From contig DYPS01000019.1 of the NCBI GenBank assembly GCA_020719775.1, forward strand, positions 1 through 36,910: a stretch of 36,910 bases of DNA, written 5' to 3'. The notes under the pieces were generated by a model, which saw nothing but the letters and a program-made list of their open reading frames with translations, was not told the DNA's origin and did not search any database. Positions 1 to 36,910 of this stretch are shown here, piece by piece. The position numbers and the translations under genes are program-made. The stretch comes from Desulfosporosinus sp. Its GTDB lineage: Bacteria > Campylobacterota > Campylobacteria > Campylobacterales > Arcobacteraceae. The first letter of the stretch is position 1. Each line of letters begins with the position of its first letter.

Positions 1-2
1 AA

Positions 3-31
3 AAAAGCCCCATCTAAAAGATGGGGCTTTT
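3..31. terminator. Rho-independent terminator, usable in both directions
   Basis: A 9-bp perfect stem (GCCCCATCT at 7-15 with AGATGGGGC at 19-27) has a 3-nt loop and is flanked by A and T runs. The minus-strand reading has the longer U tract (six, from bases 1-6), so it could end minus-strand transcripts running past acnB. It could also end a plus-strand gene lying left of the window. Confidence 0.8.
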
Positions 32-119
32 CATTTACTGGCAATCTTAACTTTCTATCTCACAACGATCTATTTCATTTCATTCAATACGATCGATACA
101 CTTCACTAGTTCACCCTGC

Positions 120-152
120 CTTTGACATGTTTCCTTGAAACATAAGTCAAAG
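120..152. other. Intergenic hairpin of unknown role
   Basis: CTTTGAC (120-126) plus ATGTTTC (127-133) pair with GAAACAT (137-143) and GTCAAAG (146-152). This makes a 14-bp stem with a 2-nt bulge and a 3-nt loop. There is no U tract after it, so it is not a simple terminator. It sits between two terminators, which would fit a small RNA or a structured acnB 3' tail; neither is shown. Confidence 0.45.
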
Positions 153-164
153 TCTAAAATAGCT

Positions 165-192
165 AAAAGAGTGAAACTATTCACTCTTTTTT
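165..192. terminator. Terminator downstream of acnB
   Basis: An 11-bp perfect stem (165-175 with 180-190) with an ACTA loop lies just past the acnB stop codon. The T run is longer on the plus strand (187-192), so it may also end a short plus-strand transcript. Confidence 0.75.
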
Positions 193-196
193 AACA

Positions 197-2764
197 CTAT
201 TTTACCATAGCTTGTAAATCTTCTTTGCTTACTTTATTGAAGTTTAAGTATTTATAAACACTATCAGTCATCTCTGGTTTGATTTTGTTTGGTACGATAC
301 TTAAATACTCCTCTTTTGTAGGAATTCTCCCTTTAAGAGCTGTAACAGCAGCTAATTCAGCACTTCCAAGATAAACTTGACTTCCTTTTCCAAGTCTATT
401 GTCAAAGTTTCTTGTAGATGTTGAGAATACATAAGCATTTTGTGCAACTGCTGCTTGGTTACCCATACATAAGCTACATCCTGGGATTTCAGTTCTTGCA
501 CCTGCCATACCAAATACTGAGTAATATCCCTCTTCTTGAAGTGTTTTTTCATCCATTTTTGTTGGAGGACAAACCCATAGTTTTGTAGGAACTTGACCTT
601 CACCTCTTAAAACTTCCCCTAAAGCTCTAAATAAACCGATATTTGTCATGCAAGAACCAACAAAAACTTCATCTATTTTTGTTTGAAGTCCTGCTGCATG
701 GATTTCACTTAAAGTTTTTACATCATCTGGATCATTTGGACAAGCTAAGATTGGCTCAGTAATCTCATTTAAATCGATTTCAATAATTGCTGCATATTCT
801 GCATCTTTATCAGCTTCAAGTAAAACTGGATTTGCTAACCATTCTTTCATTTTATCAGCTCTTCTTTGTAATGTAGCTGCATCTTGGTAACCCTGAGCTA
901 TCATCTCTTCAATCAATACAATATTTGATGCTAAATACTCAGCAACTGGCTCTTTGTTTAATTTAACTGTACAAGCTGCAGCACTTCTTTCAGCTGAAGC
1001 ATCAGAAAGTTCAAATGCTTGCTCACATTTTAGGTCTTCTAAACCTTCGATTTCAAGAATTTTTCCATCAAAAATATTTTTCTTACCTTTTTTCTCAACA
1101 GTTAAAAGTCCAGCTTTGATAGCATAGTAAGGGATCGCATTTACCAAATCTCTTAAAGTAATTCCATCTTGCATTTCACCTTTAAATCTTACAAGAACTG
1201 ATTCAGGCATAGTTAAAGGCATCATACCTGTAACACCCGCAAATGCTACAAGTCCAGACCCTGCAGGGAATGAAATACCAATTGGGAATCTTGTATGGCT
1301 ATCTCCACCAGTTCCTACAGTATCTGGTAAACAAAGTCTATTTAACCATGAGTGAATAACACCATCACCTGGTCTTAAAATAACACCTTTTCTGCTTGTC
1401 CAGAATGCTGGAAGCGTATGTTGAAGTTTGATATCTGCAGGTTTTGGATAAGCAGCTGTATGACAGAATGATTGCATAACCATATCAGCTCCAAAATCAA
1501 GTGCAGCTAATTCTTTAACCTCATCTCTTGTCATTGGTCCTGTTGTATCTTGACTTCCTACTGTTGTAGCGATTGGCTCACAGTAAACATTTGGTTTGAT
1601 ACCTTCGGTTCCACAAGCACGACCAACCATTTTTTGAGCTAATGTATAACCTTTTCCATTATCAGCTGGATTTTCTGGGATTAAAAATAGATCACTTGCG
1701 TCCATACCTAAAGCTTCTCTTGCTTTTGCAGTCAATCCTTTTCCAATGATTAATGGGATTCTTCCCCCTGCTCTCATTTCGTCAGTAATAGTATTTGGTT
1801 GAAGTGCAAATGTACTTACAACGGCACCATCTTTTAAAATTACACCCTCGTAAGGTTTAACAACAATTACATCACCAGTTTCAAGATTTTCAACTGGAGC
1901 TTTTAATGGTAAGCATCCGCTGTCTTCTGCTGTGTTAAAGAAAATTGGAGCGATGATACTTCCGATTACAACTCCTCCTGTTCTTTTGTTTGGGATACCC
2001 TCTACGTCTGTTCCCATATGCCATTGAACAGAGTTTATCCCTGATTTTCTAGAACTTCCTGTTCCAACTACATCTCCAACATAAGCTAAAGGATTTCCTT
2101 TTTCTTTCAATTCATCCATCGTTTGAAGTGGATTTGGCATTCTAGCACCCAACATTGAGTTTGCATGTAGAGGAATATCAGCTCTTGTAAATGCTTCGCT
2201 AGCTGGAGATAAATCATCAGTATTTGTTTCACCTGGGATTTTATAAACAGTAAGTTGAATCTCATCAGCTAATGCTGGTTTGTTCGTAAACCATTCTCCA
2301 TTTGCCCAAGAAGCAATAACTTCTTTTGCTTTAGCATTTCCATTTTTTGCTAAAAGATTTACATCTTCAAAACTTCCATAAACCAAGATTGTATTTTTAA
2401 GTTGTTCAGCAGCACTATTAGCAACATCACCATCAATTTTTAAAGCTTCAACAAGTGGAGAAACATTGAATCCACCACCCATTTTTCCTAAAATTTCACA
2501 TGCTTTAACTTTGCTAATAGCACCACATGTTATTTTTCCTTGCACTACATCATTTAAAAATGCAGCTTTTACATAAGCACTATCATCAACTCCACCATTG
2601 ATTTTATTTTCAAATAGGTCAAGTAAATAATCTTGTTCAACTATTGCATCTGCTTTTAAAAGCTCAACAAGCTCTGCTGTTTGTTCTGCTGTAAGTGCCA
2701 AAGGTGGAACACCAAGTACTGCTCTTTCTGTTGTATGTAATTTATAGTTTGCTACTAAACTCAT
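197..2764 (-). CDS. acnB: Aconitate hydratase B
   Basis: AcnB converts citrate to isocitrate through cis-aconitate in the cytoplasmic TCA cycle. At 855 residues it is close to the roughly 865 usual for the family. It has the N-terminal helical HEAT-like domain, then the swivel domain (region with GTGSSRKSG), then the catalytic core with [10 protein letters not shown] and GGDSHTRFP. The three [4Fe-4S] cysteine ligands are visible as [10 protein letters not shown] and GCSLCMGNQ. The ATG follows an AAGGA site about 8 nt upstream. It is monocistronic, ends at a hairpin terminator, and diverges from the DedA gene. In related bacteria AcnB can also act as an RNA-binding regulator when its cluster is lost; nothing here tests that. 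Confidence 0.98.
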
Positions 2765-2793
2765 TATTAAAATCCTTTTTTATTAATTTTGAA

Positions 2794-2881
2794 ATAGTGT
2801 AACAAAAAAAAATAAATTTTTGGAAACCAGTGTGTAATTTTTGCATGGTGATAAAGAAAATGTTTAGAAAAGTTACACTAT
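2794..2881. promoter_or_regulatory. Inverted repeat in the acnB-dedA divergent region
   Basis: ATAGTGTAAC at 2794-2803 and its exact complement GTTACACTAT at 2872-2881 are 68 bp apart. A further TGTAAC core occurs near 2928. On the minus strand the first arm reads TTG-TTACACT after a long T run, which resembles an extended -10 for acnB. The second arm gives the same reading on the plus strand toward dedA. The arms may therefore be two divergent -10 elements, operators, or both. Confidence 0.4.
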
Positions 2882-2987
2882 CCTTCACTAATAAGCTTGA
2901 TGATAAAAATAAAATATTTTATTTTATGTAACCAAAAGCATAACAATTTTTAGTTATTATCCAAAAAAAAATTAGGAAAAAATTTAA

Positions 2988-3518
2988 ATGGAATCATTTA
3001 TTAACGATTGGGGTTATATAGCCCTTTTTTTATATAGTTTTGGTGGAGGGATGTTGGCTTTAGCGATTGCTAGCGTTTTAAGTTTTACTGGTGATCTTAA
3101 TATTTATTATGTAATTAGTGTTGCTATTGTATCAAATTTTATTGGTGACCAATTTTTATTTTTATTATCAAGAAATAACAAATCCTATGCTAAATCAATG
3201 ATGTCCAAATGGGGAAGAAAAATTGCTTTAACTCATCTTATGATGAGAAAGTATGGGATTTGGATACTTTTTATAAAAAAATATATCTATGGGATCAAAA
3301 CACTAGTTCCACTTGCTATGGGACTTACAAAATTTGACTTTAAGAAATTCACTTTATACAATCTTTTAGCTTCGATAATTTGGGGAATTGTAGTAGGAAC
3401 TATTTCATATTATTTAGGACAAGTTTTTCTTGATTCATTAGAAAAGTATAAAGAGTTTGGAATTCTTTTGGTAATTTTGTTTTTGATTTTAATTATTCGA
3501 TTATTTAAACGATATTAA
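2988..3518 (+). CDS. DedA/VTT-family inner-membrane protein
   Basis: This 176-residue hydrophobic protein has about four to five membrane segments. The central stretch FIKKYIYGIKTLVPLAMG corresponds to the DedA/VTT motif (F-x-R-F-x-P-G-x-R-x-x-x-P-x-x-A-G in typical members). Two typical residues differ here: the Pro-Gly is YG, and the arginines are lysines. DedA proteins are implicated in lipid-carrier or phospholipid flipping and membrane homeostasis; the substrate here is unknown. An AGGA site at 2974-2977 supports the start. A hairpin terminator follows, so it is probably a single-gene transcript. Confidence 0.85.
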   Translation: MESFINDWGYIALFLYSFGGGMLALAIASVLSFTGDLNIYYVISVAIVSNFIGDQFLFLLSRNNKSYAKSMMSKWGRKIALTHLMMRKYGIWILFIKKYIYGIKTLVPLAMGLTKFDFKKFTLYNLLASIIWGIVVGTISYYLGQVFLDSLEKYKEFGILLVILFLILIIRLFKRY

Positions 3519-3524
3519 ATTTAA

Positions 3525-3552
3525 TCTTAAAATAATTATTTAAGACTTTTTT
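3525..3552 (+). terminator. Terminator of the DedA gene
   Basis: A 7-bp stem, TCTTAAA (3525-3531) with TTTAAGA (3539-3545), is followed by C and six T. Confidence 0.65.
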
Positions 3553-3571
3553 GTTTTATCAAGTCAATTTA

Positions 3572-3579
3572 GATAAAAT
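3572..3579 (+). promoter_or_regulatory. Putative -10 box of yajQ
   Basis: GATAAAAT lies about 30 nt before the yajQ start, preceded by T-rich sequence in the Campylobacterota sigma-70 style. It is based on sequence resemblance only. Confidence 0.4.
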
Positions 3580-3609
3580 GGCGATAGTTAAAACAAAGGA
3601 TATAATGTA

Positions 3610-4113
3610 ATGGCAAAAGTAAAAGAACATAGTTTTGATATTTCAGCAAAACTTGATATGTCAGAGATGAAAAATGCACTTATTCAAGCACAAAAAGAGA
3701 TTGATACGAGATATGATTTTAAAGGTATTTCAAAAGAATATGATTTAAATATAAATACAAAAATTCTAACACTTCTTTCGCAAAGTGATAATAAAATAGA
3801 TGCAATGAAAGATATACTTGTATCTAAAATGAATAAAAGAGGTGTTTCTATCAACTCTTTGGAAGAATTAAAAGCTGAAGATGCAAGTGGTGGGAATAGA
3901 AAATTTACTTATAAAATCGTTGATACAATAGAAAGTGATGAAGCCAAAACTATTCAAAAAGAGATCAAATCACTTAATCTTAAAGTAACGGCAGTTAATC
4001 AAGGTGATGAGATTCGAGTAAGCGGAAAAAATCTTGATGATTTACAATCTATAATGAAACATCTCAAAACTTTAGAGCTTAAAGCTCCACTTGTATTTGA
4101 TAACTTCAGATAA
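3610..4113 (+). CDS. yajQ: YajQ family nucleotide-binding protein
   Basis: At 167 residues it is close to the usual length of about 163. The conserved N-terminus HSFDIS...EIDTRYDFKG and the C-terminal pattern ending in LVFDNFR match the family, which folds as two ferredoxin-like domains. A homologue in Xanthomonas binds cyclic di-GMP and acts as a transcription cofactor, and others bind RNA or nucleotides. No role can be fixed from this sequence. An AAGGA site precedes the ATG. hemL follows after a 118-nt leader, so the two may be co-transcribed. Confidence 0.95.
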   Translation: MAKVKEHSFDISAKLDMSEMKNALIQAQKEIDTRYDFKGISKEYDLNINTKILTLLSQSDNKIDAMKDILVSKMNKRGVSINSLEELKAEDASGGNRKFTYKIVDTIESDEAKTIQKEIKSLNLKVTAVNQGDEIRVSGKNLDDLQSIMKHLKTLELKAPLVFDNFR

Positions 4114-4155
4114 AAGAAACTAATTTCTCACTTTAGGATTTGCCTATTTAGGTTT

Positions 4156-4224
4156 GGCTTGTCAAGCCGTTAAAAGAAGAAAAAATATAAGTCCCTTCAA
4201 ATTTGGGACAAATTTTAAGGAAAA
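4156..4224 (+). promoter_or_regulatory. Structured hemL leader with a box shared with lepA
   Basis: Two small hairpins precede hemL: GGCTT/AAGCC at 4156-4168 and GTCCC/GGGAC at 4191-4209. The second runs into a 19-bp sequence at 4206-4224 (GGACAAATTT then TAAGGAAAA), which holds the ribosome site. The same 19 bp occur before lepA at 6778-6796, also just after a stem. The structures are short, so a regulatory role is only a suggestion. Confidence 0.4.
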
Positions 4225-4231
4225 AATAAAA

Positions 4232-5512
4232 ATGTTTAAAAAAAGTGTAAAAGCATATGAAGATGCAAAAATAGTTATTCCAGGTGGAGTTGATAGTCCG
4301 GTTCGAGCATTTGGTGGAGTGATAGGAACTCCCCCTTTTATCACAAAAGGAAAAGGAAGCTATTTGTATGATGTAGATGGAAATAAATACCTTGATTTTG
4401 TACAAAGTTGGGGTCCACTTATTTTTGGACATAGCAATAAAGATATTGAAAAAGCTGTTATAAAAACTGCCAAACTTGGTCTTTCTTTTGGGGCTCCAAC
4501 TGAGCTTGAAACAGAATTAGCCAATGAGATAGTGGAGATGTTTCCACATATTGATAAAGTAAGATTTGTTAGTTCAGGAACTGAAGCTGTAATGAGTGCA
4601 ATAAGACTTGCGCGAGGAGTCACAGGGAAAAATGACATTATCAAATTTGAGGGTTGTTATCATGGACATAGTGATAGTTTACTTGTAAGTGCTGGAAGTG
4701 GAATGGCAACTTTTGGGGCTCCAAGTAGTCCAGGAGTTCCAGCTGACCTTATTAAACATACATTATTAACAGAATATAATAATCTTGAGCAATTGGAAAA
4801 ATGTTTCTCTGAATCAAAAGATATTGCTTGTTTGATAATTGAACCAATAGCTGGAAATATGGGTCTAGTTCCTGCAACGCAAGAATTTTTACAAGCTTGT
4901 AGAGAGCTCTGCACAAAACACGGTGCATTACTGATTTTTGATGAAGTTATGTCTGGATTTAGAGCATCATCACAAGGATCTTATGGAATCAACAATATAG
5001 AAGCTGACATTATTACTTTTGGTAAAGTTATAGGAGCTGGGATGCCTGTTGGAGCATTTGCGGCAAATAACTTTATCATGGGACATTTAAGCCCTTTAGG
5101 AAAAGTTTATCAGGCTGGAACTTTAAGTGGAAATCCAGTAGCGATGGCAGCTGGACTTGTAAGTTTACAAAAAATAAAGGCAGATAAAAAACTCTACGAT
5201 AAGCTTAATGAAAAAGCGGTGATGTTGACATCTGGGCTTAAAAAAGTGGCTCAGAAACATAATATCCCACTTCAAATTGATACAAGAGGGAGTATGTTTG
5301 GATTTTTCTTTTGTGAAGAAACACCAACAAATATGAAAGAAGTTGGAAAATGTGACTTTAAACGATTTGCAACTTTCCACCATGAGATGCTCAAACGTGG
5401 TTTTTATTTCGCTTGTAGCCAATATGAAGCTGGATTTATCTGCGAAACAATGACAAAAAAAGAGATAAAAGCGACCATTAAAGCTGCAGATGAAGTGATG
5501 AGTTTATTATAA
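4232..5512 (+). CDS. hemL: Glutamate-1-semialdehyde 2,1-aminomutase
   Basis: HemL converts glutamate-1-semialdehyde to 5-aminolevulinate with PLP, the second step of the C5 tetrapyrrole pathway. At 426 residues it matches the family length. The N-terminus MFKKS...[13 protein letters not shown] is typical, and so are GCYHGHSD near residue 141, FDEVMSGFR near 236, and the PLP-binding lysine K265 in TFGKVIGAG. The reading frame is open back to 4154, but the family N-terminus and the AAGGAAA site at 4217-4223 place the start at 4232. hemB, two pathway steps later, lies at 22.4 kb in this window. Confidence 0.98.
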
Positions 5513-5548
5513 TTTATTTTTTCAGAAATCAAATACAAGGGATATAAA

Positions 5549-5836
5549 ATGGTAAAACATATAGTTTTTTTTAAACTTTCAAATGAAGGCACACAACACA
5601 AAGATGAGATAATTACAAAATTAAATAATCTTAAAAATCAGATTGATTTTATTAGAGATTTAGAGGTTGGAATAAATTTTGCTAATGAATCTAGAGCTTT
5701 TGATTTAGCTTTAACTGTAATAGTTGATAGCAAAGAGGCATTAAATGCTTATGCAGTTCATCCTCAACATCTACCTGTAATTGAATTTATCAAATCACTA
5801 AATACTGAAAGTAAAGTAGTTGACTATGAATTTTAA
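5549..5836 (+). CDS. Dabb (stress-responsive alpha/beta barrel) domain protein
   Basis: This 95-residue protein begins MVKHIVFFKLS and ends with the HPQHLPVIEFIKS pattern, as in Dabb-domain proteins, which form small dimeric ferredoxin-like barrels. The conserved histidines H4, H76 and H79 are typical of the fold. Some members are enzymes and many have no known activity. AAGGGA precedes the ATG. It sits 36 nt after hemL and 27 nt before the AtpZ-like gene, so it is likely one transcription unit. No function is assigned. Confidence 0.85.
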   Translation: MVKHIVFFKLSNEGTQHKDEIITKLNNLKNQIDFIRDLEVGINFANESRAFDLALTVIVDSKEALNAYAVHPQHLPVIEFIKSLNTESKVVDYEF

Positions 5837-5863
5837 TAATATTATTTTAAAAGGTGAAAATTT

Positions 5864-6190
5864 ATGTTAGAAAACAAAGAGATCAATGAAGAGATTTTAC
5901 AAGCAGAAAAACCAAAACATAAAGATAAGTTAGAAGCACTAGATAATCTTTCGCTAGGAATTTCCATTGTCGTTGCACTTGCGCTTGGTGTTGGACTTGG
6001 ATTGCTTTTAAAAGAATGGACTGGATATACTTGGATGCTTTGGATCGGTGTTCTTTATGGAATTGCCGCTGCCGTTTTAAATGTTTATAAAGCGTACAAG
6101 AAAGCAAAAGCTTCACTTGATGAACTTGCAAATGATCCAAAATACAAATATCAAGCGGAGCATGGAATCAATAAAATAGATGAAAATTAG
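5864..6190 (+). CDS. AtpZ/AtpI-like membrane protein
   Basis: This 108-residue protein has an acidic or charged N-terminus (1-28) and two membrane helices (about 29-50 and 54-74) with the GVGLGLLLKEWTG pattern of the AtpZ family. It ends in a lysine-rich tail. AtpZ/AtpI proteins are encoded near ATP synthase genes in many bacteria, where AtpI helps assemble the c-ring and AtpZ may help divalent-cation uptake. No ATP synthase gene is nearby here, so a link to the synthase is family inference. AAGGTG precedes the start, and the next gene overlaps its last 11 bases. Confidence 0.8.
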   Translation: MLENKEINEEILQAEKPKHKDKLEALDNLSLGISIVVALALGVGLGLLLKEWTGYTWMLWIGVLYGIAAAVLNVYKAYKKAKASLDELANDPKYKYQAEHGINKIDEN

Positions 6191-6704
6191 TACTATTTTA
6201 GAAACTTTTTTAGCCATTAATATCGTCTCTTCGATGGTTGCAATTGTATTTTTTGGATTTGATGTTGTTCTTAATCTTCAAGTAGCTTTTTTTAGCTCGT
6301 TTTTTATTATTCTTGGTTCATTTTTTGGTTATAGAAAAAATATCCTCAAACAAAGTGAAAATTATATAATTAAAGATGAAAACGAACGAGACACAATTGA
6401 TACAATTGACGATAAGTTTGATTTGTATGGTGAAATCAATGAAAATGAACTAAGTGATGAGGATGTAAAAGAGATTATTAAAGAGGAAAGAAGTAAACAA
6501 AATATCAAAGATAGTTTTACAAATACGATGAAAAGTTTGAGTTCAGTAACCTCTATCTATAGAATTATGGGATATATGTTGCTTGTAATAGGATTTTTCT
6601 TTTTAAATAACAATCAACTTCTTATCCCCATAGCTTATTTATTAGGATTTTTGATAGTACCAATTATGGCACTTATTGTAAATTTAAAATATATCAAAAG
6701 TTAG
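6180..6704 (+). CDS. Unknown four-helix membrane protein coupled to the AtpZ-like gene
   Basis: This 174-residue protein is not one I can name. There are two hydrophobic helices at about 5-25 and 33-50. A long acidic soluble segment follows (about 58-105, rich in Asp and Glu, e.g. DTIDTIDDKFD). Two more helices lie at about 128-146 and 150-170. The ATG lies inside the end of the AtpZ-like gene in another frame, which implies translational coupling and a shared process. Confidence 0.75.
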   Translation: MKISTILETFLAINIVSSMVAIVFFGFDVVLNLQVAFFSSFFIILGSFFGYRKNILKQSENYIIKDENERDTIDTIDDKFDLYGEINENELSDEDVKEIIKEERSKQNIKDSFTNTMKSLSSVTSIYRIMGYMLLVIGFFFLNNNQLLIPIAYLLGFLIVPIMALIVNLKYIKS

Positions 6705-6705
6705 A

Positions 6706-6711
6706 TATAAT
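6706..6711 (+). promoter_or_regulatory. Putative -10 box of lepA
   Basis: An exact TATAAT follows the stop codon of the preceding gene by 1 nt. It would start a lepA mRNA with an 80-nt leader near 6718. Confidence 0.55.
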
Positions 6712-6731
6712 CATCAAAAATAACAGATTCA

Positions 6732-6796
6732 CCTAAATGTTTTTTGAGAAATAGTATTTCTTGAGGCATCGTATTTAGGACAAATTTTAAGGAAAA
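6732..6796 (+). promoter_or_regulatory. Structured lepA leader
   Basis: An outer stem, CCTAAAT (6732-6738) with ATTTAGG (6773-6779), encloses an inner stem AGAAA (6747-6751) with TTTCT (6757-6761). The 3' arm runs directly into the 19-bp box (6778-6796) also found before hemL, which carries the AAGGAAAA ribosome site. Confidence 0.45.
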
Positions 6797-6799
6797 GAA

Positions 6800-8596
6800 T
6801 TGCAAAAAAATATTAGAAATTTTAGTATCATCGCCCATATTGACCATGGAAAATCAACTTTAGCAGATAGGATCATCCAAGAATGTGGTTCAGTTACAGC
6901 AAGAGAGATGACTGCGCAAATGATGGATACGATGGATATTGAAAAAGAGAGAGGGATAACGATAAAAGCTCAATCAGTTCGTCTTGATTATGTGAAAGAT
7001 GGGCAAAATTATGTTCTCAATCTTATCGACACTCCAGGGCATGTTGATTTTAGTTATGAGGTAAGTAGAAGTTTGGCTTCATCTGAAGGTGCTTTACTTA
7101 TCATCGATAGTACTCAAGGAGTGGAAGCACAAACTATAGCAAATGTGTATATCGCTATGGAAAATGATTTGACACTTTTACCAGTTGTCAATAAGATAGA
7201 TTTACCATCTGCTGACCCTATGAGGGTACTTGAAGAGGTTGAGGAAGCTATTGGGATAGATTGTACTGAGCACAATCTTATTAGTGCTAAAACTGGGGTT
7301 GGAGTAAAAGATTTGATAGATGCTATCGTTGATAGAATTCCTGCTCCAAATGGTGATGAAAATGCTCCTACAAAAGCACTTATCTATGATAGTTGGTTTG
7401 ATAACTATTTGGGTGCTTTGGCCCTTGTAAGAGTTTATGATGGAAGTATCAAAAAGGGACAAAATATCAAACTTATGAATACAGAACTATCCCATCAAGT
7501 ACTTGACCTTATGTATCCACATCCACTTCATAGAAAAAAAACAAATGAGATAAAAACGGGTGAGATTGGTATTGTTGTACTGGGGCTGAAAACTACGGAA
7601 GGGATTGCTGTCGGGGATACGATGACAGATCTTAAAAATCCAACCCTAGTAGCAATTGATGGGTTTGCACCTGCTAAACCTTTCGTATTTGCTGGGATTT
7701 ATCCAATAGAAACTGATAAATTTGAAGATTTGAGAGAAGCTTTGAATAAACTCAAAATGAATGATAGCTCCATCTCGTTTGAGCCTGAAAGTTCAGTTGC
7801 TTTAGGCAGTGGATTTAGAACTGGATTTTTGGGGATGCTCCATATGGAAGTTATTAAAGAACGACTTGAACGAGAATTTGACCTTGAGCTAATTGCAACT
7901 GCTCCAACGGTTGTTTATGAAGTGCTTCAAACGAATGGTGAAACGATAATGATTCAAAATCCTTATGATTTACCACCTCCAAGTAAAATTACAAGTATTA
8001 GTGAACCATATGTTAGGGCTACACTTCTTACTCCTGATGAATATCTTGGAAATGTCATCAAACTTTTAAATGATAAAAGAGGAATTCAACTTAAAATGGA
8101 TTATATTAATCCAACTAGAGTGAAACTTGAATATGATATCCCAATGAATGAGATAGTTATGGATTTTTATGACAAACTCAAATCAACTACAAAAGGATAT
8201 GCAAGTTTTGATTATGACATCATCGGATTTCGTCCAGGGAATTTGAAAAAACTTGATGTTTTAGTAGCTGGTGAGCCTGTTGATGCCCTCTCTATCATCG
8301 TTCCTGAAGAAAAAGCATTGTCAAGAGGAAGAGTCTTTGTAAAACAACTGAAAGATCTCATCCCAAGACAACTTTTTGAAGTAGCTATTCAAGCAAGTAT
8401 TGGAAGCACAATTATCGCAAGAGAAACTGTAAAATCTATGGGTAAAAATGTTACCGCTAAATGTTACGGTGGAGATATCACTAGAAAAAGAAAACTTCTT
8501 GAAAAACAAAAAGAGGGTAAAAAAAGGATGAAGTCTATCGGAAAAGTAAATGTACCTCAAGAGGCATTTATGGCAGTGCTTAAACTTGATGCTTAA
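6800..8596 (+). CDS. lepA: Elongation factor 4 (ribosomal back-translocase GTPase)
   Basis: LepA/EF4 is a cytoplasmic translational GTPase that acts on stalled or mistranslocated ribosomes. At 598 residues it has the standard length. G motifs are clear: AHIDHGKST at about 12-20, DTPGHVDF near 77-84, and NKID near 131-134. Domains II, III and V follow, then the LepA-specific C-terminus with [20 protein letters not shown]. Translation begins at TTG, set by AAGGAAAA 4-9 nt upstream and by the family N-terminus. A weak start codon may lower its expression. Confidence 0.98.
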
Positions 8597-8622
8597 AAAA
8601 ATCTAGGAAAATAGAGTTTACA

Positions 8623-9477
8623 ATGATTATTTATTATAAAAATGAAACAAATTTAACAAAATATACTGAACAAAGTCATAACACCCAACTCTATAAAGAT
8701 GGTACTTTTTTAACAAAAATAGGTTTTAAAAAAAGAATTTATCCAGATATTTATTTTCATAGTGGTAGTTTAAATGAGTTTTCAAAAAGATTGATAATCA
8801 ATAGTAAAATTACAATTGTAAATTCCAGAATCTTAAAAGATGCTATTTGCAAAACTTTACAAATCAGTGAAAATAAAATAGAGGTTATTTTACCAGCTTA
8901 TGAGCCAAAAAAGTATAAAAAGAAAGAGATTCAAAAAGCTTTTAAAGAAAAATATATGATAGATATGGAGAAAAAGATTATCTATTTTACAGCAAAAGAT
9001 TTTGAAAGAAATGGATTTAAATATTTTTGCACTATCATCAATAACCTTGAGATGACTAATTGGAAAGCTGTTATCTCAACTTCAGATGAAAAGCAAATGA
9101 TCTATGCTAAAGAATTTTTAACTCATCATAAATTACTTAATGATGTCATTCTAATTAATGAAGAAATTTTTGATGTAGCTGATATTTTTATCCTACCTAC
9201 CATTGTAGAGAATTTTTCATTATCCGTTTTAAAAGCAATGGCACACAAATGTGTAGTCTTCTCTACGAGAAATAATAATGCGATTGAGATAATGGATGTT
9301 TTTTCGATTATGAATGGACAAAAAGATTCCAATATCTCCTATAAAATAGATATGTTACTTCGAGTAGAAGATGAAATAAAAAAAATAAAAAAAGAAAATT
9401 TTCAAATTGCTTCAAAATTAACCCCTACATATCAACGAGAAAAACTAAATAAAATCATAGAAAAGTTAGCACTCTAA
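8623..9477 (+). CDS. GT4-like (GT-B fold) glycosyltransferase with altered motif
   Basis: At 284 residues it is shorter than usual GT4 enzymes (about 350-400), mostly through a reduced N-terminal acceptor domain. The C-terminal nucleotide-sugar domain is recognisable: VNSRILKDAI with ISENKIEVILPAYEP at about 66-96, then DIFILPTIVENFSLSVLKAMAHK at about 187-209. The EX7E motif common to this clan has E196, but the second glutamate position is K204. It may be inactive, or use a different mechanism. It starts 26 nt after lepA with AGGAAA before the ATG, and its last codons overlap the CIRCE operator of htpG. Acceptor unknown. Confidence 0.7.
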   Translation: MIIYYKNETNLTKYTEQSHNTQLYKDGTFLTKIGFKKRIYPDIYFHSGSLNEFSKRLIINSKITIVNSRILKDAICKTLQISENKIEVILPAYEPKKYKKKEIQKAFKEKYMIDMEKKIIYFTAKDFERNGFKYFCTIINNLEMTNWKAVISTSDEKQMIYAKEFLTHHKLLNDVILINEEIFDVADIFILPTIVENFSLSVLKAMAHKCVVFSTRNNNAIEIMDVFSIMNGQKDSNISYKIDMLLRVEDEIKKIKKENFQIASKLTPTYQREKLNKIIEKLAL

Positions 9478-9492
9478 AACTTTAAGTGCTAA
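9466..9492. promoter_or_regulatory. CIRCE operator (HrcA site) of htpG
   Basis: TTAGCACTC-N9-AAGTGCTAA matches the CIRCE consensus (TTAGCACTC-N9-GAGTGCTAA) with one mismatch in the right arm. It lies 70 nt before htpG and covers the stop codon of the glycosyltransferase. HrcA binding here would repress htpG outside heat shock. Confidence 0.88.
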
Positions 9493-9561
9493 TTTATAAA
9501 CTTTTTATTATTATTTCAACTCAAAATATCATAAAAACAATACAAACTAAAGGAGATTAAT

Positions 9562-11433
9562 ATGGCACAACACGAATTTCAAACAGAAGTAGGACAACTT
9601 TTAAAACTTATGACACACTCTTTATACTCAAATAAAGAGATTTTTATCCGGGAATTGGTTTCAAATTCAAGTGATGCGATTGATAAACTAGAATATCTTA
9701 AACTTACAGATGAAAAATTAAAGGGATTTGAAACAACTCCACAAATCAATATTAAAATTGATGAGGAGGATAAATCACTTACAATTAGCGATAATGGTAT
9801 CGGTATGAATGAGGCTGATCTTATCTCTTCACTTGGAACTATCGCAAAATCTGGGACAAAATCTTTTATTGAAAGTCTTAGTGGTGATGCAAAAAAAGAT
9901 AGCAAACTTATTGGGCAATTTGGAGTTGGATTTTATTCAGTTTTTATGGTTGCTGACAGAGTTGATGTTATCTCAAAAAGAGCTGGGGAAGATATTGCGC
10001 ATAAATGGTCAAGCGATGGAGAGGGAAGCTATGATCTTACCCCTTGTATCAAAGATGAAAACGGAACAATTATCTACATCAAACTTAAAGATGAAGAGAC
10101 AAGTGACTATACAAGCAAATATAAAATAAAAGAGGTTGTAAAAAAATACTCAAATCATATCGCTTATCCAATTTTTCTAAACTTTAAAGAGGAAGTTGAA
10201 AACGAAGAGACAAAAGAGAAAACTATGGAGTCTAAAAATGAGCAAATCAACGAAGCAACAGCTCTTTGGACACAAAGTAAATCTAATTTAAAAGAGGATG
10301 ATTACAATCAATTTTATAAAACTATCTCGCACGATAGCGAAAATCCACTTCTTTATGTCCATACAAAAGCTGAGGGTGTCAGTGAATATACAACACTTTT
10401 CTATATCCCAAGTAAAGCTCCAATGGATATGTACAGAGTTGATTTTCAACCAGGGGTAAAACTCTATGTGAAAAGAGTTTTCATAACTGATAGTGAAAAA
10501 GAACTACTCCCTACATATTTAAGATTTGTAAGAGGGATTATTGATAGCGAAGATTTACCTTTAAATGTAAGTAGAGAATTACTTCAAGAAAATAAAGTGA
10601 TGGCAAATATCAAACAATCTTCTATTAAAAAAGTTTTAGGTGAAATCAAAAAACTTTCAAAAGATGAAGAAAAATACAAAATATTTATCAAAGAATATAA
10701 TCGTCCACTTAAAGAGGGTGTATATCAAGATTATGTCAATAAAGATGCTATTTTAGAGCTTGTAAGATACAAATCTACAAATGATAGTGAGAAGATGAGT
10801 TCACTTTTAGACTACAAAGAAAGAGCTGATACTGAACAAAAAGCAATATACTACATCATCGGAAGTGATGAAAAAGTGCTTAGAAATTCACCACTTCTTG
10901 AAAGTTACAAAAAAAATAATATCGAAGTTTTAATCCTTGATGATAAGGAGATCGATGAGATTATCACTCCTAGTATTGGAAAATATCAAGATTGGGATTT
11001 AAAAGATATTACAGCTTGTGAGGCTCCAAAAACAGAGCAAACAGAAGAAGAGAAAAAAGAGATTGATGATAAGTTTGCTTCAATCGTAGAAAAAATCAAA
11101 AATGCCTTAGGAAGTGAAGTCAAAGATGTACGAACTACAAACAGATTGAGTGACTCTCCATCTTGTGTTGTAAAAGATAGTAGTGACCCAATGGCTTCTA
11201 TGGCACATATGTTTAGAATGATGGGTCAAGAGATGCCTGAATCTGCTCCAATTTTAGAGATCAATCCAGAACATCAAATAGTTCAAGCACTTAATGGTTG
11301 CCCAGATGATGCGATGATTGAAGATATATCACATCTTTTACTTGATCAAGCAAAAATATCTGAAGGGATGGAGATAAAAGATCCAATTAGTTTTGCAAAA
11401 AGACTCAGTAACATAATGGCTAAAGCACTATAA
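9562..11433 (+). CDS. htpG: Molecular chaperone HtpG (Hsp90)
   Basis: HtpG is the bacterial Hsp90, an ATP-dependent cytoplasmic chaperone dimer. At 623 residues it has the normal bacterial length. The N-terminal GHKL ATPase motifs are NSSDAIDKL (about 35-43), DNGIGM (about 79-84) and GQFGVGFYS. The middle domain carries the ATP-sensing arginine region RGIIDSEDLPLNVSRE. The dimerisation domain ends without the eukaryotic MEEVD tail, as expected. AAAGGAG at 9549-9555 is a strong ribosome site. It lies behind a CIRCE element and is likely a single-gene heat-shock transcript ending at the hairpin at 11453. Confidence 0.98.
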   Translation: MAQHEFQTEVGQLLKLMTHSLYSNKEIFIRELVSNSSDAIDKLEYLKLTDEKLKGFETTPQINIKIDEEDKSLTISDNGIGMNEADLISSLGTIAKSGTKSFIESLSGDAKKDSKLIGQFGVGFYSVFMVADRVDVISKRAGEDIAHKWSSDGEGSYDLTPCIKDENGTIIYIKLKDEETSDYTSKYKIKEVVKKYSNHIAYPIFLNFKEEVENEETKEKTMESKNEQINEATALWTQSKSNLKEDDYNQFYKTISHDSENPLLYVHTKAEGVSEYTTLFYIPSKAPMDMYRVDFQPGVKLYVKRVFITDSEKELLPTYLRFVRGIIDSEDLPLNVSRELLQENKVMANIKQSSIKKVLGEIKKLSKDEEKYKIFIKEYNRPLKEGVYQDYVNKDAILELVRYKSTNDSEKMSSLLDYKERADTEQKAIYYIIGSDEKVLRNSPLLESYKKNNIEVLILDDKEIDEIITPSIGKYQDWDLKDITACEAPKTEQTEEEKKEIDDKFASIVEKIKNALGSEVKDVRTTNRLSDSPSCVVKDSSDPMASMAHMFRMMGQEMPESAPILEINPEHQIVQALNGCPDDAMIEDISHLLLDQAKISEGMEIKDPISFAKRLSNIMAKAL

Positions 11434-11452
11434 AATATTATCAAAAACACCC

Positions 11453-11478
11453 ACTGAACTTAAGAATTTAAGTTCAGT
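11453..11478. terminator. Bidirectional hairpin between convergent htpG and the cbpA operon
   Basis: An 11-bp perfect stem (ACTGAACTTAA with TTAAGTTCAGT) has the loop GAAT. The minus-strand side is followed by GGGTGTTTTT, a better U tract than on the plus strand. Confidence 0.75.
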
Positions 11479-11502
11479 TAAAAGTATTGGAAGCTGAAGC
11501 CT

Positions 11503-12042
11503 CTAGAACGTTCTTAATTTTGTATCCCTTATTGTTTGTTTAATTCTCTCAACAATTGCATACAAAACCTCTTCTTGAAGATAGTTGTCAAAGATTCCAT
11601 AACTTTTTTCTGCATTCAATACTATTTGGCTATTTATTTGTGTATTTTTTTGATTATTTTTTTCATCTCTTATAATACTGACACTTTCAATATCACTGTA
11701 TTCTTCTATTTTTTTCAGATACTCAATAAGAGAATATTTTTGCATATTCAATTCACTTTGACCAATGTGACTATAAGTTCCAATAATTAATTTTTTATTT
11801 TTATAATATGCATAAAGAACCCAGTTTAGATGAGATTTTAAAAGAATTTTTTTTAGAATAAGATTTAATTTATAAGTTTCTTTAACTTTTTTAAACTTAC
11901 CTACTCTTGCTATATTGCTAAGTATTTCTGTAGTAGATTTAAAGTGAAAATCTTGTTTTTTTGTAACTTTGGAAAAAAACTTATTTTCATTTTTAAAATA
12001 TAAGTTTTTTAATTCATCTGTTGAAACTAAATTATTTTCCAT
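11503..12042 (-). CDS. Unknown cytoplasmic protein at the end of the cbpA operon
   Basis: I do not recognise this 179-residue protein. It is basic and rich in Lys, Asn and Ile, with no signal peptide or membrane segment. The central part (about 65-120) has alternating hydrophobic strands ([18 protein letters not shown]), and the C-terminus looks helical. The start overlaps the end of trpC by 11 nt, so it is translated from the same mRNA. It is AT-richer than its upstream neighbours. Confidence 0.65.
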
Positions 12043-12820
12043 ACTTTAATCTTTGAAGTTCTGCTCCAATATCATTTTGTCGCATAAAATGCTCTCCAAT
12101 AAGAAAAGCATCAGCACCAATAGAACTAAGTCGTAGAATAGTTTCTCTATCATTTACTCCACTTTCTGCTACTATTATTTTTCCATTTGGGATCATCGGG
12201 ATAAGCTTATCGCAAAGTTCCATATCCATCTCAAAAGTTTGCAAATTCCTATGATTTATTCCAATAATATGTGCACCACACCTCATTGCTTTTGTTAGAT
12301 CTTCTTTATCGTGAATCTCAACTAATACATCAAGTCCAAGTTGCAATGCTCTATCATAAAGATGTTGCAACTCTTTTGTAGAAAGAGCTTTAGCAATCAA
12401 AAGAACAAAATCAGCACCATACACAAGTGCTTCAAGCAATTGATACTCATCAACAATAAAATCTTTTCTAAGAAGAGGTGTACCTACGTATCTTCTTATT
12501 TGTGTTAAATACTCCAAATCTCCTTGAAAAAAATGAGGTTCTGTAAGGATTGAAAGACAATTTGCTCCATTATTACTATACTCTAAAGCTATCTCCACAG
12601 GATCAAAATCTTCTCTTATAACCCCTTTACTGGGACTTGCTTTTTTTACCTCGGCTATTATTCTAATAGGCTCCTCTTTTGTAGCAGTTAGAAGTGTTCT
12701 CACATCTCGCGGTGGATAAGGGTTATACGCTAAACTTCTCCCCAACCAATCTATGCTATATTGTGCTTTTCTTTTTTCTAAATCATCTTTAGTTTTTCTT
12801 ATTATTTCATCGAGTATCAT
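12032..12820 (-). CDS. trpC: Indole-3-glycerol phosphate synthase
   Basis: TrpC closes carboxyphenylaminodeoxyribulose phosphate to indole-3-glycerol phosphate in tryptophan synthesis. At 262 residues it is a single-function enzyme, not fused to TrpF. The (beta/alpha)8 motifs are present in order: [13 protein letters not shown] near 53-65, [51 protein letters not shown], and FLIGEHFM near the end. The ATG overlaps the TPR gene's stop (ATGA), with AAGGA upstream. No other trp gene is in the window. Confidence 0.97.
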
Positions 12821-14088
12821 TTTTTTCCTTTTTTCTTTTCTAAACAGTTTTTAATTTTTGTATGATGAAGTTGAATTATTTTATCATCAAACCCTACCTT
12901 TTGAACAACTTCACTTATATATTTATCTGCTAAGTTACATTCATTATTTTTAAAATATCCCCAAGCAAGAGAATCTTTATATGCAATATTTTCAGGATTT
13001 GTGTCATATGCTTTTTTAACTAATGCTAATCCTTTTTTATAATCTAAATTATAATCAATTAATAAATATCCATAAAAATTTTCAAAATCTGCATTTGATT
13101 TTTCTTTTAAAGCTAATTCAAAATTCTTCAAAACTTGATTGATTACAAGTTTTTTATCTTGTGCAAGAGTAAATTCAAGCATAGCAATTCGACCCAAAAT
13201 AGTTGCATCTTGTGTTTCTAAATAGATCTTTTTCAAAACTTCAAGAGCTTTTTGATATAACCCCTCTCTCTCCAAAATAGAGGCTAACATTAAATTATTA
13301 TTTCCAGTTTCAAATAAAAACTCAATAGCTTTTTGCTTATTTTGTTGCATATAAAGCTCTGCTAATGTTAACTCAAACTTTACTAAATTTTCTATTTTTT
13401 GTTCTTTTTTGTATTCACTGTAGAGCTTTTCCATCATCTCTGTCATACCGATTAAATTTTGTTCGTTTTGATAATACTGAAGAAGTTTCAAGCAAACACT
13501 TTGATTACATCCATGCTTATCTATAAAAGTTTTTAAAAATTCGATCGCTTTTGATTTATTATTTAATTTTACATAATAAATATTTGAAATAACAATTGCT
13601 AAATTTGATGTTTGTAATTTTTGAAATCCAAATTCATAATTTCTCAAACTATCCTCATACAGATCCAAAATAGAATATAAATCTCCAAGTAATCCACTAT
13701 TTTTTGGTGATTTATAAGTTTCTAATTCTTTCGCAACTACTAAAGCATCTTCATACTTTTTGAGCATTACAGCTGCTACAATATATTTATAAAATAGCTC
13801 TTCTTTTATTTCTGGATACTTTTCAAAATTTTCTTGTGCAAGAAGTATAACTTTATCAAAATTTTGCATAGCAAGATAAGATTCTATAGTTCTTTTAAGA
13901 TATTCGCTACTCTTTGTGTCTAGAAAAAGCTTCTCATAAATGATAACACTACCTGCAAAATCATTGTTAAATTCCTTATCAAGTCCCACAAGAATAGATA
14001 AATCATCTGTTGAAGAATCCGAAGGATTCGACAAAAGAGTACTTCCAATTAGTAAAAATATATAAATTATTCTATGATAGCTGGACAT
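12817..14088 (-). CDS. Exported TPR-repeat protein
   Basis: This 423-residue protein has an N-terminal hydrophobic stretch (about 6-20, [14 protein letters not shown]) that looks like a signal peptide. It is followed by helical tetratricopeptide-like repeats. Recognisable turns are [14 protein letters not shown] (about 110-125), [24 protein letters not shown] and [18 protein letters not shown] (about 355-372). It is probably a periplasmic scaffold or assembly protein; the partner is unknown. Its start overlaps the YkgJ-type gene by 22 nt, with a weak AAAGAAAG ribosome site. Confidence 0.8.
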
Positions 14089-14441
14089 TCTTTCTTTAAC
14101 TCTTCCATATTGTTTTTAAAATATTCCCAAAATGGAAAAGTTCGACATTGAGACGGTCGTGCATCATAAATAGAGCATTGTTTTTTGACTAAATCAAAAA
14201 ATATACAAGCATAGTTATTATCACCAAGTTGCTTTTCTTTAATTGAAAATTTATAATCATACTTAACCAAATAGTTATCAAAAAGATCTTTCACTGGAAT
14301 TTTTAAATACTTAGCAAGTCTTTCTATCTCTTCAATTGTTATCCAAATAAATCCACTTTCACCAATACAACAATTTCCAGCGCAACTACTACAAGCAGTT
14401 GAATCAAATTTAAAAGAATAATTTTTATGCTCTAAAATCAT
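14067..14441 (-). CDS. YkgJ-family cysteine-cluster protein
   Basis: This 124-residue protein has the CxxCxxxCC signature at C17, C20, C24 and C25, plus C79, C89, C99 and C119. The second half contains QCSIYDARPSQCRTFPFW, typical of the YkgJ/UPF0153 family, which is thought to bind zinc or an iron-sulfur cluster. No enzymatic role is established for most members. The ATG overlaps the stop of the TrmN6-like gene (ATGA), so the two are translationally coupled. Confidence 0.88.
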   Translation of the reverse strand: MILEHKNYSFKFDSTACSSCAGNCCIGESGFIWITIEEIERLAKYLKIPVKDLFDNYLVKYDYKFSIKEKQLGDNNYACIFFDLVKKQCSIYDARPSQCRTFPFWEYFKNNMEELKKECPAIIE

Positions 14442-15175
14442 AATATTTCCATTTCAACTTTTATACTATATGTATTGCACATCTTATAAATATCTTCCAT
14501 CTCTTCTGTAAAATTTTCACATTCAAACATAATAAGAGGGGGTAAAACCGTTAATAAACTTTTTGAGTTTTTTCTAACGAAAACCATTATTAAACTACTT
14601 TTTCTATCTCGTTTTGGATGTAAAAATTGTAAAGATTCTATATTTAATCGATACTTTTTACAAAAAAAGATGATATCATCAAGAAGCTTAACATCATAAC
14701 AAAAGAAAAACTTCCCATTGTCTTTCAATATTTTTGAGGTTCTTTGAAGTAAAATTTCTAATGGCAAGCTATCATTGTATCGTGCTTTTTTTAAATTTTC
14801 ATTTTCACTTTGCATCACAGATGAAGGGTAGAATGGTGGATTCGACACCACCATATCAAAAATATCTTCATCTTTTCCATTGATATTAAATTCATATTCT
14901 TGAAAATTTCCACTTAAAACATTTGAATTTATTTTATTTATTTGACTATTTTTTTTAGTTAAAAATACAAATTCTTTTTGAATTTCTAAACTATGAAGAT
15001 TTAATTTTGGATATTCTTTAGCTACAAGAAGTCCTAATATGCCACTTCCACTTCCAATATCAAGCAAATTTCCTTGTATATTTTTAAATATTTTTAGATT
15101 TTCTTTAATAAAATTAAAGAGTACAAGTGTATCACTATTATAACAATACCCATTGTGTGGTTGGTAAAAAAGCAT
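14438..15175 (-). CDS. TrmN6-like SAM-dependent methyltransferase
   Basis: This 245-residue class I methyltransferase starts with QPHNGYCYNSDTLVL, as in the YfiC/TrmN6 group. It has SAM motif I LDIGSGSGILGLL (about 38-50) and the N6-adenine-type catalytic motif NPPF at 112-115, followed by YPSS. E. coli TrmN6 methylates A37 of tRNA-Val1; the RNA target here is inferred from the family. The start overlaps the ABC ATPase stop (TAATG). It could be another NPPF nucleic-acid methyltransferase. Confidence 0.85.
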   Translation of the reverse strand: MLFYQPHNGYCYNSDTLVLFNFIKENLKIFKNIQGNLLDIGSGSGILGLLVAKEYPKLNLHSLEIQKEFVFLTKKNSQINKINSNVLSGNFQEYEFNINGKDEDIFDMVVSNPPFYPSSVMQSENENLKKARYNDSLPLEILLQRTSKILKDNGKFFFCYDVKLLDDIIFFCKKYRLNIESLQFLHPKRDRKSSLIMVFVRKNSKSLLTVLPPLIMFECENFTEEMEDIYKMCNTYSIKVEMEIL

Positions 15176-15948
15176 TAAAAAACACCATCGCTATTGCCGT
15201 TAAGAAACTTTTGAACAATATCAACTTTTGATGCCAAAAAATGTTCCGCGTCACCGTATTCAACAATAACGCCATCATAAAGCATTGCAAAATAATCAGC
15301 CGTCTTAAAAGTCTCTTTAATATCGTGACTTATCAAAATAGAAGTTGTTTGTGTTTTATGTTGCAAACTTACAATCATCTGAGAAATAACATCACTTGTA
15401 ATAGGATCAAGTCCACTTGTAGGCTCATCATAAAGTAAAACTTTTGGATTCAAGATGATGGTTCTTGCAAGTCCTACTCTCTTTCGCATACCACCACTAA
15501 GCTCATCTGGATTTAAAAATGCAACCCTTGAGGCATCAAGTCCTACCAAAGTCAATTTATCCATAACTTCATTTTCGATAGTTTTTTCATCAAGTTTTGT
15601 GTGCTCACGCAGTGGGAAAGCAACATTTTCAAAAACATTCATACTATCAAATAAAGCTCCACTTTGAAATAAAAATCCAATCTCTTTTCTTGTCTCTCTT
15701 AGCTCTTTTTCACTAAAGCTTGTAATCTCTTTGCCATTAAAAAATATCTCTCCACTTGTAGGTTTCAAAAGTCCTACAATATGTTTAATAATAGTAGATT
15801 TTCCACCACCAGAAAGACCAAAAATAGCTGTGCATTTTCCTTCGACAATATCTAGATCAACACCATTTAATACTTTCTTGCTACCAAAATATTTATGCAA
15901 ATTTTTAATTTTTATTACACTCTTGTTCAATTTATCGCTCCACATCAA
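15175..15948 (-). CDS. MlaF-like ABC transporter ATP-binding protein
   Basis: This 257-residue ATPase has Walker A GLSGGGKST (44-52), the Q-loop LFQSGALFD, signature LSGGM (about residue 150) and Walker B VLLYDEPTSGLDP. The FQSGALFDSMNVFENVAFPLRE stretch is typical of MlaF, the ATPase of the Mla phospholipid (or Ttg toluene) transporter. No MlaE permease or MlaD gene is adjacent. An ATG start overlaps prmC by 17 nt. A TTG at 15930, just after the prmC stop and 7 nt behind GGAG, is a credible alternative start. Confidence 0.9.
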   Translation of the reverse strand: MMWSDKLNKSVIKIKNLHKYFGSKKVLNGVDLDIVEGKCTAIFGLSGGGKSTIIKHIVGLLKPTSGEIFFNGKEITSFSEKELRETRKEIGFLFQSGALFDSMNVFENVAFPLREHTKLDEKTIENEVMDKLTLVGLDASRVAFLNPDELSGGMRKRVGLARTIILNPKVLLYDEPTSGLDPITSDVISQMIVSLQHKTQTTSILISHDIKETFKTADYFAMLYDGVIVEYGDAEHFLASKVDIVQKFLNGNSDGVF

Positions 15949-16762
15949 ACTCTATACAAAAACCACGATCAAGCTTTTCATAATCTTTATAAAATTCACA
16001 AGATTTTGGCTTATATACTTTGATATATTGTTCTAATCTACTTTTTTGATCGAATCCCATCTCACAATACAAATAGTGTATCTTATTTTCTGCCGCTCCA
16101 TTTATGATTTTTTTAAGCAACTCATCTCCATCATCTCCACCAAAAAGGGCATTTGATGGCTCAAAAGTTACATTTTTAGGGAGCTTAAAATCATTTTTTA
16201 TATAAGGAGGATTGGAGATACACATATCGAATTTTTCATCCGCAACATTTTCAAATAAATCACTTTTGAGAAATGTTATTTTATCTTCCACTCCAAATTT
16301 TTTAGCATTTAAAGTAGCTAATTCCAAAGCATCCTCGTTGATATCAACACCGACTATCTCTATATTTGGAATAAGTTTTGCTAACATCACTGAAACAATA
16401 CCACTTCCTACACCAATTTCAAGTACTTTTGGATTTTCAAATTCTTTTAAAATTTTCTCCGCTTTCTCAACCAAAATCTCTGTTTCAGGTCGTGGAATAA
16501 GGACATTTTGTCTGACTTCAAAACTTTCTCCATAAAAATTAGCACGATTTGTAAGATACTCAATAGGAAAATCGGTAGCTCGTTTTTTGACAAGTTTTCC
16601 TAAAGCATCTTCACAATCACACTCATTTTTATAGTTTAAATGGAGCCAAATTGGATTTTTATCCAAAAGAAAAAGGAGAAGCATCTCTACCTCTTTTACT
16701 GGAATATGAGTCACCTCTTTTAAAAGTGAAGCATATTTTTTGATGATTTGCTCATAAGTCAT
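15932..16762 (-). CDS. prmC: Peptide chain release factor N5-glutamine methyltransferase
   Basis: PrmC methylates the GGQ glutamine of release factors RF1 and RF2 to speed peptide release. At 276 residues it has the small helical N-terminal domain (1-75), then LIPRPETEILVE (about 88-99), SAM motif I VLEIGVGSGIVSV (about 113-125), and the catalytic NPPY at 184-187. It lies 1 nt after cbpA in the same operon. The gene for RF1 (prfA), which often neighbours prmC elsewhere, is not here. Confidence 0.97.
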   Translation of the reverse strand: MTYEQIIKKYASLLKEVTHIPVKEVEMLLLFLLDKNPIWLHLNYKNECDCEDALGKLVKKRATDFPIEYLTNRANFYGESFEVRQNVLIPRPETEILVEKAEKILKEFENPKVLEIGVGSGIVSVMLAKLIPNIEIVGVDINEDALELATLNAKKFGVEDKITFLKSDLFENVADEKFDMCISNPPYIKNDFKLPKNVTFEPSNALFGGDDGDELLKKIINGAAENKIHYLYCEMGFDQKSRLEQYIKVYKPKSCEFYKDYEKLDRGFCIEFDVER

Positions 16763-16763
16763 C

Positions 16764-17639
16764 TTAATGAGGTAATTTTTCTCTCATTATCTCAACCAGT
16801 TCACTTGGAATCGTATCAAGTTTTGGAAGAACAATATTGATAGTTATATATAAACTTCCCATCTCTTTTGTTTTTCGATTTAATACACCCAACTCTTTTA
16901 ATCTCATCTTTTGATTTTGTTTTGTATCTTGTGGGATTTTAAGAGTTACGTCTTTATAAAGTGTTTTCACTTCTACTTTTCCACCAAAAAATGCAGTGTA
17001 AAGTGGTACATCAACTTTTAAATAAAGATCATCTCCATCTCTTGTATATTCACTGTCTTCATTCACATTAATTGTAAGTATTAAATCTCCTCTTGGAAAT
17101 CCTTGAGCTTTTTTCCCTTTCTCTTTGGCTCTTATTTTTTGACCATTTGCAATCCCTTGAGGTATTTTGATATCAAAACTTTCACCATTTAAAGTGATAC
17201 TTTTTTTACCACCAACCACTGCCGTTTTAAAATCAACCGTTAAACTCGCTTCGATATCCAAATCTGGCTCATATCCACTGCCAAATCCTCCTCCAAAACT
17301 AGCTCCTCCAAATCCTCCTCCTGAGAATCCTCCTCTTCCACCACCAAACATATTTCTTAAAATATCATTCAGATCAACACCATTTCCTTGCCCTCGTGCA
17401 AAATCATGGAAATTTTGCCCACCAAACATACTATCTCCGTATTGATCATATTGAGCTTTTTTTTCCTCATCTCCAAGCACTTCATAAGCTGCATTTATCT
17501 CTTTAAATTTCTCTTCTGCTTCTGGTGTTTTATTGATATCTGGATGGTATTTTTTTGCTAAACTTCTGTATGCTTTTTTGATCTCAGCTTGTGTTGCACT
17601 TTCACTAACACCAAGTGTTTCATATAAACTTTTTGCCAT
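16764..17639 (-). CDS. cbpA: DnaJ-class co-chaperone (CbpA type)
   Basis: This 291-residue type II J-protein has a J domain (1-70) with the HPD motif at 32-34. A Gly/Phe-rich linker (about 72-125) and two C-terminal substrate-binding domains follow. It lacks the DnaJ zinc-finger CxxCxGxG repeats, which separates it from DnaJ. It would stimulate DnaK ATPase in the cytoplasm. AAGGA precedes the ATG. It is the first full gene of an eight-gene operon whose promoter carries a CIRCE element. In Campylobacter and Helicobacter cbpA is usually followed by hspR; here prmC follows and no hspR is present. Confidence 0.95.
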
Positions 17640-17688
17640 TATTATCCTTTCTTGGTATGTTCCAAATTACTATCGCAATATGTGCCAT
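17620..17688 (-). CDS. Possible 22-residue leader peptide before cbpA
   Basis: A 22-codon frame starting [10 protein letters not shown] opens in the cbpA leader. AAGGAG (17698-17703) lies 9 nt before the ATG, among the strongest ribosome sites in the window. It ends 20 nt inside cbpA in another frame, so ribosomes finishing it could reinitiate at the cbpA start. There is no homology I can call, and it could be coincidence or a gene remnant. Confidence 0.35.
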
Positions 17689-17815
17689 TATATTTCTCTC
17701 CTTGCAATATTATGCTCAAATTCCTAAAACAATCTGTTCTATAACTATCTTTTTTCTTTTAATTAAAATCTCTATAAATTATAAAAAGTCAATGGAATAC
17801 CCACCAACTTTTGAA

Positions 17816-17844
17816 ATTATACTTGATATGTTAGCACTTGTCAA
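17816..17844 (-). promoter_or_regulatory. Consensus sigma-70 promoter of the cbpA operon
   Basis: On the minus strand TTGACA (17839-17844) and TATAAT (17816-17821) are separated by exactly 17 nt, a perfect consensus. Transcription would start near 17809 and give a leader of about 170 nt before cbpA. Confidence 0.85.
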
Positions 17845-17857
17845 TAAAGAGTGCTAA
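17831..17857. promoter_or_regulatory. CIRCE operator (HrcA site) of the cbpA operon
   Basis: TTAGCACTT-N9-GAGTGCTAA differs from the CIRCE consensus at one position. The -35 box of the cbpA promoter lies in its centre, the expected arrangement for HrcA repression. Confidence 0.9.
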
Positions 17858-17869
17858 TACATAATCCTA

Positions 17870-20485
17870 TTATTTCGCTAAAAGACCTTTTTTAGGACCA
17901 CTTACACCACAACACTGTTTATATTTCTTTCCACTACCGCAAGGACACAACTCATTTCTAGCTATCTTTTTTCCTAATAATTCTAGCTCTTCGGCTTCAT
18001 CATCTTTATTTGTAAAAAATACTTCACTTGATGCTTCCATTTGTGCTTTTAGTGCTTCAATTTCTCTTCTTTCCGCTTCTTCATCTCTAAGCCTAACAGT
18101 AAATAATATCTTAACTATTTCTAACTTGATAGAAGCAATAAGCTCTATAAACATGTTATAACTTTCTTTTTTATACTCTACAAGTGGATCTTTATGATTA
18201 TAGCCTCTAAGCCCAATTCCAGTTTTAAGTGTGTCCATAGTATAAAGGTGATCCCTCCATGAACTATCGAGAATTTGAAGATATAAGATCTTTTCTATCT
18301 CTTGCTTTTGTTCATCTATTACTATTGACATCTTTTCATCATATTTTAATTCTACTAATTCTAAAAGTTTTTTGCCAACTAATTCCTTATCTTCAGAAAC
18401 GATATCTTCTTTTATAATATACAATCCTAATTCTTCTTGTAATTTTAAAGAAATATGTTCATAATTAAAATTATCCATCGAAGCTGTTTCACTTAATAAT
18501 TCTGCATTTTGCATAAGATCAGTACAATATTCAGCGATATTTTCTCTGATCTTTGAACCAATATCATATTCTTTATTTAGTAAATTATTTCTAAAGTTAT
18601 AAATAACTTTTCTTTGTTCATTTGCTACATCATCATATTCTAATAAGTGTTTTCTACTTTCGAAATGCATAGATTCTACTTTTTTTTGTGCATTTTCTAC
18701 TGCTCTTGTAACCATACCAGATTCGATATGTTCACCCTCTTCGATACCAAGCCTTGTCATAATATTTGCAATCTTATCACTTCCAAATATTCGTAAAAGA
18801 TTATCTTCCAAACTCAAATAGAATTGAGATTCACCGATATCTCCTTGTCGTCCACTTCTCCCTCGAAGCTGATTATCTATCCTTCTGCTTTCATGTCTTT
18901 CAGTTGCGATGATAGCCAAACCACCAAGCTCTAAACACTCTTTTGGAAGCTTAATATCAACCCCTCTTCCAGCCATATTAGTAGCAATTGTTACTGCACC
19001 TTTTTGACCAGCATTTTCTACTATTTTTCCCTCTTTCTCATGTTGTTTCGCATTTAAAACAGTATGAGCTATCTTTTTATCTTTTAATAATGTATGTAAA
19101 TATTCACTTTTCTCAATAGAAGTGGTTCCCACAAGAACAGGTTGCCCTTTGTCGCTATATTCTTTGATTTTAAGACAAATGGCATCAAATTTCTCCCTTT
19201 CACTTTTATAGATCAAGTCATTTTTATCAATTCTTGTCACAGGGATATTTGTAGGGATACTTACAACATCAAGATTATAAATCTCTGCAAATTCAGTAGC
19301 TTCCGTTTGAGCCGTTCCTGTCATACCAGCTAAAGTTGTATACATTCTAAAATAATTTTGGAAAGTGATATCTGCTAAAGTTTGAGATTCGTCTTGAATT
19401 CGTACACCCTCTTTTGCTTCAAGTGCCTGATGTAACCCTTCGCTATATCTTCTCCCTTCACTTAATCTACCAGTAAACTCATCAACTATAATAACTTCAT
19501 TGTTTTGCACAACATAATCTACATCTTTTTGAAAAATATAATTTGCTTTTAAAGCTTGATCAAGTTGATGTGAAAGTCCAGCATTTTCCAAAGCATACAT
19601 ATTTTCTACACCATACATCTCTTCAGCTTTTGTGATTCCACTATCATTTATCATCACAACTTTATTTTTTTCATCTACATAAAAATCACCTGTAACAACT
19701 GGTTGTTCATCAGGCTTTAAAGATTCTATTTTTTCACCTTGTTCCAAAGACAAAGCTATCTCATTTGATTTTACATAATCACTTGCTTTTCGTTTCGTTG
19801 GGCCACTGATGATAAGAGGTGTTCTTGCTTCATCTATTAAAATAGAGTCTATCTCATCAACAATAACATAGTGGTGTCCTCTTTGAACTTTTTCACCGAT
19901 ATCATAGACCATATTGTCTCTTAGATAGTCAAATCCATATTCATTATTTGTACCATAGGTTATATCACAATTGTATTGTTCTTTTCTATCTATATCATTT
20001 TTAAGAGCATTCGTAACAATCCCAACACTAAGACCTAAAAAGTTATACAATTTTTTTAATTCCTCTGCATCTCGTGTTGCTAAATAATCATTTACTGTTA
20101 CTACATGAACCCCTTTACCGCTAAGTGCATTCAAAATAACAGGTAATGTGGCTACAAGTGTTTTCCCTTCACCTGTTTTCATTTCAGCAATTCTTCCATC
20201 ATTAAGCACTAATCCACCAATAAGCTGAACATCATAGTGTCTCATCCCTAAAATTCGCTTACTCGCTTCTCTTGTTATGGCAAACACATCATTTAAAACT
20301 TCATTTGTTGTAACACTATTTAGTTGTATTTTTTCTTTAATTTCATGAATTGCTGCTTGAAGTTCGTTATCCTGCATTGCACTATATTTTGATTCAAGTG
20401 CATTGATAGATTCAACTCTTGCGCGATATTTTTTAACTTCTTTATCATTTTTTGTACCAAATATTTTTCCTAAGATAGCTAACAT
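17870..20485 (-). CDS. secA: Preprotein translocase ATPase SecA
   Basis: SecA is the motor that pushes preproteins through SecYEG. At 871 residues it has Walker [15 protein letters not shown] (near residue 101), Walker [21 protein letters not shown], and the helicase motifs [10 protein letters not shown] and RGRSGRQGD. The C-terminal zinc motif [13 protein letters not shown] usually contacts SecB and phospholipid. It diverges from lolA across 55 nt. The cbpA promoter lies just past its stop, on the same strand. Confidence 0.99.
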
Positions 20486-20507
20486 AAAATTTTAATCCTT
20501 TTTCGTA

Positions 20508-20513
20508 TATAAT
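20508..20513 (+). promoter_or_regulatory. Putative -10 box of lolA
   Basis: An exact TATAAT lies 27 nt before the lolA ATG. It would start transcription near 20520. Confidence 0.6.
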
Positions 20514-20540
20514 TGGGTAGATTATAACCAAAGGATGATT

Positions 20541-21056
20541 ATGAAAGTATTAACTATAAGTTTATTTTTAACTAATCTACTTGTTGCAAATATTTTAGAG
20601 TTCAAAACATTCAGCACCGATTTTAAACAAATAGTAAAAAATAAATCAGGACATGAGATTATTTACAAAGGTGAACTTAGAATAAAAGGAAATAATAAAA
20701 TTTTATGGAGTTATAAATATCCAATGATCAAAAATATTTATATTCATAAGAATAATGTGATTATTGACGAACCAGAGCTAGAACAAGCAATTGTATCTAG
20801 GTTAAATGATGATTTAAATATAGTAAAAATTATTAGTAATTCAAAAAAGGTTTCTCTAAATACTTATGAAAATAGATTAGAAAATACAACGTATACGATT
20901 ATAATTGAAAACAATATTTTAAAATCTCTTCATTATAAAGATGAACTCGATAACAAAGTAGTAATTTTATTTACACATTTTCAAAAAGATGTTTCATTAA
21001 GTGACAATGCTTTTATATTTGAAATACCAAAACATTATGATCTCATAAAAAGATAG
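20541..21056 (+). CDS. lolA: Outer-membrane lipoprotein carrier protein LolA
   Basis: LolA ferries lipoproteins from the inner-membrane LolCDE complex across the periplasm. The 171-residue product has a signal peptide (about 1-18, MKVLTISLFLTNLLVAN). It then has the family pattern FSTDFKQIV...YKGELRIKG...WSYKYPMIKNIYI...EPELEQAIVSRL. An in-frame ATG at 20535 is too close to AAGG (20531-20534), so the second ATG at 20541 is preferred. It is divergent from secA. No LolB is seen. Confidence 0.9.
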   Translation: MKVLTISLFLTNLLVANILEFKTFSTDFKQIVKNKSGHEIIYKGELRIKGNNKILWSYKYPMIKNIYIHKNNVIIDEPELEQAIVSRLNDDLNIVKIISNSKKVSLNTYENRLENTTYTIIIENNILKSLHYKDELDNKVVILFTHFQKDVSLSDNAFIFEIPKHYDLIKR

Positions 21057-21067
21057 TTCTTTTTTGA

Positions 21068-21073
21068 TATGAT
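21068..21073 (+). promoter_or_regulatory. Putative -10 box of rnpB
   Basis: TATGAT lies about 8-12 nt before the inferred 5' end of the RNase P RNA. Confidence 0.5.
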
Positions 21074-21080
21074 GCGAAAG

Positions 21081-21414
21081 AAGGTACAGCTGATAATAGC
21101 TTGAAAGTAATTTCAAGAGGAAAGTCTGGGCTTTAGTGAAGCAAGGTTCCATCTAACAGATGGCTAGGGTAACCTAAGGGAAAGTGCAACAGAAAGTAAA
21201 CTTCCATCTCTTGGTTAGAGCTCTGGTAAAGGTGAAACGGTGGGGTAAGAGCCTACCAATATTTTGAGTAATCATTATAGTTATGTAAACCCAACCTAAA
21301 GCAAGAAAACAATGGTATAAGCTTCACATCTTTTTGTTTTCGCAAGATTTTTAAAGTAATTTAAAAACTAGATAAATTATTATCCACGACAAAACGCGGC
21401 TTATGCTGTACCTT
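21081..21414 (+). ncRNA. rnpB: RNase P catalytic RNA, bacterial type
   Basis: RNase P RNA cleaves the 5' leader from tRNA precursors. The terminal P1 helix is visible as AAGGTACAGC (21081-21090) with GCTGTACCTT (21405-21414). The universally conserved GAGGAAAGTC-TGGGCT is at 21117-21132, GGTGAAACGGTGGGGTAAGAGC begins at 21231 and GTAAACCCAACC at 21285-21296. The P4 3' strand region ACAAAAC-GCGGCTTATG starts at 21389. Length is about 334 nt. Seven T at 21413-21419 follow P1 and form the terminator. Confidence 0.97.
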
Positions 21415-21498
21415 TTTTTCTATAAAATTATTGAGCCGCTTGCAAATTTCAGCCAGTCTAAGTAGCTAATTTTCTATTCCATTATTATCATAGCCATA

Positions 21499-21520
21499 AT
21501 TATTCATTCTAAGGAATAAT
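21499..21520. other. Weak hairpin in the rnpB-aroE spacer
   Basis: ATTATTC (21499-21505) pairs with GAATAAT (21514-21520) around an 8-nt loop, with no T run. Otherwise I see nothing in 21420-21574. Confidence 0.3.
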
Positions 21521-21574
21521 ATAGGAAATGCTCAAAATTTAGGAAAAATACCAAAATGAAATAGTGTTATAAAC

Positions 21575-22369
21575 TTATGAGTTTTTCAATCCTCTTCTCA
21601 TTGATTCAATTGTATCTTCTTTGATTTTTGTATTGGTAAAGTATTCAAAAGCAACTACACCTTGATATAAAAGCATATCTTCTCCATCTTTAAAAACGAG
21701 ATTTTTTTCTTGAGCCAAAAGTAAAAAAGGTGTCATTTTCCCATAAATGCAATCAATCACATATTTTGCATTTTTCATAAGAGACTCTAAAAATTCTAAT
21801 GGAGCTGGATATTCAGTATCACTGAGTCCGGCACTTGTGGAGTTTACTATTAAATCAAATCTTTTTTCTTTTGAAAAACTATTAAAATTGTAAAATTCAC
21901 ATCCAAGATTTATAAAGAAATCTTTACTATTTTCACTTCGATTTAAAATAGTAACTTCAAAGTTTTTCTCTTTTAAGATAACAGCGATAGATTTTGCAGT
22001 CCCCCCTGCTCCTAAAATAAGTACAGACTTCACATCTTTAAACTCTTCAATCGATTTATAAAATCCAAGTGCATCTGTATTGTACCCTTTGATTTTTCCA
22101 TCAATATTTATATAAGTATTAACAGCTCCTATTTTTTGTGCAAGTGGATCCAAAATATCAGCGTATCTATAAGCATACTCTTTATGAGGAAGTGTAATAT
22201 TTGCTCCACTAAATCCACCTTCAAGAAATATCTTTTTTATATCATCACCATTTTCTAAATGTGTTTTGGAATATTCCCCATCAAACCCAATTGCTCTAAA
22301 TCCAGCATTGTGCATTTGTGGTGATTTTGAATGAGAGACTGGATTTCCAAAAATAGTAAACTTTTTCAT
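21575..22369 (-). CDS. aroE: Shikimate dehydrogenase
   Basis: AroE reduces 3-dehydroshikimate to shikimate with NADPH. At 264 residues it has the shikimate-binding N-terminus FGNPVSHSKSPQMHN, the catalytic lysine in NITLPHKE (about residue 65), and the GYNTDALGF aspartate (about residue 100). The Rossmann motif is LILGAGGTAKSIA, followed by NSTSAGL and LLYQGVVAFEYF. It lies 16 nt after hemB on the same transcript. Confidence 0.97.
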   Translation of the reverse strand: MKKFTIFGNPVSHSKSPQMHNAGFRAIGFDGEYSKTHLENGDDIKKIFLEGGFSGANITLPHKEYAYRYADILDPLAQKIGAVNTYINIDGKIKGYNTDALGFYKSIEEFKDVKSVLILGAGGTAKSIAVILKEKNFEVTILNRSENSKDFFINLGCEFYNFNSFSKEKRFDLIVNSTSAGLSDTEYPAPLEFLESLMKNAKYVIDCIYGKMTPFLLLAQEKNLVFKDGEDMLLYQGVVAFEYFTNTKIKEDTIESMRRGLKNS

Positions 22370-22385
22370 TTTGATAACTTCAAGT

Positions 22386-23357
22386 CTATTGTTTATTTAA
22401 AATTTCACAAGCTTCTTTGGCATGATATGTGATAATGATATCAGCCCCTGCTCTTTTAAAACCAAGCAAAGTTTCCATCATCACCCTTTCGTAGTCGATT
22501 ATCCCAGCTTTTTTTGCACATTGAAGCATCGCATATTCTCCGCTTACATTATAAACAGCAAGTGGAAGTTTTGAAGCATTTCTAATATCTCTTATCACAT
22601 CAAGATAAGCTAAAGCTGGTTTTACCATAAGTATATCAGCTCCTTGTCTTTCATCTTCTAGCGATTCTTCTATTGCTTCAAGTCGATTTGCTGGATCCAT
22701 TTGATACATTTTTCTATCACCCTTACTTGGAGTAGATTCAGCAACATCACGAAATGGTCCATAATAAGCACTTGCAAATTTAGTACTGTATGCCATAATT
22801 GGAAGATTTTCATACCCATTTGCATCAAGTGTTGTTCTAAGTGCCTCGATAATCCCATCCATCATCCCACTTGGTGCTATCATATCAACACCAGCTTTTG
22901 CATGAATCAGTGCTTGTTGCCCTGATATTTCCAAAGTTGCATCATTATTTACCGTACTATTATCATCCAATATCCCGCAATGCCCATGATCAGTATATTC
23001 GCAAAAACAAAGATCAGTTACCACAAACATATCTGGGAACTCTTTTTTGATAGCTTTAACTGTACGACTTATGATACTATGCTCACATAAACATTCACTT
23101 CCAATACTATCTTTCACATCAGGTATAGCAAAAAGGATAATGCTGTTAAGTCCAATTGTTCTTATGTAAGCACACTCTTTAAGTATCTCATCAATTGACA
23201 TTTGAAATACACCTGGCATCGAGCTTATCTCATTTTTAATACTGGATCCTTCTTTAACAAAAAGTGGATAGATAAAATCATTTTTTGTTAAAACCGTCTC
23301 TTTTACAAGATTTCGTAAAGTTTCATTAACTCTTTTTCTTCTAAACCTTTTAAACAT
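22386..23357 (-). CDS. hemB: Delta-aminolevulinic acid dehydratase (porphobilinogen synthase)
   Basis: HemB joins two 5-aminolevulinates into porphobilinogen, following HemL. At 323 residues it has the catalytic lysines in [17 protein letters not shown] and [11 protein letters not shown]. The three active-site cysteines in [14 protein letters not shown] mark the zinc-dependent type rather than the magnesium type with aspartates. It begins 2 nt after the ABC-F stop codon and is followed by aroE, so it belongs to a three-gene unit. Confidence 0.98.
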
Positions 23358-23359
23358 CC

Positions 23360-24964
23360 CTACTTCTCGCTTTTATTTTTTGCTTTGAATTCATTATACT
23401 CTTCATAAGTTCCTTCAAAATCAACAATTGAACCATCAGCCTGAATTTCAATAATTCTATTTGCAAAAACATCCAAAAGTTCCCTATCATGAGAAATACA
23501 AATAACACTTCCTTCGAACGAAAGTAAAGCTTCCCCAAGTGCAATAATAGCCTCAAGGTCAAGGTGATTTGTTGGTTCATCTAAAAGTAAAAAATTTCTT
23601 CTCTCAAGCATAATCTTTGAAAGCATCATTCTGTGTTTTTCCCCACCAGAACAATTTTTGATAGATTTCTCTTGCTCTTGCCCATTAAACAACATTCTTC
23701 CAAGGCAATTTCTAATCTCACTAATATCAGCTTCTCTATCAAAATCCCTTAACCAATCATAAAGTGTACTATCACCTTGGATTAAATCGGTTGCATTTTG
23801 TGGGAAATAACTTACATTTACAGTTGCTCCCCATTTTATTTCACCACTATCAGGTTTCAAGTTTTCCATTAAAATTTCACAAAGTGTTGTTTTTCCAACT
23901 CCATTTGCTCCAATGAGGGCGATTTTATCTTTTTTATCCATCATAAAACTAACACCGTTTAAAACAACTTTTCCATCATAGCTTTTTTTAATATCTATAA
24001 TCTCCAAAATTTCTTTGCTGATAGGTTTTTCTTGTCTAAATACAATCGAAGGGTCCCTTCTTGAACTCACTTCAATAGCTTGAATATCAAGTTTTTCTAA
24101 TTGTTTTGCTCTACTTGTTGCTTGTTTTGCTTTTGAAGCATTTGCACTAAATCTTCTTACAAACGCTTCCAAATCAGTTTTCTCTTTCTGTTTTTTATCA
24201 AAATCTGTTTGAGCTTGTTTTGCTAAAACTGTTGAAGCGATATACCAATCATCGTAAGTACCCGTAAATTCTCTAATTTTTTTAAAGTCAACATCCAGAA
24301 TATTTGTACAAACAGCATTTAAAAAGTGTCTATCGTGTGAGATAACTACCATTGTCCCTTCGTGATGTTGAAGTTGATTTTCAAGCCAACTAATTGTTTC
24401 GATATCTAAGTTATTTGTAGGCTCATCAAGGAATAATACATCTGGTCTTGGGAAAAGCACTTGTGCAAGAAGAATTTTAAATTTATCCCCACCTGTAAGT
24501 GTACTCATAAGTTCATGATGTATTGCTGCTGGAAATCCAAGTGATTCTAAAATCTTAGTAATCTTTATATCATATTCATAAGTTGGATCTTCTTCACAAC
24601 ATACCATCTCTAATTCACCAAGTTTTTCACCAATTTCATCAGTGTACTCTTCCATATAAAGTCGCTCTTTCTCTTTGATCGCATCAAATAGTCTTTGATT
24701 TCCAACAAGAACTGCATCAACTAAAGTATATTCATCAAATGCAAATTGATTTTGACTAAGTACCCCCACTTTTTTACCAGACTGAACTTGAACTTCACCC
24801 TCCGTAATCTCCTCTTGTCCACTTAACATTTTTAAAAATGTTGTTTTCCCAGCACCATTTGCTCCAATAAGTCCATATCTTTTCCCCGCATCAAGAGAAA
24901 GATTGATATCTTGAAATAAAACTCTTGGTCCAAAAGTTTTTTTTAGTTTTACGATTTTTACCAT
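23360..24964 (-). CDS. ABC-F family ATPase, YbiT-like
   Basis: This 534-residue protein has two nucleotide-binding domains in one chain and no membrane segments, as in ABC-F ribosome-associated ATPases. Walker A sites are GANGAGKTT (about 34-42) and GANGVGKTT. Walker B sites are [11 protein letters not shown] and [11 protein letters not shown]. The first signature is degenerate (LTGGDK), the second canonical (CSGGEK). The interdomain linker with [22 protein letters not shown] resembles E. coli YbiT. It probably binds the ribosomal E site and helps stalled or slow translation. It is the first gene of an ABC-F-hemB-aroE unit. Confidence 0.93.
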
Positions 24965-25042
24965 TTTCCTAAATCCCCATATTATTTATTTGTGGCTTAA
25001 TACAAGTCGCGATTATATCAAAAATAAGATAATAAGCATCTA

Positions 25043-25843
25043 ATGAATATAATCTATTCTATGATAAAAAAGAAAACAATCCTCCAACAAAAACTTGATA
25101 TTGAAGTAGAAAAGCGAAATCATTTTAATGAATTATCCACAGAAAAACCAGATCCAATTATTATTGCAAAACAATACAACGATGAATATATTTCTCTTGT
25201 TTGTGCTTTATTTGCTTATGGAAATGTAAAGTTAATTATGAAATTTTTAGAGTCTTTAGAGTTTAATTTACTTGATTGCGACGGAAACACTATTAAAGAA
25301 AAACTAATTGGAAAATATTATAGATTTCAATCAAGTGATGATATTGTTGCTATTTTTACAGCTTTAAATAAACTTAAAAAAGAAAAAACTTTGGAGCAAA
25401 TATTTTTACAAGGTTATAAAGAAGACAATAATGTCTTAGAAGGAATTGATAGCCTTATTAAAGAGATAAAAGCAATACATCCTTATTCCTCAAAAGGATA
25501 TGATTTTTTCTTTGGAATACCTTTTAAAAGAGATAAAAATGGAAAAATTAAATATCAAGGGAATTCTCCATATAAACGATACAACATGTTTCTAAGATGG
25601 ATGGTAAGAAGCGATAATATTGATCTTGGACTTTGGAAAGAAAATATCGATAAAAAAGATTTAATTTTACCACTTGATACACATACTTTTAAAGTCAGTC
25701 AAAAACTTGGATTACTTAAAAGAAATATTTATGATCTTCAGTCTGCAATTGAAATTACAAAAAATTTACAACTTTTTGACAAACAAGACCCTATTAAATA
25801 TGATTTTGCAATCTACCGTATTGGTCAAGAGAAATTAATTTAA
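25043..25843 (+). CDS. TIGR02757 (DUF2400) family protein
   Basis: This 266-residue protein matches the TIGR02757 pattern: NMFLRWMVRSDNIDLGLW (about 181-198), LPLDTHTFKVSQKLGL (about 209-224) and DPIKYDFAIYRIGQ (about 249-262). Function is not established for the family. The LDTH segment resembles the VDTH motif with the catalytic aspartate of endonuclease III-type HhH-GPD glycosylases. I see no iron-sulfur cysteine loop. There is no convincing ribosome site, so a start at the internal Met (codon 7) is possible. It diverges from the ABC-F gene. Confidence 0.85.
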   Translation: MNIIYSMIKKKTILQQKLDIEVEKRNHFNELSTEKPDPIIIAKQYNDEYISLVCALFAYGNVKLIMKFLESLEFNLLDCDGNTIKEKLIGKYYRFQSSDDIVAIFTALNKLKKEKTLEQIFLQGYKEDNNVLEGIDSLIKEIKAIHPYSSKGYDFFFGIPFKRDKNGKIKYQGNSPYKRYNMFLRWMVRSDNIDLGLWKENIDKKDLILPLDTHTFKVSQKLGLLKRNIYDLQSAIEITKNLQLFDKQDPIKYDFAIYRIGQEKLI

Positions 25844-25902
25844 AAAAATGCTAAAAATCACTACGGCACAAAATGAAGAAATTCCTAAAAGAAATTTCTA
25901 AT

Positions 25903-26643
25903 CTAATGATTAAACATCTTATAAAGCATCATTAAAAGTATTAAACTATTTAAAGCCAAAAGATATCTTTTGTAATTATTTATATGAACTATCCCCTTCA
26001 TTTTTATTCCAAAATAAACGCCTATTAAAGAACCAATCCCAACTATAAAACCTTCATTGTAAAGCATTTCACCTGCAAATGCAAGAGATATAAATCCAGC
26101 AATGGAGCTAAATATAACAAAAAATAATCCCAAAGAGGATGCGTCTTTAAGATTATAAAAAAGATATCCAACCAAAATTGGTGTCAGCATAGCACTGCCA
26201 CCAATTCCAATACTCATAGCAATCGCTCCAATAATAAAACCTACCAAAAACAATAAAGCTTTGTTGTGGGACTTTTGTGCTTCATTTCCAAGTGGTGAAG
26301 AAGCCGATATCCTATAAATTGAAAAGATGATGATAAATAAAAAAAGATACTCTAAAAATTGATTGGAAACCATAGAATGGATAAAACTACTTTGAAATCC
26401 TCCAGCAAATCCACCGAAACCTATAATTAACCCATCTTTAAGAAGTTTTTTATTTTGATTGTAATTTAAAAAAGTTCCATACACAGAACTAAAAACCATC
26501 TGCATAATAGAAATAGCTACTGCTTCTTTCATCAGAAAACCAATATTCAAAAGCATAGGAACAAGAATCATTCCACCGCCAACACCAAAAAAGCCAGAAA
26601 TAAATCCTGTTAAAATTCCAAAAATAGCAAGTTCTAAAACCAT
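25903..26643 (-). CDS. TauE/SafE (TSUP) family membrane permease
   Basis: This 246-residue protein has about eight membrane helices in two repeats. Each repeat carries the family glycine motif: GFFGVGGGMILVPML (about 18-32) and MSIGIGGSAMLTPIL (about 142-156). TSUP proteins export or import sulfur-containing or carboxylate anions such as sulfite, taurine or sulfoacetate. Its position 9 nt after cysE hints at a sulfur link, but the substrate is unknown. It is the last gene of the ubiX operon. Confidence 0.92.
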   Translation of the reverse strand: MVLELAIFGILTGFISGFFGVGGGMILVPMLLNIGFLMKEAVAISIMQMVFSSVYGTFLNYNQNKKLLKDGLIIGFGGFAGGFQSSFIHSMVSNQFLEYLFLFIIIFSIYRISASSPLGNEAQKSHNKALLFLVGFIIGAIAMSIGIGGSAMLTPILVGYLFYNLKDASSLGLFFVIFSSIAGFISLAFAGEMLYNEGFIVGIGSLIGVYFGIKMKGIVHINNYKRYLLALNSLILLMMLYKMFNH

Positions 26644-26652
26644 TGAACTATC

Positions 26653-27372
26653 TTATTTTCTATTCACTGATTCAATAAAACTAGCATAAATATCTTCTAA
26701 TGCTTTATCTTCAATACTCACATCAATATTATCTTGCTCTTTGATAGCCTTCTCGAGAACCGCAACTCTTTTCATAAGATAAATAATCATCTCTTTAGAT
26801 ATATCTGGGAAATCAGCACTATCAAGTTTTGTTTCATCCATACAAGTAACTACTTTTCTTTTTAAAACTCTAGCAGGAACACCAACTGCTGTACTACAAG
26901 CTGGTACATCTTTAATCACAACAGAATTTGCTCCTATTTTACAATCATCCCCTATGGTAATATTTCCAAGTATTTTAGCTCCGCCACCAATTACACAATT
27001 ATTTCCAATAGTTGGATGTCGTTTCCCTTTGCTTAAGCTAACACCTCCAAGTGTAACTTGTTGATAAATAAGAACATCATTACCAATAACAGAAGTTTCT
27101 CCTATAACCACACCAAATCCATGATCTATAAAAACTCGTCGTCCTATTGTAGCTGCTGGATGAATATCAATTGATGTAAAAAATTGAGCAATGCCAGAGA
27201 TAATTCTAGCCATAACCTTAAAATTATTTTTATACAATTTATTTGCAATTCGATAGTGGATAATTGCCCAAACTCCAGGATAATTAAAAATTAATTCAAA
27301 CGAAGAATGAAGTGCTGGGTCATTTTTCTTTGGAAGGAAAAAGTCCTCTTTTATTACTGATAATAACCCCAT
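26653..27372 (-). CDS. cysE: Serine O-acetyltransferase
   Basis: CysE acetylates serine to O-acetylserine, the acceptor for sulfide in cysteine synthesis. This 239-residue protein has a helical N-terminus, then a left-handed beta-helix of hexapeptide repeats (about 72-165) with DIHPAATIGRRVFIDHGFGVVIGET and GKRHPTIGNN. The catalytic histidine and aspartate lie in IDHG and the following turn. A long C-terminal tail (about 170-239) extends past the repeats. The start overlaps the speA stop by 1 nt (TAATG). Confidence 0.95.
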   Translation of the reverse strand: MGLLSVIKEDFFLPKKNDPALHSSFELIFNYPGVWAIIHYRIANKLYKNNFKVMARIISGIAQFFTSIDIHPAATIGRRVFIDHGFGVVIGETSVIGNDVLIYQQVTLGGVSLSKGKRHPTIGNNCVIGGGAKILGNITIGDDCKIGANSVVIKDVPACSTAVGVPARVLKRKVVTCMDETKLDSADFPDISKEMIIYLMKRVAVLEKAIKEQDNIDVSIEDKALEDIYASFIESVNRK

Positions 27373-29231
27373 TATTTTTGTGAACTCATTCCAATTTTTA
27401 GATATCCATTGTCTTTCAAAAACTTTTTAAGTGTAAACAGAAGATCATCATCTCTTAGTTTTGAGAATAATTTTTGTTGTAAATTAAACATATGATAATC
27501 CAAATCCTCCAAAATATCATGAATATTTTGAGATGGCAAAAAGTCTTTTAGTACTGCCTTACCATTTTCAAAGATCACATTTACTTCAGATGGTGAGGAG
27601 AAAAGATTATGTTTCATCCCTAGTACATCCTGATAAGCACCGACCAAAAAGAATCCTAAAAAATATTCCTCTTTTTTTAAATCCACATCATGTAAATAAA
27701 GTGGTTTTTTTGGATTAAAAGGCATCTCACCATCACTATCACAAGTGATATCCCAAAGTGTTGCACTTCTCGTAGCCGGAATATCAAGGTGTGTTAAAGG
27801 CATGACTGGAAATTCTTGATCAATTCCCCAAAAATCAGGCAATGATTGGAAAATAGAGAAATTCAAAAGATATTTTTCTTGAATCTTAGCTTCAATTTTT
27901 ACTAACTCTGTATAATCTTCAACAGATAATAATGATATAGTTTTTTTAATAATCAAGTGTGTTAAAATCTCGCCATTACTTCTATCTTGTAAATCTATAT
28001 AACCTAAACTAAACAATGTAAGCAACGATTCTAAATGCTCTAAAGCATCATGCATATATTCCCTTGCTGTTTTTACATTGATAGAATTGTATAAGTCATA
28101 AAGCTCTTTAATAAGTGGTGGATCAATCAAAGATGCATCATCCATTGATTCTTTTAATTTTAAATTTTCAAGTTCATATTCTGAAGAAAAAAGCTCAAGA
28201 ACAGGAGTGACTAAAACAGTTGAAGGAGCTGCTATAAATCTTCCTGATTCTGTGAAAATATTTGGCTCCCTTACCCCTTTTTGTTTTGTAATTTCTTTAA
28301 GAGTAAAAACAACATCATTACTAAATTCTTCCAAAGAATAATGTTTTTCTTTTTCAAATTGACTATATTCAATCCCAAGTCCACCACCGATATTGATATT
28401 TTTAAGATTCATTGCACCCATGTTTACAAGTTCCGAATAGATGTGTCCAGACTCTTTGAGTGCCTTTTTAAGTGGCATAATTGATGTCATAGAAGAACCG
28501 ATATGAAAATGAATCATAAAGAGATACTGAACCATATCATTTTTTGATAAAGCTTCATAGGCTTCAAGAATTTCTGTTGAACTCAAACCAAATTTAGAAT
28601 CTATCCCTCCGCTCTTTGCCCAAACACCACTTCCACCGCTATGAAGTCTCACACGAAGTCCAATATTAGGACAAAACTCTCCATTAAACTCATGATAAAC
28701 TTCAATAATTTTATCAAGTTCATTAATTCCCTCAAGGGTGATTGTAATGTTATAGCCCATCTTAACAGCAATAAATCCAAGCACAATCATCTCTTTATCT
28801 TTAAAACCATTTACAGTAATTGGCGCATCAAGATTATTATAACTCATAGCAAGAATCAGTTCAGCTTTACTTCCTGCTTCGAGTCCATAATTATAAATTT
28901 TACTTCCTTCAACCATAGGGAGAACAAAATTTGGAAATTGATTTACTTTTAAAGGAAATACAGCATTGAAACTCCCTTCGTACCCATATGCTTTTATAGA
29001 ATTATTAAATGTTGTATAAAGTGTACTAATCTGCTTAAGCGTAAGATGTGGAAATCTTATCAGCAATGGACCTTTATTCCCTCCATCAACTCTTATTTGC
29101 TTAACAATATCTATAAGACTTGGATGTTCTCCATTATTAACTTTCACTACACCATCTTGGATAAAAAAATTATCATCACCCCAAATATCAATTCCATAAT
29201 TGTTTACACTAATACTTTTTTTTGTTTTCAT
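27372..29231 (-). CDS. speA: Biosynthetic arginine decarboxylase
   Basis: SpeA makes agmatine from arginine, the first step of the agmatine route to putrescine and spermidine. At 619 residues it is slightly shorter than E. coli SpeA (658) and is a fold-III PLP enzyme. The PLP lysine is in FPLKVNQFPNFV (about residue 93), with GLEAGSKAEL, HIGSSMTSIMPLKKAL and INIGGGLGIEYS following. The C-terminal DITCDSDGEM carries the catalytic cysteine. The ATG overlaps the hisS stop (TGATG). Confidence 0.97.
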   Translation of the reverse strand: MKTKKSISVNNYGIDIWGDDNFFIQDGVVKVNNGEHPSLIDIVKQIRVDGGNKGPLLIRFPHLTLKQISTLYTTFNNSIKAYGYEGSFNAVFPLKVNQFPNFVLPMVEGSKIYNYGLEAGSKAELILAMSYNNLDAPITVNGFKDKEMIVLGFIAVKMGYNITITLEGINELDKIIEVYHEFNGEFCPNIGLRVRLHSGGSGVWAKSGGIDSKFGLSSTEILEAYEALSKNDMVQYLFMIHFHIGSSMTSIMPLKKALKESGHIYSELVNMGAMNLKNINIGGGLGIEYSQFEKEKHYSLEEFSNDVVFTLKEITKQKGVREPNIFTESGRFIAAPSTVLVTPVLELFSSEYELENLKLKESMDDASLIDPPLIKELYDLYNSINVKTAREYMHDALEHLESLLTLFSLGYIDLQDRSNGEILTHLIIKKTISLLSVEDYTELVKIEAKIQEKYLLNFSIFQSLPDFWGIDQEFPVMPLTHLDIPATRSATLWDITCDSDGEMPFNPKKPLYLHDVDLKKEEYFLGFFLVGAYQDVLGMKHNLFSSPSEVNVIFENGKAVLKDFLPSQNIHDILEDLDYHMFNLQQKLFSKLRDDDLLFTLKKFLKDNGYLKIGMSSQK

Positions 29232-30454
29232 CAGAACTTCTCCCTTAATATGATTTTTTCTTGATTTAATTTAATATCTTTTATCCAAATCGTTCCATTT
29301 GTTAATTCATTATAGCCTATTAAAGCTATTACAGTTGCGTTTAATTTTTGACTATTTTCAAGATGTTTCGTAAAACTTCTTGATTTGTAATCTGTTAGCA
29401 CTTTAACCATTTTTCTTTTATTAGCTACTATGTGAAAAACTTGTTCTAAAGCCTCTTCACACATCGCCCCAATATAGATTATCTCTTCACTTTCTTCTTT
29501 CATTTTAATAAGCTCAAGAAGTCTTTCAATTCCTATAGCAAATCCAACGGCTGGTGTAGTCCTACCTCCTAAAAATTCAGTTAATCTATCGTATCTTCCA
29601 CCACCTGCGATGGCACTTTGGCTTCCTATTTCATCACTTATAAATTCAAATGCTGTTTTTGTATAATAATCAAGCCCTCTCACTAAATTTGTATCAATTT
29701 CATAAGCCACATCATTATCATTAAGTATCTTTTTCAATTGTGCAAAGTCATCATCGCAATCTTCACAAAGATTGTATGTTATTTTAGGGGCATTTTTTAG
29801 TTCCATTTTACAACTTTCATTTTTGCAATCTAGAACTCGTATAGGATTGCTCTCAATTCTTCTATCACAATCTTCACAAAGGTGTAAATCTTTTAAATGT
29901 GCTACAAGATTTTCTTTATATGGTGGCATACACTTTGTGCAACCAAGTGAATTAATCAGAAGTTTATATCCAATTCCAACACTCTTTAAAATTTCACAAA
30001 TCATTAAAATAATGTTTGCATCCTCATATACACTAGCTTCTCCAAAAGATTCGCATCCAAACTGATGAAATTCTCGAAGTCTCCCTTTTTGAGGTCTTTC
30101 ATACCTAAACATCGGTCCATGGTAAAAATATTTTCTTGTCCCCCCTGCTCGGTCTAGTTTATTTTGAATAAACATTCGTACAACTCCAGCAGTTCCTTCA
30201 GGTCTTAGGCATACATCATTTTTACCTTTATCCATAAACTGATACATCTCTTTTCCTACAATATCACTACTTTCCCCTACACTTCTTTTAAAAAGTGCTG
30301 TTTCTTCCAATATAGGTGTTTCAAGATAACTAAATCCATATCTTGAAGCTATTTTTGAAGCATTTGAAATAAAATAATTAAAAAGTTCTCCTTCTTGTTC
30401 TTTGATATCTTTCATACCTCGTAAACTTTGTATATTATTTATTTTTTTATCCAT
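29231..30454 (-). CDS. hisS: Histidyl-tRNA synthetase
   Basis: HisS charges tRNA-His. This 407-residue class II synthetase has motif 2 region RPEGTAGVVR and FYHGPMFRYERPQKGRLREFHQFGCE, the His-specific LVRGLDYYTKTAFEF, and motif 3 AVGFAIGIERL. An insertion (about 165-235) has four Cys pairs (GCTKC, CEDC, CKNESC, CEDC), as in the cysteine-rich insert of many bacterial HisRS, and may bind zinc. It overlaps the tmk stop by 8 nt. Confidence 0.98.
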   Translation of the reverse strand: MDKKINNIQSLRGMKDIKEQEGELFNYFISNASKIASRYGFSYLETPILEETALFKRSVGESSDIVGKEMYQFMDKGKNDVCLRPEGTAGVVRMFIQNKLDRAGGTRKYFYHGPMFRYERPQKGRLREFHQFGCESFGEASVYEDANIILMICEILKSVGIGYKLLINSLGCTKCMPPYKENLVAHLKDLHLCEDCDRRIESNPIRVLDCKNESCKMELKNAPKITYNLCEDCDDDFAQLKKILNDNDVAYEIDTNLVRGLDYYTKTAFEFISDEIGSQSAIAGGGRYDRLTEFLGGRTTPAVGFAIGIERLLELIKMKEESEEIIYIGAMCEEALEQVFHIVANKRKMVKVLTDYKSRSFTKHLENSQKLNATVIALIGYNELTNGTIWIKDIKLNQEKIILREKF

Positions 30455-31013
30455 TAATAAAATCCTCTATATTTTTTCCTATTGTCTCTATTGGAAGTGA
30501 TGCATCAACGATTAAATTGTTAATACCTAAATCCTCTATAATTGTTTTCATTTTCGATTGAATTTCCAAAAGATACTCTATCCCACGGCTTTCTATCCCA
30601 TCATTTGTTTTCCCAGCCAATCTTCTTGAGAGCTCATCAGAGGAAAGCTCAAGCATTATAATCTTATCTGGCATCACACCATCGAGTGCTATCTTATTAA
30701 GCTCCATCGTCATAGAAATAGGAAAATCTTTCGCATAAGCCATCCCAGAGATAAAACTTCTATCACTGATAACTGTTTTCCCCCCATTTGGCTTTACAAC
30801 TTCTTCTAAATGTTCTGCTCGATCTGCTAAAAAAAGAAACATTTCTGCTATTTTAGATTTTGCTCTTGCATTTAAAACCATATCTCGAAGTTCCAATCCT
30901 ATAGCTGTTCCACCTGGTTCTTTAGTAAATATTGCATCTGGATAATTCTTTTTTAAAATATCAAGTTGCGTAGATTTTCCAGCTGTATCAATTCCTTCAA
31001 TTACGATATACAT
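30447..31013 (-). CDS. tmk: Thymidylate kinase
   Basis: Tmk phosphorylates dTMP to dTDP. At 188 residues it has the P-loop GIDTAGKST (7-15), where the usual GxDGxGKS/T carries Thr for Gly. The EPGGT motif (about 32-36) and DRSFISGMAYA (about 84-94) follow, the latter in place of the usual DRYxxSsxAYQ. The start overlaps coaD by 13 nt. Confidence 0.95.
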   Translation of the reverse strand: MYIVIEGIDTAGKSTQLDILKKNYPDAIFTKEPGGTAIGLELRDMVLNARAKSKIAEMFLFLADRAEHLEEVVKPNGGKTVISDRSFISGMAYAKDFPISMTMELNKIALDGVMPDKIIMLELSSDELSRRLAGKTNDGIESRGIEYLLEIQSKMKTIIEDLGINNLIVDASLPIETIGKNIEDFING

Positions 31014-31498
31014 TCTTTTATATCCTCTAAAATTTCATTTGGAACAAGATGACTTACGCATCCTTTAAATTTTAAAATCTCTCTCACAACAGATGAACTT
31101 ACAAAAGCATTTTCCAATGTTGGCATAAAATAGATCGTATCGATATCTTTATCTAAAGAGTTGTTTGCATACCCCATTTGTAGTTCATATTCAAAATCAC
31201 TCACAGCTCTAAGTCCTCGAATAATGACACTGATATCTTCATTTTTAGCAAAATCAACAAGCAATGTATTGAATGATTTAGCTTGTACTTTCATCCCTTT
31301 TGTTGCTTTCTCTACCAATTTTACTCTTCTATCTGTATCAAACATTGGATTTTTTGAATTTGAATTTGCAACAGCTACAATAACTTCATCAAAAACATGC
31401 AAAGCTCTTTTTATAATATCCATATGTCCATTTGTAATAGGATCAAATGTCCCGCTATAAATTGCTCTTTTTTTATTTTTTTCCAAACTTAACTCCAT
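31001..31498 (-). CDS. coaD: Phosphopantetheine adenylyltransferase
   Basis: CoaD joins 4'-phosphopantetheine and ATP to make dephospho-CoA, the penultimate step of CoA synthesis. At 165 residues it has the nucleotidyltransferase motif SGTFDPITNGHMD (about 15-27), IIRGLRAVSDFEYE (about 92-105) and FVSSSVVREI (about 131-140). The N-terminus is about 8 residues longer than usual, so a later start is possible. The gene overlaps the ubiX stop by 10 nt. Confidence 0.97.
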   Translation of the reverse strand: MELSLEKNKKRAIYSGTFDPITNGHMDIIKRALHVFDEVIVAVANSNSKNPMFDTDRRVKLVEKATKGMKVQAKSFNTLLVDFAKNEDISVIIRGLRAVSDFEYELQMGYANNSLDKDIDTIYFMPTLENAFVSSSVVREILKFKGCVSHLVPNEILEDIKECIS

Positions 31499-32031
31499 CT
31501 TTTGTATAAATTATGTTCAATATTCAAAGTATCGAACCATTTTCCAATGATAAAATTTTCCATCTCTTCAAGAGTTTGTTGATTTGAATAATATCCTAAC
31601 ATTGGTGGCGAAATGATTACATTCAAATGAGCCAATTTCGTCATATTTTCTAAATGAATCACACTAAAGGGCATCTCTCTTGGGGCAAGAACAATTTTTC
31701 TTTTTTCTTTAAGCATCACTGAAAATACTCTTGTGATAAGTGTATCCGCTATCCCAACAGCGCATTTTGCTAAAGTATTCATACTGCATGGAAGTATAAT
31801 CATTGCATCTGTTTGAAATGAACCAGAAGCGATACAAGCACCAATACTCTCATCATCATAAAATAAAATATTACTGCCTTGAGGCAAAGATTCATTTTGT
31901 TCAAATTGAAGTGCTATTTTAGCACTTTTTGAAATAACACAAAAAATCTCAATATCTTTTGGTAGTAATTTAAGAAATTTCAATCCCAAACCAACACCGC
32001 TAGCACCTGTAATACCGACAACTAATTTCAT
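31489..32031 (-). CDS. ubiX: Flavin prenyltransferase
   Basis: UbiX prenylates FMN to make the cofactor of UbiD-type decarboxylases used in quinone synthesis. At 180 residues it has VVGITGASGVGLGLKFL (about 4-20), ILPCSMNTLAKCAVGIADTLITR (about 79-101), and LAPREMPFSVIHLENM (about 115-130). No ubiD is in the window. It is the first gene of the seven-gene minus-strand operon, with GGAG 6-10 nt before the ATG. Confidence 0.96.
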   Translation of the reverse strand: MKLVVGITGASGVGLGLKFLKLLPKDIEIFCVISKSAKIALQFEQNESLPQGSNILFYDDESIGACIASGSFQTDAMIILPCSMNTLAKCAVGIADTLITRVFSVMLKEKRKIVLAPREMPFSVIHLENMTKLAHLNVIISPPMLGYYSNQQTLEEMENFIIGKWFDTLNIEHNLYKRWS

Positions 32032-32053
32032 TTATTGCTCCATCATAATAAGA

Positions 32054-32059
32054 ATTATA
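32054..32059 (-). promoter_or_regulatory. Putative -10 box of the ubiX operon
   Basis: TATAAT on the minus strand lies 22 nt before the ubiX ATG, after a T-rich stretch. It sits in a small palindrome (AGAAT-TAT-ATTCT, 32051-32063). Confidence 0.55.
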
Positions 32060-32151
32060 TTCTAGCAAAAAAGCACTTTATAGAAAATCAAAGATTATAT
32101 CACTTCATTATATATATATTTTAAAGAAAAAAATTTCTTCGAATAATCTAG

Positions 32152-32182
32152 ATTCTTTAATCTTATTTTAATATTAAAGAAT
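32152..32182. repeat. 10-bp perfect inverted repeat, ubiX-recombinase spacer
   Basis: ATTCTTTAAT (32152-32161) and ATTAAAGAAT (32173-32182) flank 11 nt. There is no T run, so it is not a terminator. It is a candidate operator or recombinase-type half-site pair. Confidence 0.55.
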
Positions 32183-32187
32183 ATATC

Positions 32188-32256
32188 ATTTTGTATAATA
32201 TTTATATTATTAAATATACTAATTAAAATACTATAATATTTAGCATTATACAAAAT
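32188..32256. repeat. 12-bp perfect inverted repeat spanning the recombinase-like gene promoter
   Basis: ATTTTGTATAAT (32188-32199) and ATTATACAAAAT (32245-32256) flank 45 bp. Inside lie direct copies of TATAATATTTA (32194-32204 and 32232-32242). The second copy contains the likely -10, and the right arm covers the predicted start site. The composition is over 85 percent AT, so some repeats could arise by chance, but a 12-bp perfect pair is notable. Confidence 0.6.
32232..32237 (+). promoter_or_regulatory. Putative -10 box of the recombinase-like gene
   Basis: TATAAT lies 37 nt before the ATG, with a predicted start near 32244. A second TATAAT at 32194-32199 is an alternative. Confidence 0.5.
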
Positions 32257-32274
32257 ATATAAAAAGGATAATAA

Positions 32275-32910
32275 ATGAACAAAATAATAAGTTTTATAAG
32301 AATCAATAAAAATAATGAAGAATACACTCAAAATCAAGCAATTGGAATTGCTAAATATTTACATAAAAACAATCTTCAACTTCATAATAATATTGAAATT
32401 GAACTCACTACCCCTGAAGATGAAGAGAAAATTTCAACTCTTTTGCTTGATTGTAAAAGTGACTGTACAATCTTAATATATGATCTTAATGTATTTGGAA
32501 GAACTATATCTTCAATTTTAGATATGTTAAAAAATCTTCTCAATCTTGGAGCAAGAGTTATAAGTATCAATCAAAATCTTGATCTTGAAAGCAAAGATGA
32601 TATGCTTACTAAGATGATTTTGGGTGTTATAGCTATGACTATTTCACTTGAAAAAGACTTGATGAGTTTAAGAACAAAAGAAGCATTAACAGTAAAAAAA
32701 CTTGATGGCGTAAGTCTCGGAAAACCAAAAGGGACTATTCAAAAATCTAAATTTGACAAAAAAAGAGACAAAATAGAGGAATTACTTGCCGTGGGTCTAA
32801 GTGTAAGAAAGATTGCTAAATTGCTTGGATACAATAATCACATAGGGCTGAATAACTATGTGAAAAAAAGAAATATAAGAGAAGTAAACGATTCTAAGAT
32901 TGCAAGTTAA
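32275..32910 (+). CDS. Serine-recombinase-like protein, probably catalytically inactive
   Basis: This 211-residue protein has the small serine recombinase (resolvase/invertase) layout: an N-terminal catalytic-like domain (1-105), long helix E (about 118-145, SLEKDLMSLRTKEAL), the hinge GVSLGKPKG (145-153), and a C-terminal helix-turn-helix (about 165-200). Aligned by eye to gamma-delta resolvase and Gin, the RVST active-site motif reads R9-I-N11-K, so the nucleophilic serine is Asn. Asp67 corresponds to N72 and Arg68 to V73, while R9 and R76 (Arg71) remain. It therefore probably binds DNA without cutting it. AAGGATAATAA supports the start. It ends 1 nt from the convergent alr stop. Confidence 0.85.
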   Translation: MNKIISFIRINKNNEEYTQNQAIGIAKYLHKNNLQLHNNIEIELTTPEDEEKISTLLLDCKSDCTILIYDLNVFGRTISSILDMLKNLLNLGARVISINQNLDLESKDDMLTKMILGVIAMTISLEKDLMSLRTKEALTVKKLDGVSLGKPKGTIQKSKFDKKRDKIEELLAVGLSVRKIAKLLGYNNHIGLNNYVKKRNIREVNDSKIAS

Positions 32911-32911
32911 A

Positions 32912-33937
32912 CTAAACAATCTTTCGGGGAATATTTAAATTTTGACTTGTAAGTATCTCATAGCTAATTGTATTATGCAATTGTGCTAATTTACTCACAT
33001 CTTCAAAAATACAAATCTCATCTGCTGATCCCTCAACAGCAATACTATCCATAGAGACTCTCCCTAAGACTTGTTTTCCATCAGCTGTTTTATACTCTTT
33101 CCCCCCAAGTCTTTTAAACCCATCTCCATAACCAATACTATAAGTTGATACTTCCATATCATTTGGTGCGGTGTATGTTCCACCATAACCAATTCTTTGA
33201 CCTTTTTTAAGTATTCGTGTAGCTATTTTTTTAGCATAAAGTGACAAAACAGGTTTTAATTTTGGGAAATTAAGTAGTTCAGGTCCATCAAGATATCCAT
33301 AGCTTGCTATACCCACTCTAGCGAAATCTTCATCAAAATTTTGGTGTCTAAAAAGAGCCGCTGAATTACAGCTATGAAACAAAATGTTAGGCACATCGAG
33401 TTTTTCACATATCTTTTTCACATCCTCTTTTAACCCCTTAAAAACAGTGTTTTGATAGAAAAAATCGCTTGTGAATTCATCTGCACTTTTATGGTGTGTA
33501 AAAACTCCACAAATATTTAATTTTTTTTCAAAAGCTGTTAACAAAGCCATTTCCAGCTCTTCAGGTGCTATCCCATTTCTATGCATTCCAGTATCAATTT
33601 TGATATGAACATTCGTATTCATAGGGAGTTTAGAGAGATCTTCCAAACAATTAATTGCTATGTGAAAAGTATGTGAAAAAGTATCAATTTGAGTATCAGC
33701 CAATATTAAAATAAAGTCAAATAAATGTTCTACTACAACAGCCTCTTGATATGTTTGGACAACTGCTTTTTTAAGCCCAAATTCATTTGCTAAAGTTGCA
33801 ATCTGAAGTAATCCATGACCATAAGCATTATCTTTTAACACGATAGCTATTTTTTCTTTTCCTCCCGCATGATTTGCACAAGTTTGAAGGTTGTAAAACA
33901 GATTTTCTTTGCTTAACTTAATATATGACATTTTCAC
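32912..33937 (-). CDS. alr: Alanine racemase
   Basis: Alr makes D-alanine for peptidoglycan with PLP. At 341 residues it is a little shorter than the usual 360. The PLP lysine lies in [11 protein letters not shown] (about residue 34), where the usual Ala of KANAYGHG is Asp. [24 protein letters not shown], the catalytic-tyrosine region [12 protein letters not shown], and [10 protein letters not shown] follow. The ATG overlaps the uvrC stop (ATGA). No terminator separates it from the convergent recombinase-like gene. Confidence 0.96.
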
Positions 33938-35745
33938 TCTTTTGATTTGAAATATTGAAGGAGGATATTAGCATCTTTTTCATTTAAGACCTCTTGTAGT
34001 TGTCCCTTATTTGTATTTTTAATAGCTTCAAAAGTTCCAAAGTAAGAGAGAAGTTTTCGAACTTTTACTTCCCCTATCCCTTTGATACTTAGAAGTGAGA
34101 TTTGTTTATCCTCTTTTCTTTTTTGTTTTTTATGAAAACTTATAGCAGTTCTATGTACCTCATCTCGTAGCCTTTGAATAAACTGGAGTCTCTTATCTGA
34201 TGGTTCTAGTCTAAATACCTCATCTTTGGTGTATAAGATATCTCTAGCACCACCCTTTGCTCTATTTGCTTTGGCATCAATTTTTTCTTTTGCTATCCCT
34301 ACTACATCTATACTTACTCCAACACTTTCCAAGATATCATAAGCAAGGGTTAGAAGTGTTTTCCCACCATCGATTATCCAAATATCAGGAGGTGGATTTT
34401 CTTTAAATTTTTCCACTCTTCTAGTAAGCATCTCTTTCATTTGTCCATATTCATCTTTTGAAGATAAGTTGTATAATCTATAGTCATTTCTAATAAATTC
34501 ATCATTATCCCAAACAACCATCGAACCTACAGTAGCTTGACCCATAATATGAGAATTATCAAAACACTCAAATCTATATGACAATTTATATAATTTAAAT
34601 AACTCTTTAATACTTATATAAATATCTTTATTTGTATAATTATTATCTATTTTTAAGAGTTCATCACAGTTTCGTAGAGCCATCAAAATAAGCTCTTTCT
34701 TCTTCCCAACTTTTGGTGTGTTAAGAGCTATTTTCTTACCAAATCTTGAAACGATAAAGTTCTCCAACTCCTCATTATTTTTGAGCTCTATAGGCAAAAT
34801 TATCTCATTTGGAACTGTCGGAATCTCATTTGCATAATAATTTACAATAGCAGTTTTATAGATATCTTCTAGCTCTGTTATCTCTGTGGTGTTGATAAAA
34901 TTATGAGATGCTGAGATAAGTTTTCCATCTCTTATAAACATCTTGACCACAACTCCCCTAAGCCCATCTATCTGAACAGCAAAGAGGTCTATATTTTCAA
35001 AATTTGCAAAATCAAGGGTAGATTTGAGTTCAGATTTTTCAATAGTTTTAATTCTGTCACGAAGTACCATGGCCTCCTCAAAACGAAAATCTCCACTTAA
35101 TTTTTCCATCTTTATCTTGATATCTTCCACTAGTTTTGTTTTATTGTATATATAATAAAGAGCTTTATCTATAATCTTTTGGTACTCTTCTTGTGAAATC
35201 TTATCTTCGCAAGGAGCTAAACATTTTCCTATCTGATAAAACAAACAAGCTTTACCACTCTTGATACAATTTTTCTTTTGGACAAGTGGCAAGATCTCAT
35301 AGATACTATCAAGCATATCACGAGCTCCAGTACTAAATGGACCAAAATACTTTATCCCTTTTCCTTTAAGAACTTTTCTGGTTATCTCTAACCTAGGAAA
35401 AGTTTCTGTTGTGTCGATATAGATATATGGATAAGTCTTATCATCCCTTAAGAGTATGTTAAATTTTGGTTTGAGTTGTTTAATAAGGGAGTTCTCTAAA
35501 ATCAAAGCATCATTTTCATTCGGAACGATGATATACTCCAAATTTGCCACTTCACTTATCATTTTACTTATACGATAAGAGAGCTGACTTGAGGGTGCTA
35601 AAATGGGAGTAAATTGAAAATAACTCTTCACCCTATTTTTAATATTTTTCGCTTTTCCTATATATAAAAGACGATTATTTTTATCAAAGTATTGATAGAC
35701 TCCAGCATTTGATGGGAGGTTTTGTAGTTTTTCCTCTAAAGTCAA
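33934..35745 (-). CDS. uvrC: Excinuclease ABC subunit C
   Basis: UvrC makes both cuts in nucleotide excision repair. At 603 residues it has the GIY-YIG nuclease domain (GVYQYFD...[18 protein letters not shown], about 16-42), a four-Cys iron-sulfur region ([22 protein letters not shown]), and the UVR domain (about 200-235). The RNase H-like C-terminal nuclease has [19 protein letters not shown] and [11 protein letters not shown] tandem helix-hairpin-helix follows ([20 protein letters not shown], near 555-575). It is followed immediately by alr. Confidence 0.98.
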
Positions 35746-35793
35746 AGTTTATAGTTCCCCTTCAAATCTACTATCCAAAACCGAAGCTTTTAA

Positions 35794-35811
35794 TGATAAA
35801 AGATTTTATCA
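35794..35811. repeat. 8-bp inverted repeat upstream of uvrC
   Basis: TGATAAAA (35794-35801) and TTTTATCA (35804-35811) are separated by 2 nt, 49 nt before the uvrC start. It may be a promoter-region operator. Apart from this, 35746-35904 shows nothing definite. Confidence 0.35.
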
Positions 35812-35913
35812 AAAAGGATATTAAGGTTAAGCTATCTTTTATTTCTTATTCTTAATTCGACAAGATACCAATTTCCAAACAAATTTAATTTTAAAATCAA
35901 CCACGGAGTAAAT

Positions 35914-36070
35914 ATGAAAAAAAATCTTTTTAATACTATTTCTAACACTGGAGATATTTGCTGGTTCACGAATGTGTGATAGTGGAGAAGTTATCAAACT
36001 TTTAAAAGATGACATTGTGAAGCTCGAATCTTTTGAGTTTATTTATATTGCATCAAAAACTTCTCCATAA
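35914..36070 (+). pseudogene. Small exported-protein gene broken by a poly-A frameshift
   Basis: GGAG (35905-35908) precedes an ATG at 35914, followed directly by eight A (35917-35924). As written the frame stops after 21 codons at TGA. Removing one A gives a 51-residue frame starting MKKIFLILFLTLEIFAGSRM, a convincing signal peptide, and ending at TAA 36068-36070. The frame overlaps the 3' end of the MYG1-family gene by about 30 nt. It could be a decayed remnant, a phase-variable gene, or a sequencing error. The mature part (about 35 residues, one Cys) matches nothing I know. Confidence 0.5.
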
Positions 36071-36821
36071 CTTCTCTTGTAGAAGCTATCGCAAAATGTC
36101 CTGAACTATGTACAAAATCCATATTTTTATCTTGGGGAAATGGTTTAGCATTTAACTCAAACGAACCCAATCTTTTTGGGGCAACTTTCGCTTTCCAATT
36201 ATTTTCCTCTTCATCTTCCCATACTACAATTTTAATATGTGGCATAAGTTCTCCATTGATATAAGTTGTCCAATGTGGAGTAAACTCATCAAGTTCAATA
36301 ATTTTTGGATTTCTATTAAAATTATAAGAGTTATTTACAATATCTTTTGCATCATCGAGTTGATCTTTTGATTCTTTTAGTGAGCCAAATATGGTCATAG
36401 CAAATTCGACCGCTTTTTCAAATTGAATATCTTGCTCCTCTCCTGTTATCTTCCCTGAACAATTAAAACATTTTATAAGTGAAGAGTATTCAAACTCTTT
36501 TGCTCTTTCTATCCCTACATCATTCATATCTATTAAATTAATAAGTTTTGAGATTTTTGGATACTCCTTTTCGTATCCTAAATATTCCCAAATAAGACCT
36601 GCGCTACTTTTTCCACCTTTATATTGGTGATGATCAAAATATTTTATCCCATTAAATTGTTTTCCAATATCAATAACCATATCAAATGGACTAAAATCAC
36701 TTGTATCGTGATCTACTCTTGTGACAATTATTTCATCATCAGTAAATAATCTAAGAAGTGCTACAGCAGTTACTTCATCCGCATGAAATATTTTATTGTG
36801 TGTTGCTATTTGTTTTGTCAT
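36039..36821 (-). CDS. MYG1 family (UPF0160) DHH-like phosphoesterase or exonuclease
   Basis: This 260-residue protein has the MYG1 signature: ATHNKIFHADEVTAVALLRL at the N-terminus (H8, H13, D15, E16), and MVIDIGKQFNGIKYFDHHQ with the DHH triad at 63-65. These metal-binding residues match the DHH-type phosphoesterase fold. Eukaryotic MYG1 is a 3'-5' RNA exonuclease; bacterial members are little studied. GAGG precedes the ATG, and the stop of the preceding minus-strand gene lies 22 nt upstream, so the two are probably co-transcribed. Confidence 0.92.
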   Translation of the reverse strand: MTKQIATHNKIFHADEVTAVALLRLFTDDEIIVTRVDHDTSDFSPFDMVIDIGKQFNGIKYFDHHQYKGGKSSAGLIWEYLGYEKEYPKISKLINLIDMNDVGIERAKEFEYSSLIKCFNCSGKITGEEQDIQFEKAVEFAMTIFGSLKESKDQLDDAKDIVNNSYNFNRNPKIIELDEFTPHWTTYINGELMPHIKIVVWEDEEENNWKAKVAPKRLGSFELNAKPFPQDKNMDFVHSSGHFAIASTREVMEKFLMQYK

Positions 36822-36843
36822 ATATTTTTACCTCATAATATTT

Positions 36844-36910
36844 TTATTCATAGTCAATCATCTTTGCTTTACTACGATTATAAAGTTTTTTGCTTGGTTT
36901 GGTTCTTGTT
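36844..36910 (-). CDS. Partial gene, C-terminal 21 codons
   Basis: A minus-strand frame enters from the right edge and stops at 36844 (TAA), ending KAKMIDYE. The tail is lysine-rich and uncharacteristic. The 22-nt spacing to the MYG1 gene supports a real upstream gene in the same operon. Product unknown. Confidence 0.45.
   Translation of the reverse strand, partial: TRTKPSKKLYNRSKAKMIDYE

Follow-up and report, generated by a model that had tools for sequence, protein, structure and literature searches.

A Tn3-type resolvase homologue without its catalytic residues as a probable local DNA-binding regulator in Arcobacteraceae

The window analysed here, a stretch of DNA of 36,910 nucleotides, carries a gene for a serine recombinase homologue in which the nucleophile serine is replaced by asparagine. 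This raises the question of what such a protein does and how widely it has been kept. A preliminary description had proposed a domesticated recombinase working as a DNA-binding regulator or architectural protein, a loss that ordinary annotation would not reveal. Such genes are indeed labelled “recombinase family protein”, and because of this label the same change may hide elsewhere.

Domain layout and catalytic residues

The gene and the features within it are as follows.

32275..32910, + strand: resolvase homologue of the small serine recombinases, presumably catalytically dead; 211 aa, encoded by a single-copy gene
32305..32307, + strand: codon 11, Asn in place of the nucleophile Ser10 (N in 80/87 orthologues, S in 30/30 active relatives)
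32488..32493, + strand: codons 72-73, Asn and Val where gamma-delta has Asp67 and Arg68 (alignment)
32602..32703, + strand: helix E, residues 110-143, with altered interface positions 119, 121 and 122 (AlphaFold model; clade-specific changes)
32719..32733, + strand: GKPKG hinge, residues 149-153 (sequence, alignment)
32740..32883, + strand: C-terminal helix-turn-helix (HTH), residues 156-203, almost invariant (alignment, dN/dS)

By homology the protein is a member of the small serine recombinases, with a Resolvase N-terminal domain, helix E and a C-terminal HTH. The Pfam Resolvase domain was matched at residues 7-145 with 46.7 bits against a cut-off of 23.3, while HTH_38 (residues 164-186) remained below threshold, as did the NCBIfam model NF009949 of DNA invertases with 87.8 against 272. 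The AlphaFold model of the window protein, a check that had been recommended, reached a pLDDT of 84 and displayed the expected topology with helix E intact. Its top PDB matches were the Tn3 resolvase bound to res site III, as the best match, and the gamma-delta resolvase. Together with the GKPKG hinge, these results agree with the fold layout given in the preliminary description. No Resolvase-domain gene other than this one was found in its own genome.

Catalytic residues were assigned in an alignment of the window protein with gamma-delta, Gin, and about 95 relatives. The assignment is independent of the gamma-delta and Gin reference sequences because the active relatives align directly to the window protein. 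These closest active relatives are TnpR proteins that are about 40-45% identical over the whole length (typically about 44%), and a Tn3-family transposase gene lies in at least 11 of their loci. The nucleophile position was found to be N11, as previously described, and the Ser10 column of 87 distinct orthologues contained N in 80, I in three, S in three, and one unread residue. V73 likewise occupies the Arg68 column, in which V, S, and A occurred 85, one, and one times, respectively. Both Ser10 and Arg68 are present in 30 out of 30 closest active relatives, and Ser10 is kept in 17 out of 17 other recombinases too. The conservation of N at position 10 (80/87) and V at position 68 (85/87) rules out chance or a local mutation, and a shifted register with the serine elsewhere was ruled out by the first 15 residues, which align without gaps to the active relatives (AYIRTSTDKQ against SFIRINKNNE). 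N72 was correctly placed at the Asp67 position, but it is not diagnostic of inactivity on its own because all 30 active relatives carry Ser there.

Judged as a member of its enzyme class, the protein thus lacks Ser10 (N11) and Arg68 (V73) and retains Arg8, Arg71, and Arg125 as R9, R76, and R133, respectively, all three of which are also retained in the orthologues. The Ser39 loop is rewritten, with the Ser39 column replaced, two residues deleted, and an Arg45 column that aligns uncleanly; this further loss was absent from the list in the preliminary description. Clade-specific fixed changes also occur in helix E at positions 119, 121, and 122, where F, L, and F of the relatives became I, M, and T.

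Ser10 is present in three orthologues of an Aliarcobacter group (L074-L076), with N67 and V68 unchanged, and in the deep g6 lineage (L078-L081; genomes of about 1.3-1.5 Mb), which has Lys8 and either Val or Ser at position 68, so the loss of the serine alone is not universal. At C60 (32452-32454), conservation within the clade reaches 99%, and 30 out of 30 active relatives have Leu; this cysteine could possibly act as a redox or ligand switch. Y17 (32323-32325), close to the former active site, shows the same 99% conservation within the clade, and the relatives mostly have Leu in its place.

Distribution, neighbourhood and selection

Orthologues were matched in 99 out of 104 Arcobacteraceae genomes, mostly as one copy and with 53-89% identity, and the mobile recombinases of these genomes were set apart by mostly less than 40% identity. 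True gene loss was set aside for the five negative genomes, as in three of them the contig breaks off upstream of ubiX at a distance of 5-187 bases, and in the remaining two ubiX was not matched either. The named matches are Arcobacteraceae (Arcobacter, Aliarcobacter, Poseidonibacter, Malaciobacter, and Halarcobacter), and among 299 genomes sampled from the order no orthologue beyond this family was found above about 103 bits. In a tree of 135 rows, calculated with a quick method, the Arcobacteraceae proteins formed one clade with a support of 99 beside resolvases of Legionella, Candidatus Megaera, and others. The tree implies one change at position 68 (the loss of Arg68) and two at position 10, while the placement of the deep g6 lineage is unsure because of long branches. 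A metagenomic bin titled “Helicobacter pylori PMSS1” (L114) contained an Arcobacteraceae orthologue sharing 88% identity with the window protein, and its record name is apparently wrong. Two Arcobacteraceae genomes (L082, L083) hold intact resolvases with about 37% identity and a related HTH (GTIQTSKYD), which might cooperate or compete with the dead copy.

The gene is flanked by two genes on the opposite strand.

31489..32031, - strand: ubiX, divergent partner, conserved in most orthologous loci
32912..33937, - strand: alr, convergent neighbour, in few relatives only

A divergent arrangement of the gene and ubiX-coaD-tmk was present in almost every locus that extended far enough; the exceptions are the g6 and g7 lineages, in which the gene lies away from ubiX. 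Downstream, rplI, hslV, and hslU occurred in 58 distinct loci, and alr and uvrC in only six, window included. Of the synteny with ubiX or alr for which a check had been proposed, the ubiX side is therefore conserved, whereas alr is confined to few relatives and rplI-hslV-hslU are usual in its place. The neighbours are housekeeping genes and the Tn3 transposase domain PF01526 had no match in the genome of the window, consistent with the transposon-free housekeeping setting reported before.

Median pairwise dN/dS was 0.21 for the whole protein, 0.23 for residues 1-145, and 0.09 for residues 146-202, values which are rough because the pairs are non-independent and many have a high dS. Purifying selection acts on the protein and constrains the HTH most. 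This HTH is almost invariant in the clade and nearly identical to that of the active TnpR relatives.

The upstream array

Three elements were located between ubiX and the gene.

32184..32200, + strand: conserved 17-mer TATCATTTTGTATAATA, operator-like, sole match in the window, at 18.4 bits against 3.5 for the next best
32192..32220, no strand: 29-bp dyad with inward-facing arms TGTATAATA...AAATATACT, res-like and a candidate for binding site 1
32232..32252, no strand: inverted TATAAT...ATTATACA close to the ribosome-binding site, a candidate for the second site

The 17-mer, with the consensus TWWCATTTTGTATAAMT, appeared about 80 bp upstream of the gene in about 80 out of 84 orthologues, with distances of 45 bases in one Aliarcobacter group and 90 in another group. 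Its median score was 20.9 bits compared to 8.2 for the shuffled 99th percentile. Since a half-site z-score scan was dominated by A/T matches, it was replaced by TGT/ACA offsets anchored on the 17-mer. These revealed ACA-N3-TGT units with a period of about 33 bp, which amount to adjacent inward-facing dyads of about 28-30 bp. In a binomial test, their recurrence reached p values as low as 1e-48 at the anchor and of at most 1e-12 at unanchored positions. TGTATAA occurred in 80 out of 84 Arcobacteraceae upstream regions (12.2 expected), in 20 out of 30 of those of active relatives (4.1 expected), and in 4 out of 17 for other recombinases. As this core resembles a -10 hexamer, part of the conservation could be due to a promoter. 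No Rfam family was found in the upstream region.

In the res regions of the relatives, the same TGTATAA half-sites flank the palindromic core AACGnnCGTT, which is likely their crossover site. This particular core was found in 0 out of 84 Arcobacteraceae upstream regions. Measured against TnpR/res systems, an inverted half-site array (of putative sites) is thus present upstream, while this crossover core and a linked transposase are absent. From its half-sites, the array may represent accessory sites derived from res.

Beyond the locus, the 15-mer core was no more common genome-wide than its reversed control. Among 30 loci fetched with it, 18 contain the resolvase gene itself, and no conserved intergenic target was common to the other 12, as 10 of these matches lie inside genes. 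The two-unit array pattern occurred mainly at the gene's own locus, together with what look like coding matches. With no second conserved target from the 15-mer or array patterns, a wider regulon was ruled against.

Interpretation and comparison with known systems

On sequence grounds, the protein is probably a Tn3-type resolvase domesticated into a non-cutting dimeric DNA-binding regulator of its own locus. A domesticated DNA-binding protein is the best supported reading because of the family-wide losses, the purifying selection, which is strongest in the HTH, and the operator-like array upstream; the proposal of a catalytically dead recombinase kept for DNA binding thus appears well founded. 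A TnpR would have been captured once by the Arcobacteraceae ancestor and have become established next to ubiX, with rplI-hslV-hslU on its other side in most lineages. Strand cleavage would then have been lost via Arg68, the Ser39 loop, and Ser10, while the hinge and the HTH were kept. The dimer would occupy the array of inverted TGTATAA-type half-sites as a remnant of the accessory part of res, and this occupancy would control its own promoter and probably also the ubiX operon opposite and rplI-hslVU downstream. We infer binding of the array, repression rather than activation, and control of neighbouring genes, with ubiX and rplI-hslVU being candidates by position. TnpR of Tn3 represses its own promoter and that of the transposase from res, in which site III adjoins tnpR (PMC7157771). 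By analogy, the simplest account would be that the Arcobacteraceae protein kept this autorepressor role and lost recombination.

Regulation of itself only would be odd, however, with no regulon found beyond the locus, and in g6 and g7 the gene lies away from ubiX. Autoregulation alone is also a thin reason for family-wide retention, which speaks for a DNA-bridging or nucleoid-architectural protein with many weak sites genome-wide, of which the array at its own gene is merely the strongest. The recombinase fold with helix E intact in the model and the A/T-rich half-sites fit such a protein, but strict patterns were not enriched outside the locus, the 15-mer was about as common as its reversed control, and 10 of the 12 non-self matches examined fall inside genes, so this explanation is rather unlikely. 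As only one conserved target was found, a local regulator is favoured over the architectural half of the original proposal. Somewhat less probable again is that the array belongs to another regulator or is a plain promoter and that the protein has another role, e.g., in protein contacts. While the likeness of TGTATAA to a -10 element and the clade-specific invariant C60 and Y17, which suggest a new function, support this, relatives that share this HTH have matching half-sites with matching paired spacing in their res regions, and no other part of the protein is as constrained as the HTH.

Still further down ranks a recombinase that remains active with a different nucleophile. Tyr17, 99% conserved in the clade, would be available, and Arg8, Arg71, and Arg125 are retained. 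This is very improbable given that Arg68 is gone, the Ser39 loop is shorter, the helix E interface is altered, and the crossover core is absent from 84 out of 84 upstream regions. A decaying relic or sequencing artefact, for which the missing catalytic residues might speak, is contradicted by selection (dN/dS of 0.21), intact ORFs across the family, and the conserved place and upstream array, and is hardly credible. In addition to regulating its own locus, the dead protein might conceivably occupy the res sites of incoming related transposons, silencing the transposase and blocking resolution as a host-owned silencer. This speculative role, which we consider improbable, is suggested by a DNA-reading head that is almost unchanged from that of Tn3-family resolvases; its effect would not be absolute, since Tn3-family transposases are present in 13 out of 104 Arcobacteraceae genomes.

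Judged from sequence evidence, a serine resolvase without catalysis appears to belong to the core genes of an entire bacterial family, retained together with the apparent accessory part of its own res site. Among recruited regulators, sections of a review of mobile-element recruitment discuss proteins of the Xre and ribbon-helix-helix types, and dead serine resolvases are not listed there (PMC8987985). No inactive serine resolvase serving as a regulator was found in the literature searched, which covered few subscription journals. The Ser10/Arg68 pair offers an easy screen for similar losses, and the locus would allow the repressor function of TnpR to be tested in natural separation from recombination.

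The protein resembles Tn3-family TnpR/res systems (gamma-delta, Tn3) in its fold, hinge, HTH, divergent arrangement, and paired half-sites upstream of its own gene. It differs from them in lacking Ser10, Arg68, the Ser39 loop, the crossover core, and the transposase, and in being encoded by a single-copy, chromosomal, vertically inherited gene. To the TnpR proteins that Tn3-family elements encode in Legionella, Candidatus Megaera, and others (L034-L036, L163-L192) it is connected by a nearly identical HTH, while 30 out of 30 of these relatives keep Ser10 and Arg68, most of their upstream regions have AACGnnCGTT, and several are linked to tnpA. With the DNA invertases Gin, Hin, and Mpi it shares the superfamily and the domain order, but those are active and tied to invertible segments. 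RNA-guided regulators derived from a transposon nuclease that lost cutting followed the same course from mobile-element nuclease through the loss of cutting to regulator; they are unrelated proteins, however, and recognition by the Arcobacteraceae protein would be achieved by its HTH.
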